Assembly (NCBI GenBank): GCA_035606695.1
Contig: DATNEW010000035.1
Location: 1-52,486, forward strand
From: Gemmatimonadaceae bacterium
Lineage (GTDB): Bacteria; Gemmatimonadota; Gemmatimonadetes; Gemmatimonadales; Gemmatimonadaceae
Direction of reading: 5' to 3'
DNA length: 52,486 nucleotides
Shown here: piece by piece, positions 1 through 52,486 of the stretch
How positions within the stretch are numbered: the stretch's first letter is position 1
Layout: each line of letters starts with the position of its first letter
The notes under the pieces: generated by a model
Seen by the model: only the letters and a program-made list of their open reading frames with translations
Database searches by the model: none
What the model was told of the DNA's origin: nothing
Position numbers and translations under genes: made by a program

Positions 1-332
<332 letters not shown>

Positions 333-344
333 TACTCCCAATTG

Positions 345-362
345 GACTTCCATTGGGAAGTC
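345..362. repeat. Hairpin after the 23S rRNA 3' end
   Basis: Arms GACTTCC (345-351) and GGAAGTC (356-362) pair perfectly around a 4-base loop in the 23S-5S spacer. There is no T-run after it, so it is more likely an rRNA processing structure than a terminator. Function is inferred from position only. Confidence 0.45.
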
Positions 363-471
363 AACTGCAAGCAACGCTGAATGATCCTCTATACGAATTC
401 TTTGAATTCCGATCTACCAAACACTTCATTGTCGCTTCCTCGCCTCGCGAAGAAGCAAAAATTGACCGAAT

Positions 472-589
472 CGCTGGCGACTAGAGCGTAGGGGCCACAC
501 TCGTTCCCATTCCGAACACGATCGTTAAGCCCTACAGCGCCGATGGTACTCCGCTCGCGAGAGCGCGGGAGAGTAGGCCGTCGCCGGCA
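472..589 (+). rRNA. rrf: 5S ribosomal RNA
   Basis: A complete 5S-like gene of about 118 nt. The terminal helix forms between GCTGGCGAC (473-481) and GTCGCCGGC (580-588). Inside lie the conserved CCCATTCCGAACACG loop and the CGCCGATGGTACT block typical of bacterial 5S rRNA. It follows the 23S end by about 140 nt, as in a standard 16S-23S-5S operon. Ends are set by the terminal helix and could move by 1-2 nt. Confidence 0.93.
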
Positions 590-594
590 CCTCT

Positions 595-644
595 AACACA
601 ACCGCCCCGAATCCAGTATGGATTCGGGGCGGTTGTGTTTTTTT
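595..644 (+). terminator. Intrinsic terminator of the rRNA operon
   Basis: A perfect 21-bp inverted repeat (595-615 and 619-639) closes a 3-nt GTA loop and runs straight into an uninterrupted T-run at 638-644. It lies 6 nt after the 5S gene. This is a textbook rho-independent terminator and unusually long. Confidence 0.95.
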
Positions 645-672
645 GGCACGACGACACCGTCCGACCACCTCC

Positions 673-701
673 GACCAGATCCGAGCACCACAGATCTGGT
701 C
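673..701. repeat. Inverted repeat in the 5S-susD spacer
   Basis: GACCAGATC (673-681) and GATCTGGTC (693-701) are perfect 9-bp arms around an 11-nt loop. It lies downstream of susD, which is read leftward, so it may end that transcript. It has no T-run on either strand. The rest of the 645-763 spacer shows no gene. Confidence 0.4.
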
Positions 702-763
702 AGACGTAGGCAAACCCTCTCGTTGTACACCGGTGCTCGCCGAGACACGACCAGCTGACCAGC

Positions 764-2182
764 TCACGCATTCCGATCAATACACCCCGTAAAGTTCGGA
801 TTCGTCTTCTCATTGTCCGTCACCGGAAGATTCACATCCGTCCCATACGGCGGACCACCATTCTTGTGGAACGTCCCCGTCGGAAACACCGTGTCCGCCG
901 TCCGGCCATACTGACGCACCAACCGCCGCTCATCACCCAACCGCAGGCCGCGGCCAAACTGCCAGAACGCCTTCTCCCGGAAAAAGAGATCCGTCGCCGC
1001 CGTCGCATTCGCCGGCGTGGGTAACGCCGCCATCACCGGCACCACGAAGTTGCCCAGCGTCTGCGACGCCGTCCTCAGCGCATTCAACTTCGTCATCATC
1101 CCTGCGATATCCCCGGCCTTGAGCGCCGCCTCAGCCTCGATCAGTCGGGCGTCGAGCCCACTCACCACCGGAATCGGATCGCTCCGGTTCACCCAGATCT
1201 GTTGCGCGACGAGCGGCGTCACACCGTCGATCGACTTCGTGCCCGTGCCGACCGCTGACCCGGTCACCGGCACACGCGGATCCTTCGCCGACGCGAAGGG
1301 CAACGCATTTTTGATCCGCCCCGTGAAGTCGAAGCTGTCCCCGACGACGAACCGCGCGCGCGTCGACACCTGGCCGGCCAGATTCCAGATGTTGTTGTCG
1401 TTCGTGGTCTGCGAGAACGTGACGGTGTATTGAAAGTTCGTCGGCACGCCCCCCACCGCCGCCGCCGCTTCCGGGAACTTCGCCATGTCGATCAGCGTGC
1501 GGCCGCGCGTCACCGCGATCGCATTGCGAATGGAAACGGCAAAGGCATCGCTGCCCGTGGCCAGAGTCGCCGCCGAATCCAGATGCCCGATCGCGCGCGC
1601 GAAGACTTCCTGATTCGTCAGCGGGTTGGTGTAGGAGTACACCCCGTCCACCGTCTCACTCATCGGAATGCCGTTGCAGAACAACTCGGCCATGAGCATT
1701 TCTGTATAACCCATCGCCCAGAACTGCTCCGCCTGTTCGGCGGGCTTGTCGGCGACGAACTGCTTGAGCGCGTTGATCGCATCGCGGTATGACCCGCGCG
1801 CCTGCTGCATGCTGCTGTAGGCGCTCGAGAGCACCGAGTTGTTCGTCTGAATGACGCGCTGGTCGGTCTCGTTGTGCTGCGAGAACGTATCGCCAGACTT
1901 CCACACGTCCGTCAACACGTCGCCGAGCATGGCGGCGGTGGACTGATTGCCGTTGCCACCGCCCGGCGTGATCTGCTGCAAACGCCCCAGCGCGCCCACG
2001 CGCAGCGCTTCGGCGCCCGCGGCGCCGGCGCTCCCGATGTCGCCCGGGAGAATCGTTCCGGGCTGCTGCGGCGACAACAGATTGTCACGCACGCTGCACG
2101 CTGCCAGCGGGAGCATGGCGGCACTCAAGGCCAGCGAGACGCCCCTACGACTCCAGCCGCTCCAACGAGGGCGCTGGAACAC
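764..2182 (-). CDS. RagB/SusD family outer-membrane nutrient-binding lipoprotein
   Basis: Surface lipoprotein that caps the SusC channel and presents ligand for TonB-dependent uptake. The product has a lipoprotein signal ending LPLAAC, then a helical SusD-like body (for example YTEMLMAELFCNGIPMSE, a typical SusD stretch). I chose GTG at 2182 (472 aa). GAGGAA sits 8 nt upstream, and it puts the lipobox Cys at about residue 29. The longer ATG at 2248 (494 aa) also has a GAGG 9 nt upstream. That start would make a repeat element (2188-2227) encode the N-terminus and put 50 residues before the Cys. The gene follows susC on the same strand. The ligand cannot be read from the sequence. Confidence 0.88.
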   Translation of the reverse strand: MFQRPRWSGWSRRGVSLALSAAMLPLAACSVRDNLLSPQQPGTILPGDIGSAGAAGAEALRVGALGRLQQITPGGGNGNQSTAAMLGDVLTDVWKSGDTFSQHNETDQRVIQTNNSVLSSAYSSMQQARGSYRDAINALKQFVADKPAEQAEQFWAMGYTEMLMAELFCNGIPMSETVDGVYSYTNPLTNQEVFARAIGHLDSAATLATGSDAFAVSIRNAIAVTRGRTLIDMAKFPEAAAAVGGVPTNFQYTVTFSQTTNDNNIWNLAGQVSTRARFVVGDSFDFTGRIKNALPFASAKDPRVPVTGSAVGTGTKSIDGVTPLVAQQIWVNRSDPIPVVSGLDARLIEAEAALKAGDIAGMMTKLNALRTASQTLGNFVVPVMAALPTPANATAATDLFFREKAFWQFGRGLRLGDERRLVRQYGRTADTVFPTGTFHKNGGPPYGTDVNLPVTDNEKTNPNFTGCIDRNA

Positions 2183-2187
2183 TGATG

Positions 2188-2227
2188 GTTCCTCGCGTCG
2201 GCGATCCGCACCTTCGCTCGGAATTCC
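2188..2227 (-). repeat. GGAATTCC-type interspersed repeat upstream of susD
   Basis: Read on the minus strand, this copy starts GGAATTCCGAGCGAAGG and ends GCGAGGAAC, 5 nt before the proposed susD GTG start. The same element lies at 24980-25030 (before lpxA) and 42479-42520 (before der). In each case the GAGGAAC or GGGGAAC end can act as a Shine-Dalgarno sequence. Confidence 0.75.
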
Positions 2228-2266
2228 ACACGTCCGGCTATTCCGCATTTGTGGTCGCCTCGTCGG

Positions 2267-5200
2267 TTAGTAGTGGAGGTTGAGCCGCACGGTGTAGTAC
2301 CGGCGCGGTGCCGAGCTCGCGAACGTGCTCTGGGTGTCGCCGGTGCTGAAGTTTTCTTCGGGATCGGCGCCCTTGTACTTGGTCCACACCTTGAGATTGC
2401 GCGCGCCGAACACGAGCGTCGCGTCACCCGCGCGCGCGAGCTGCACCGCACGCGTCGGGATGCGCCACGTGGCCGACAGCTCACGGAAGCGCCAGAACTG
2501 GCCGTTCTCGAGGTAGCCCCACGCGGTGCTCGGATTCTTGGCGGTCGTCGCGATCGCCGCGGCCTGGTCCTCGAGCGAGGCCGTCGGATCGGACCGGCCC
2601 GGACAGGCCGGATTTTGCTGGCACTGGAAATTCTTCGTGCTGTTGAAGATCAGGTAGCCGCCCTTGTAGTCGAACAGGCCGTTGATGCGCACCGTGCGAT
2701 TCAAGAGGTCGATGCCGTTCGTTACCGAAAAGATGTCGCGCGGCACCGCATAGCCGACGTAGCGGAACGTCGGATCGACCGTGACCTCGTTGGCCGTGAT
2801 CAAGCCGTCGTGGTTCGAGTCCGCGTAGGTGTAGACGCGATAGAACTGTCCGTGCACCGGGAGTCCGACGGAGTCACGCGTCGACCCGGTGCCGTTCGTG
2901 GGATTCGGCTTGCCCGCCGCATCGAGGCCGAGCGACAACACCTTGTTGCTGTTGTGCGACGCCGCGATGCTCACGTCCCAACCGAAGCGCCGGAGATCGA
3001 GAATCGTCGTGTTGATCGCGGCTTCGATGCCGGTGTTCTGCACCGAACCGAGGTTGCGCAGCACGCTCAGCGCGGACGGCGCGACGGACGGCGCGATGTT
3101 CTGGCTGTACAACGCGTCCTTCGTTTTCTTCTGGTAGAGCGTGAGCTCGAGGTTGGCTCGATTGCCCAACACCCGCGCATCGAATCCACCTTCGATCTCG
3201 GTCGACGTTTCGGGCTTGAGATCGGCGTTGCCCAGTGAGTTCGCGCGCAATCCCGGCGTGTCCGTGGCGTTGACGCTGACCACGGGCGCGTTGAACGTCA
3301 CGAATGCCGACGTCGAGCCGGGCTGCACGCCCGACGCGCCATAGGCGACGCGGAGGCGGAACTGATTCAACCACGAGTACTGCGGGAAGAACGGCTCGTC
3401 GGACGCGATCCACGACGCGCTCGCCTTGGGATACGTGATCGACTGGAAGTTCGTGCCGAAGGCGCTGTTCTGGTCCTGGCGCATGGCGACGGTGAGGAAC
3501 AGACGATCGCGCAGCGTCGCTTGCTCCTGCACGTACGCGCCGTACGTCTTGTCGGCGGACGGCAGCGTGCCGCCGCCCTGCGTGACCGCGCCGGCACCGA
3601 CGGTCTGTGCGCCCGGCGGCAGGTTGGTTGCCGAGGCCGTCGTCGACTCGTTTTCCTGATTCGTGTAGTCGGCGCCGGCGGTCGTCTTGAACACGAGCCA
3701 CGTCCGGGCTTGCCACGACGCATTCGAGGTGAACTTCGCGGAGAAATTACGATTCTCTAAATGTCCGTCGCCGACGGCGCCAAGGCGCCAGCTGCTGAAA
3801 TCCGGGCATTCGTTGTAGCGGCAGAGTCCATAACTGTCGCGCGCCGCGAAGTCGACGCCGACCGTGCCGTCGTTCTGCATCCACGACAACGGGCGCCAGC
3901 TCGCCTGCATGGTGCCGAGCATGCGCTGCACGTCTTCGCGCGCGAAACGCTGGAAGATGTCGCCGTACGTGAATTGCGTGTTGCCGTACAACTCCTGCCC
4001 GCGCGAATCCTTGTCGGTGTAGCCCAAGCCCGGATGCGCGAAGCCCGGCGCCATCATCGCCTGATAGAACACGCTGTTGAAGTTGTTGTCCGTCTGGCCG
4101 AGGCGCTGATTCGTCTTCGTGAATCCGGCGGTAACGGTCAGGTCGAACTGCGGCGACAGCGCGGCGCTGAGATTCGTGCGGAGCGAGGTGTTCTGCAGGA
4201 ATTCGGGACGGAGCCATTCGTCGCGCACCCCGATGTTCTGCGCGTCGAATCGCGCGACGTCGAGGCCCGGCATCTTGAGCGGGCCGGTCTCGTTCTCCAT
4301 GTCGCCGCTCACGAAGTAGCGAATCACATCGGAGCCGCCGTTGACCTGCAGCCCGTACTGATTGCGGTTGCCGGTGGAAATCGGCGTGTAGCGCGAGTCG
4401 GAAATGATGTTGAGGAACGTCACGCTGTCCTTGATGCACGCGCCCGTGGAGAGCGTGCTGTCGAAGCAGCGAATCTGGTTGTTGGGCGACGTCGCCGAAT
4501 GGCCCCAAATCGCCCACGTGTCGGGGTAGTGCGACTTGTCCTCGAGCTTTCCGCCCTCGCCGAACCAGTTCCACTTGGTGTTGCCGGCTTTGCCCTTCTT
4601 CGTGGTGACGACGATGACGCCGTTCGAGGCGTCGGTGCCGTACAACGTCGCGGCCGAGGGGCCTTTCACGATCTCGATGTCCTCGATGTCCTCGGGATTG
4701 AGCGCGTTGAGGTACGTCGAGGAAACCATCGAGCCGCCGGCGCCGCGCACGCTGTATGCGCCGGCGTTGAAGCGCACGCCGTCGACGACCCAGATCGGCG
4801 CGTTGCTCAGCGACAGCGAGCTCACGCCGCGAATGCGAATCGAGCCGGCGGTGCCCGTCATGTTGCCGGGCAGCACGGAGACGCCCGGTGCTTTCGCGAC
4901 GAGCAAATCGTACGCGTTGGTGATCGGCGTCTCTTCGACTTTTTTGCCGACGTCCCCGATGGTGGCGACGGTATTTCCGATCTCGACGCGGCGCTGTTGC
5001 CCGGTTGCCGTCGTCACGATCTCCTGCAGCTGCACGATCGCCTGCTGCATCGAGAAATCGAGCGTGACCGTGGCGCCCGCGGTCACTGAGACGGACTTCT
5101 TCTGCTCCTGGTAACCGACGCGGATCACTCGCACGTTGACGGTGCCGAGGGGAGCGCCGCGAATCGTGTAGCGGCCGTCCGCGGTGGTGCCGACGTTCAA

Positions 5201-5368
5201 CGCCGATCCCACGACGTACACGCGCGCCTCGGACAAGGGTTCGGCCGAGCCTTGCGCGGTGACGCGGCCGGTGATGGTGGCTTGTTGCGCCGCGAGGTGC
5301 GGCGGTGCGACGAGGAAGAGTGCGGCCATGAACATCGCGGCCGACACCACGGAACCGTGGGCTTTCAT
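2267..5368 (-). CDS. SusC/RagA family TonB-dependent outer-membrane receptor
   Basis: TonB-dependent channel partner of SusD, importing an oligomer or other nutrient across the outer membrane. From the start at 5368 (1033 aa): a signal peptide (about 1-27, ending LAAQ), a carboxypeptidase-regulatory-like domain (about 30-110), the TonB plug (about 120-245) with IVKGPSAATLYGTDASNGVI, the SusC hallmark, then a long beta-barrel ending in an aromatic-rich strand (VRLNLHY). I chose ATG 5368 because AAGGA lies just upstream and a proper signal peptide follows; ATG 5413 would add 15 unlikely residues. It is co-directional with susD. A TTGACA promoter lies about 70-95 nt upstream. No sigma or anti-sigma regulator is next to it. 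Confidence 0.93.
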   Translation of the reverse strand: MKAHGSVVSAAMFMAALFLVAPPHLAAQQATITGRVTAQGSAEPLSEARVYVVGSALNVGTTADGRYTIRGAPLGTVNVRVIRVGYQEQKKSVSVTAGATVTLDFSMQQAIVQLQEIVTTATGQQRRVEIGNTVATIGDVGKKVEETPITNAYDLLVAKAPGVSVLPGNMTGTAGSIRIRGVSSLSLSNAPIWVVDGVRFNAGAYSVRGAGGSMVSSTYLNALNPEDIEDIEIVKGPSAATLYGTDASNGVIVVTTKKGKAGNTKWNWFGEGGKLEDKSHYPDTWAIWGHSATSPNNQIRCFDSTLSTGACIKDSVTFLNIISDSRYTPISTGNRNQYGLQVNGGSDVIRYFVSGDMENETGPLKMPGLDVARFDAQNIGVRDEWLRPEFLQNTSLRTNLSAALSPQFDLTVTAGFTKTNQRLGQTDNNFNSVFYQAMMAPGFAHPGLGYTDKDSRGQELYGNTQFTYGDIFQRFAREDVQRMLGTMQASWRPLSWMQNDGTVGVDFAARDSYGLCRYNECPDFSSWRLGAVGDGHLENRNFSAKFTSNASWQARTWLVFKTTAGADYTNQENESTTASATNLPPGAQTVGAGAVTQGGGTLPSADKTYGAYVQEQATLRDRLFLTVAMRQDQNSAFGTNFQSITYPKASASWIASDEPFFPQYSWLNQFRLRVAYGASGVQPGSTSAFVTFNAPVVSVNATDTPGLRANSLGNADLKPETSTEIEGGFDARVLGNRANLELTLYQKKTKDALYSQNIAPSVAPSALSVLRNLGSVQNTGIEAAINTTILDLRRFGWDVSIAASHNSNKVLSLGLDAAGKPNPTNGTGSTRDSVGLPVHGQFYRVYTYADSNHDGLITANEVTVDPTFRYVGYAVPRDIFSVTNGIDLLNRTVRINGLFDYKGGYLIFNSTKNFQCQQNPACPGRSDPTASLEDQAAAIATTAKNPSTAWGYLENGQFWRFRELSATWRIPTRAVQLARAGDATLVFGARNLKVWTKYKGADPEENFSTGDTQSTFASSAPRRYYTVRLNLHY

Positions 5369-5434
5369 CGATTCATCCTTGCCAGGGTGGGGGGGCACCA
5401 CCTGCTGACACATCGTCGTGTCTGGTTTGCAGCG

Positions 5435-5462
5435 ACGATACCGCTTCGGGCATCACTGTCAA
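5435..5462 (-). promoter_or_regulatory. Predicted promoter for susC-susD
   Basis: On the minus strand, a perfect -35 TTGACA (5462-5457) is followed after 16 nt by TATCGT (5440-5435). Start of transcription would be near 5428, giving a leader of about 60 nt before susC ATG 5368. It lies in the divergent spacer with era. Confidence 0.55.
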
Positions 5463-5505
5463 GGCGAGGCGGCCGTCGTGGTGAGCGTGACGGTTACTTT
5501 TCTGG

Positions 5506-6387
5506 ATGCCTCGTGCTGGAATATTGACCGTCGTCGGCAAACCGAATGCAGGAAAGTCGACGCTGCTGAATCGGATCGTCGGCGAGAAGCTGAGCATTGT
5601 CAGCCCGAAGCCGCAGTCGACGCGCGATCGCATCGTCGGAATTCACACCGCCGGCGACGTGCAGATCGTCATCCTCGACACACCCGGGTTGCTCAACCCC
5701 AGGTACGCCCTCCAGAAAGCCATGCGTGCGACGGCGCTCTCGGCGCTTGGCGATGCCGACGTCATCCTGTATCTGGTGGACGCGACGGAGGGTGACCCGG
5801 CGCCGCTGGCCGAAGTTGCGCAGCTCGACGAGTCGCCGCGCGCGCCGGTTATTGTCGGATTCAACAAGACCGACCTCATCGACGCAGCGCGGCAGGAGGC
5901 ATTGGCGGCGCGTCATCCCGAGGCGGTGTCGATGTCGGCGGCCACAGGCGCGGGAGTCGAGGCGCTGCTCGAGCGGATTGGTGGGATGTTGCCGGCGAGT
6001 GAACTGCTCTATCCCGAAGACGACATCAGCACGCAGACGGTGCGGTTCTTCGTGAGTGAGCTCGTTCGCGAGACGGCGCTGGAACAGCTACAGGACGAAC
6101 TTCCTTATAGCATCGCGTGTGAGATCGAAGAGTTTCGGGAGGCACAGTCGCCCATTTACATTCGAGCGGTGCTGCACGTCGAGCGAGACAGTCAGAAGAG
6201 AATTCTGATTGGCGCGGGCGGGCAGCGCGTTCGCGCCATCGGCAAAGCGGCGCGGGCCAAGATCGAAGCGCTCGTCGGAGGTCCGGTGTATCTGGATCTC
6301 TGGGTGAAGGTGCTTCACAACTGGCGGCGCAACGCGCACGCGTTGAGTCGCTTTGGTTACAAACTCCCCGAGGAACAGTCCCCATGA
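5506..6387 (+). CDS. era: GTPase Era
   Basis: Ras-like GTPase that binds 16S rRNA near its 3' end and helps assemble the 30S subunit. G1 is GKPNAGKS (11-18), G2 is in the QSTRD segment (37-41), G3 is DTPG (58-61) and G4 is NKTD (120-123). The C-terminal third is a KH domain with the GAGGQRVRAIG loop, followed by the conserved LWVKVLHNWR. Length (293 aa) is normal. The next gene starts inside its stop codon (ATGA). The gene diverges from susC. A TACTTT box lies 5 nt before the ATG, but I see no matching -35. Confidence 0.96.
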   Translation: MPRAGILTVVGKPNAGKSTLLNRIVGEKLSIVSPKPQSTRDRIVGIHTAGDVQIVILDTPGLLNPRYALQKAMRATALSALGDADVILYLVDATEGDPAPLAEVAQLDESPRAPVIVGFNKTDLIDAARQEALAARHPEAVSMSAATGAGVEALLERIGGMLPASELLYPEDDISTQTVRFFVSELVRETALEQLQDELPYSIACEIEEFREAQSPIYIRAVLHVERDSQKRILIGAGGQRVRAIGKAARAKIEALVGGPVYLDLWVKVLHNWRRNAHALSRFGYKLPEEQSP

Positions 6388-6578
6388 GTGGTACCGGAGG
6401 TACGGCGAGCACTCCAGTCTCGCCGCAGTTGCTGGCCATCCTCGTTTGTCCCAAGTGCAAGGGGGAGCTCGAGTATCGCGAAGCCGAGTCGGCGCTCCTG
6501 TGCCACGCGTGCAAGCTGCGGTATCCCATTCGGGACGGGATTCCGATCATGCTCATCGATGAGGCGACGCCGCTTTAG
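6384..6578 (+). CDS. Trm112 family zinc-binding protein
   Basis: Small 64-aa protein with the Trm112/YcaR (UPF0434) pattern: LLAILVCPKCKGEL, a second CxxC in LLCHACKLRYPI, and the closing DGIPIML. Family members bind zinc or act as small activating partners of methyltransferases; the bacterial role is poorly defined. It overlaps era by ATGA, so it is probably coupled to it. Family assignment is firm; function is not known from sequence. Confidence 0.88.
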   Translation: MSGTGGTASTPVSPQLLAILVCPKCKGELEYREAESALLCHACKLRYPIRDGIPIMLIDEATPL

Positions 6579-7557
6579 CGTGCGCCAGTTTCTTCGGCAC
6601 GTCATCATTGGCGCGGCGTTTTCGCTGGCCGCGGCCGCGACACTCGGCGCGCAAACAGGGACCGAGAATGAGTCGGCATTCGAGTTCATCTTCCCGTACG
6701 GTGCGCGTGCGGTCGCCATGGGCATGACCGGCGTCGCCATGGCGTCGCCGTCGGATGCAGTGTGGCTCAATCCCGCCCTTGTTGCCCGGGCGCATCGCGA
6801 GGCTTCGCTCCAGGAACAGAGCAAGTTGAGCGCATTGATTTCCACGGACATCGGCGGATCGGTCGTGTGGACCTTCGCGCCGGTGGGAACCGTGGCGCTG
6901 AGCGCCCGGTACATGGACGAGGGCACGGACATCGCAACGAATGATTTGAATGAGCAAACTGGTACGTTCGTTCCGAAACACGAGGTCGTGGCCGCGACGT
7001 TCGCGACGACCTTCGGCAGTCGGGCGACCGCCGGATTTACTGTCAAACGGCTCGTGCGAACGGCTCCGTGCAGCGGCGAATGCGGCCCAAACCTTCCGGC
7101 GAGCAGCTCGGTGAACGCGCTGGACTTCGGTGCCCAGTTCTACGTGTCGCATGATTCGGTGCTGTCGGTCGGCCTTGCGGCGCGCAACATCGGGCCGAAG
7201 CTGCAGCAGAAAGATGCGCCGCAGGCCGACGAGCTTCCGACGCGCATCGAGGCAGGGATCGCGATCATGCCCACGCTCAAGGACGCCAAGGACGTTCGGG
7301 TCATCGGCGCCGCGGATATCGTCGCGCGGGTCGGCCCGGGAGCGCCCGGTTTCCGGTTCGGTGGAGAGGTCGGATATCAAAATCGCTACTTCGGGCGCGC
7401 CGGGTATGTCGTGTATGGCCCCGGTGAAGTCAGCGGTGCGACGTTTGGAGTCGGGGTCCAGACGGGCAAACTCGCGATCGATTTATCACAGATGGCGACC
7501 GACCCCGGGACCTCCGGACTTCGCCCGACGCTCGTCTCGCTTCGCTACATATTCTGA
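6559..7557 (+). CDS. PorV/PorQ family outer-membrane barrel protein
   Basis: A 332-aa protein with an N-terminal signal (arginine-rich, then a hydrophobic run ending TLGAQ). The family signature follows: FEFIFPYGARAVAMGMTG, then DAVWLNPAL. The C-terminus, SLRYIF, is a typical outer-membrane barrel end. PorV/PorQ-like (UPF0164) proteins form FadL-like barrels; in Bacteroidota some carry cargo for type IX secretion. No other Por or Spr gene is visible here, so that role is not implied. The start is either ATG 6559 (overlapping the previous gene by 20 nt) or GTG 6580, just after its stop. Either keeps a signal peptide. The next gene starts at TGATG. Confidence 0.8.
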   Translation: MRRRRFSVRQFLRHVIIGAAFSLAAAATLGAQTGTENESAFEFIFPYGARAVAMGMTGVAMASPSDAVWLNPALVARAHREASLQEQSKLSALISTDIGGSVVWTFAPVGTVALSARYMDEGTDIATNDLNEQTGTFVPKHEVVAATFATTFGSRATAGFTVKRLVRTAPCSGECGPNLPASSSVNALDFGAQFYVSHDSVLSVGLAARNIGPKLQQKDAPQADELPTRIEAGIAIMPTLKDAKDVRVIGAADIVARVGPGAPGFRFGGEVGYQNRYFGRAGYVVYGPGEVSGATFGVGVQTGKLAIDLSQMATDPGTSGLRPTLVSLRYIF

Positions 7558-8303
7558 TGCGCTGGCTGGGACTTGTTGTCGTTGGCGCGGTATGTACCGC
7601 AGCTCACGCGAGCATCGGTACCGCGCAGGAGTCGCACGCGTTGAGCTCCGGCGTTGTGCCGCACGTGTCCGTGCCGCACCTCCCGCGGTCGGCGAGCCCG
7701 TTGGCGTCGCTGGTGGCGCCTGGCTCCGGGCAGTTCATGCTCGAGCAGCAGCGGTGGGTGGGATACGTGGCCGTCGAAGGCATTCTGTGGTGGGTTTATG
7801 GCAAGCAGGTGCGCGAGCGATCGCAGCAGGAGGCGGCGTTTCGCGACATCGCTCGCCGTGTCGCGCGGGCGCACCTGTCGCCGAACGGACCGGACGGGCC
7901 CTGGGTCTACTACGAGACGATGCGCGACTGGAACGAGAGCGGCGTGTTCAGCAAGAGCGTTAAGGCCCTGATTCCGGAGACGGATCCCAGCACCTGGAAC
8001 GGCCACACATGGGCGTTGGCCAAGGGACTCGCCCCTGACAGCGTCTCGGCGCTGTCGTTTTACCGGGCCCACGCGATTCCGTCGAACATGGCCTGGTCGT
8101 GGCAGAACGCGGGCTTTCAGCTCGACCAGTTCACCCAGGCAACGAACAAGCGGAACGACGCCAACAATCAGGCGAACACGCAGCTCGTCTTGATTGCGGT
8201 GAATCACCTTCTGAGCATGGTGGATGCGTTCGCTACTTTCCGTCTTCAGGTTCGTCCTGTTGGAGATGGACGAACGGCGCTGAGCGCGTCCGTAAGCTGG
8301 TGA
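7557..8303 (+). CDS. DUF5683-like exported protein
   Basis: A 248-aa protein with an N-terminal signal (MRWLGLVVVGAVCTAAHA). The stretch LVAPGSGQFMLEQQRWVGY resembles the 'PGxGQ' motif of DUF5683 envelope proteins. A hydrophobic segment, YVAVEGILWWVYG, and a C-terminal one, LVLIAVNHLLSMVDAF, look membrane-associated. Function unknown. It is coupled to the PorV-like gene by TGATG, suggesting they act together in the envelope. The DUF5683 assignment is by pattern memory; an unrelated small membrane family is possible. Confidence 0.65.
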   Translation: MRWLGLVVVGAVCTAAHASIGTAQESHALSSGVVPHVSVPHLPRSASPLASLVAPGSGQFMLEQQRWVGYVAVEGILWWVYGKQVRERSQQEAAFRDIARRVARAHLSPNGPDGPWVYYETMRDWNESGVFSKSVKALIPETDPSTWNGHTWALAKGLAPDSVSALSFYRAHAIPSNMAWSWQNAGFQLDQFTQATNKRNDANNQANTQLVLIAVNHLLSMVDAFATFRLQVRPVGDGRTALSASVSW

Positions 8304-8363
8304 AGCAATTGTGACCTGAGTCACGCCAAGCCAACAGCGCGCAAGTCGTGTTGCCGTCATAGT

Positions 8364-8392
8364 TTGACTTCATTCTGACGCCTTCCTATCTT
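8364..8392 (+). promoter_or_regulatory. Predicted sigma70-type promoter for the GGDEF gene
   Basis: TTGACT (8364-8369) and TATCTT (8387-8392) are separated by exactly 17 nt. The expected start near 8399 gives a 20-nt leader to the GTG at 8420. The spacer 8304-8419 holds nothing else recognisable. Confidence 0.6.
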
Positions 8393-8419
8393 GGCGTCTT
8401 ACCGCTGATATGGCAGAGC

Positions 8420-9430
8420 GTGGCAACAACTAGCGCGATCCTTTTTTCGCCCGACGATCAGGGTCCACCCGAAGTCGTGCAGCAATGGTTGACGGAGCTG
8501 GGACTTCCGATCGTGCGAATCCGGGATACGGAGACGCTGATGGGAGTTGCGCTGCGCAGCCGGCCGCGCGTCGTCGTGTTCGACACGCGCCGCAACTCCG
8601 GGGTGGCGCTCGACGCACTGCGCCACCTCAAGTCCGACTCGTACACCGGCGTGGTGCCTTCGGTCGTGGTATCGAACGATGACTTCGAGTCGTTCGACGC
8701 CGGTTTTCGCGCGGGCGCGGACGAGGTCGTGCGCGAGCAGCAGGCCGCCGCGGAGCTTCGCATTCGCCTCGATGCCATGCTGCGCCGCTCCGATCGCGAC
8801 CTCTACGTCCACCCGTCGACGCGATTGCCCGGCGCGGTCGAGATCGAAGCCGAGATCGGGCGCCGCCTGTCGATCGACGCGCCGTTCGCGACGTGCTATG
8901 CAGACCTCGATCACTTCAAGGAATTCAACGATCGCTATTCGTACTACGAGGGCGATCGCGTCATTCGCATTCTCGCGCAGATTCTCCACGACGTGGTGAA
9001 GGGCTGCTGTCACGAGGAGGGATTCGTCGGCCACATCGGCGGCGACGATTTCATCTTCGTCATTCCGACCGCGGCGGTTCCCGAGGTCTGCTCGGAGATC
9101 GTGTCGATCTTCGATACGTTGATCCCGTTTCAGTATTCGGAGCAGGACCGGCGAGCGGGCTATTTCTTCGGCAAGGATCGCCGAGGCCAGTTGCACCGAG
9201 TACCATTGATGACGGTGTCGATCGGCGTCGTCACGAACGAGCGGCGGTTCTTCACGCATGCGGCGCAGGTGAGCGCGCTCGCGACGGAGATGAAGAGCTA
9301 CGCCAAGACGCTTCCCGGCTCCGTGTTCTCGATCGATCGGCGCACCGACGCGCCGATGATCGACGAGATGGTTGCACCGACGCCGCGCGGGGCGGCGGCC
9401 GTGACTGCGGCGGACGGAGGGAGTACGTGA
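8420..9430 (+). CDS. Receiver-like GGDEF protein (putative diguanylate cyclase)
   Basis: A 336-aa protein. Residues about 5-115 resemble a response-regulator receiver: acidic pair near the N-terminus, VVVFD as the possible phospho-acceptor. The usual conserved Lys after strand 5 is missing (ADEVVREQ), so it is probably degenerate. Residues about 140-310 form a GGDEF domain with ADLDHFKEFND (nucleotide and metal binding) and the signature GGDDF (207-211). GGDDF is an accepted variant, so c-di-GMP synthesis is possible. No RxxD inhibitory site precedes it. GTG is the only in-frame start near the promoter. The next gene overlaps by GTGA. Activity is inferred. Confidence 0.82.
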   Translation: MATTSAILFSPDDQGPPEVVQQWLTELGLPIVRIRDTETLMGVALRSRPRVVVFDTRRNSGVALDALRHLKSDSYTGVVPSVVVSNDDFESFDAGFRAGADEVVREQQAAAELRIRLDAMLRRSDRDLYVHPSTRLPGAVEIEAEIGRRLSIDAPFATCYADLDHFKEFNDRYSYYEGDRVIRILAQILHDVVKGCCHEEGFVGHIGGDDFIFVIPTAAVPEVCSEIVSIFDTLIPFQYSEQDRRAGYFFGKDRRGQLHRVPLMTVSIGVVTNERRFFTHAAQVSALATEMKSYAKTLPGSVFSIDRRTDAPMIDEMVAPTPRGAAAVTAADGGST

Positions 9431-10386
9431 ACGTTTCGTGTCCGGAGTGTCGCTCGGTTTTTCGCGTTGACCCGGTGAAGATTCCGGCGTCCGGCGTGCG
9501 CGCCCGCTGCTCGGTGTGCGGCGGTGTGATCACGATCGGAGCGGGCAACTCGATCGAGGAGGAGTTCGGGCAGGCGGCCCCGGCTCTGACTGCGGCTCCG
9601 GCCGCGACGAACGTTGCTCCGCGGCCTACGATCGCCGCGGCGGCTTCGCCACCGCCGCCAGCCCCCTTGGCCCCCGCGCCCGCCGTGCCCGCGACATCGG
9701 CGCCGCCGCAGCCTCGGCGGCCGATGTTCACGCCACCCGTTCCGTCGGCACCTGCCGCACCAGCTCCGCCGGCGGTTCGCTCGCCCATGCCGACCCCGCC
9801 CATCGGCGGTCCGGCGATCTCTCCGAGCGTTGCACCCCCGCGGGGACCGAGCTTCGCTTCTCGGCCGATGACGCCTCCCGTGCCACGCATGCCGTCGGCT
9901 CCGGTAGCGCCGCCAGCGCCGCCGATGCCACGTCCGGGCGGCATGCCTCCGTCGCCCGCGATGGCACCGGCGGCGCCGACGCCAGCGAGACCGGTGGCGC
10001 CGCCAACCCCCTGCGTTGGGCCGCCGCCGGCACCTGCCCCAGCCGTTGCCTCGGCACCGGCCGCGCCGGCCGCGCCGGCAGCGCCGACGGCGCGCCCATC
10101 GACCGCGACGCCCGCGCGTGCGCCGATCAATCCGTTTCTCGCGAATGATCCCAACGCGAAGGCGCGCCGCCTCGCGCGGGCGCTCATCTCCGATCTCGTG
10201 ACGTACTTCCCGCAGCGACGCGATGAAGGGTTGCGCGACGGCACGCTTCGCGAGTTGTTCCGCGAAGAGATCAAGAAGAGCTACGAGGAATATGTCGAGC
10301 AGGTGGGGAAGGAGTTCGCCGACTCGACGCCGCACTTTCAAGAAGCGCTGAACGACATCCTCGCGAACGGGCAGAAGCTGTTCTAG
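9427..10386 (+). CDS. Zinc-ribbon protein with Pro/Ala-rich linker
   Basis: A 319-aa protein. The N-terminal 40 residues are an MJ0042-type zinc ribbon with Cys5-x2-Cys8 and Cys28-x2-Cys31. Then comes a proline- and alanine-rich low-complexity linker (about 50-230). The C-terminal 85 residues are charged and helical, starting NPFLANDPNAKARRLAR. It starts at GTG inside the stop codon of the GGDEF gene (GTGA), so the two are translationally coupled. No membrane segment is seen. I do not recognise the C-terminal domain; it may be the functional part, with the linker as a spacer. Confidence 0.75.
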   Translation: MNVSCPECRSVFRVDPVKIPASGVRARCSVCGGVITIGAGNSIEEEFGQAAPALTAAPAATNVAPRPTIAAAASPPPPAPLAPAPAVPATSAPPQPRRPMFTPPVPSAPAAPAPPAVRSPMPTPPIGGPAISPSVAPPRGPSFASRPMTPPVPRMPSAPVAPPAPPMPRPGGMPPSPAMAPAAPTPARPVAPPTPCVGPPPAPAPAVASAPAAPAAPAAPTARPSTATPARAPINPFLANDPNAKARRLARALISDLVTYFPQRRDEGLRDGTLRELFREEIKKSYEEYVEQVGKEFADSTPHFQEALNDILANGQKLF

Positions 10387-10414
10387 CGATGGGCGTTGGG
10401 TGATGGGCGGCGGG
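10387..10414 (+). repeat. Degenerate CGNTGGG heptamer array
   Basis: Four degenerate heptamers (CGATGGG, CGTTGGG, TGATGGG, CGGCGGG) directly follow the stop codon at 10386. The same unit fills the spacers on both sides of rlmH, and an octamer version follows lysS. Confidence 0.65.
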
Positions 10415-10433
10415 TGCCTATCTTTCCAATTAC

Positions 10434-10462
10434 AGAGCCGTCTCCCTTCCGGTGACGGCTCT
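10434..10462 (+). terminator. Hairpin in the spacer before prfB
   Basis: AGAGCCGTC (10434-10442) and GACGGCTCT (10454-10462) pair perfectly around an 11-nt loop, followed only by CGTCTT. It may end the upstream transcript. Alternatively, if TTGGGT-17 nt-TATCTT (10396-10424) is a promoter, it would be a stem-loop in the prfB leader. The weak T-run leaves both open. Confidence 0.4.
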
Positions 10463-10493
10463 CGTCTTACCTGCACATCGGAGCACACGCACC

Positions 10494-11616
10494 ATGGCGG
10501 ACAGCGAGCGCGCGAAGCAGCTCAAGCAACAGGCGGACGTGCTCGCCGAGCTGCGGAGGTACCTTTGACCTGGATGCCAAGCGCGAGACGCTGAGGCAGC
10601 TCGAGGAGCGCATGTCCGCTCCGGGATTCTGGGACAACCAGCAATCCGCGCAGAGCGTGGTGCAGCAGGTGAAAGCCGTGAAAGTATGGATCGAGCCGTT
10701 CGACTCGGTGAGCGCGCGGGTCGAGAGCGCACGTGAGCTCGAGGAGATGCTCCAGGCCGAACCGGACGACGAGCTCGCCGCCGAAGTCCAGCGCGAAGCG
10801 ACGACGCTCGAGGCCGAGATCGAACAACTGCGGCTCAAGTCACTGCTATCGGGGCCGGATGATTTTCGCGACGTGCAGCTCGAGATCAGCGCCGGCGCGG
10901 GCGGGACCGAAGCGCAAGACTGGGCCGCGATGCTCATGCGCATGTACACGCGCTGGGCCGAGCGCAAAGGCTACGCGATCGAGATTCTCGATCTGAGCGA
11001 GGGAGAGGAAGCCGGCATCAAGGGCGCGGTGCTCGAGATCAAGGGCGTGTACGCGTACGGGTTCCTCAAAGCGGAAGCGGGCGTGCATCGGCTGGTGCGC
11101 ATCTCGCCGTTCGACGCGCAGGCGCGGCGGCACACGAGTTTCGCGTCGGTGTTCGCGTATCCGGTGGTCAATGAGGAAATCAACATCGAGATCCGCGACG
11201 AGGACATCAAGATGGACGTGTTCCGCGCGTCGGGCGCCGGCGGCCAGCACGTCAACAAGACCAGCTCCGCGGTGCGATTGACGCACATTCCGAGCGGCAT
11301 CGTCGTGGCGTCGCAGCAGGAACGGTCGCAGCACAAGAACAAGGGTACCGCCATGAAGATGCTGAAGAACCGCCTCTATCAGCTCGAGGCGGACAAGCTC
11401 GCGAAGAAAAAAGCCGAGATGGATGCGAACAAATCGGACGTGAGCTTCGGCAACCAGATCCGGAGCTATGTCTTCCAACCGTATACGATGGTGAACGACC
11501 ACCGCACCGAATTAAAGATTCCTGATGTGCAGAAAGTGATGGACGGCGACATCGATCCGTTCATCGAGGCGTACCTGCAGCAGCTCAACGGGCAGTCCGG
11601 GAGCGCCGCCGCGTGA
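10494..11616 (+). CDS. prfB: Peptide chain release factor 2, with programmed +1 frameshift
   Basis: Class I release factor for UGA and UAA codons. The gene is read as join(10494..10565,10567..11616), 373 aa. The first 24 codons end at CTT TGA (10563-10568); a +1 shift past T10566 continues as GAC. SPF (about 204-206), the stop-codon-reading tripeptide, and GGQ (249-251), the hydrolysis motif, are both present. The first ATG fits the family N-terminus, whereas 10612 would lose about 39 residues. The stop overlaps the lysS GTG (GTGA). Autoregulation by the internal UGA is established for RF2 in other bacteria. Confidence 0.95.
10555..10569 (+). promoter_or_regulatory. prfB recoding site
   Basis: GGAGG (10555-10559), then TAC, then CTT TGA C. 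The Shine-Dalgarno-like sequence sits 3 nt before the CTT slip codon, as in the E. coli RF2 shift site. When RF2 is scarce, ribosomes pause at UGA and slip +1. Confidence 0.93.
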
Positions 11617-13172
11617 GCGACGATCTCACGGACCGGCAGGACGCGGGCGATCTCAACTTCGTTCAGAAGGCGCGGCGGGAGAAACTAGACGCGCTGATCG
11701 AGCGCGGCATGGCGCCGTTCGCGTACAGCTTCGACCGCTCGCACAGGGCGGCCGAGGCGGTCGGATTGCACCCGGCTGGTGCGGAGGACGAGGGTGAACA
11801 CGTGCGCGTCGCGGGCCGCATCGTCGCATGGCGCGCGCATGGCAAGACGACGTTCGCGCACATCGCCGACGACTCCGGCCGCATTCAGCTCTACTTCAAG
11901 AAGGACGCGTTGGGTGAGACGGCCTACGCCGCACTCGATTTGTTCGACATCGGGGACATCATTGGGGTGAGCGGCCCGCTGTTTCGGACGCGCACCGGTG
12001 AAGTGACCGTACGCGTCGTGGACGTGGAACTGCTCTCGAAGTCGCTCCGACCATTGCCGTTCGGCAAGGAAGAAGTCGTGAATGGGGTGACGGTGCGCCA
12101 CTCGGGCTTCTCCGATCCCGAGCAGCGCTACCGGCAGCGCTACGCGGATCTCGCGGTGCATCCCGAAGTGCGCGCGCTGTTTCGCGCGCGGTCGCGCATG
12201 ACGTCCGAGATTCGCCGCGTCCTCGAGGAGCTCGACTATCTCGAGGTGGAGACGCCGGTGTTGCAGCCGCTGTATGGTGGCGCGGCGGCGCGGCCGTTCG
12301 TTACGCACCACAACGCGCTCGACATGCCGTTGTATCTGCGGATCGCCGACGAGCTCTATCTCAAGCGGCTGGTCGTGGGCGGATTCGATCGCGTGTATGA
12401 GATCGGGCACGACTTCCGGAACGAAGGGATCGACCGCACGCACAATCCCGAGTTCACGATGCTCGAATTCTACGAGGCGTTCGCGGACTACACGGTGATG
12501 ATGTCGCGCGTCGAGAACATCCTCGTGCGCGCCGCGGACGCGGTGCGTACGGTGTGGTCGCCGCCGCAGGTGGGCAGTGCGTCGGGCGCGATCGAGCATG
12601 GCTCGGACGGCGTGCCGGTGTTCAGGCCGCCGTTCCCGCGCGTCGAGTGGGTGCCGTCACTCAACAAGGCCCTGGGCGCCGACGCCATGACGATGGACGA
12701 CGCGACGCTCCGGCAAACGGCCGCCCGCGCCGGCGTGCACAAGGTGGAGGCGCTGAGCCGGCCCAAGCTGCTCGACGAGATGTTCCAGGCGCTGGTCGAG
12801 TCGAAGCTGCACGATCCGACGTTCGTGATCGATTATCCGGTGGAGTTGTCGCCCCTGGCGAAACCGAAGCGCGGAACCCCGGGGCTCACGGAGCGATTCG
12901 AGTTGTTCGCGCGCGGGAAGGAGATGGCGAACGCGTTCAGCGAGTTGAATGATCCGATCGATCAACGGCGGCGGTTCGAGGCGCAGGCGCGCCTGCGTGC
13001 CGCGGGCGACGAGGAGGCGAGCGGCGTGGACGAGGATTATTTGCGCGCGATGGAATACGGGATGCCGCCGATGGGCGGGGTGGGGATTGGGATGGACCGG
13101 TTGTTCATGTATCTGACCAACACGCCAAATATTCGCGATGTGATACTATTTCCGACGCTGCGGGCAGAGTGA
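11613..13172 (+). CDS. lysS: Lysyl-tRNA synthetase, class II
   Basis: Charges tRNA-Lys in the cytoplasm. The 519-aa protein has an N-terminal OB-fold anticodon-binding domain (about 60-160) and a class II core. Motif 1 lies around [25 protein letters not shown], motif 2 is [20 protein letters not shown] (from residue 268), and motif 3 is [15 protein letters not shown] near the C-terminus. The LysRS type, rather than AspRS or AsnRS, is shown by the overall pattern and the RYRQRYADL start of the core. The start is GTG inside the prfB stop (GTGA); prfB-lysS adjacency is common in bacteria. Confidence 0.96.
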
Positions 13173-13174
13173 GC

Positions 13175-13214
13175 GGGCGTATGGGCGTATGGGCGTATGG
13201 GCGTATGGGCGAAT
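13175..13214 (+). repeat. Octamer array GGGCGTAT between lysS and lolC/E
   Basis: Four perfect tandem copies of GGGCGTAT (13175-13206) and a fifth variant, GGGCGAAT, start 3 nt after the lysS stop and end 11 nt before the next start codon. Read in another phase it is CGTATGGG, close to the CGNTGGG heptamer seen elsewhere in the window. Confidence 0.9.
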
Positions 13215-13225
13215 GAGGAAACGGA

Positions 13226-14482
13226 ATGAGTAAACTCGAATTATCGATCGCCTGGCGCTATCTGCGCAGCCGGCGCGGATCGAAATTCATGTCGCTGATC
13301 TCGCTCATCGCCATTCTCGGCCTGACCGTGGCGGTGAGCGCGCTCATCGTCATCATCGGCGTGATGGACGGGCTGCAGAACGATCTGCGTGAGAAGATTC
13401 TCATCGGCAGTCCGGACATCCGCGTCATGATGTACGGCGAAGACATGGTGATGGACGACTGGCAGCCGGTGCTGCGCAAGATTCTCCGCCAAAAGGACGT
13501 CGTCGCCGCGGATCCGTTCGTCTTCACGCAGGCGGTCGTACAGTCGGCGCGCCACAAGTACATGGAGGGCGCGTTCGTGCTCGGGCTGCTGCCGGACGGC
13601 CCCAACGTGCCGCAGGTGACGACGATTCGCGATCGCGCGGTCGCGGGCGACTTCACGTTTCGGAGCTCGGACGGCAAGCGCCACGGCGCGGTCCTCGGAA
13701 AGAAGCTGGCCGAGCGGTTGAACGCGACGCCGGGGATCGATTCGGTGACGTTGTTGACGATCAATCCCAACGAGACGGATCCGATCACCGGGCAGCCGAA
13801 GGCGACGATCATGACCTTCGAGGTCACGGGCATTTTCGACACCGGCATGTATGAGTATGATAATTCATATGTCATCATCGCGATCCCCGAGGCGCAACAG
13901 CTCGCGCACCTGGGCGCGTCGGTGACCGGCATCGAGGTGAAGACGCCGTCGCGGTGGGATGCGCCGAAGATCGCGCAGCAGCTGCTCGACAGCCTGGGCT
14001 CGCCCATGCGCGTGGTGGACTGGCATCAGCAGAACAACACGCTCTTCACCGCGCTCAAGCTCGAGAAGCTCGGCATGACCGTGATTCTCCTCCTCATCGT
14101 GCTCGTGGCCGCGTTCAACATCATCAGCACGCTGACCATGGTCGTGACGGACAAGACGAAGGAGATCGGGATTCTGCGCGCGATGGGCATGCCGGCGAAA
14201 TCCATTCGGCGCGTCTTCTTCGCCCAGGGCCTGGTGATCGGCGTCGTCGGCACCGGCGCGGGGACGATCATCGGCGCGAGCGCGGCCTTGTTGATCGACC
14301 ACAAGCGGCTCATCTCGCTGGATCCGTCGGTATATTACATCGATCACCTGCCGGTCTCGATGCAACCCCTCGACCTGGTGTTCATCGTGGTGGCGAGTCT
14401 GGCGGTGGCGGCGCTGGCGACGATCTATCCGTCGACGGCGGCGTCGCGGCTCGTCCCCGTAGAGGCGATTCGTCACGAATGA
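13226..14482 (+). CDS. Lipoprotein-releasing ABC transporter permease (LolC/LolE family)
   Basis: Inner-membrane permease that extracts lipoproteins and hands them to the periplasmic carrier. The 418-aa protein has one N-terminal transmembrane helix (about 22-45, ISLIAILGLTVAVSALIVII), a large MacB-like periplasmic domain (about 50-270), and three C-terminal helices in an FtsX domain. The pattern AWRYLRSRRGSKFMSLISLIA is typical of LolC/E. It is followed 7 nt later by its ATPase LolD. Only one permease gene is present, so it may work as a homodimer (LolF-like). GAGG lies about 10 nt before the ATG. Confidence 0.92.
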   Translation: MSKLELSIAWRYLRSRRGSKFMSLISLIAILGLTVAVSALIVIIGVMDGLQNDLREKILIGSPDIRVMMYGEDMVMDDWQPVLRKILRQKDVVAADPFVFTQAVVQSARHKYMEGAFVLGLLPDGPNVPQVTTIRDRAVAGDFTFRSSDGKRHGAVLGKKLAERLNATPGIDSVTLLTINPNETDPITGQPKATIMTFEVTGIFDTGMYEYDNSYVIIAIPEAQQLAHLGASVTGIEVKTPSRWDAPKIAQQLLDSLGSPMRVVDWHQQNNTLFTALKLEKLGMTVILLLIVLVAAFNIISTLTMVVTDKTKEIGILRAMGMPAKSIRRVFFAQGLVIGVVGTGAGTIIGASAALLIDHKRLISLDPSVYYIDHLPVSMQPLDLVFIVVASLAVAALATIYPSTAASRLVPVEAIRHE

Positions 14483-14489
14483 CGCAGTC

Positions 14490-15188
<699 letters not shown>

Positions 15189-15203
15189 TGCGCGAGCGAT
15201 AAC

Positions 15204-15728
15204 ATGCTCTGCGATAATTGCCACGAGCGTGACGCCGTCGTGCATCTCACGCAGATCGAGAACAACGCCGTGCATCAGCTGCATCTGTGCGAGCGATGCG
15301 CCGCGGAGCGCGGTGTCGAGACGACCGTCGCGACGCCGAAGCATCCGCTGGGCGAGTTTCTGCAGGCCGTGCATCAGCAGGTCGCGACGTCGACCGGTGC
15401 GAGCGACGGCGCGCGCTGCAGCTTCTGCAACACGACGATGGCGGACTTCCGCGCGACGGGACGCTGGGGCTGCGCGCGCTGCTACACGAACTTCGAGGCG
15501 GGCATTCGCGAGCTGCTGCGCCGCGTGCAGGGCAATCATCGCCATGTCGGGCGCGTCTATCAGCCGCCGATGTCGGAAACGATGGAGCGCGCCGCGATCC
15601 TCGGCGAGCTCAAAGAGCGGTTGCGTCGTGCGATCGACGCGGAGCAGTTCGAGCTCGCGGCGGATTTGCGCGATCGCATTCGCGTCGCGGAGGCCGGGAA
15701 CCACGAGTCCGTGGGAGAGCGGCGATGA
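15204..15728 (+). CDS. mcsA: McsA-like zinc-finger UVR-motif protein
   Basis: Activator of the protein-arginine kinase McsB. The 174-aa protein has CxxC pairs at the N-terminus (MLCDNCHERD and LCERCAAERG) and again mid-protein (CSFCNTT and CARCYTNF), the McsA zinc pattern. The C-terminal part has a UVR motif (LKERLRRAIDAEQFELAADLRDRI), shared with UvrB/UvrC and used for ClpC contact. It overlaps mcsB by ATGA, with clpC next, which makes the assignment secure. In Firmicutes the operon starts with ctsR; none is seen here. Confidence 0.92.
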   Translation: MLCDNCHERDAVVHLTQIENNAVHQLHLCERCAAERGVETTVATPKHPLGEFLQAVHQQVATSTGASDGARCSFCNTTMADFRATGRWGCARCYTNFEAGIRELLRRVQGNHRHVGRVYQPPMSETMERAAILGELKERLRRAIDAEQFELAADLRDRIRVAEAGNHESVGERR

Positions 15729-16810
15729 GCGTCGATCTGTCGCTGCTGCCCGACGGCGGCGTCGGCTGGCTCGATGCATCCGGGAAATACTCCGATATCG
15801 TCCTCTCGACACGCATTCGGTTGGCGCGGAACGTCGACGGGTATGCATTTACGGGACGCGCGCGCGACGGCGAACGCCTTCGGGTGCTGGCGCAGGTGCG
15901 TGAAGCGGTGGGCTCGGTGTCGGCGCTTCGTGACGCGGTGACGTATCGGCTCGACGAGCTGCCGCCGACGTCGCGCGCGCTGCTGCACGAGCGGCATCTC
16001 GTGAGCAAGGAGCTGGCGGGGTTGGACGGCCAGCATCCGCTGCGGAGTGGTGCCGCGGTGATCCTGGCCGACGGTCTGGGTGTGATGGTGAATGAGGAAG
16101 ACCATTTGCGCCTGCAGTCGTTGCGCTCGGGCTTCGCCCTCGGCGAAGCCTATGCGGCCATCGACAAGCTGGATCGCGAGTTAGGTACGCGGCTTCCGTA
16201 TTCGTATCACCACGAGTTTGGGTTCCTGACCGCGTGCCCGACCAACGTCGGCACGGGGATGCGGGGCTCGGTCCTGATCCATCTCCCGGGGCTCGTGCTC
16301 ACCAAGGAGATCGGAAAAGTGCTGGCCAGCCTTCAGCAAATGGGGCTGACCTACCGAGGCTTGTATGGAGAGGGCAGTGAGGTGGTCGGGAATTTCTTTC
16401 AGATCTCGAACCAGACGACGCTGGGACGATCCGAGGACGAGTTGCTCGACCAGCTGTTGCGCGTGGTCGGCCACGTCGTCGAACGAGAAGCGGAAGCGCG
16501 TCGTGTGCTCTTGCGGGACGCGGGTTATATTATCGAAGACAAGTTGTGGCGCGCGTACGGGACGTTGCGATACGCTCGAAGCCTCACGTTCGACGAGGCG
16601 ATGAACTACTTGAGCGGTGTGCGCTTAGCCGTCGGCCTGAAACTGATTTCCAGCCTTAGTGTATATACCCTCAACAAGCTCCTGATCTTTTCGCAGGCCG
16701 CGCACCTGGCGTATGCAGAGGGCAGGGCGTTGACCGAAAGCGAAACCAACCTGGCGCGCGCACGGTATGTGCGTAAGGCGCTGGAAGAGGAAGCGGGCTC
16801 GGTCGGTTGA
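15725..16810 (+). CDS. mcsB: Protein-arginine kinase McsB
   Basis: Phosphoglycerate-guanido-kinase relative that phosphorylates arginines, marking proteins for ClpC-ClpP degradation. In the 361-aa product, STRIRLARN (near residue 22) and CPTNVGTGMRGSV are the ATP-binding arginine and catalytic cysteine signatures of the family. I chose ATG 15725, which overlaps the mcsA stop. The frame stays open far upstream, but the family N-terminus fits this start. The C-terminal domain is complete. It is followed 26 nt later by clpC. A TTGACA overlaps the stop codon, but I find no matching -10. Confidence 0.95.
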   Translation: MSVDLSLLPDGGVGWLDASGKYSDIVLSTRIRLARNVDGYAFTGRARDGERLRVLAQVREAVGSVSALRDAVTYRLDELPPTSRALLHERHLVSKELAGLDGQHPLRSGAAVILADGLGVMVNEEDHLRLQSLRSGFALGEAYAAIDKLDRELGTRLPYSYHHEFGFLTACPTNVGTGMRGSVLIHLPGLVLTKEIGKVLASLQQMGLTYRGLYGEGSEVVGNFFQISNQTTLGRSEDELLDQLLRVVGHVVEREAEARRVLLRDAGYIIEDKLWRAYGTLRYARSLTFDEAMNYLSGVRLAVGLKLISSLSVYTLNKLLIFSQAAHLAYAEGRALTESETNLARARYVRKALEEEAGSVG

Positions 16811-16836
16811 CAATCGTCTCAACCGGATGAGAGGGA

Positions 16837-19341
16837 ATGATGAACGGCTATAACTTCACCGAGCGGGTGAGGAAAGTCCTGGCGATGGCTCGCGAGGAAG
16901 CCGCACGACTCCACCATGAGTACGTGGGCACTGAGCACATCCTGCTGGGATTGATCCGCGAGGGCGAAGGCGTCGCAGCGACGGTCCTTCAGAACCTCAG
17001 CGTTGAGCTGGACGACATCCAGCAAAAAATCGAAGAAACGGTGAAGAAGGGTAAAGCCGGCCAAACAACCGGACCCGATCTTCCCTATACCTCGCGCGCC
17101 AAGAAAGTGCTCGAGCTCGCTATGAGCGAAGCGCGCGAGCTGAACCATTCGTACGTTGGCACTGAACACCTCCTGCTGGGCCTTCTCCGCGAAGAAAAGG
17201 GGATTGCGGCGCAGGTACTGACCGACGCGGGCGTCAATTTAGACGCCGCCCGCGCCGAGACATTGCGCATCCTCGGAACGGAGATGCCGCAGGGTGGTGC
17301 TCAGGGCGGGGTTGCGGGCCAACCGCAGGGCGGTGCGCCCGCGGCCGCGCCCAAGGGTGAGAAGAAATCCAAGACGCCGGCGCTCGATCACTTCTGCCGC
17401 GATCTGACGCAGTTGGCGGCCGAGGGGCAGCTCGATCCCACGATCGGGCGCGCGAAAGAGATCCAGCGCGTCATGGAAGTCCTCACCCGTCGCAAAAAGA
17501 ACAATCCCGTCCTCATCGGCGAACCCGGCGTGGGCAAGACGGCGATCGTCGAAGGATTGGCGCAGCTCATCGCCAACGGGGAGTGCCCGGAGTCGCTGCG
17601 CGACCACCGTGTGCTGTCGCTGGACATGGCGGCGGTCATCGCCGGCACCAAATATCGCGGTCAGTTCGAAGAGCGCCTCAAGGCGGTCATGAACGAGATC
17701 GCGCAGAACAAGCAGATCATCCTGTTCATCGACGAGCTGCATACGCTCGTGGGTGCGGGGGCAGCCGAAGGTGCCATCGACGCCTCTAACATGCTCAAGC
17801 CCGCCCTCGCGCGTGGCGAGCTGCAATGCGTCGGTGCATCTACGCTGAACGAGTATCGCAAGTACATCGAGAAGGACGGGGCGCTCGAGCGCCGCTTCCA
17901 GACGGTGATCGTCGATCCGCCGTCGGTGGAAGAGACGGTCGAGATCCTGAAGGGGCTGCGCAAGAAGTATGAGGATCATCACAAGGTGACGATCCCCGAT
18001 ACGACGCTCGCGCTCGCGTCCAAGCTGTCGGAACGCTACATCACCGACCGATTCCTTCCGGACAAGGCGATCGACGTCATCGACGAGGCGGGCGCGCGGG
18101 CGCGCCTTGCCGCCCAGGCGCCGCCGCCGGAAGTGGCCGCGCTCAAGGTCGATCTCGAGAAGGTGAACGCCGAGAAGGAAGCGGCGGTCCGCGATCAGAA
18201 TTTTGAAAAGGCCGCGTCGCTGCGTGACAAGGAACGCGAGATCCAGGGCAACATCAAGCAGAAGCAGCAGGAGTGGGAGGCGCGGCGCCAGTCGCACCGC
18301 CCGGTGCTTGGTGAAGAGGAAATCTCGTTCATCGTCAGCCGCTGGACGGGTATTCCGGTGACGCGTCTTCAGGAAGCGGAGACCTCGCGTCTCCTGCGGA
18401 TGGAAGACGAGATGCACACGACGGTGATCGGCCAGGACGAGGCGATCAAGGCCATCTCCAAGGCGATTCGCCGCAGCCGCGCGGGTCTCAAGGATCCGCG
18501 CCGGCCGATCGGATCGTTCGTCTTCTCGGGCCCGACGGGCGTCGGCAAGACGGAGCTCGCGCGGGGCCTCGCGAAGTTCCTGTTCGCGGACGAGTCGGCG
18601 CTGATTCGCGTCGACATGAGCGAGTACATGGAGAAGTTCTCGGTGTCGCGCCTGATCGGTGCGCCGCCGGGATACGTCGGCTACGAGGACTCGGGCACGC
18701 TCACCAAGGCCGTGCGGCGCAAGCCATACTCGGTGATCCTGCTCGACGAAATCGAAAAGGCGCATCCGGACGTGTTCAACATCCTCCTGCAAGTGCTCGA
18801 CGAGGGCCACCTCACCGACAACTACGGCCGGGTGATCGACTTCAAGAACACGGTGGTGATCATGACGTCGAACGTTGGCGCGCGTGATCTCATGAAGACC
18901 AAGTCGCTGGGCTTCACGTCGGGCGACGAGAAGGCGAATTGGGAGCGGCGCGCGGACAAGGTGCGCGACGAGCTCAAGAATGTCTTCAATCCCGAGTTCC
19001 TGAACCGTCTGGACGACGTCATCGTCTTCCACCCGCTCAATCGCGAGCACATCTCGCAGATCGTCAGCATTCTGCTCAAGGACGTGCGGAAGCGGTTGGC
19101 CGAAGAGGAGCTGGTCCTCAAGCTCACCGACGGCGCCACGGACTTCCTCGTCAAGAACGGCTACGACGAGCAGTACGGGGCTCGCCCACTCAAGCGGGCG
19201 ATTCAAAAGTTCATCGAGGATCCGCTCTCCGAGAAGATTCTCATGGGCGACTTCAGCCGCGGAGACGAGATCGAGGTCGACGTGTCGCCGGAAGGGGATA
19301 AGCTCGATTTCCGCGTGCCGACGCCGACGACGCAGGCGTAA
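16837..19341 (+). CDS. clpC: ATP-dependent Clp protease ATP-binding subunit ClpC
   Basis: AAA+ unfoldase that feeds substrates, including arginine-phosphorylated ones, to ClpP. The 834-aa protein has two Clp N repeats (about 5-145), a Gly/Gln/Ala-rich linker (about 150-180), AAA domain 1 with Walker A GEPGVGKT (228-235) and Walker [14 protein letters not shown], a middle region with a UVR motif ([14 protein letters not shown]), and AAA domain 2 with Walker A GPTGVGKT (565-572). GAGGGA precedes the ATG pair at 16837/16840. The N-domain linker is richer in Gly-Gln repeats than usual. No clpP is in the window. A terminator follows. Confidence 0.96.
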
Positions 19342-19359
19342 GTCGTTCGCACGATGCAC

Positions 19360-19396
19360 ACAGAGCCCCGCCCATCAGGCGGGGCTCTGTCTGTTT
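19360..19396 (+). terminator. Intrinsic terminator after clpC
   Basis: ACAGAGCCCCGCC (19360-19372) and GGCGGGGCTCTGT (19378-19390) form a perfect 13-bp stem with a 5-nt loop, followed by CTGTTT. It closes the prfB-to-clpC gene run. Confidence 0.85.
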
Positions 19397-19539
19397 GCGA
19401 CGGTCGCACCCAGGCGCTGCGGGCCGGTATCGGCACTATTGCACTCGCTCCGCGGCGCCCGGTGGGACGCCGCGCGGCCGCGGTACCCTCTCGACCAAAC
19501 GCGCCAACTCTTTATGGATCGTATCGTCGACCCGTTGTG

Positions 19540-19553
19540 TATATTCCAAGACT
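19540..19553 (+). promoter_or_regulatory. Putative -10 box for bamA, possibly leaderless
   Basis: TATATT (19540-19545) ends exactly 8 nt before the bamA ATG at 19554. Transcription would start at or within about 2 nt of the start codon. No good -35 is visible 16-18 nt upstream. The 157-nt spacer after the clpC terminator holds nothing else recognisable. The same arrangement precedes uvrC. Confidence 0.4.
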
Positions 19554-21974
19554 ATGCGACAAATGCGCTTCCTCGTCGCGGCGCTGAGTCTGCTGGTGGC
19601 CGGTTCGGTCGCCCAGGCCCAGGAGTCCGTGACCGGTCGGTGTGCCACCCCGGATAGCATTGCCTTCCGGGGCAATCAGCGAATCAAGGACGCCGAGTTA
19701 CGGGCGGATATCGGGATTGCTCCCAAGAGCACGATCAACACGCGCGTGCTCCGACGAGCCATCTCGGATCTGTACGCGACCAACCAGTTCGAGGCCGACA
19801 TCAACACGGCCTGCGACACCACCGGCGGCAAGACCACGCTGGTCTTCAACCTGACCGAGCGCCGCATCCTCAGCGACGTCTCCGTCACCGGTGCCGAGAA
19901 GGTGTCCACGAGCTCCGTCAAGGATCGCGTCGACCTGCTGATCGGGAAGCCCATCGACCCCGCGCAAGTCGCGCGAGACGTCGCCCGCATCGATTCGCTG
20001 TACCAGAGCGAAGGCTATTACCTCGCGCGCGTGAAGGTCGACACGATCAAGAGCGGCGACGCCACGATGCTCGTGTTCAACGTGAACGAGGGACGCCGCC
20101 TCGCGATCTCCGGCGTCGAGATTCGCGGCAACAAGGCATTGAGCGCCAAGACGATCGTCAAAGCCATCAGCACCAAGCCCGAAGGGTTCTTCTGGTGGCG
20201 GAACGGCGAGTTCGATCAGGAGAAGTATGCCGAGGATCTCGCCAAGACGATCCCCGAGCTGTACGCCTCGCACGGCTACATCGACGCATCGGTCGTGAAG
20301 GACTCGCTGATCATCGATCGCGCGAAGGGCAAGGCGCTCGTGCGCCTGACGGTGAACGAAGGGCCGCAATACAAGATCGGTGATTTCTCGTGGAACGGCG
20401 CCAAGCTCTTTTCGAGCGAGCAGATCGAAGGGTTGTATCCCTTCAACAACAAGTCGTCCACGAGCGTCAAGCAGGCCGTGAAGGGCCTGGTCGGCAAAGG
20501 CGCGCCCGAAGCGAAGGACGTCTTCAACGAAGGCGCGTGGGAAGACGCGACGCACAAGGTGCAGGAAGCCTACGCGAACGAAGGGTACATCTACGCGAGC
20601 GTCAATCCGGTCGTCGAGCGGCGGAAGGTCGGGCCGGACTCCGCGCCGCGCGTGGATCTGCGCTGGGAGATCGACGAGAAGACGCCGGCGATCGTGAATC
20701 GCGTCGACATCGTCGGCAACGACGTCACCGTCGAAAGCTGCATTCGCGACCAGTTGTTCATTCTGCCGGGCGACGTGTTCAATCAGGACCGCCTGGTGCA
20801 GAGCTATCGCAACATCGCCAACCTCGGCTTCTTCGAGCAGGACATGCCGCCCCCGGACACGCGGCCGGCCAACGAGAAGGGCGACATCGACCTGATCTTC
20901 CACGTGAAGGAAAAGCGCACCGGCAACGTGAACTTCGGCGCGTCCGTGGGACAGGGGACCGGACTGGGCGGCTTCATCGGCTTCGATCAGCCCAACCTGT
21001 TCGGCGAGTGCAAGCGCGGCTCGCTGCAGTGGCAGTTCGGCCAGTACATCAAGGATTTCAGCCTGTCATATTCAGATCCTCGTATTAAAGGATCGAATAC
21101 ATCGGGGACGATCACGGCGTATCACCAGCAGTCGCGCTTCATCATCCGCGACATCGGCCAGTCGACGACCACCGGCGGCCAGATCCAATTCGGGTTCCGG
21201 CTTCCCAACTCGCGCCTGACGAGCTTGTACCTGAGCTACGGCGGCGAGCGCGTGAGCTATGGCGGCGAAGGGCTGGTCGGCACCATCAATTGCAACGGGT
21301 GCTTCCGAAGCACGGTCGGCTTGACGCTCGATCACGATTCGCGGTTCGGCATGCCGTTCCCGGTGTCGGGCGTTCACGAGAATCTCGCGCTGCAATTGAA
21401 CGGCGGCCCGCTGGGCGGCACGGCGCAATACACCCGTCTGACGGGCGAGGTACACGGCTACACCCAGCTCGCGACGTTCGGCAAAGGCCTCGGTCCCGAG
21501 CCCATGTCGCTCGTCTTCGGGCTCGGCGCCAAGGCCGGCGCGCTGTTCGGCGATCCGGGTCCGTTCTTCGTGTCGCAGGCGTTTTCGCTGGGCGGCGTGC
21601 AGTACGGCGACTATCACCTGCGCGGCTACGAGGAGTTCTCGATCACGCCGCTGGGCTACCTGCCGAACGCCGATCAGTTCCAGGCGCAGCGCAGCTCGTT
21701 CGGCAATGCCGTGTACGTTTCAACGGCCGAGCTGGGTCTGCGCGTCAATCAACAGTTGTACATCGACGGCTTCTACGACGCCGGCAACCTGTGGCAGCGG
21801 CCGCGCGACTTCGACCCCACGCGGCTTTTCCGTGGTGCCGGATTCGGTGCGTCACTCGTCACTCCGTTGGGCCCGTTGGGCATCGATCTCGGCTACGGTC
21901 TGGATCGCGTCGATGCGAATGGCGTCAAGGATCCGAAGTGGCAAGTCCACTTCAAGTTCGGTCAGATCTTCTAG
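19554..21974 (+). CDS. bamA: Outer membrane protein assembly factor BamA
   Basis: Omp85-family barrel that inserts beta-barrel proteins into the outer membrane. The 806-aa product has a signal peptide (MRQMRFLVAALSLLVAGSVAQAQ), a run of POTRA repeats (about 30-430; five likely) and a 16-strand barrel ending in FKFGQIF, the beta-signal with terminal Phe. SLSYSDPRI matches a conserved early barrel motif. I chose ATG 19554 because the signal peptide begins there. The frame stays open upstream, but that part crosses the clpC terminator. The next genes, skp and lpxD, are the usual BamA neighbours. An AT-rich codon patch occurs at about 21063-21100. Confidence 0.95.
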   Translation: MRQMRFLVAALSLLVAGSVAQAQESVTGRCATPDSIAFRGNQRIKDAELRADIGIAPKSTINTRVLRRAISDLYATNQFEADINTACDTTGGKTTLVFNLTERRILSDVSVTGAEKVSTSSVKDRVDLLIGKPIDPAQVARDVARIDSLYQSEGYYLARVKVDTIKSGDATMLVFNVNEGRRLAISGVEIRGNKALSAKTIVKAISTKPEGFFWWRNGEFDQEKYAEDLAKTIPELYASHGYIDASVVKDSLIIDRAKGKALVRLTVNEGPQYKIGDFSWNGAKLFSSEQIEGLYPFNNKSSTSVKQAVKGLVGKGAPEAKDVFNEGAWEDATHKVQEAYANEGYIYASVNPVVERRKVGPDSAPRVDLRWEIDEKTPAIVNRVDIVGNDVTVESCIRDQLFILPGDVFNQDRLVQSYRNIANLGFFEQDMPPPDTRPANEKGDIDLIFHVKEKRTGNVNFGASVGQGTGLGGFIGFDQPNLFGECKRGSLQWQFGQYIKDFSLSYSDPRIKGSNTSGTITAYHQQSRFIIRDIGQSTTTGGQIQFGFRLPNSRLTSLYLSYGGERVSYGGEGLVGTINCNGCFRSTVGLTLDHDSRFGMPFPVSGVHENLALQLNGGPLGGTAQYTRLTGEVHGYTQLATFGKGLGPEPMSLVFGLGAKAGALFGDPGPFFVSQAFSLGGVQYGDYHLRGYEEFSITPLGYLPNADQFQAQRSSFGNAVYVSTAELGLRVNQQLYIDGFYDAGNLWQRPRDFDPTRLFRGAGFGASLVTPLGPLGIDLGYGLDRVDANGVKDPKWQVHFKFGQIF

Positions 21975-21994
21975 TACTCTAAATCGGAGTGTCA

Positions 21995-22615
21995 ATGCGT
22001 TCCACGTTCCGCGCGGCTGCGACCGCGCTCGTTCTTTCCCTCATGGCGGGCGCCGTGCATGCCCAGGCCGCGTCGAGCGGCTCGTTGAAGATCGCGTACG
22101 TCAACACGGCCGCGATCATGGAAGCCGCGCCTGGCCGCGATTCCGCCACCGCAATCCTGACGCGGGAAGGCAACACCTTCCAGGCGCAGCTGCAGAAGAT
22201 GCAGGACTCGCTCAACGGTCTCGCACAGAAGTTTCAGAAGAGCGAGGTGACCATGAGCGCCGCGGCGAAGAAGAAGGCACAAGATGAAATGACCGCGCTG
22301 AACACGGAGCTCGAGGGCAAGAACCTTCAATTCCAGCAGCAGTTTCAGGCGCGGACGAACGAAATCATGGCGCCGATTCAGGACGTCGTGCGCAAGGTCA
22401 TCGAGGACCTGCGCGTCGAGGGCGGCTACGCCATGATCCTCGACCACACCCCGGGGCAGACGCCGATCATCGCCGCGGACAAGAACCTCGACATCACCGA
22501 TGCCGTCGTGTCGCGCCTGCGCGCGACCTCGCGTCCGGCGCTGCCGACCACCGCGAAGCCGGGTGCGGCGCCCGCGCCCGCGGGCGTGACGCCGAAGAAG
22601 CCGCCGACGCAGTGA
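21995..22615 (+). CDS. skp: OmpH/Skp family periplasmic chaperone
   Basis: Holds unfolded outer-membrane proteins in the periplasm for BamA. The 206-aa protein has a signal peptide (ending AVHAQA), the family opening [17 protein letters not shown], a long coiled-coil part (about 60-130) and a Pro/Ala-rich tail. ATG 21995 is preceded by CGGAG at a good distance; the GTG at 21989 is too close to that site. It lies 20 nt after bamA and shares a GTGA overlap with lpxD, an order conserved across many diderms. Confidence 0.93.
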
Positions 22616-23703
22616 ACTCCAGTTCTTCCGGGCACACCAGTGGCGGTGAGGGCGACTTCGTCCTCACCGCTCTCGCTATTGCGGATCTCGTTCGCGGGCG
22701 CCTGGCCGGCGAGGGCGACACCCGCGTGTATCGAATCGCCCCACTCGATCGCGCCGGCCCGGGCGATCTCAGCTTTCTCGGCGCGCCGAAGTACGCGGCC
22801 TTATTCGCCGAGACGAAGGCCGACGTGGTCCTGGTGTCGCCGGAGCTCGCAGAGGCGCCTGGCAGCGTCGCCGCGCGCATCGTTGTCGAGAAGCCGCAGG
22901 AGGCGCTCCTGTCGCTGCTGCCTCGGTTCCATCGGGCCCCGCGCGTCGCGGCGGGCGTCCACGCGACGGCGATCATCGGCGACGGCGCGCGCATCGGAAC
23001 CGGTGCGGCGATCGGCCCATACGCGATCGTCGGCGAGGGTGTGCGGTTGGGTGAAGGAACGTCGATCGGCGCGCATTGCGTCATCGGCGCCGACGTCGAG
23101 ATCGGAGCGCAGTGCCAGCTCTATCCCGCGGTCACGGTGTATTCGGGGTCGCGAATCGGCGACCGAGTGACGATCCACGCCGGCGCGCGGATCGGGTCCG
23201 ACGGCTTCGGCTACGTCCAGCGCGACGACGGCACGGGCGTGCGGCATTTAAAGATTCCTCATGTCGGCCGTTGCCTGATCGAGGACGACGTGGAGATCGG
23301 CGCGAACACGACGATCGACCGCGGCTCGATCGACGACACCGTGGTCGGCGCGGGGACGAAGGTCGACAACCTCGTGCAGATCGCGCACAACGTACGGATC
23401 GGCCGGGCGTGCCTGATCATGGCGCAGGTGGGCATCGCGGGCTCCGTCCGGGTGGAAGACGGCGCCATGCTCCTGGGACAGGTCGGCGTCTCCGGCCACC
23501 ACACGGTGGGGAAAGGGGCGCGACTCGCTGCGCAGGCGGGCGTGTTTGGCGATATTCCGGCCGGTGAAACGTGGTCCGGATACCCCGCGCGACCTCACAA
23601 AGAGGCGTTGCGGGCCCAGGCCGCGCTCTTCAAGCTCCCCAGCCTTCTCCGCCGCATAGAGCGATTGCTCGACCAGACAGACAAGAAGCCTTCATCCGAA
23701 TGA
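22612..23703 (+). CDS. lpxD: UDP-3-O-acylglucosamine N-acyltransferase LpxD
   Basis: Adds the second (N-linked) acyl chain in lipid A synthesis. The 363-aa protein has an N-terminal uridine-binding domain (about 20-115) and a left-handed beta-helix of hexapeptide repeats (about 120-330, such as [20 protein letters not shown]). The catalytic-His region is [15 protein letters not shown]-terminal helical tail (about 335-363) completes the fold. GTG start overlaps the skp stop (GTGA), and the stop overlaps the next ATG (ATGA). Length and domains are normal. Confidence 0.95.
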
Positions 23704-24968
23704 ATCGTCGCACTATCGCGCGCCCGGTGACACTCGAGGGAATCGGAGTGCACTACGGCGCGTCGTGCCGGTTGTCCTTTCGTCCCGCCGCCAGCGGGAC
23801 CGGCGTGGTATTTCGGCGCATCGACTTGCCGGGGCAGCCCGTCATCCCGGCGCTCGTCGACGTCGCCGTCCCCGTGGCCGCGCGCACCCAGCTCGGCGCC
23901 GATCCGGTGTCGATTCACACGCCGGAGCACGTGCTCGCGGCGGTGTTCGCCTGCGGCATCGACGATCTCGAGATCGAGCTCGACGCGGTCGAGCCGCCGA
24001 TCATGGACGGCAGCGCCGCCGCGTTCGTCGACGCGCTCCAACGCGCCGGATTCGCCGAGCAGCCGGGCGACGTGAAATACTTCACGCTCACGCGGCCGGT
24101 GTCGATCAACTACGACGGCGCGACGTACGAGGCGCTGCCCGCGCCCAACTTCGAGGTCAGCGTCGCCATCGAGTTCGATCATCCGGCCATCGGGCTGCAG
24201 CGCGGATGCTATCGCGTGACGGAAGAGTCGTTCGCCGCCGAGTTGGCGCCGGCGCGGACATTCGGGTTTCGAAAGTGGTTGGCGCCGCTCTTGGAGCAGG
24301 GTTTGGCGCGCGGGACGTCGCTCGACAACACGATCGTCCTCGAGGACGACGGCGGCGTGAGCGGCGACTTGCGCTGGCCGGACGAGTTCGTGCGCCACAA
24401 GGCGCTCGACTGCATCGGCGATTTTGCGCTGGCCGGCGCGCGCATGCGGGCGCGCATCAACGCGGTGCGGCCAAGTCACCGCGGGAACGTCAAATTGGTG
24501 CAGGCGATGAAAGAGGCAATCGCGAAGGAGACGAACGTGCTCGAGATAGAAGAGATCATGAAGGTGCTGCCGCACCGGTATCCGTTCCTGCTCGTGGACC
24601 GCATCCTCGAGATCGAGGCCGGCAAGCGGATCGTGGGGCTCAAGAACGTGACGATCAACGAGCCGTTCTTTCAGGGTCATTTTCCGGGGCATCCGATCAT
24701 GCCCGGCGTGCTGATCATCGAGGCGATGGCGCAGGTCGGCGGCATGCTGTTGATGGGCGCCGTGCCCGATCCCGAAAGCAAGGTCGTGTATTTCACGTCC
24801 TTGAACAACGTAAAGTGGCGGCAGCCGGTGAAGCCGGGCGATCAGCTGCGCTTCGAGCTCGAGCTGCTGCAGGTGCGCGGCATGATGTGCAAGATGTCCG
24901 GCGTCGCGAAGGTGGACGGGAAGGTGGTGGCCGAGGCGGAGATGGGCGCTGTCGTGAGAGATAAATGA
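23700..24968 (+). CDS. lpxC-fabZ: Bifunctional UDP-3-O-acyl-GlcNAc deacetylase / 3-hydroxyacyl-ACP dehydratase (LpxC-FabZ fusion)
   Basis: One 422-aa chain with two enzymes. Residues about 1-270 are LpxC, the zinc deacetylase committing UDP-GlcNAc to lipid A: HTPEH (73-77) holds a zinc His, and [14 protein letters not shown] holds the second metal-site His and Asp. Residues about 280-422 are FabZ, with [11 protein letters not shown], the catalytic His327 in [11 protein letters not shown] and the acidic residue in EAMAQ. FabZ uses the same hydroxyacyl-ACP pool that LpxA draws on. The fusion is known from Bacteroidota. It overlaps lpxD by ATGA. No internal start splits it and both active sites are intact. 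Confidence 0.95.
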
Positions 24969-24979
24969 GCTATCTCAGC

Positions 24980-25030
24980 GGAATTCCGAGCGAAGGTGCG
25001 AGCGAAGCGACGCGCCGCGGCGGGGAACAA
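24980..25030 (+). repeat. GGAATTCC-type interspersed repeat upstream of lpxA
   Basis: Begins GGAATTCCGAGCGAAGG at 24980 and ends GGGGAACAA at 25030, just 5 nt before the lpxA ATG. The GGGGAA end is the only Shine-Dalgarno candidate. The sequence in front (CTATCTCAGC) also resembles that of the der copy (CTATCTCTCTCGGC). It accounts for most of the only sizeable gap in the lpx run. Confidence 0.8.
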
Positions 25031-25035
25031 TCTCG

Positions 25036-25812
25036 ATGACGTCGAAGATTCATCCCACCGCCCTCATCGACTCGAGCGCGCAGATCGGCGCCGACGTCGA
25101 GATCGGGGCGTTCGCGATCGTCGGCGAGAATTGCGTGGTCGGCGACGGCTCGGTCGTCGCCGCCCGGGCGACGCTCGAGCGCAACGTGACGCTGGGCGCC
25201 GGCGTGAAGGTCGGCACCGGAACGGTGCTCGGCGGCGATCCACAGGATCTCAAGTACAAGGGCGAGCACACCGTCGTCGAGATCGGCGACGGCACGACGA
25301 TTCGAGAATACTCAACGATCAACCGGGGAACCACGCAGTCGTTCAAGACGACCGTCGGCAGCAACTGCTTCCTGATGTCGTACGTGCATCTGGCGCACGA
25401 CTGCCACATCGGTGACGGCGTGATCATCTCGAACGGCACGCAGCTCGCCGGGCACGTGACGATCGACGAGCGCGCGATCCTGAGCGGACTCGTGGCGGTG
25501 CATCAGTTCGCGACGATCGGCCGCTATTGCTTCATCGGCGGCTGCTCGCGCGTCGCCAAGGACGTTCCGCCTTACGTCAAAGCGGTGGGCAATCCGATCA
25601 AGCTGTACGGCTTGAACAGCGTCGGCCTGGAGCGCAACGGCTTTCCCGAGGATGTTCGGAAAGAGCTCAAGCGCGCGTACAAGCTGTTCTTCAAATCGGA
25701 GCTCAATTTGTCGCAGGCGCGCGAGCGCGCGCTGAACGAGCTTCGCGACTTTCCGGAAGTACAGGAATTCCTGGCGTTCTTCGAGCGCAGCAACCGTGGA
25801 TCGGTGATGTGA
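25036..25812 (+). CDS. lpxA: UDP-N-acetylglucosamine acyltransferase LpxA
   Basis: First acyl transfer of lipid A synthesis. The 258-aa left-handed beta-helix starts [20 protein letters not shown]. It contains GDPQDLKY (the E. coli NQDLKY equivalent), the catalytic His in VHLAHDCHIG, and GGCSRVAKDVPPYV, then a C-terminal helical domain. All match LpxA rather than LpxD. The start follows a repeat-derived GGGGAA site. The next gene starts at TGATG. Whether the acceptor is UDP-GlcNAc or its 3-amino analogue cannot be read from the sequence, but the neighbour raises the question. Confidence 0.95.
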   Translation: MTSKIHPTALIDSSAQIGADVEIGAFAIVGENCVVGDGSVVAARATLERNVTLGAGVKVGTGTVLGGDPQDLKYKGEHTVVEIGDGTTIREYSTINRGTTQSFKTTVGSNCFLMSYVHLAHDCHIGDGVIISNGTQLAGHVTIDERAILSGLVAVHQFATIGRYCFIGGCSRVAKDVPPYVKAVGNPIKLYGLNSVGLERNGFPEDVRKELKRAYKLFFKSELNLSQARERALNELRDFPEVQEFLAFFERSNRGSVM

Positions 25813-26864
25813 TGGCAGGGAACGCAGGTGCCAAGGTCGTGAGAGTCGGAGTGATCGGCGCGGGCGCGCTGGGCTACCATCACACGCGCATTCTGCGCGA
25901 CGTGCCGGGCGCGCAGCTCGTCGGCTTCCACGACGCGAAGCCCGAGCGTGCCGCGCAGGTGAGCTCCGAGCTGGGCGTGCAGTCATTCGAGTCGCTGGAT
26001 GCGCTGCTCGATCGCGTCGACGCGGTGAGCGTGGTGGTACCGACACCGTTTCACTACACGGTGGCGGCGCCGGCGCTCGAGCGCGGATTGCACGTGTTGA
26101 TCGAGAAGCCCATCGCCACGACGCTCGACGAAGCCGACGGCTTGCTGGCGATCGCGCGCCGCACGGGCGCGGTGGTGCAGACCGGTCACGTCGAGCGATT
26201 CAATCGTGCCGTGCGCGCGGCGGAGCCGCACTTGAAGGCGCCGCGCTTCATCGTGAGCGAGCGTCTGGCCCCGTTCAATCCGCGCGGCTCCGACGTGGCC
26301 GTGGTGCTCGACTTGATGATTCACGACATCGATCTCGTGCGCACCTTCGTCGGCGGCGGCGTGAGCTCGGTCTCGGCGGTCGGCGTCCCGGTGCTGACGC
26401 CGTCGGTGGACATCGCGAACGCGCGCATCGCGTTCGAGACGGGCGCGGTGGCGAACATCACGGCGAGCCGCGTGTCGCGCGACCGCATGCGCAAGCTTCG
26501 TATCTTCCAGGAGCGCGAGTACATGTCGCTCGATCTCGCCGCCGGCACGGGCGAGCTCTATCGCCTGCGCGACGACGTCGACTTCGCCGCGCTCGTGCGC
26601 GATGCGCAGGGCGCGCAGCCGCTCGAGGCATTTCTCGAGCGAGTGAGCCTCGAAGCGCCGGAAGGCGAGCCGCTGCGTCTCGAGCTCGAGGCGTTCATCA
26701 AGGCGGCGGCCGGCGAGGGACCCATCGCCGTGACGGGCGACGACGGTCGCCAGGCGCTCGCGGTGGCGCTCACGATCGTCGACGAGATCAAGCGCTCGCT
26801 GCCAGAGTTGTCGGGCGCCGTCGCCGCGGCCGCTGCGGCGGCCCAGGCCGCGGTCCGTGCGTGA
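25812..26864 (+). CDS. Gfo/Idh/MocA family oxidoreductase in the lpx operon
   Basis: A 350-aa NAD(P)-dependent sugar-type dehydrogenase. The N-terminal Rossmann fold has GVIGAGALGYHH (about residues 13-24), and the EKPIA motif (Lys in IEKPIATTLDEA) is the family catalytic signature. LDLMIHDIDLV is the conserved second motif. It lies between lpxA and lpxB with overlaps on both sides (TGATG; 8 nt). GnnA, a family member making the 3-keto precursor of UDP-GlcNAc3N, lies between lpxA and lpxB in Acidithiobacillus. Its aminotransferase partner GnnB is absent here. The role in lipid A is therefore inferred, and the product remains open. Confidence 0.85.
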   Translation: MAGNAGAKVVRVGVIGAGALGYHHTRILRDVPGAQLVGFHDAKPERAAQVSSELGVQSFESLDALLDRVDAVSVVVPTPFHYTVAAPALERGLHVLIEKPIATTLDEADGLLAIARRTGAVVQTGHVERFNRAVRAAEPHLKAPRFIVSERLAPFNPRGSDVAVVLDLMIHDIDLVRTFVGGGVSSVSAVGVPVLTPSVDIANARIAFETGAVANITASRVSRDRMRKLRIFQEREYMSLDLAAGTGELYRLRDDVDFAALVRDAQGAQPLEAFLERVSLEAPEGEPLRLELEAFIKAAAGEGPIAVTGDDGRQALAVALTIVDEIKRSLPELSGAVAAAAAAAQAAVRA

Positions 26865-27990
26865 GATCCTGTTCGTCGCCGGAGAAGCCTCCGGCGACTC
26901 GCACGCCGCCGGCGTCGCCCGCGAGCTCGCGGCGCGCGGTGTTCCGCTCGCGCTGACCGGCGTCGGCGGCGACCAGATGCGCGCCGCCGGTGTGACGCTG
27001 ATCGAGCACGCGGGCAAGCTCGCGGTGATGGGCTTCGTCGAAGTGCTCGAGACCATTCCACGACACTGGTCGCTGCTGCAACGCATCAAGGAGCGTTTGC
27101 GCGGCGGCAACGTCGCGGCCGTGGTGCTCGTCGATTATCCCGACTTCAACATGTTCGTGGCGTCGGCGGCGAAGGAGGCCGGTGTGCCCGTGTTGTACTA
27201 CATCACGCCGCAGGTCTGGGCGTGGCGGGCAGGGCGCCTCGACACGTTGGCGCGCACGATCACGCGCGCCGCCGTCATCCTGCCGTTCGAGGAGCCGCTG
27301 CTCCGCAAGCACGGGATCGATGCGACGTTCGTCGGCCACCCGTTGATCGATCGCGCCGGCTCGCTGCCCGATCGCGCGACAGCGCGGCAGACACTGGGCC
27401 TTGCCGAGGACGACGTCGTGCTCGCGCTGTTTCCCGGCAGCCGTACGCAGGAAATCGAGCAGCATCTCGACGACTTTGTCGCCGTCGCGCGCGAGCTCGA
27501 ACGGCGGACGTCCGGTCTCGAGGTCGTCGTCGCCGTTGCGCCGCACGTCACGATCGACACCGCGCGCTGCCCGTATCCGATGATCCGCTCCGCCTCGTTC
27601 ACCGTGTTGCGCGCCGCGGACGCCGCGTTCTGCAAGAGCGGCACGACGACGCTCGAGGCGGCGGTGGCCGGCTGTCCGCTCGTGGTAGCGTACCGCATGA
27701 ACCCGGTCAACTACGCCATCGCGAAATGGTTTGTAAAGGTTGCTAATATTGGTTTAGTGAATTTGATCGCCGAACGCCGGTTGGTGCCGGAGTTCGTGCA
27801 GGACGAGTTGCAGACGGCGGCCGTCGCCGACGCGCTCGCCCCGCTGCTCGATCACACGACGCCCGAGCGTCGCGCGATGGTCGACGGCCTCGCGAAGGTT
27901 CGCGCTTCGCTCGGCGAGCCCGGCGCGGCCTCGCGTGTCGCCACGATGATCGTCGAGATGGCCAACCGGCCCGCGAAACGTGCCGGCTGA
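26857..27990 (+). CDS. lpxB: Lipid-A-disaccharide synthase LpxB
   Basis: Joins UDP-diacyl-GlcN and lipid X into the disaccharide. The 377-aa GT19 enzyme opens with ILFVAGEASGDSHAAGV and GVGGDQMRAAG, then has YITPQVWAWRAGR (mid-protein) and the C-terminal nucleotide-binding part with LFPGSRTQEI and KSGTTTLEAA. Start is GTG 26857, overlapping the previous gene by 8 nt. An AT-rich codon patch (about 27722-27766) encodes the conserved VKVANIGLVNLIAERRLVPE segment. All motifs are intact. Confidence 0.95.
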   Translation: MREILFVAGEASGDSHAAGVARELAARGVPLALTGVGGDQMRAAGVTLIEHAGKLAVMGFVEVLETIPRHWSLLQRIKERLRGGNVAAVVLVDYPDFNMFVASAAKEAGVPVLYYITPQVWAWRAGRLDTLARTITRAAVILPFEEPLLRKHGIDATFVGHPLIDRAGSLPDRATARQTLGLAEDDVVLALFPGSRTQEIEQHLDDFVAVARELERRTSGLEVVVAVAPHVTIDTARCPYPMIRSASFTVLRAADAAFCKSGTTTLEAAVAGCPLVVAYRMNPVNYAIAKWFVKVANIGLVNLIAERRLVPEFVQDELQTAAVADALAPLLDHTTPERRAMVDGLAKVRASLGEPGAASRVATMIVEMANRPAKRAG

Positions 27991-28636
27991 TTCGTCGGAC
28001 GGCGCGCGCGACCGTCGCGTTTCGCGACTGGCGTCAGCCGGTGTGTGGCTCGTGCGCACGCTCGGATGGACGTGGCGCTTCACGGCGAGAAATGACGAGG
28101 TAGTGCGCCGGTTGCGCGCGGCGAAGCAGCCCATTGTGTTCTCGATCTGGCACGGCGAGATGTTGCCGCTCTTGTACTATCACCGCGATCAAGGCGTGTC
28201 GGTATTGATCAGCGAGCATGGCGACGGTGAGTTGATCGCGCGCGTCGCGACGAGCCACGGCTATCGCACCGTGCGCGGATCGACCTCGCGCGGCGCGGCG
28301 CGCGCGCTGCTCGGCCTCGTCCGCGAGCTCGAGGCAGGGCACGATCTGGCCATCACGCCCGACGGGCCGCGCGGGCCCGCGAAATCCTTCGCGCCCGGCG
28401 CGGTCGTCGTCGCGCAGCGCGGTGCCGCACCGATCGTTCCTGTCGTCGTGCACGCGGATCAGGCGTGGCGGCTCAAGAGCTGGGATCGTTTCATGATTCC
28501 CAAGCCGTTCGCGTGCGTGACGGTCGCGTACGGCGATCCGGTGCACATCGAGTCGTCGAGCGAGCGCGAGCTGGACGCGCGCGTCGACGAAGTGCGAGCG
28601 CGCATGCTGGCGCTCGAGGAGGTGGCTCGTGCGTGA
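27980..28636 (+). CDS. DUF374 lysophospholipid acyltransferase-like protein
   Basis: A 218-aa protein of the DUF374 family. It shows IWHGEMLPLLYYHRD, then SEHGDGELIAR, and AITPDGPRGPAK, the family hallmarks. As I recall it, DUF374 includes the LpxJ late acyltransferases of Helicobacter and Campylobacter. Lying between lpxB and lpxK with overlaps (11 and 8 nt), it is a good candidate for the secondary acyl transfer to lipid A; no LpxL-type gene is in the window. GTG 27980 is the start that best matches the family length. Function is inferred from context and family. Confidence 0.82.
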   Translation: MPADSSDGARDRRVSRLASAGVWLVRTLGWTWRFTARNDEVVRRLRAAKQPIVFSIWHGEMLPLLYYHRDQGVSVLISEHGDGELIARVATSHGYRTVRGSTSRGAARALLGLVRELEAGHDLAITPDGPRGPAKSFAPGAVVVAQRGAAPIVPVVVHADQAWRLKSWDRFMIPKPFACVTVAYGDPVHIESSSERELDARVDEVRARMLALEEVARA

Positions 28637-29681
28637 CGCCGGCGCCATCGCGCGCGACATCTGGTATGGCACGGACGCGGTTGCCGGTGTCGCGCGCTTC
28701 GTGCTCACGCCGTTCGAGCGCGTGTTCGGCGGCATCGTCGGCGCGCGCGACGTGCTCTACGACGCGGGCTGGCTCGCGTCGCATGACACCGCGATTCCCG
28801 CCATCAGTGTCGGCAATTTGACGGTGGGGGGAACGGGGAAGACACCCGTCGCCGCGTGGATTGCCGAGGGGTTGGTGGCGCGCGGCGCGAAGCCGGCCAT
28901 CGTGCTGCGCGGCTACGGTGACGACGAGCCGCTCGTTCATGAAACTCTAAACCCGTCGGTTCCCGTCGTCATCGGGGCCGATCGCGTCGCGGCGATCGAG
29001 GACGCCGCGCGCCGCGGTGCCGACATCGCCGTGCTCGACGACGCCTTTCAACACCGCCGGGCGCAACGCGTGGCCGACATCGTGGTGATCAGTGCCGACC
29101 AGTGGACGCCGGTCCTTCGCATGCTGCCGGCGGGTCCGTGGCGGGAGCCGCTCCGTGCGGTGCGCCGCGCGACGCTGGTGATCGTGACGCGAAAGGCGGC
29201 ACCGGACGCGGTCGTCGAAGAGGTGCATCAACGCGTGGCCGCGGTCGCGCCGAGTGTGCCGCGCGTGTCCGTGGTCCTGGCGCCGGGCGAGCTCGTTGGC
29301 GCGACGGGTTCGCACGAGGCGCTGTCGCTCGACGTGCTGCGGGGTCGCGTCGTGCGCGCGATCGTCTCGATCGGCGATCCCGCCGCGTTTGTTCGCCAGC
29401 TCGAAGCACTCGGCGCTACCGTGCATGCGCGAGTCTTTCCGGATCATCACACGTTCAGCCAGGCGGAGATCGAGGGATTCGCCAGTGGCTCGAACGCCGA
29501 CGACTTGGTCGTGTGCACGCTCAAGGACGCGGTGAAGCTTCGTCACGGTTGGCCTCGCCTTGCGCCGCCGTTGTACTATGTTTCTCAGCGGGTGATGGTG
29601 GAGCGCGGCGTTGGGGGAATCGAGCGGGTCCTCGACGATCTCGTCCGCACACGCTCGATGACGTCTCCAAACGCCGGCTGA
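28629..29681 (+). CDS. lpxK: Tetraacyldisaccharide 4'-kinase LpxK
   Basis: Phosphorylates the 4' position of the lipid A disaccharide at the inner membrane. The 350-aa protein has the Walker A-like GNLTVGGTGKTP (about 63-73), the LRGYG segment and DDAFQHRR, all typical of LpxK. GTG start overlaps the previous gene by 8 nt. It is the last gene of the lpx run; lpxH/lpxI and the Kdo transferase lie elsewhere. Length is slightly above average but the domains are normal. Confidence 0.94.
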   Translation: MRDAGAIARDIWYGTDAVAGVARFVLTPFERVFGGIVGARDVLYDAGWLASHDTAIPAISVGNLTVGGTGKTPVAAWIAEGLVARGAKPAIVLRGYGDDEPLVHETLNPSVPVVIGADRVAAIEDAARRGADIAVLDDAFQHRRAQRVADIVVISADQWTPVLRMLPAGPWREPLRAVRRATLVIVTRKAAPDAVVEEVHQRVAAVAPSVPRVSVVLAPGELVGATGSHEALSLDVLRGRVVRAIVSIGDPAAFVRQLEALGATVHARVFPDHHTFSQAEIEGFASGSNADDLVVCTLKDAVKLRHGWPRLAPPLYYVSQRVMVERGVGGIERVLDDLVRTRSMTSPNAG

Positions 29682-29702
29682 CGCCGGCCTGCTTCTTATC
29701 CC

Positions 29703-31010
29703 ATGGCCACCGATCTCAGACTCCCCACGGATAGAATCGTACGACCTGACAAAGACACGTTTCTGGACGAAGAGAATCCGTTCGAAGCGATGATGTCGCG
29801 GTTCGACCGCGCCGCCGAGCTGCTGGACCTCGAGCCCGGTCTGTACAAGGTGCTTCGTAATCCCGAGAAGCAGATCACCATCTCCATTCCGGTGATGATG
29901 GACAACGGTGAAGTCGAAGTGTTCACCGGCCATCGCGTGCTGTACAACACGTCGCGCGGTCCGGCCAAGGGCGGCATTCGCTTCGATCTGAACGTATCGC
30001 TCGAGGAAGTGAAGGCGCTCGCCGCCTGGATGACGTGGAAGTGCGCCGTCGTGAACTTGCCGTTCGGCGGCGCCAAGGGCGGCGTCGTGTGCGATCCGCT
30101 CAAGATGAGCGCCGGCGAGCTCGAACGACTCACCCGCCGGTACACGGCCGGGATCTTCCACACCCTTGGTCCCGACTCCGACGTGCCGGCGCCCGACGTG
30201 AACACGAACGAGCGCGTGATGGCGTGGGTGATGGACACGTACTCCATGCGCGTCGGCCACACGGTCACCGCGGTCGTCACCGGCAAGCCCATCGAGATGG
30301 GCGGCTCGCTCGGCCGCCGTGAAGCGACGGGTCGCGGCTGCATGATCGTGACGAAAGAAGCGCTCAAGCACCTGGGGATGCAGGTGCAGGGCACGACCGT
30401 GGCGGTGCAGGGCTTCGGCAACGTCGGCTCGGTGGCGGCCGATCTGCTGCAGAAAGAAGGCTGCAAGGTCGTGGCGATCAGCGATCGCACGGGCGGCTAC
30501 TACAACAAGAATGGCGTCGACATCGCCGGCGCGATCACTCACGTGCGCCAGCATCGCTCGCTCGAAGGCTTCACGGGCGGCGAGCAGATCACGAACGAAG
30601 ATCTGCTGGTGCTCGACGTCGACGTGCTGGTGCCCGCCGCGTTGGAGAACGTCATCACCAGCAAGAACGCGGGAAAGATTCGCGCGAAAATCATCTGCGA
30701 GGGCGCGAACGGTCCGACCACGGCCGGCGCCGATTCGATACTCGACGAGAAAGGCGTTTTCGTGATTCCCGACATTCTCGCGAATGCCGGCGGCGTGACC
30801 GTGTCCTACTTCGAGTGGGTGCAGGATCGCGGCGGCTATTTCTGGACGGAAGAGTCGGTGAACGACCGCCTGACCGAGATCATGCGCCGGAGCTTCGGCG
30901 ACGTGCTCAAGTTGTCGACGCAGCACAAGGTGAACATGCGCACGGCGGCGTACATGGTGTCGATCAGCCGCGTGGCAACGGTGCATCGCCTGCGCGGCAT
31001 CTATGCGTAG
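29703..31010 (+). CDS. gdhA: Glutamate dehydrogenase (Glu/Leu/Phe/Val dehydrogenase family)
   Basis: Oxidative deamination of glutamate, or the reverse ammonium assimilation. The 435-aa hexamer-type protein has GPAKGGIRF, then [18 protein letters not shown] with the catalytic Lys, [14 protein letters not shown], and a Rossmann domain with [15 protein letters not shown]. The pattern is that of the approximately 420-aa GDH family; glutamate is the likely substrate, cofactor not decidable. It starts 21 nt after lpxK but is functionally separate. A hairpin-forming repeat array follows. Confidence 0.92.
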
Positions 31011-31011
31011 C

Positions 31012-31085
31012 GCGCTGGGCGCTGGGCGCTGGACGGCACGCGCCGGTTCACGCCCATCGCCCATCGCCCAACGCCCAACGCCCAG
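31012..31085. repeat. Two opposed heptamer arrays between gdhA and rlmH
   Basis: Three perfect copies of GCGCTGG (31012-31032) are followed by five copies in the opposite sense (CGCCCAT, CGCCCAT, CGCCCAA, CGCCCAA, CGCCCAG; 31051-31085). The arms can fold into a long GC-rich hairpin that could stop transcription after gdhA. The last unit touches the rlmH GTG start. Confidence 0.88.
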
Positions 31086-31549
31086 TGCAGTTCATCGTAG
31101 CCGTCGTCGGCAAGCCGCGCGACGCCAGCCTGGCCGGAGCGATACGCGAGTATGAAGGGCGGGCGGGGCGTTACTGGCCCCTGCATATTTCCGAGGTCCG
31201 TGAGGAGCCGGCACGTTCCGGATCCGCGGACCTCGTTCGCGAGCGGGAGGCGGAACGCCTGCTCGCGGTCATCCCAACGGGGGCGCACGTCGTCGCATGC
31301 GAGCTGTCGGGCAAGGCAATGAGCTCGGAGGAATTCAGCGCGTGGCTCCAGCAGCTACGGGAGCGCGCACGCGATGTTGCGATCGTGATCGGCGGGGCGT
31401 TCGGGTTGGGCAAGGCGGTCCGCGAGCGCGCCGCCGCGACGCTTGCCCTGGCGCCATGGACGCTGCCGCACGAGCTGGCGCGGCTGGTCTTGGCGGAGCA
31501 GTTGTATCGCGCGGGGACGATCGTGCGCGGAGAGCCGTATCACAAGTAG
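31085..31549 (+). CDS. rlmH: 23S rRNA (pseudouridine1915-N3)-methyltransferase RlmH
   Basis: SPOUT-fold methyltransferase acting on pseudouridine 1915 in helix 69. The 154-aa length is normal. VVGKPRD near the start, IVIGGAFGLG (SAM-binding knot) and the C-terminal LVLAEQLYRAGTIVRGEPYHK are the family marks. GTG 31085 gives the expected N-terminus (VQFIVAVVGK). The heptamer array runs right up to it and leaves no Shine-Dalgarno sequence. Upstream codons in the same frame are repeat-derived. Confidence 0.93.
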   Translation: MQFIVAVVGKPRDASLAGAIREYEGRAGRYWPLHISEVREEPARSGSADLVREREAERLLAVIPTGAHVVACELSGKAMSSEEFSAWLQQLRERARDVAIVIGGAFGLGKAVRERAAATLALAPWTLPHELARLVLAEQLYRAGTIVRGEPYHK

Positions 31550-31550
31550 A

Positions 31551-31578
31551 CGCTGGGCGCTGGGCGTTGGGCGCTGGG
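31551..31578 (+). repeat. Heptamer array between rlmH and bshC
   Basis: Four tandem units, CGCTGGG, CGCTGGG, CGTTGGG, CGCTGGG, fill the 40-nt spacer after the rlmH stop. It belongs to the same family as 10387-10414 and 31012-31085. Confidence 0.88.
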
Positions 31579-31589
31579 CGGAACGCGCC

Positions 31590-33170
31590 ATGAGCGCCGG
31601 ACCGGTCGTTCGAACGGAAGCCCTCGGCGGATCGCCATTGTCGCGCGCGGCGCAGGCGGGACAGTTGCCGCGTTGGTATCCGCAGATACCGACGAATGCG
31701 GCATCATGGAATGATCATTATAGTTCTATAATATCCTCGACTCCTGCGAATTGGCATCAGCGCCTCGCAGCCGCGTTCTCGGCGCAGGGCGCCGCGGCCG
31801 AGCGCCTCGCGCGAAGCGCGGGCGGCAAAGGACTCGTCGTCACGACGGGACAGCAACCCGGCCTCTTCGGCGGGCCGCTCATGACGTTCAACAAAGCCCT
31901 TACGGCGCGCGCCCTCGCCGACGCGCTCGAGCGGCAGCTGGGCGTTCCCGTGGCACCGGTCTTCTGGGCGGCCACCGACGACGCCGACTTCGACGAGGCG
32001 GCGCGCGTGTCGGTCGCCCTCGCGGACGGCGCGCACGAGCTCGTCCTCGAGAGCACGAGCCCCGGCGGCGTGCCGATGGCCCGCGTGCCGATCGGCCGCG
32101 ACGTTCGCGCGCTGCTCGAAAGCTTCCACGCCGCGTGCGGATCCGCGCCGCACGCGGCATACGTCGAACGGGTCGATCGTGAATACGTCGAAGGCGCAAC
32201 GGTCGGCGATGCATACGTGAAGGTGCTGCGCGCCGCACTCGAGCCGCTCGGCATCGCGGTGCTCGACGTATCGCACCCGAGCGTCGGCGCTGCGTCGGCC
32301 GAGGTGCTCGCGCAGGCGGCGGCACGCAGTGCCGACGTCGCCGAGGCCGTCGCTGCGCGGAGTGCCGAGTTGCGCACGGCGGGATACGATCCGCAGGTCG
32401 AAGAGGTGGGGGGGCTCTCGCTCGTGTTTGTGAATGAGCAGGGCACCAAGCGCCGCCTGCCGATCGGCGAAGCGGCGCGCTTCACGGCGTCGAGCGACCG
32501 CTGGCTCTCGAGCACGGTGCTCATGCGGCCGGTTCTGGAACGCGCGATTCTTCCCACGGCGGCGTACATCGGCGGGCCGGGAGAGATCGCCTACTTCGCG
32601 CAGGTAAGCGCTGTCGCCGAAGCGCTTCAGCTCGCCAAGCCGCTCGTCGTTCCGCGATGGTCGGCCACGATCGTCGAGCCGCGGGTCCAACACGTGCTTG
32701 ATGCGCTCGGCGTGACGATCGAATCCTTGCAGGACCCGCACGCCGCGGAAACTCGCCTCGCCCGCGCACGCATGCCGCAGCGGGCGGCGGATGCACTCAC
32801 GTTGCTGCGCGCTGAGCTCGAGGCGCGGCTGTCCGCGCTTTCGCAGAGCGCGGACAGGCTCGTGCCCGATACGACGATCGACGGTGTGCGCCGCACGTTC
32901 GACCATCGGCTCGACCGTCTCGAGCGGCGGTTCGTCGCCGGCGTCAAACATCGCGAAACGGAGCTCATGCGTTCGCTCGCGTTCGTGCGCGGCGCATTGT
33001 TTCCGCACGGCGCGCGGCAGGAGCGGAAGCTCGCGTACGCGCCGTTCCTTGCGCGATATGGCTCGAGCCTGATCGACGCGATGCTCGCGGAAGCAAGCAA
33101 GCACGCGAACGCGCTGGTGTCGCCCAACGCGCTGCCCTCGTCGGCCGCGCAGACACCCGCGCGCGTTTGA
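31590..33170 (+). CDS. bshC: Putative cysteine ligase BshC (bacillithiol biosynthesis)
   Basis: BshC is thought to add Cys to glucosaminyl-malate, the last step of bacillithiol synthesis. The 526-aa protein has TTGQQPGLFGGPLMT (about 90-104), the family signature, FWAATDDADFDE, and a long C-terminal coiled-coil region. ATG 31590 fits the family start; the frame is open upstream only through the repeat array. An AT-rich patch (about 31695-31745) encodes ASWNDHYSS and following residues. It sits directly before murJ. bshA and bshB are not in the window. Confidence 0.9.
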   Translation: MSAGPVVRTEALGGSPLSRAAQAGQLPRWYPQIPTNAASWNDHYSSIISSTPANWHQRLAAAFSAQGAAAERLARSAGGKGLVVTTGQQPGLFGGPLMTFNKALTARALADALERQLGVPVAPVFWAATDDADFDEAARVSVALADGAHELVLESTSPGGVPMARVPIGRDVRALLESFHAACGSAPHAAYVERVDREYVEGATVGDAYVKVLRAALEPLGIAVLDVSHPSVGAASAEVLAQAAARSADVAEAVAARSAELRTAGYDPQVEEVGGLSLVFVNEQGTKRRLPIGEAARFTASSDRWLSSTVLMRPVLERAILPTAAYIGGPGEIAYFAQVSAVAEALQLAKPLVVPRWSATIVEPRVQHVLDALGVTIESLQDPHAAETRLARARMPQRAADALTLLRAELEARLSALSQSADRLVPDTTIDGVRRTFDHRLDRLERRFVAGVKHRETELMRSLAFVRGALFPHGARQERKLAYAPFLARYGSSLIDAMLAEASKHANALVSPNALPSSAAQTPARV

Positions 33171-33172
33171 CG

Positions 33173-34783
33173 ATGAGCGACGAGCCGATACCGGCAGCCG
33201 ACGAACCAACGCCAGTCCAGAAGCCAATCAAGCGATCGAGCTCCGGAGCATTCTTCGTTGCCGTCGGCATCATGGCGACGAAGCTGTTCGGCATCGTCCG
33301 CAATTCTTTCCTGGCGAAGTACCTCGGCGCCAGCATGGTCGCGGACGCCTTCAATGCCGCCATCCGCATTCCCGGCATGTTGCAGAACTTGTTCGGCGAC
33401 GGCGCGATGTCAGCCGCGTTCATCCCGGTGTATTCGCGTCTCCTCGCCGAGGGTAATGAGGAAGAAGCCGGGCGTGTCGCCGGCGCCGTGTTCGCGATCC
33501 TCACGCTGCTCGTCGCGGTGCTCGTGACGCTGGGCGTGCTGTTTACGCCGCAATTGCTGCCAATCCTGGCCGGCGGATTCAAGGGCGAGAAGCGCGAGCT
33601 CACGATCACGTTCGTGCGCATCCTTTTCCCGGCGAGCGGCGCGTTCGTGCTCGCGGCGTGGGCGCTGGGCGTTCTGAACAGTCACCGCAAGTTCTTGCTG
33701 TCGTATTCCGCCGGCATTGCGTGGAACCTCGCGATCATCGCCGCGCTGTGGTGGTACGGCGGCAAGGAGCCTCTCCCCGAGCTGGCGCGCATCACGGCGT
33801 GGGCGTCGCTCGTTGGCGCGGCCCTTCAGTTTCTCGTGCAACTCCCGCACGTCATCCGGCTGGTGCCGCGCTTGCGCATTCGGTTCGACACCAAGCGCGA
33901 GCGCGTGCGCCAGATCATGCGCAACTTCGCGCCGGTCTTCGTGAGCCGCGGTGTCGTGCAGCTCAGCAACTTCATCGACATCGCGATCGCGTCGTTCATG
34001 CCGAACGGGTTGGTGTCGCTGCTCTCATACGCGACCACCATCTCGTATGTGCCTGTCAGCATGTTCGGCATGGCGATCTCGGCGGCCGAGCTGCCGGAGC
34101 TGTCGAGCGTGATGGGCGCGGAGGAGGAGCGGAACCGCCAGCTTCGCGAGCGTGTCAACGCCGGACTGCGGCAGGTGGCCTTCTTTGTCGTTCCGTCCGC
34201 GATGGCCATGGTCGTCGCGGGCGATCTGATGGTTGCCGCACTCTTTCAGCGCGGCGAATTCACATCTCAGGATTCGCGCTATGCGTGGAGCATTCTCGCG
34301 GGCTCTGCATTCGGTCTGCTCGCGGGCACGATGGGCCGCCTCTACTCGTCGACGTATTACGCGCTGCACGATACGCGGACGCCGCTCAATTTCGCCGTCG
34401 TTCGCGTGATCCTCACCTCCATCCTCGGCTACGCGTTCGCGATCAAGCTGCCCCTCTGGCTGCATTTCGACCCGCACTGGGGCGGCGCGGGCTTGACCGT
34501 TTCATTCGGCATCGCGGGCTGGGTGGAGTTCGCGTTGCTTCGCCGGAGCATGAATCGGCGCATCGGTGTCACGGGCGCACCGGCCGCGCTGATGACGAAG
34601 TTGTGGACGAGCGCCGTCGTTGCCGGTGCCGCGACCTACGGTCTCAAGCTGGCACTCTCGTCGACGCGACACATCGTCGCCGTAGTGCTCGATCTGGGCT
34701 TGTTCGCGATCGTCTACGGCGTCGTTTGCCTTGGACTTCGCGTGCCTGAAGCGCACGCACTCGTTCGCCGCCTCAAGCGCTGA
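33173..34783 (+). CDS. murJ: Lipid II flippase MurJ
   Basis: Moves lipid II across the inner membrane for peptidoglycan synthesis. The 536-aa MOP-superfamily protein has about 14 transmembrane helices. RNSFLAKYLGAS, DAFNAAIRIPGMLQNLFGDGAMSAAFIPVY and the later LYSSTYYALHDTRTPL segment are MurJ/MviN signatures. I chose ATG 33173, 2 nt after the bshC stop; a TTG at 33167 overlapping that stop is less likely. No terminator follows before uvrC. Confidence 0.94.
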   Translation: MSDEPIPAADEPTPVQKPIKRSSSGAFFVAVGIMATKLFGIVRNSFLAKYLGASMVADAFNAAIRIPGMLQNLFGDGAMSAAFIPVYSRLLAEGNEEEAGRVAGAVFAILTLLVAVLVTLGVLFTPQLLPILAGGFKGEKRELTITFVRILFPASGAFVLAAWALGVLNSHRKFLLSYSAGIAWNLAIIAALWWYGGKEPLPELARITAWASLVGAALQFLVQLPHVIRLVPRLRIRFDTKRERVRQIMRNFAPVFVSRGVVQLSNFIDIAIASFMPNGLVSLLSYATTISYVPVSMFGMAISAAELPELSSVMGAEEERNRQLRERVNAGLRQVAFFVVPSAMAMVVAGDLMVAALFQRGEFTSQDSRYAWSILAGSAFGLLAGTMGRLYSSTYYALHDTRTPLNFAVVRVILTSILGYAFAIKLPLWLHFDPHWGGAGLTVSFGIAGWVEFALLRRSMNRRIGVTGAPAALMTKLWTSAVVAGAATYGLKLALSSTRHIVAVVLDLGLFAIVYGVVCLGLRVPEAHALVRRLKR

Positions 34784-34813
34784 TTCGACGCAACGTCCCC
34801 TCGACGCGCGGGG

Positions 34814-34827
34814 TATAATTCGGGACT
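34814..34827 (+). promoter_or_regulatory. Perfect -10 box for uvrC, possibly leaderless
   Basis: TATAAT (34814-34819) ends 8 nt before the uvrC ATG, so transcription would begin at the start codon. There is no recognisable -35 and no Shine-Dalgarno sequence in the 44-nt spacer. The spacing and the GACT just before ATG are the same as at bamA. Confidence 0.55.
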
Positions 34828-36759
34828 ATGCAGCGGTTGTCCGTTCCCGATTCCATTCTCGAGAAAATCCCGCATCTCCCCGAATCGCCCGGCGTGTATC
34901 TCTGGCGCGATGCGGACGGTACCGTCCTGTACGTAGGCAAGGCGAAGCGGTTGCGCTCGCGCGTTCGGAACTACGTCTCCGCTGACATCGCCGACAGCGT
35001 CAAGACGTACGCACTCATGCAGGCGGCCGCCGCGCTCGAGACGATCGTGGTGCCGAGCGAAGCGCACGCGCTCATCCTCGAAGCGAACCTGATCAAGGAA
35101 TACAAGCCGAAATACAACATCGCGCTGCGCGACGACAAGTCGTATCCGTACATCAAAGTCACCGTCGCCGAGCCGTTTCCACGCGTCTGGGTCACTCGGC
35201 ACCTGCAGGACGACGGCAGCCGCTACTTCGGCCCGTACACCGACGTCGGCGCCATGCGGCGCGCGTTGAACGTGGTGAAGCGCATCTTCACCGTGCGCTC
35301 GTGCAACTTCGACATGCCGAAGCAAATGCCCGAGCGTCCGTGTCTCGACTACTACATCAAGCGGTGCAAGGCGCCGTGCATCCTCGCGCAGACGCAGCTG
35401 GAGTATCGCGCGATGATCGACGAGGTGCTGACGTTTCTCGACGGACGAACCGCCGAAGTCGCGCGCCGCATTCGCCAGCGCATGCAGCTCGCGGCCGACT
35501 CGCTGGACTTCGAGCGCGCGGGCGAGTTGCGCGACGCGCTGAATCATCTCGAGCGCATGGAAGAGCCGCTCGCCGTGATGAGCATCGAAGGCGGCGACCG
35601 CGACGTCATCGGGTACGCACGCGACGGCGACGACGCGGCGATCGCGCTCATGCGCATTCGCGGCGGCAAGCTCTTGGCGCGCGAGCATCAGTTCCTCGCG
35701 AACGTCGAGGACGAGTCCGACGGTGCCATTCTCGAGGCATACCTCGCCGGCAGCTACCGTCCGCTCGAGGATCGGTCAGCCGAGGTGTTCGTGCCCTTCG
35801 AGCCCGACGAGCGCGAACTGGTCGAGGTATCGCTCGAGCGCACGAAGATCCACGTTCCGCAGCGCGGCCCGAAGCGCGAGCTCATCGATCTTGCGACGCA
35901 GAACGCGCGGCATTTGCTCGAGGAGCTGCGCCTGACCGGTGAAGAGGCCGACGAGCGCGCGGGCGATCCCGTGTACGAGCTGCAACGGCAACTCGGGCTT
36001 CAGAAGGTGCCGCGGTCGCTCGTGTGTTTCGACATCTCGCACGCCCAGGGGACCGACACCGTCGCATCGTGCGTGTGGTTTCAGAACGGTCGCCCGTATC
36101 GCGCGGAGTATCGCAAGTTCAAGGTGAAGTCGGTCGAAGGCATCGACGACTTTGCATCGATGAACGAAGTCGTCACGCGCTACTTCACGAGGCGCATGGA
36201 AGAGCAGAAGCCGCTGCCCGATCTCACCGTCATCGACGGCGGGAAAGGCCAGCTCAACGCCGCGCACGCGGCCCTGTCGACGCTCGGCCTCGCCGAGATG
36301 CCGCTGATCAGCCTCGCCAAACGCGAGGAAGAGATCTTCATGATCGGGCGCGCCGAGTCGCTGCGACTGTCGCGGCGATCGCCGGCGCTTCGCGTGCTGC
36401 AGCAGGCGCGCGACGAAGCGCATCGCTTCGCGATCACTTTCCAGCGCAAGCGGCGCACGATGCGCACCGTGACGTCCGAGCTGCTGCGCATTCCCGGCGT
36501 CGGCGAATCGAAACGCCGCCAGTTGCTCGAGGCGTTCGGCAGCTTGCAAGGCGTGCGCGACGCGTCCGTCGAGCAGATCGCCGCGCTGCCGGGATTCGGG
36601 CGAAAAACCGCCGACAAGGTGATCGAAGGCCTGCGCGCAACTTCACCCACGGGCCCCGCGGTATCATCTTCCACGTCGGCGGCAACCGAGACAACCGATA
36701 TCACGGTCGCGACGATTCCGAGCGCAGACCATTCCACCGAACCCTCCGAGTCTACGTGA
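34828..36759 (+). CDS. uvrC: Excinuclease ABC subunit C
   Basis: Makes both incisions in nucleotide excision repair. In the 643-aa protein, residues about 15-95 form the GIY-YIG nuclease (GVYLWRDADGTVLYVGKAKRL). A Cys cluster lies near 165-185, then a UVR motif (SLDFERAGELRDAL), the RNase H-like second nuclease (CFDISHAQGTDTVAS, DLTVIDGGKGQL) and two helix-hairpin-helix motifs (IPGVGESKRRQLL, LPGFGRKTADKV). A Ser/Thr-rich tail of about 40 residues follows the last motif and is unusual. The stop overlaps the next gene by GTGA. Confidence 0.95.
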   Translation: MQRLSVPDSILEKIPHLPESPGVYLWRDADGTVLYVGKAKRLRSRVRNYVSADIADSVKTYALMQAAAALETIVVPSEAHALILEANLIKEYKPKYNIALRDDKSYPYIKVTVAEPFPRVWVTRHLQDDGSRYFGPYTDVGAMRRALNVVKRIFTVRSCNFDMPKQMPERPCLDYYIKRCKAPCILAQTQLEYRAMIDEVLTFLDGRTAEVARRIRQRMQLAADSLDFERAGELRDALNHLERMEEPLAVMSIEGGDRDVIGYARDGDDAAIALMRIRGGKLLAREHQFLANVEDESDGAILEAYLAGSYRPLEDRSAEVFVPFEPDERELVEVSLERTKIHVPQRGPKRELIDLATQNARHLLEELRLTGEEADERAGDPVYELQRQLGLQKVPRSLVCFDISHAQGTDTVASCVWFQNGRPYRAEYRKFKVKSVEGIDDFASMNEVVTRYFTRRMEEQKPLPDLTVIDGGKGQLNAAHAALSTLGLAEMPLISLAKREEEIFMIGRAESLRLSRRSPALRVLQQARDEAHRFAITFQRKRRTMRTVTSELLRIPGVGESKRRQLLEAFGSLQGVRDASVEQIAALPGFGRKTADKVIEGLRATSPTGPAVSSSTSAATETTDITVATIPSADHSTEPSEST

Positions 36760-37901
36760 GCCTCTGGCATCTTGAATGTTCGGCGTGCGACACCCGCGAG
36801 TCGGGTGACGCGCGCGCCACGGTGTGTCCGAAATGCGGGCAGCCGTTTCTCGTTCGCTACGATTCACCCTGGCCCAAGCCCGGCACCGTGACGCCGCGTT
36901 GGGACATGTGGCGCTACGCGCCCGTGATGCCGCTCAAGGATGGGGAGTCGCCCGTCTCGCTCGGCGAAGGGCTCACGCCGATGCACGAGCTGCCGAAGCT
37001 CGCGAAGGAGATCGGCGTCGCGCGTCTGTGGGTGAAAGACGAAGGGCTGAATCCGACGGCGTCGTTCAAGGCGCGCGGCATGAGCGCCGCCGTCACGCGC
37101 GCGCGCGGATTGAACGTGCCCGGTCTCGTCGTGCCGACCGCGGGCAATGCCGGTGCCGCGCTCACGGCGTACGGCGCCGCGGCCGGGATTCCCGTGCGCG
37201 TGTACGCGCCCGAGACGACACCCAAGCCGATTCTCGACACCATTCGCGCCCTCGGCGCCGACCTGCAGCTCGTGCCCGGACACATCGGTGACGCAGGGAA
37301 GCAGGCGCGCGCGTTCTCCGGGGAGAGTGGCTACTTCGACGTCTCGACGCTGCGTGAGCCATATCGCATCGAAGGGAAAAAGACGATGGGTATCGAGCTG
37401 GCCGAGCAGTTGGGGTGGACGCTGCCGACGCACATCATCTATCCGACGGGCGGCGGCACGGGACTGATCGGCATGTGGAAGGTGTTCGCCGAGCTGCGCG
37501 ACGCGGGCTGGTTGCCGAAGGACGTAGCGATGCCGCACATGGTCGTCGCGCAGGCCGAAGGATGCGCGCCGATGGTGCGCGCGTTTCAGGCGAAGGCGGA
37601 TCACGCGACGCCGTGGGAAAATCCGACGACGCATGCGAGCGGGCTGCGTGTGCCGGGTCCACTCGGCGATCGCTTGATTCTTCGCGCGTTGTATGAGAGC
37701 AAGGGCGACGCGCACGCGGTGAGCGAAGAGGCGATTCGCGCCGGCACATCGCGATTGTCGCGCATGAGCGGTGTCGACGCGGCGCCCGAGGGCGGCTGTG
37801 CGCTCGCGGTGACGGAAGAGCTGGTGAAGGCCGGCCGCATCCCGCGCGATGCCGAGGTGCTGGTGTTCAATACGGGGTCGGGGGCGTCGTATCGATTTTA
37901 A
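36756..37901 (+). CDS. thrC: Threonine synthase
   Basis: PLP enzyme converting phosphohomoserine to threonine. The 381-aa protein starts with a zinc-ribbon-like segment (CSACDTRESG and CPKCGQPF, residues about 8-33). The fold type II PLP core follows, with the Schiff-base Lys in NPTASFKARGM, PTAGNAGAALTAYG, and the phosphate loop PTGGGTGLIGMW. GTG 36756, inside the uvrC stop, gives the family N-terminus. Other thr genes are not here. A related PLP enzyme is possible but the zinc-ribbon form is typical of thrC. Confidence 0.9.
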   Translation: MSLWHLECSACDTRESGDARATVCPKCGQPFLVRYDSPWPKPGTVTPRWDMWRYAPVMPLKDGESPVSLGEGLTPMHELPKLAKEIGVARLWVKDEGLNPTASFKARGMSAAVTRARGLNVPGLVVPTAGNAGAALTAYGAAAGIPVRVYAPETTPKPILDTIRALGADLQLVPGHIGDAGKQARAFSGESGYFDVSTLREPYRIEGKKTMGIELAEQLGWTLPTHIIYPTGGGTGLIGMWKVFAELRDAGWLPKDVAMPHMVVAQAEGCAPMVRAFQAKADHATPWENPTTHASGLRVPGPLGDRLILRALYESKGDAHAVSEEAIRAGTSRLSRMSGVDAAPEGGCALAVTEELVKAGRIPRDAEVLVFNTGSGASYRF

Positions 37902-37912
37902 CATTCAACAAT

Positions 37913-38014
37913 CGTCATTCCGAGGAAGCGTAGCGACCGAGGAATCTTTTGTCCTGACCGTGTGTTCGGACTCTCTATCGTGATGCTAGATCCCTCGCTT
38001 CGCTCGGGATGACG
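37913..38014. repeat. Inverted pair of HPERSEG-type palindromic repeats
   Basis: Left arm 37913-37947 (CGTCATTCCGAG...GAGGAATCT) and right arm 37988-38014 (AGATCCCTCGC...GGGATGACG) are opposed copies of one repeat and can pair into a hairpin around a 40-nt loop. The right arm contains the larC start codon in its GGGATGACG end. Together they fill the spacer after thrC and may also end its transcript. Confidence 0.85.
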
Positions 38015-39205
38015 AAAATCGCCATCCTCGACCCGTTCAGCGGCATCGCCGGCGACATGGCGCTCGGCGCGCTCATTCATGTCGGGCTCGATCCCGACTG
38101 GCTGCGCGCATTGCCCGCGACGCTCGGGCTCGACAACATCGGCGTCGAGATTCGCGAAGTCATCCGCGGCGAGATCGTGTGTCAGAAGGTGGACTTCGAA
38201 ATTCCGCCGCAGCCGCACGGGCGGCACATCACGGAGATCAAGGCGCTCGTCGCGAAGAGCGGCGCGCCGGAGCGCGTGCGCGAGCTGGCCGACCGCACGT
38301 TCGTCGCGATCGCCGCGGCCGAAGGTGAGATCCACGGCATGCCGCCCGAGGAAGTGCATCTCCACGAGGTCGGCGCGGTCGACGCCATCCTCGACGTGGT
38401 CGGCACGATCTGGGGACTCGAGAAGCTCGGCATCGAGCGCGTGTACTGCGGGCCGATCGCGCTCGGCGACGGGACGGTGCGCGCGGCGCATGGACTGCTG
38501 CCCGTGCCCGCTCCGGCGACGCTGAAGCTGCTCGAGGGGCATCCAGTGCGGCCTGGCCCGGAGAGCTCGGGCGAGCTCGTGACGCCGACCGGCGCCGCGC
38601 TCGTTCGCGTGCTCTCGTCCGGACCGCCGCCCCGCGAGTACACGCCGCTGTGCAGCGGGTTCGGCGCGGGCACGAAGGACTTCGTCGGTCGGGCGAATGC
38701 GCTCCGGATCATCGTCGCGAACGAAAATGTGAATGCGGATTCACATTCTGATTCCGGCGCGCAGGATTTGATCGAGCTGGCCTGCGACATCGACGACATG
38801 AGTCCCGAGTATCTCGCGGCCGTGGCCGATCGCGTACGCGAGGCCGGTGCGCTCGACGTGACGCTGCTCGCGGCGACCATGAAGCGCGGGCGCCCGGGCA
38901 CGCGCGTGGAAGTGTTGTGTGTCCCCGCGGACGCGCGGCGCCTCGAGGACATGTTGCTGGTCGAGAGCTCCACCATCGGCGTGCGGCAGCGTCTGGTGCG
39001 CCGGCGGGCACTGCCGCGCGAAGTGATCGAGATCACCGTGCTCGGCCACGTCGTTGCGGCCAAGGTCGTCAGCTTGCCGAACGGCGGTCGTCGGGCGAAG
39101 CCTGAATTCTCGGACGTCCAACGCGTTGCACTGGCGACAGGACGGCCTCTACAGGATATTTCACGTTTGGCCGCCATAGAGGCGGAACGCCATTCCAAGG
39201 CTTAG
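38009..39205 (+). CDS. larC: Nickel pincer cofactor biosynthesis protein LarC
   Basis: Inserts nickel into the pincer nucleotide cofactor of lactate racemase-like enzymes. The 398-aa protein opens ILDPFSGIAGDMALGALI, the LarC signature, followed by EEVHLHEVGAVDAILDVVG (metal-binding His-rich part) and a C-terminal domain with CDIDDMSPEY. Start ATG 38009 matches the family N-terminus exactly, but it lies inside a repeat arm and has no clear Shine-Dalgarno. The reading frame is continuous, unlike the split larC1/larC2 of Lactobacillus. larB, larE and larA are not in the window. Confidence 0.92.
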   Translation: MTKIAILDPFSGIAGDMALGALIHVGLDPDWLRALPATLGLDNIGVEIREVIRGEIVCQKVDFEIPPQPHGRHITEIKALVAKSGAPERVRELADRTFVAIAAAEGEIHGMPPEEVHLHEVGAVDAILDVVGTIWGLEKLGIERVYCGPIALGDGTVRAAHGLLPVPAPATLKLLEGHPVRPGPESSGELVTPTGAALVRVLSSGPPPREYTPLCSGFGAGTKDFVGRANALRIIVANENVNADSHSDSGAQDLIELACDIDDMSPEYLAAVADRVREAGALDVTLLAATMKRGRPGTRVEVLCVPADARRLEDMLLVESSTIGVRQRLVRRRALPREVIEITVLGHVVAAKVVSLPNGGRRAKPEFSDVQRVALATGRPLQDISRLAAIEAERHSKA

Positions 39206-39212
39206 TGTAGGG

Positions 39213-39245
39213 ATTCACGGAGCCACACACCCCGGCTCCGTGAAT
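39213..39245 (+). terminator. Hairpin after larC
   Basis: ATTCACGGAGCC (39213-39224) and GGCTCCGTGAAT (39234-39245) form a perfect 12-bp stem with a 9-nt loop, 7 nt after the larC stop. The run after it (TGATTT) is only weakly T-rich. Probable terminator. Confidence 0.6.
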
Positions 39246-39283
39246 TGATTTGAATTCGAGCAGAGATCCTCAGGAGAGAACCG

Positions 39284-40900
39284 ATGCCCGTATTGGGTAG
39301 AACGCTGGCCCCCGCGCTGTTGCTTGCTGGCCTGTCGGCCGCGGCCGGCGCGCAGCAGAAGGCTTGTGAGATCGATGAAAGTGTACCGTCGCAGGTCACG
39401 CGGGCCGTCCTCGACATTCAGCTCGCGCAGCAGTCCATGGCGACCAAGCCGGCCGACGCGACGGCCAAGCTTCGCGACGCCGTCAAGGTGATCAACGAAG
39501 GCGACCTGACGAAGAACAAGGTCGGCCGTGCCTATGAGCTCGGGCGCACGCTCGTGTTCTTCTCGCAAGTCGATACCACGCTGGCGCGCGGCACGACGCG
39601 CGGCGCGCTCGGCTTCGTCGACAATCCGACGGCGCCCTATGACCTCATCACCGGCATCGACTCGGCCTTCTCGATCGTCGAGGCGAGCAATCCGGACTGC
39701 GCGACGCAGACGGCGCCGTGGCGCCAGCAGAAATTGTGGGTCGACAACGTGAACGCCGCCGCGAATGCGACGAACGCCGGCAAGTTCGACTCGGCCGCCG
39801 TCTTCGCAAAGCGCGCGCTCCAGCTGTCGCACACTTCACCGTACGGCTACGCCGTGCTGGCCGAGGTGGCGAAGTCGAAGAATGATCCGAAAGAGGTGAT
39901 CAGCGAGTACAAGCAGGCGATCGCCGTCGCGAAGGACACATCGCTCGCGGACAACCGCCGCCAGTGGCTGTACCAGCTCGGTTCCTATGCGGCGGACATG
40001 GCGGAGAGCGACGCGGCCAACAAGGCGATGTATCTCCAGGAAGCCAAGTCGGCGCTCGATGCGCTGGCGAAGGATCCGGGGACCAAGTACGCCGACGCGG
40101 CGCGCAGCGGTCAGGCGCGCATTGCCATGCTGAGCGGCGACACCCAGTCGATCAAGTCCAGCTACGCCGATCAGCTCGCGAACCCGGGCGCGTTCTCCTA
40201 CAACTCGCTCATGATGGCGGCGGTGACGGCGGCCAAGGCAAATCAGAATCAGGATGCGCTCAAGCTGTTCGAGGCCGCGCGCGCGGTGAACCCATATCAC
40301 CGCGACGTGCTGTACAACGTGGCGCGTCTCTATCTGCTCGACAGCGCGTACACGCCGGGGATCAAGGCGGTGCGCGAGCTGATCGCGGTGGATCCGTCGA
40401 ACCCGGACAACTATCAGCTGATGGCCATCGCGTACGCGAGCCTGCAAAAGGGCTATCAGATGAAGCAGAAGATGTACGATTCGACCGCCAAGGCGCTCGG
40501 CAAGCGCGCGAATACGTCGAAGGTCCCGTCGGTCGTGAAGGCCGCGATCGACTCGTCGGCGCGCGTCAACAAGTACATCACGGCGTACGGCGATTCGGCC
40601 AAGGTCGCGGTGGATTCGGCGCTCAAGTACAACGAGATGCAGACGAAGCTGCCCGCCCGGGTGAGCTTCAGCGAGTTCACGGCTGGCGACGCGAAAACGA
40701 CGCTGGGCGGTACGATCCAGAATCAGACCGACGCGGCGAAGTCGTTCACGATGAAGATCGATTTTCTCGACAAGACAGGGAACGTCGTGAACACGCAGAC
40801 GGTGACCGTCGGACCGATCGAGGCGCACCGGTCGGCGCCGTTCAAGACCGAGGGTGTCGGGGCGGGAATCGTGGCGTTCCGGTACGCGCCGCTGAGCTGA
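39284..40900 (+). CDS. Secreted TPR-containing protein
   Basis: A 538-aa protein with a signal peptide (ending SAAAGAQ), so periplasmic or envelope-bound. Residues about 150-400 hold helical TPR-like repeats, such as ALKLFEAARAVNPYHRDVLYNVARLYL and the following helix pair. The C-terminal ~75 residues (LGGTIQNQTDAAKSF to VAFRY) resemble an FxLYD-type beta-sandwich. The TPR part suggests a protein-binding scaffold; no catalytic motif is seen. AGGAGAG 6 nt before ATG is a strong ribosome-binding site. It is flanked by repeat or terminator structures on both sides, so it is probably a single-gene unit. Function unknown. Confidence 0.8.
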   Translation: MPVLGRTLAPALLLAGLSAAAGAQQKACEIDESVPSQVTRAVLDIQLAQQSMATKPADATAKLRDAVKVINEGDLTKNKVGRAYELGRTLVFFSQVDTTLARGTTRGALGFVDNPTAPYDLITGIDSAFSIVEASNPDCATQTAPWRQQKLWVDNVNAAANATNAGKFDSAAVFAKRALQLSHTSPYGYAVLAEVAKSKNDPKEVISEYKQAIAVAKDTSLADNRRQWLYQLGSYAADMAESDAANKAMYLQEAKSALDALAKDPGTKYADAARSGQARIAMLSGDTQSIKSSYADQLANPGAFSYNSLMMAAVTAAKANQNQDALKLFEAARAVNPYHRDVLYNVARLYLLDSAYTPGIKAVRELIAVDPSNPDNYQLMAIAYASLQKGYQMKQKMYDSTAKALGKRANTSKVPSVVKAAIDSSARVNKYITAYGDSAKVAVDSALKYNEMQTKLPARVSFSEFTAGDAKTTLGGTIQNQTDAAKSFTMKIDFLDKTGNVVNTQTVTVGPIEAHRSAPFKTEGVGAGIVAFRYAPLS

Positions 40901-40923
40901 AACGCGAAGCGCGTTGCTCGGTT

Positions 40924-41027
40924 GTCATCCCGAGCGAGCGTCGGCGAGACGAGGGACCCCCATCCCGGCGGAGGAGATCTCCGTGGTGAAGGGGGTCCCT
41001 CGACTCGCTTCGCTCGCTCGGGATGAC
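40924..41027. repeat. Long HPERSEG-type inverted repeat after the TPR gene
   Basis: Left arm 40924-40961 (GTCATCCCGAGCGAGCG...GAGGGACCCCC) and right arm 40991-41027 (GGGGGTCCCTCG...CGGGATGAC) are nearly perfect inverted copies of about 37 nt around a 29-nt loop that can itself partly fold. It lies 23 nt after the TPR gene stop, and an intrinsic-terminator role is plausible. Same family as 37913-38014. Confidence 0.88.
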
Positions 41028-41094
41028 TGTTTTCGCTCGACGTTCCAACGCTTGGCTCCGCACAAAGCGACGTCATCCAAGTCTCGCAGTTTTC

Positions 41095-41123
41095 TTGATT
41101 TCCGCCCTTTGATCTCCTACATT
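41095..41123 (+). promoter_or_regulatory. Predicted promoter for the DUF512-der-plsY run
   Basis: TTGATT (41095-41100), 17 nt, TACATT (41118-41123). Transcription would begin near 41130, about 65 nt before the ATG at 41195. It follows the large inverted repeat, which would shield it from upstream transcription. Confidence 0.55.
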
Positions 41124-41194
41124 GCATGAGCTTTGGTCCAGACTTCCGGGGGGAGATCGATCGCCTGATCTTCCCCTATTGCAATGGTGGGTGA

Positions 41195-42538
41195 ATGGTT
41201 CGCGTAAAGGGCGTTCAGAACGACAGCATCGCGGAAGAGTTGGGGATCGCGCCCGGGACCGAAATCCTGTCGGTCAACGGCCGTGAGATCGCCGACTTCC
41301 TCGACTGGGAGTTTCTGACGGCCGACGACGAGCTCGTCATCGAGGCCAGGCAGCCGGACGGCGAAGCGATCGTCTACGAGATCGAGCGGCCGGAAGGCGA
41401 AACACTGGGCGTCGAGCTCGAGCCGCCCACCGTGCGCCGCTGCGCCAACCGCTGCGAGTTCTGCTTCATCGAAGGGCTGCCCAAAGGCCTTCGCAAGCCG
41501 CTCTACGTACGCGACGACGACTACCGCTTGTCGTTCGCCTACGGCAACTTCGCGACGCTCTCGAACGTGAAGGAGCGCGACATCGCGCGTATTCTCGAGT
41601 ATCGTCTGTCGCCGCTCTATATCTCGGTGCACGCGACGCCATGGGAAGCACGCAAGGTGCTGCTCAACAACCCGCGCGTGCCGAACATCGTTGAGCAGCT
41701 CACGCGGCTCGCCGAGGGCGGTATCCAGTTCCACGGGCAGATGGTCGTGGTGCCCGGCTTGAACGACGGCGACGTGTTGGAGCAGTCGCTCGCGGACCTG
41801 TATTCGTTCGGCGATGCGTGTCTTTCCGTCGCCATCGTGCCGGTCGGCCTCACGCAGTTCTCGCATCTCTACACCGGCAAGTCGATGGACCGCGATACGT
41901 CGGAGACCCTCCTCCGCGTCGTGGATCGCTGGCAGGCGCGCGCGCGCGATGAACGGGGCGACGCCTGGGTCTATGGTTCGGACGAGCTGTATCTCCTGGC
42001 CGAGCGCCCGCTGCCCGACGCGGAGTTCTACGGCGAATTTCCGCAGATCGAGAACGGCGTCGGCGCGGTCGCCGCGCTGCGCATGCGAGTCGACGAAGGC
42101 CTGTCGTCGCTCCCGCGGCTCGACGGCAAACGCATTGGCGTCGTGACCGGTGCGTCGATGCGCCCGCTGATGCCCGAGCTGCTCGAGAAGCTTGCGCGCA
42201 CGACGGGCGCGCGCTTCGAGCTCATCTCGGTCGACAACTCGCTGTTCGGGCCGACGACGACCACGGCGGGGCTGCTCGTCGGCGCCGACATTCGTCGCGC
42301 GCTCGCCGATCGTCACGATCTCGACATGGCGCTCATCCCGGCGGAGTGCATCAACGACTACGGCGTGTTTCTCGACGACGAGCCGTTCATCGCGCTGCGC
42401 GAGCTGATGAGCATGCCCGTCTATCCGTCGTACGACTTCATCGACGTCTTATCGTTCGAGGAGTCTATCTCTCTCGGCGGAATTCCGAGCGAAGGTGCGA
42501 AGCGCCGCAACGAGGAACAACCGGGAGAAGCCGCGTGA
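41195..42538 (+). CDS. DUF512 family radical-SAM-like iron-sulfur protein
   Basis: A 447-aa protein with an N-terminal PDZ-like domain (about 1-60, GIAPGTEILSVNGREI) and a cysteine cluster C-x3-C-x2-C in CANRCEFCFIEGLPKGLR, a radical-SAM-type 4Fe-4S site. The DUF512 domain follows. Family function is unknown; it very often neighbours der, as here. The last ~20 residues (GIPSEGAKRRNEEQPGEAA) are encoded by the interspersed repeat at 42479-42520 and are probably an acquired tail. The stop overlaps der by GTGA. Confidence 0.9.
   Translation: MVRVKGVQNDSIAEELGIAPGTEILSVNGREIADFLDWEFLTADDELVIEARQPDGEAIVYEIERPEGETLGVELEPPTVRRCANRCEFCFIEGLPKGLRKPLYVRDDDYRLSFAYGNFATLSNVKERDIARILEYRLSPLYISVHATPWEARKVLLNNPRVPNIVEQLTRLAEGGIQFHGQMVVVPGLNDGDVLEQSLADLYSFGDACLSVAIVPVGLTQFSHLYTGKSMDRDTSETLLRVVDRWQARARDERGDAWVYGSDELYLLAERPLPDAEFYGEFPQIENGVGAVAALRMRVDEGLSSLPRLDGKRIGVVTGASMRPLMPELLEKLARTTGARFELISVDNSLFGPTTTTAGLLVGADIRRALADRHDLDMALIPAECINDYGVFLDDEPFIALRELMSMPVYPSYDFIDVLSFEESISLGGIPSEGAKRRNEEQPGEAA
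42479..42520 (+). repeat. GGAATTCC-type interspersed repeat upstream of der
   Basis: Begins GGAATTCCGAGCGAAGG at 42479 and ends CGAGGAACAA at 42520. It lies in frame at the 3' end of the DUF512 gene and 14 nt before the der GTG. Third copy of the family at 2188-2227 and 24980-25030. Confidence 0.8.
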
Positions 42539-43848
42539 GCAGCTTGCCCGTCGTTGCGCTCATCGGCCGTCCCAACGTCGGCAAGTCGGCGCTCTTCAAC
42601 CGCATCGTCGGCGACGACAGCGCGATCGTCTCCGAGGAAGCCGGCACGACGCGCGACCGCCATTTCTCGCAGACGGACTGGAACGGGCGCGCGTACTGGC
42701 TCGTCGACACCGGTGGTGTGGCGGATGATCCGCACACGCCGATGGACGTCGAGATTCGCCGCCAGGTGGACGAAGCGATCGGCGAAGCCGACTTGATGCT
42801 GTTCGTCGTCGATGCGCGCGTCGGCCTTCATCCCAGCGATGCGCACGTCGCCGAGTTGCTGCGCAACTCGGGCAAGCCGTGGATTCTCGTCGCGAACAAG
42901 GTCGACGATCCGCGCGACGCCGACTACTACGAGTTCTACTCGCTCGGGGTCGCCGAAGTGTTTCCAGTATCCGCGATCAACGGCAAGGGCTCGGGCGATC
43001 TGCTCGACGAGCTGGTGAAGCGGTTGCCCGAAGGCGCACCCGAGCAGGAAGATGCGCTGCGCGTCGCGGTGATCGGCAAGCCGAACGTCGGCAAGTCGTC
43101 GTTCGTGAACCGGCTGCTCGGCGAGAACCGACTCGTCGTGTCGGAAATCGCGGGGACGACGCGCGATTCGATCGACACGCCGATGCGGTATCACGGTCGG
43201 CTGTTCGTGTTCGTCGATACGGCGGGTTTGCGCCGGCAGAGCAAGATCGACGACGGGATCGAGTTCTATTCGTCGCTGCGCACGCGCCGCGCGATCGAGC
43301 GCGCCGACATCTGCATCCTCATGGTCGACGCGACGGAAGGCGAGATCCAGAATCAGGATCTCAAGATCGCGGCGCTCGCGTGGGAAGCAGGCCGCGCGTT
43401 GATCATGGTCGTCAACAAATGGGATCTCGCCGAGAAAGATGACAAGGCCACGGCGAAGTACCAGAAAGAGGCGGGCGAAAAGGCACCGTTCCTCAGGTTC
43501 GTTCCGTTTCTGTTCACGTCGGCGGTTACCGGGCAACGCGTCAATCGCGTGCTCGAGGTGATCCTCGAGGTGGAAGCCGAACGGGCCAAGCGCATCTCCA
43601 CGTCCGAGGTGAACGAGAAGCTCCAGGAGCTGCTCGCGCGCCGTCAGCCGCCGCAAGCCGCCGGGCGCGAGATCAAGTTGAATTACGCCACGCAGGTCGA
43701 GACGGATCCGCCGACGATCGCCGTGTTCGGCAACGCTCCCGATCTCGTCGAGGAGCATTACGTGCGCTATCTGCACAACGGCTTCCGCTCCTTCTGGCAC
43801 TTCACCGGCAATCCGTTGCGCATCGTGCTGCGCCGAAAGGCCGGATGA
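42535..43848 (+). CDS. der: Ribosome-associated GTPase Der
   Basis: GTPase with two tandem G domains, needed for 50S subunit assembly. The 437-aa protein has GRPNVGKS (about 11-18) with DTGG and NKVD in domain 1, and GKPNVGKS (about 180-187) with DTAG and NKWD in domain 2. The C-terminal KH-like domain ends in LRIVLRRK. GTG 42535 overlaps the DUF512 stop, with GGGAGA about 6 nt upstream. The stop overlaps plsY by ATGA. Length and all G motifs are normal. Confidence 0.96.
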   Translation: MSSLPVVALIGRPNVGKSALFNRIVGDDSAIVSEEAGTTRDRHFSQTDWNGRAYWLVDTGGVADDPHTPMDVEIRRQVDEAIGEADLMLFVVDARVGLHPSDAHVAELLRNSGKPWILVANKVDDPRDADYYEFYSLGVAEVFPVSAINGKGSGDLLDELVKRLPEGAPEQEDALRVAVIGKPNVGKSSFVNRLLGENRLVVSEIAGTTRDSIDTPMRYHGRLFVFVDTAGLRRQSKIDDGIEFYSSLRTRRAIERADICILMVDATEGEIQNQDLKIAALAWEAGRALIMVVNKWDLAEKDDKATAKYQKEAGEKAPFLRFVPFLFTSAVTGQRVNRVLEVILEVEAERAKRISTSEVNEKLQELLARRQPPQAAGREIKLNYATQVETDPPTIAVFGNAPDLVEEHYVRYLHNGFRSFWHFTGNPLRIVLRRKAG

Positions 43849-44552
43849 TTCCACTCTACGTCGTCGCGATCGTCGCCTCGTACTTGCTGGGGTCGATCCC
43901 GGCGGCGTACATCGCGGGTGCGGCGAACGGCGTCGACCTGCGGAAACATGGCTCCGGCAACCTCGGCGCCACGAACGTCATTCGCGTCCTCGGCAGCAAG
44001 ATCGGGCTCGCGGTCTTCGCGTTCGACATGGCGAAGGGTGCGGCGCCGGTGTTGTTCTTCCCGCGCTGGTTGTCGCCGAGCGAGGTGCCGTTCCAGAACG
44101 AAACGATCTTCGCGATCATCTGCGGCGTCGCGGCGATCATCGGTCACGTGCGGCCGATCTATTTGAAATTTGGAAAGGGCGGTAAGGGGGTCGCGACGGC
44201 TGCCGGCGTGTTCCTCGCGCTCGCGCCGATCCAAACGCTGTTGACGCTGATCATTTTTGCCGTGGTGCTGCTGTCCAGCGGATTCGTCTCGCTCGGCTCA
44301 CTTACCAGCGCCGCGATGCTCCCGATTCTGCTCGGGCTCACCGTCGGTGTGCGCTCACCGCTGTTCGCGATCAGCGTTGCCGTGGCGGCGTTCGTGTTCT
44401 GGACGCATCGTGCGAACATCGTACGGTTGCGGAATGGGGACGAGCATCGTTTCGGCAAGAAGGGGGTTCCGTCGAAGCGCCCCGCGGCCACGCTCGCCAT
44501 CAGCCTTGTGATCGTCCTCGCGATCGTCATCGCGGCGAGGTTCAGTCGGTGA
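43845..44552 (+). CDS. plsY: Glycerol-3-phosphate acyltransferase PlsY
   Basis: Membrane enzyme that acylates glycerol-3-phosphate from acyl-phosphate, the first step of phospholipid synthesis. In the 235-aa protein, SYLLGSIPAAYI, GSGNLGATNVIRVLG and KFGKGGKGVAT are the three conserved PlsY motifs, set among about five transmembrane helices. The C-terminal extension (about 25 residues past the usual end) is charged then hydrophobic. It overlaps der (ATGA) and gpsA (GTGA), linking G3P supply and use. Confidence 0.94.
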   Translation: MIPLYVVAIVASYLLGSIPAAYIAGAANGVDLRKHGSGNLGATNVIRVLGSKIGLAVFAFDMAKGAAPVLFFPRWLSPSEVPFQNETIFAIICGVAAIIGHVRPIYLKFGKGGKGVATAAGVFLALAPIQTLLTLIIFAVVLLSSGFVSLGSLTSAAMLPILLGLTVGVRSPLFAISVAVAAFVFWTHRANIVRLRNGDEHRFGKKGVPSKRPAATLAISLVIVLAIVIAARFSR

Positions 44553-45541
44553 AATGCGCCGTCATCGGCGCCGGGGCGTGGGGAACGGCGCTCGCGGATC
44601 TGCTCGCGAGCAACGGCCATGACACCATGATCTGGGCATACGAGCCGGACGTGGCGGAGACGATCGACAAGTGTCACGAGAATCGTTTCCTGAGGGGAGC
44701 GAGACTCGCGACGACGCTGCGTGCGTCGACCGATCAGCACGAAGTGCTTCGCGATGCCGCAGTCGTGATTTACGCCGCGCCGTCGCCGCATCTGCGACGC
44801 ATCGCGAACGCCGGGGCGTCGGCGGTGCGATCCGATGCCGTGCTCGCCGTCGCGACGAAGGGGATCGAGCGCGGCAGTCTCGCGCTCATGACGTCGGTGA
44901 TCGAGTCTGAGATCGCCGGGCGCGCTGTCGTCGCCGTGTCGGGCCCGAGTTTCGCGGCGGAGGTCGTGGAGCGTCAACCGACGGCTGTCGTTGCGGCGTC
45001 GACTCGCGAGGATGCCGCGCTGACCGTTCAAGGCGCGTTGAGCAGCGCGTCGTTCCGCGTTTACACGAACGACGACGTCACCGGCGTCGAATTGGGCGGC
45101 GCGTTGAAGAACGTCATGGCGGTCGCGACGGGCATCGTCGAAGGCGTGGGGCTCGGCTTCAATTCGCGCGCGGCGCTGATCACGCGCGGCCTGCACGAGA
45201 TGACGCGTCTTGGTGTCGCGCTCGGCGCGCGGGCCTCGACGTTCGCCGGGCTCGCTGGCGTTGGCGATCTCGTGCTCACGTGCACGGGCGCGCTGAGCCG
45301 CAATCGGGCGATTGGCGTCGCGATCGGGAAGGGCGCCACGCTCGACGAGGCGCTCGCCGGCAAGGAGACGGTGGCCGAGGGCGTGTTCACGACGAGCAGT
45401 GCGCTCGAGCTGGCCCGGAAGCATGACGTAGATATGCCCATCGTCGAGATGGCGCATCGCATTCTCTTCGACGGCTATTCCGCGCGCGACGCCGTCCCCG
45501 AGTTGATGGCGCGCGAACTTCGCTCGGAGCAAGACCTGTGA
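44549..45541 (+). CDS. gpsA: Glycerol-3-phosphate dehydrogenase (NAD(P)+)
   Basis: Makes glycerol-3-phosphate for PlsY from dihydroxyacetone phosphate. The 330-aa protein has the Rossmann loop GAGAWGTALADLL at the N-terminus, GPSFAAEV (about 133-140) and the catalytic Lys in ELGGALKNVMAVATG. Start is GTG inside the plsY stop. The stop overlaps the next gene (GTGA). Length and motifs are standard. Confidence 0.95.
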   Translation: MKCAVIGAGAWGTALADLLASNGHDTMIWAYEPDVAETIDKCHENRFLRGARLATTLRASTDQHEVLRDAAVVIYAAPSPHLRRIANAGASAVRSDAVLAVATKGIERGSLALMTSVIESEIAGRAVVAVSGPSFAAEVVERQPTAVVAASTREDAALTVQGALSSASFRVYTNDDVTGVELGGALKNVMAVATGIVEGVGLGFNSRAALITRGLHEMTRLGVALGARASTFAGLAGVGDLVLTCTGALSRNRAIGVAIGKGATLDEALAGKETVAEGVFTTSSALELARKHDVDMPIVEMAHRILFDGYSARDAVPELMARELRSEQDL

Positions 45542-45915
45542 GTCCCACGCCTTCGTCGTCCGACCCGATTCAGGAATTCTTCTCGATCGGGGAAGTGTGC
45601 GAGCTGACGGGCCTCAAGCCGCACGTCCTGCGCTACTGGGAGAGTCAGTTTCGCTTCCTGAGCCCCGCGAAGAATCGTTCCGGCAATCGCGTCTATCAGC
45701 GGCGCGAAGTCGAGCTCATCATGCTCGTGAAGCACCTGTTGTACGACGAGAAGTACACGATCGAAGGCGCGCGGCAGAAAGTGGATGAGCATCGCAAGGG
45801 CGGCGACCTGAAAGCCGTCGCGCGCGGCGCGCTCACGGTGCAGGCATTGGAATCGCTGGAGAACGATCTGCGGGATCTCGTCGCGTCGCTCGGATCGAAT
45901 ACTCTTGCCGACTAA
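45538..45915 (+). CDS. MerR family transcriptional regulator
   Basis: A 125-aa regulator with the MerR winged helix-turn-helix (FFSIGEVCELTGLKPHVLRYWESQF, about 14-38, then RVYQRREVELI). A helical dimerisation stretch follows; no cysteine- or ligand-binding domain is visible. A small MerR gene close to plsY/gpsA may regulate the same operon, but no palindromic operator is seen. GTG start overlaps gpsA by GTGA, and surE begins directly after its stop. Confidence 0.88.
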   Translation: MSPTPSSSDPIQEFFSIGEVCELTGLKPHVLRYWESQFRFLSPAKNRSGNRVYQRREVELIMLVKHLLYDEKYTIEGARQKVDEHRKGGDLKAVARGALTVQALESLENDLRDLVASLGSNTLAD

Positions 45916-46677
45916 ATGCGCCTTCTGATCACGAACGACGACGGCATTCTGGCGCACGGCATCGAATGCCTGTGCGCCGCGGCGGCGCCGCTCGGCGAAG
46001 TCACGGTGGTCGCGCCCGATCGCGAGCAGAGCGCCACCAGCCATTCGCTGACGCTGCATCATCCATTGCGCCCGGTTCGTCGTGGTGATCGAAAATGGCA
46101 GGTGGACGGCACGCCCACGGATTGCGTGATGCTCGCGATCGAAGCGCTGATGCCCGAGCGGCCGGACTTCGTGCTCAGTGGCATCAATCACGGCCAGAAC
46201 ATGGGCGAGGACGTGCTGTATTCAGGCACCGTCGCGGCCGCGATGGAGGGACTGGCGCTCGGCGTTCCGTCGATCGCCGTATCGTTCGCCGGTGGCGACT
46301 TGAGAACGGACGTGAGCCGGCTCAAGGAACAGGTGAAGGTCCTCACACCGCTTCTCGCGCATCTGACGTCGCTTCCGAACTTCCCGTCGGAAACGCTGTT
46401 CAACGTGAATCTTCCGCCCGTTCCCGCCGGCGCCGTGAAAGGGGTACGTCTGACGCGCCTGGGCCGGCGTGTGTACTCTGAGTCCGTGGCTCCGATGAAG
46501 GACCCGTGGGGACGACAGATCTATTGGATCGGCGGCGGCGAGATCACCTGGACGGGCGAGTCCGATTCGGATTTCCGCGCCATCGAGGAAGGCTATATCT
46601 CGGTCACGCCGTTGCATCTCGACCTGACGCACTTCGACGTGCTCAAAGGAGCGGAGCGGTGGTGGCGCGACTTGTAG
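45916..46677 (+). CDS. surE: 5'/3'-nucleotidase SurE
   Basis: Metal-dependent nucleoside monophosphatase linked to stationary-phase survival. The 253-aa protein opens MRLLITNDDG with the metal-binding Asp pair, followed by VVAPDREQSATSHSLTL and DFVLSGINHGQNMG, all hallmark SurE motifs. The ATG directly abuts the merR stop codon. The usual partner pcm follows with overlap; a strong AGGAG inside the end of surE serves pcm. Confidence 0.95.
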   Translation: MRLLITNDDGILAHGIECLCAAAAPLGEVTVVAPDREQSATSHSLTLHHPLRPVRRGDRKWQVDGTPTDCVMLAIEALMPERPDFVLSGINHGQNMGEDVLYSGTVAAAMEGLALGVPSIAVSFAGGDLRTDVSRLKEQVKVLTPLLAHLTSLPNFPSETLFNVNLPPVPAGAVKGVRLTRLGRRVYSESVAPMKDPWGRQIYWIGGGEITWTGESDSDFRAIEEGYISVTPLHLDLTHFDVLKGAERWWRDL

Positions 46678-47327
46678 ACAACGAATTCCGCGGGGCGCGC
46701 CAGCGCTTGGTCGAGACGCTGCAATCCAAGGGGATTCGCGATCTCGCCGTGTTGCGCGCCATCGAGATGACGCCGCGCCATGCATTCGTGCCGACCGGGC
46801 TCAAGCATCGCGCGTACGAGGATGCGCCGCTGCCGATCGGCAATGGCCAAACGATCTCGCAGCCGTGGGTGCATGCGCGCTATCTCGAGTTGCTCAAGCT
46901 CACGGGCAAGGAGCGCGTCCTCGAGATCGGGACCGGCTCGGGCTACCAGACCGTGCTGCTCGCGCACCTCGCCTCGCAGGTCTTTTCGATCGAACGCATT
47001 CCCGCGTTGCTGCAGCAAGCGCGCGAGAACATTCAGCGTGCGGGTGTAAGCAACGTGTCGCTGCTGTTGGGCGACGGCACGATTGGATGGCGCGAGTATG
47101 GCCCGTACGACGCGATTCTCGTCGGCGCCGGCGCGCCGTCGATCCCACAACCGTTGCTCGATCAACTCGCGGAAGGCGGCCGGCTGCTCATTCCCATCGG
47201 CGATCGCGACGAACAGAAGCTCGTCGTGGCCGATCGCAAGGACGGCCAGATCGAGCTGCACGACGTGGCGCCCGTGCGCTTCGTTCCGCTCGTCGGCCAT
47301 CACGGCTGGGACAAGCCCGCCGGCTGA
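46659..47327 (+). CDS. pcm: Protein-L-isoaspartate O-methyltransferase
   Basis: Repairs isoaspartyl residues using SAM. The 222-aa protein has AIEMTPRHAFVP, the substrate-site IGNGQTISQPWV and SAM motif I VLEIGTGSGYQT, then QLAEGGRLLIPIG. GTG 46659, inside surE, has AGGAG 7 nt upstream (46647-46651) and gives the family N-terminus. A second GTG at 46662 is possible. The frame is open far upstream but that part overlaps surE. The surE-pcm pairing is common. TGATG leads into acyP. Confidence 0.94.
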   Translation: MVARLVDNEFRGARQRLVETLQSKGIRDLAVLRAIEMTPRHAFVPTGLKHRAYEDAPLPIGNGQTISQPWVHARYLELLKLTGKERVLEIGTGSGYQTVLLAHLASQVFSIERIPALLQQARENIQRAGVSNVSLLLGDGTIGWREYGPYDAILVGAGAPSIPQPLLDQLAEGGRLLIPIGDRDEQKLVVADRKDGQIELHDVAPVRFVPLVGHHGWDKPAG

Positions 47328-47596
47328 TGCGATTGCACGTCGTCGTGCGCGGCCGCGTGCAGGGCGTTGGATTTCGCTGGTTCGTGCGCGAGCAGGCGCG
47401 GTCGCTGGGGCTCGCGGGGTGGGTGACGAACCGCTCCGACGGCGCGGTCGAGGCCGAGGCGGACGGCAGTGAAGCCGCGTTGTCAGAGTTTCATCAAGCG
47501 CTCGCCCAGGGCCCACGGAACGCGCGCGTCGACGAAATTGAAGCGCTCGCACCGACGGCTCGGCAGCTCGGTAATTCCTTCACGATCGAGAGGTAA
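47327..47596 (+). CDS. acyP: Acylphosphatase
   Basis: Small enzyme hydrolysing acyl phosphates. The 89-aa ferredoxin-like protein has VVRGRVQGVGFRWFV (with the phosphate-binding Arg) and GWVTNRSDGAVE (with the catalytic Asn), both active-site motifs. The start overlaps pcm by TGATG. Whether it acts on the acyl-phosphate pool used by PlsY is not known. Confidence 0.93.
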   Translation: MRLHVVVRGRVQGVGFRWFVREQARSLGLAGWVTNRSDGAVEAEADGSEAALSEFHQALAQGPRNARVDEIEALAPTARQLGNSFTIER

Positions 47597-47602
47597 GCGC
47601 GC

Positions 47603-48148
47603 ATGCCCGCGGCGATTGTCACCGGTGACCTGCAAGAACGCGTGAAGCGTTTGATTCGCGACATTCCCGATTATCCCAAGCCGGGAATCGTCTTCAAGGA
47701 CATCACGCCGCTGCTCGCGTCGCCGGCGGATTTCATCGCGTCGACCGACGCCATGGCCCAGCCATTCGCCGGCGCCGGCGTCACCCACGTGGTCGCGATC
47801 GAGAGTCGCGGATTCATACTCGGCGCACCTGTCGCGCAGCGACTTGGCGCGGGATTCATTCCCGTGCGCAAGCCCGGCAAGCTGCCGCACACGACGCGGC
47901 GGGAGGAGTACCAGTTGGAGTACGGCACCGACGCGCTCGAGATTCACGCCGACGCGTGCGCGCGCGACTCGCGGGTGCTTGTCGTCGATGACGTGCTCGC
48001 GACGGGCGGCACGGCCTCCGCCACAAAACGGCTCGTCGAATCGCTCGGCGCGTCGGTGATCGGATTCTCGTTCTTGATGGCGCTCAGGTTCCTGCCCGGC
48101 CTCGAGCGGCTCGAGGGAACGCGGGCCGCGCGCTTGATCGAGTACTGA
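47603..48148 (+). CDS. apt: Adenine phosphoribosyltransferase
   Basis: Purine salvage: adenine plus PRPP to AMP. The 181-aa protein has the family opening IRDIPDYPKPGIVFKDITPLL, IESRGFILGAP and the PRPP loop VLVVDDVLATGGTA. GAGAGG lies 9 nt before ATG 47603. It ends the plus-strand gene block and converges with the lipoprotein gene. Confidence 0.95.
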   Translation: MPAAIVTGDLQERVKRLIRDIPDYPKPGIVFKDITPLLASPADFIASTDAMAQPFAGAGVTHVVAIESRGFILGAPVAQRLGAGFIPVRKPGKLPHTTRREEYQLEYGTDALEIHADACARDSRVLVVDDVLATGGTASATKRLVESLGASVIGFSFLMALRFLPGLERLEGTRAARLIEY

Positions 48149-48153
48149 TGCCT

Positions 48154-48192
48154 GGCTCGATACGGTCCACTTTGTCTGCACCGTATCGAGCC
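48154..48192. terminator. Inverted repeat between convergent genes
   Basis: GGCTCGATACGGT (48154-48166) and ACCGTATCGAGCC (48180-48192) form a perfect 13-bp stem with a 13-nt loop. It lies between convergent apt and the minus-strand lipoprotein gene, so a two-way terminator is likely, although neither side has a T-run. Confidence 0.5.
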
Positions 48193-48199
48193 GAGGCGA

Positions 48200-48538
48200 T
48201 CACACGATGATGTTGCAGTTCGCGTCGAGTCCCTTCGGCGCCAGCGCGCGCGCGGCCGCGTTGACGGGGAAGTAGCCGCAGCCAAACAGCTGTGAGCACC
48301 CGCGGCTGAATTGCGCGCCGTGCGCCAACGTCACCAACGGCTGGCCGCAGTTTGCCGCGCCTCCTCCGCCGCCGCCTCCACCACCGCCATTGCCTCCCGG
48401 GCCGGCCCCAGGGTTCTTCCCGAACGACGCGCTGGCAATCACCGGACCGCTCGGCGCCGTCGGACCTGCGTCACTACAAGCCACACCAAACAACGCCACT
48501 GCTCCGACTCCAATCGCATACCTGATCGGACTACGCAT
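48200..48538 (-). CDS. Small Gly-rich lipoprotein of unknown function
   Basis: A 112-aa protein with a lipoprotein signal (MRSPIRYAIGVGAVALFGVAC) whose lipobox Cys lies at residue 21. A linker ending in a long glycine run (about 11 of 12 residues Gly) follows, then a compact C-terminal part with four Cys (ANCGQP, GCSQLFGCGYF, ANCNI), possibly two disulfides. I chose ATG 48538, with GAGG 6 nt upstream; ATG 48589 would add an unneeded N-terminus. I do not recognise the family. The glycine run is coded by GGN repeats, so length variation by slippage is likely. Confidence 0.65.
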   Translation of the reverse strand: MRSPIRYAIGVGAVALFGVACSDAGPTAPSGPVIASASFGKNPGAGPGGNGGGGGGGGGGAANCGQPLVTLAHGAQFSRGCSQLFGCGYFPVNAAARALAPKGLDANCNIIV

Positions 48539-48632
48539 GACGAACCTCGTGCAAGGATGGGTGGTGACTGCTCGTAGGTGATGCGACACGAACCCCTCGA
48601 CGACTCACGAAGTTCACGACGTGCCCCGCATC

Positions 48633-49754
48633 TCACGGGAGCTTCTGCGACGCGACAATCCCTAGCGCGACCGCCTCGACGCTGCGTGCTTTGTCGCGCA
48701 TCGACGTCATCCATCCAAGCACGTCGGCGCTGACGATCACGCGATGCGCTTTCGCATTCGGCCCGCGCGCGTCGACAAGCGTGATCGCTCCCGGCGGCGT
48801 GTGCAGCACGACACCGTAGCGCACAGGTCCCTGGTCCGCGTACGCGATCACGCCGCCAAGCCCGAAGCTCTGTATCGACGTCGCGGTATAGCGATGAAAC
48901 ACGAAACCGTATACCTCGACAAGTGTGATCGAACGAAACGAGCCGCTCGAATCACGCACGGGCATGATGCCGGCACTTGGATGCATGAAAATCGTTTGCG
49001 CCGTGGGCGGCCCGAGGCGTTGCAGCTTCTCGCCGCAACGACCGGACGCCATCGTTGTTGGCGAAACGATCCATCCGGCGAATCCAAGACGGCACGACGC
49101 GCCGAGCCGCTCCCACAACGTCATCGAGTAGCCGCGCTGCACGAACAAATCCCAGCGATGCAGCGCAGTCGCGAAATCCGCGGCCGATGCGCTGAGGAGC
49201 GGCGCGGTGACGAAGTCGAGCAACATCCACGCGCTCATCGACGACGCGCACAGCGCGATCGCCGGCATCGGCGCCGCGGGATCGAAGGTCAAGCGCGTCC
49301 GAGCAGCGCCCTGCAACACGAACAGCACTTCATTCGGATTCAACGTCGTGATCGGGCGCAAATCGCCGAAATAGGAAACGCGGCTGGTGTCCCGAACCGC
49401 GAGCGCCTGGATCAGCACCGTGCGCAACGCGGCCATTCGTGCATGGAGATTTGCGGTGTCCGCCGCATAGCGTCCGCCGCCATCGCCCGACAGGAGCAGC
49501 AGCGCGCGCGAACGCGCGTCGAGTGAATCGAACGCGGCCAACGCACCATCCTTCGCGATGATGGCGGTGTAGTCCGCGAGCGACGATCGCCACGTCACAC
49601 GTTGCAGCGCGTCGACGACGCTCTGCGGTGCGCCGGAGGGGGCGACGGGGCTGCCGCTCGTGCACTGACGGACGAGCTGTGCTCGGACAGGCGGCGTGAA
49701 CAGTCCGAACGCGATCATGCCCGCGATGGCGTGGAGCGACCGGAGCTTCAGCAT
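48633..49754 (-). CDS. Secreted protein of unknown function
   Basis: A 373-aa exported protein. The signal peptide (MLKLRSLHAIAGMIAFGLFTPPVRAQ) supports start ATG 49754, inside the stop region of the upstream gene (7-nt overlap), instead of 49808. The mature part has scattered Cys residues and no motif I recognise. It is probably coupled to the alpha/beta hydrolase gene before it. Codon use looks like that of the neighbours. Confidence 0.65.
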   Translation of the reverse strand: MLKLRSLHAIAGMIAFGLFTPPVRAQLVRQCTSGSPVAPSGAPQSVVDALQRVTWRSSLADYTAIIAKDGALAAFDSLDARSRALLLLSGDGGGRYAADTANLHARMAALRTVLIQALAVRDTSRVSYFGDLRPITTLNPNEVLFVLQGAARTRLTFDPAAPMPAIALCASSMSAWMLLDFVTAPLLSASAADFATALHRWDLFVQRGYSMTLWERLGASCRLGFAGWIVSPTTMASGRCGEKLQRLGPPTAQTIFMHPSAGIMPVRDSSGSFRSITLVEVYGFVFHRYTATSIQSFGLGGVIAYADQGPVRYGVVLHTPPGAITLVDARGPNAKAHRVIVSADVLGWMTSMRDKARSVEAVALGIVASQKLP

Positions 49755-50914
49755 CGTCCTGTCGCGCGGGCGACGATCTGCAGCGCATCGAGCAGACGTC
49801 CGATCCATTTGGAGTCGACGGCATTCGCGAGCGCCGTCGACGACTGCCCACCGACGAACGCTTTGACCTCGGCGCCGAGCTTGTCGTACGCCGCCGGATC
49901 ATTCGTGCACCGAAGCGCGGGCAGGGAATCCCAAACCGCCGGCCAATTGAATTTCGTTTTCTCGGCGTCGGTGAACGCCTCCCCGCGAATGAACGTCGCC
50001 AATGGCAGCGCGACTTCCGGCGCCATGAGATAATTCGCGAAGCCGTGAACATCCGAGATCGCGGGACTGAACGACTTTGGCGCCGCGATGCCCTTGGTCT
50101 GCACGAGGGAATACATGCCGTTCGAGATCGCGTCTTTCCACTGCGCCGACGCGACGCTGGTCTTCGACGGATCGAACGCCCGGCCGAAGAGCAGCCACGG
50201 AATTGGATCGAACTCCTGTCGCGCGTTGTACATGTAGCCCGACACAAGCGAACCGTTCATGCCGGGAATGAGCGGCACGTCGTACACCTGCGGCAGCTCG
50301 AGCACGAACGGCGCGACGTTGGCCAGCGTGAACCACGCATCGAATCCGCCGCGCTGAATCCAGCCGCTTTGATCGTCGAGATAGCGAAGCGCCCACGTCG
50401 TTGCCGCCGTGCCGAGCGAGTGCGAGACGAGAATGTGTCGCACGGGAGCGCCGCCGGCGATCTTTCGCGCCGCCTGGTCCGCACCCGTGATCGCCGCGAG
50501 AATCTTCGTGGTGACCCAGTTTCGCGTCTGCGCGGTATCGATCCACCACATCAGGACGTCGAGGCAGTTCGCCCACAGGAAATCGACCGATGCGAGGCGC
50601 GTGATGTCCGCGTCGGCCATGACGCTGCCGGCGAGTTTCTTCGTCAGCGCGGCGCGATCGGCACTCGACGCGCGAAACTCGTCGAACACCTGGTAGTAGG
50701 AGATCGGAATGAGCCACGTCGAGTCCGGCGATTGCGCCGCTGCCGGCGGCTTCGTCGGATCGTTCACGACGACCGGCGGCGTGAGCTGAAACGTGTTGGC
50801 GATCCACTGCATGGCGGCCAGCGGCCCCGCGGACCACGCCGGCTGCGTGGGATTCGGTTGGCCGCTGGCCGTTCCGCACCCGATTCCGTGGACGAGATAT
50901 ACGAGAGTTGGCAT
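49748..50914 (-). CDS. Alpha/beta-hydrolase-like protein
   Basis: A 388-aa protein starting MPTLVYLVHGIGCG, where HG is the usual oxyanion-hole motif. It has a nucleophile elbow ILVSHSLGTAA (SHSLG, Ser near residue 167) and a possible catalytic His in DVHGFANYL. No signal peptide is seen, so it is probably cytoplasmic. Lipase or esterase activity is inferred from the fold motifs only; I cannot name the family. It overlaps the secreted-protein gene by 7 nt. No clear Shine-Dalgarno precedes the ATG. Confidence 0.68.
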   Translation of the reverse strand: MPTLVYLVHGIGCGTASGQPNPTQPAWSAGPLAAMQWIANTFQLTPPVVVNDPTKPPAAAQSPDSTWLIPISYYQVFDEFRASSADRAALTKKLAGSVMADADITRLASVDFLWANCLDVLMWWIDTAQTRNWVTTKILAAITGADQAARKIAGGAPVRHILVSHSLGTAATTWALRYLDDQSGWIQRGGFDAWFTLANVAPFVLELPQVYDVPLIPGMNGSLVSGYMYNARQEFDPIPWLLFGRAFDPSKTSVASAQWKDAISNGMYSLVQTKGIAAPKSFSPAISDVHGFANYLMAPEVALPLATFIRGEAFTDAEKTKFNWPAVWDSLPALRCTNDPAAYDKLGAEVKAFVGGQSSTALANAVDSKWIGRLLDALQIVARATGRC

Positions 50915-51033
50915 TCAAGGAACGGAACGAGGGGCTATCGACAGACGAGGAGGGCGCGGAAGTGTGCTGCGCTCCGACGGCATGTGCAAGTCCCGCGTCG
51001 ATTCATCAAGAATCGCCCGCCATAATCAGATGA

Positions 51034-51831
51034 TCACACTGCGCCGAGCCACCGCTCCACATCTTCGCGGCGCGAGCGCGCGACCCGAAGCCGCGTTCCG
51101 TCCTTGAGCTGCACCTCATAATCGCCGCCGGCGGCCTTGAGCAGTGTGGCGACGCGGTCGCGCTGCACGATCGCCGACCGATGAATGCGCATGAAGTGCG
51201 CAGGATCGAGACGATCCTCGAGCGACTGCATCGACTCCCGAATGAGATGGCGGCGATTTCCGGCGACGAGCTCCGCGTACGCCCCACTCGCCGCGACATA
51301 GTCGATCTCGACGACCGGCACGAACGTCACCTTTCCGCGCGACTCGACGGCGATGCGATCGGCAAACGGGGACGGCGTCGTGTGACTGTCCGGCGCGAGC
51401 GACTGCCCCGGCTGCAGCACCGCCATCAGCCGTTCGTGCAAGCGCTGCGTCTCTTCGAGACTCACCAGCCGACGCGCGCGCGCGAAGGCCTGCTCGAAGC
51501 GCTCATCATCGAACGGCTTCACGAGATAATCGAGGGCGGCGAGGTTGAACGCCTGCAACGCGTGCTGATCGTACGCGGTGACGAAGATCGTCGCCGGCAT
51601 CGCGTCCACGCCGATCGTGCGCACGACGTCCAGACCGGTCATGCCCGGCATTTGCACGTCCAGGAAAACGAGGTGCGGATGCAGCCGTCGAATCGCTTCG
51701 ACCGCTTCGGAGCCAGTCGCCGCCTCACCGACGACTTCAACGCCGTCTTCGTGCGACAAGAGATCGAGAATGCGGCGCCGGCCCAGCGGTTCGTCGTCCA
51801 CGACCAACACGCGAATTTGCGCCCCGCTCAT
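51034..51831 (-). CDS. LytTR-type response regulator
   Basis: A 265-aa regulator of the AlgR/LytR class. The receiver (about 5-125) has the acidic pair VVDDEPLGR, phospho-acceptor Asp in VFLDVQMPGMTG and the conserved Lys in YLVKPFDD. The C-terminal LytTR DNA-binding domain (about 160-260) has IDYVAASGAYAELV and FMRIHRSAIVQ. Its start overlaps the kinase stop (ATGA). The hydrolase gene, 119 nt downstream on the same strand, may be co-transcribed or a target. Confidence 0.93.
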   Translation of the reverse strand: MSGAQIRVLVVDDEPLGRRRILDLLSHEDGVEVVGEAATGSEAVEAIRRLHPHLVFLDVQMPGMTGLDVVRTIGVDAMPATIFVTAYDQHALQAFNLAALDYLVKPFDDERFEQAFARARRLVSLEETQRLHERLMAVLQPGQSLAPDSHTTPSPFADRIAVESRGKVTFVPVVEIDYVAASGAYAELVAGNRRHLIRESMQSLEDRLDPAHFMRIHRSAIVQRDRVATLLKAAGGDYEVQLKDGTRLRVARSRREDVERWLGAV

Positions 51832-52486
51832 GGCGCACTCGCGACGTGGAAGGGCAGGGTGACCTCGGCAATCGCGCCGCCTTCTTTCGCCGGTTGCAAC
51901 GAAAATCGTTGCCGCGCGCCGTAAAGTTGCTCGAGCCGGGCTACGGTATTGCGCAGGCCAACGCCTCCGTCGCGCGTCGCGCCCGCAGGCCCCGGCCCAT
52001 TGTCGCGGACCGTCAGCACGACATCGTCGCCACGTCGCTCCGCGCGCACCGCAATGCGTCCGGTGCCGTCCACTTGCGCGACGCCATGCTGGATGGCGTT
52101 CTCGACGAGCGGCTGCAAAATGAGATTGGGCACCAGCGTGGCTCTCACTTCGTTCGGCGCATCGATCGTGACGTCCAGCCGATCGGCGAACCGAATGCGC
52201 ATGATGTCGAGGTATCGCTCGAGCAGATCGAGCTCGCGGGCGAGCGGAATCTCCTGATCCGTCGATGCGTCGAGCGTATGACGCAGCAGCTCGCTCAACC
52301 GAGCGATCATGCGCCGCACGCCACGCGGGTCGTGCTCGACGAGACTCGAGATGGCGTTGAGTGTATTGAAAAGAAAATGTGGATTGAGCTGTGCACGCAG
52401 CGCCGACAACTGGCTCTCCGCCAATCGCGCGTGCAGCTGCGCCGTCTCGGCCTGCAATCGTCGCGTCTCGGCGAGCCGCGTCTGCG
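51828..52486 (-). CDS. LytS-type sensor histidine kinase (partial, 5' end outside window)
   Basis: C-terminal portion (about 219 residues) of a kinase of the His_kinase/HATPase_c (LytS/YehU) type. NPHFLFNTLNAISSL holds the autophosphorylated His, followed by the N-box LVENAIQHG and G-box DNGPGPAG. The frame stays open to the edge with a coiled-coil upstream (QTRLAETRRLQAETAQL). Only alternative starts such as TTG 52457 are visible, and they are unlikely to be real. Sensor and membrane parts lie beyond the window. Confidence 0.92.
   Translation of the reverse strand, partial: QTRLAETRRLQAETAQLHARLAESQLSALRAQLNPHFLFNTLNAISSLVEHDPRGVRRMIARLSELLRHTLDASTDQEIPLARELDLLERYLDIMRIRFADRLDVTIDAPNEVRATLVPNLILQPLVENAIQHGVAQVDGTGRIAVRAERRGDDVVLTVRDNGPGPAGATRDGGVGLRNTVARLEQLYGARQRFSLQPAKEGGAIAEVTLPFHVASAP

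Follow-up and report, generated by a model that had tools for sequence, protein, structure and literature searches.

A short REP-like repeat sits in coupled operon junctions of a Gemmatimonadaceae genome, and we put at about 0.48, close to even odds, the reading that it is kept there because the next gene stays translated, through a Shine–Dalgarno (SD) sequence, a relay reading frame or read-through. Profile searches and predicted folds show a hairpin-forming, non-coding repeat family that has expanded in one species. The sequences establish the location of its copies, the covariation of its predicted stems, its lineage-specific insertion and the phase of the reading frames that cross it.

The window (the whole stretch of DNA analysed, 52,486 nucleotides) contains the 17-mer GGAATTCCGAGCGAAGG exactly at 2227-2211 on the minus strand and at 24980 and 42479, which confirmed the claim of an earlier note on this DNA that the repeat found before susD also precedes lpxA and der. 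At up to 3 mismatches there were 4 matches in the window compared with 0.35 per shuffle, and 0 of 100 shuffles reached 4; across the whole genome, 186 matches to the 17-mer at the same tolerance compared with 13 to the reversed pattern placed it far above chance. An nhmmer profile made from full copies found 94 copies of the element, at 69 loci, in the 2.29 Mb of genome read here, which is the scope of the locus counts. The element model is 45 bp long, with the consensus CGGAATTCCGAGCGRAGGYGCGNAGCGCCGNAGYGAGGAACNATN and the layout TTCC-GA-GC-GNA-GGYGC-GNA-GCGCC-GNA-GC-GA-GGAA. One strand is predicted to fold into TTCC/GGAA and GC/GC stems around G.A-type loops, with an inner GGYGC/GCGCC hairpin; in the three-base loops the middle base is free and the flanking G and A are fixed. 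Stem bases changed on both sides at four pairs (T-A to C-G, C-G to T-A, G-C to C-G and C-G to T-A). Compensatory cells numbered 8, against 0.8 in shuffles (0 of 500 shuffles were as high), and this covariation signal was lost when the partner strand was slid. The TT/AA pairs at columns 6-40 and 7-39 were paired in 97% of cells. All 19 multi-copy clusters were head-to-tail and none was head-to-head. In an array of three copies at G000:C15 ~164622-164778 (L201), TTTC/GAAA changes keep the hairpin and abolish GAGG, which suggests that the structure itself is under constraint and weighs more than the SD.

Descriptions of REP-type repeats usually place them downstream of genes and away from start regions. 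In this genome, among the 67 loci at which both neighbours were known, 56 were co-directional, 8 divergent and 3 convergent. At co-directional junctions the median residual gap was 21 bp, some 10 bp separating the element from the stop upstream and some 13 bp from the start downstream. Of the 67 loci, 29 lay in co-directional gaps no longer than 30 bp, against 2.9% expected per intergenic base, and 2 lay in gaps longer than 120 bp, against 42% of intergenic bases. Placement relative to gene junctions is thus strongly non-random, which supports this part of the earlier note's proposal. Orientation was also biased, with 39 sense and 17 antisense copies in co-directional junctions (p=0.005). Occupied junctions often match sites that in congeners have overlapping or near-touching stop and start codons; they include those of lpxA, ftsA, mraY, rplI, rpmA, ruvX and pdhB. 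At rpmA (ribosomal protein L27), the antisense copy G000:C35:155031-155075 (L098) puts about 60 bp between a conserved SD-like GAGCGAG and the start, and the upstream region shows no obvious replacement SD or relay frame.

The same genome carries two related, older REP families, B (GTCATTCCGAGC...CGAGGAAT, CGTC-REP-like) and C (GTCATCCCGAGCGGAGGCGCGAAGCGCCGGAGTCGAGGGA). Their copies, at C1, C9, C13, C19 and other sites (L173, L100-L110, L151-L162), often form inverted pairs, with elements of about 100 bp. Families B and C were convergent at 20 of 77 loci (p=0.0004), with residual gaps of 82 and 96 bp that are somewhat inflated because dimer partner arms were not always matched, which leaves the convergent contrast unaffected. 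In their placement B and C resemble published REPs, unlike the present family. In its parts the present family resembles B's outer stem placed round the core of C, minus the GTC tag, which suggests a hybrid origin.

We counted 57 occurrences of the 21-mer GGAATTCCGAGCGNAGGNGCG in this genome and a single one in a congener, whereas a sample of 393 other genomes of the phylum had none; five unrelated single matches were found in proteobacterial metagenome bins. We compared 18 genes across three congeners: none of the orthologous junctions has a full copy, and several are ATGA or TAATG overlaps there. One congener has a partial REP-like remnant before fabF, and the single congener copy (L046) lies at a site that is empty in this genome. 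The empty congener junctions, together with the different site of L046, indicate that insertion was recent and independent. The genome gave no match to Y1_Tnp (PF01797; RAYT-type transposase), and RAYT mobilisation was rejected on that ground. Flanking direct repeats of at least 6 bp numbered 7, against 11.6 expected, so target-site duplication was rejected apart from two loci with 10-11 bp repeats. One of these two is the mraY copy G000:C21:3237-3281 (L125), flanked by the 11-bp direct repeat CATTTTGATTT.

Two of the window's copies bear on how translation might continue across an insertion. The first lies between lpxC/fabZ and lpxA:

24979-25032, plus strand: element copy between lpxC/fabZ and lpxA, its inner hairpin extended (nhmmer profile match)
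24965-25039, plus strand: putative relay mini-ORF, which starts within the ancestral ATGA overlap; its terminal TGA shares bases with the lpxA ATG at 25036

In congeners this junction is an ATGA stop/start overlap. Here the ATGA is retained at the upstream stop and opens a 24-codon frame that runs through the element to lpxA, where its TGA overlaps the new ATG at 25036; this is the clearest case of a relay mini-ORF. An apparent lpxC/fabZ-lpxA fusion in congeners was rejected as an artefact of overlapping matches, the true junction being the ATGA overlap. The lpxA copy carries GGGG rather than GAGG, a weaker SD match. The second copy precedes der:

42478-42522, plus strand: element copy preceding der; it is read as the C-terminus of the radical-SAM/DUF512 gene upstream, at 41195-42538 (profile match)
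42523-42527, plus strand: GGGAG, the likely der SD, outside the element

The element forms the end of that upstream gene, which ends ...GIPSEGAKRRNEEQPGEAA. The GAGG of the element ends 19 nt before GTG 42535, and the separate GGGAG stands 7 nt before that start, so the assertion that the repeat always ends in a usable SD fails at der.

A frame joining the upstream stop to the downstream start was present at 21 of 46 junctions (all element junctions with gaps of 30-200 bp), compared with 4.7 expected from gap-matched element-free junctions (Fisher 3.5e-8). Because a stop-free repeat alone would raise this count, we shifted the phase inside the element with its ends in place, and relays fell from 21 to 9 and 5 (p=0.001). 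Under a strict definition the present family had 11 relays, and 1-2 after phase shifts. Strict rates were raised in families B and C too (2/11 and 4/22, small numbers), so the relay effect is not unique to the present family. We rejected a conserved peptide, as the relay frames differ in frame and occur in both orientations; ribosome passage, and not the peptide, would therefore be what matters. By these counts the relay reading frame, overlooked earlier, is statistically a stronger apparent link to translation than the SD.

The earlier note had the repeat landing exactly in the initiation slot and donating the ribosome-binding site. GAGG or GGGG ended 4-13 nt before an in-frame start at 15 of the 39 sense loci, susD and lpxA among them but not der. 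Random placement within the same short gaps predicted 13.6 of 35, so the SD position itself is not tuned, and exact landing in the SD slot was rejected, there being no gain over this positional null. An SD 4-mer at canonical spacing was found at 49% of sense-locus starts, 18% of antisense ones and 21% of those at element-free junctions (gaps 31-150 bp). Gene starts came from a simple purpose-written caller, and the SD peak was recovered without the SD having been used in choosing starts. Antisense copies fill the same slots without offering an SD. A few copies end in NATG and so supply the start codon as well. Donation of a ribosome-binding site thus held up in part: the 15 sense loci, the 39:17 orientation bias and the 49% against 21% frequency of the SD speak for it, and the placement does not.

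The susC-susD junction illustrates the ambiguity that such a copy can create:

2184-2228, minus strand: element copy at the susC-susD junction (nhmmer model match and reading of the sequence)
2191-2194, minus strand: GAGG of the element, 8 nt before GTG 2182
2180-2182, minus strand: GTG, candidate susD start, which would give a 29-residue stretch up to the lipobox Cys
2246-2248, minus strand: ATG, ancestral susD start, in frame through the element (GIPSEGADRRREEPS) (position match to congeners)
2258-2261, minus strand: native GAGG, 9 nt before ATG 2248, with CGAGG at the same place in congeners

On the minus strand GAGGAAC at 2194-2188 is followed by CATCA and then by GTG 2182-2180, which bears out the claim that this copy ends 5 nt before a start. 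The junctions of congeners (L278, L285, L287, L288) read TAA...CGAGG...ATG and that of this genome reads TAA CCGACGAGGCGACCACAA ATG at 2248; because the layouts match, we take ATG 2248 as the ancestral start. The element begins seven codons after it, in frame. The SusD N-terminus is ambiguous, as had been proposed: ATG 2248 keeps the ancestral ribosome-binding site, and GTG 2182, 3' of the element, would bring the signal peptide back to its ancestral length up to the lipobox cysteine. Both starts are plausible. The gene caller placed this start wrongly, at 2116. The name susD rests on position beside a SusC-type TonB receptor; at E<=0.001, Pfam matched the receptor and gave no match for the susD lipoprotein (window 764-2182), which has many relatives in congeners at 45-56% identity. 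Copies G000:C41:177979-178080 (L188) and G000:C50:261089-261133 (L124) lie in frame ahead of apparent signal peptides (GIPSEGAKRRSEEQS...), with the same start ambiguity. Positions 1-589, at the start of the window, hold the 3'-terminal part of a 23S rRNA gene together with a 5S rRNA gene.

In our preferred reading, an insertion between or beside coupled genes would as a rule isolate the downstream gene, and the copies that survive would therefore be those that keep the next gene translated. In sense copies the GAGG/GGGG end would act as an SD. In either orientation a stop-free frame could carry the ribosome from the upstream stop to the downstream start, as a relay mini-ORF; alternatively, the element could be absorbed into the upstream C-terminus or the downstream N-terminus. 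In the predicted fold of sense copies the SD is part of the hairpin's 3' arm, and a ribosome moving in from the upstream side should therefore open the hairpin. That would make the element a mobile translational coupler; its effects on translation, and selection as the cause of the pattern, are inferred. A stronger version, which we think unlikely, is that the 45-bp hairpin repeat is a mobile translational-coupling cassette that spreads to operon junctions where genes overlap or nearly touch and links them again by means of its own mini-ORF and internal SD. If so, dozens of housekeeping operons in a single species would have had their translational coupling rewired by a selfish repeat.

The most serious alternative, possible although we do not favour it, is that the repeat goes in, by insertion or copying, at any site where no gene is broken and has simply ended up in short operon gaps; a hairpin strand rich in GC and purines and poor in stops would yield SD-like ends and open frames incidentally. 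The fit of SD placement to the positional null agrees with this, as does the relay count, since the consensus has no stop in any of the six frames and even the shifted controls, at 9 and 5, exceed background; 16 co-directional loci (9 of 39 sense and 7 of 17 antisense) show none of the scored features. Such tolerance leaves unexplained, however, the avoidance of long gaps (2 loci against 42% of intergenic bases), the contrast with families B and C, the frame-phase bias of 21:9:5 and the orientation bias of 39:17.

Messenger-RNA-level roles within operons have been proposed for classical REPs, and an intercistronic hairpin might here affect mRNA processing, stability or differential expression of operons, or mask the start as a switch. 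A strong, conserved hairpin with covariation, an SD in its paired 3' arm and the location of nearly all copies inside predicted operons are what such control would lead one to expect. Mean predicted folding energy, however, is about -16 kcal/mol for sense RNA and only -11 kcal/mol for antisense RNA, yet a third of the copies are antisense; the genes downstream of copies are varied housekeeping genes without a shared theme; and Rfam 15 covariance models gave no match at the gathering threshold in the window and, when six loci were scanned, none at E<=1 at the element. We regard RNA-level control as improbable. Targeting of the repeat to the initiation slot as a ribosome-binding-site donor, the model of the earlier note, is more improbable still: it accommodates the 15 of 39 sense loci whose SD stands at a usable distance and the few NATG ends, but it finds no precision beyond the short gap, 24 of the 39 sense loci and all antisense loci do not use the SD in this way, der has a native SD and the ancestral ribosome-binding site persists at susD.

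If translation of the next gene does preserve these copies through SD and relay functions, the family shows how mobile DNA can invade the most tightly constrained positions of a genome and leave the host viable, and dozens of matched pairs would be available for testing what translational coupling needs. One family in the stop–start junctions of essential operons of a single species forms a natural series of filled and empty sites. Our literature searches, within one collection of papers, found no paper tying REP elements or MITEs to translational coupling, and those for REP with Shine–Dalgarno returned unrelated papers only, which is not proof of absence.

Among known systems, CGTC-tagged REPs have an unpaired CGTC at one end and a stem that starts with complementary A/T pairs, form mostly head-to-head dimers with negligible head-to-tail ones and have no dedicated transposase; they hug the upstream 3' end, at a varying distance from the downstream ORF (Di Nocera, De Gregorio and Rocco 2013, PMC3733652). 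The present family is likewise a short palindrome with an AT-starting stem, high copy number and no dedicated transposase, as judged here by the lack of a PF01797 match, and it shares its outer stem with the typical family B copies of the same genome. Unlike those REPs, it has no CGTC tag (CGGA precedes ATTCC, where family B has GTC), has two stacked stems with G.A-type internal loops, is arranged head-to-tail and never head-to-head, avoids convergent gaps and hugs both the upstream and the downstream gene. With the GTAG REPs that have RAYT transposases (REPINs, BIMEs) it shares many dispersed hairpin copies and the absence of a visible target-site duplication, but its consensus has no GTAG, its genome no Y1_Tnp (PF01797) and its copies no inverted pairs. 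It also differs from a MITE, in which terminal inverted repeats go with a target-site duplication. Like Rickettsia palindromic elements it is tolerated in coding sequence (at der, trpB and susD-type loci), although where it is coding it mostly forms gene edges and junction mini-ORFs rather than parts of protein bodies. The mini-ORFs open and close in overlaps of the kind that couple genes by stop and start codons (ATGA, TAATG), with an SD near their end; unlike in such coupling, the coupling sequence here would come from a dispersed repeat.
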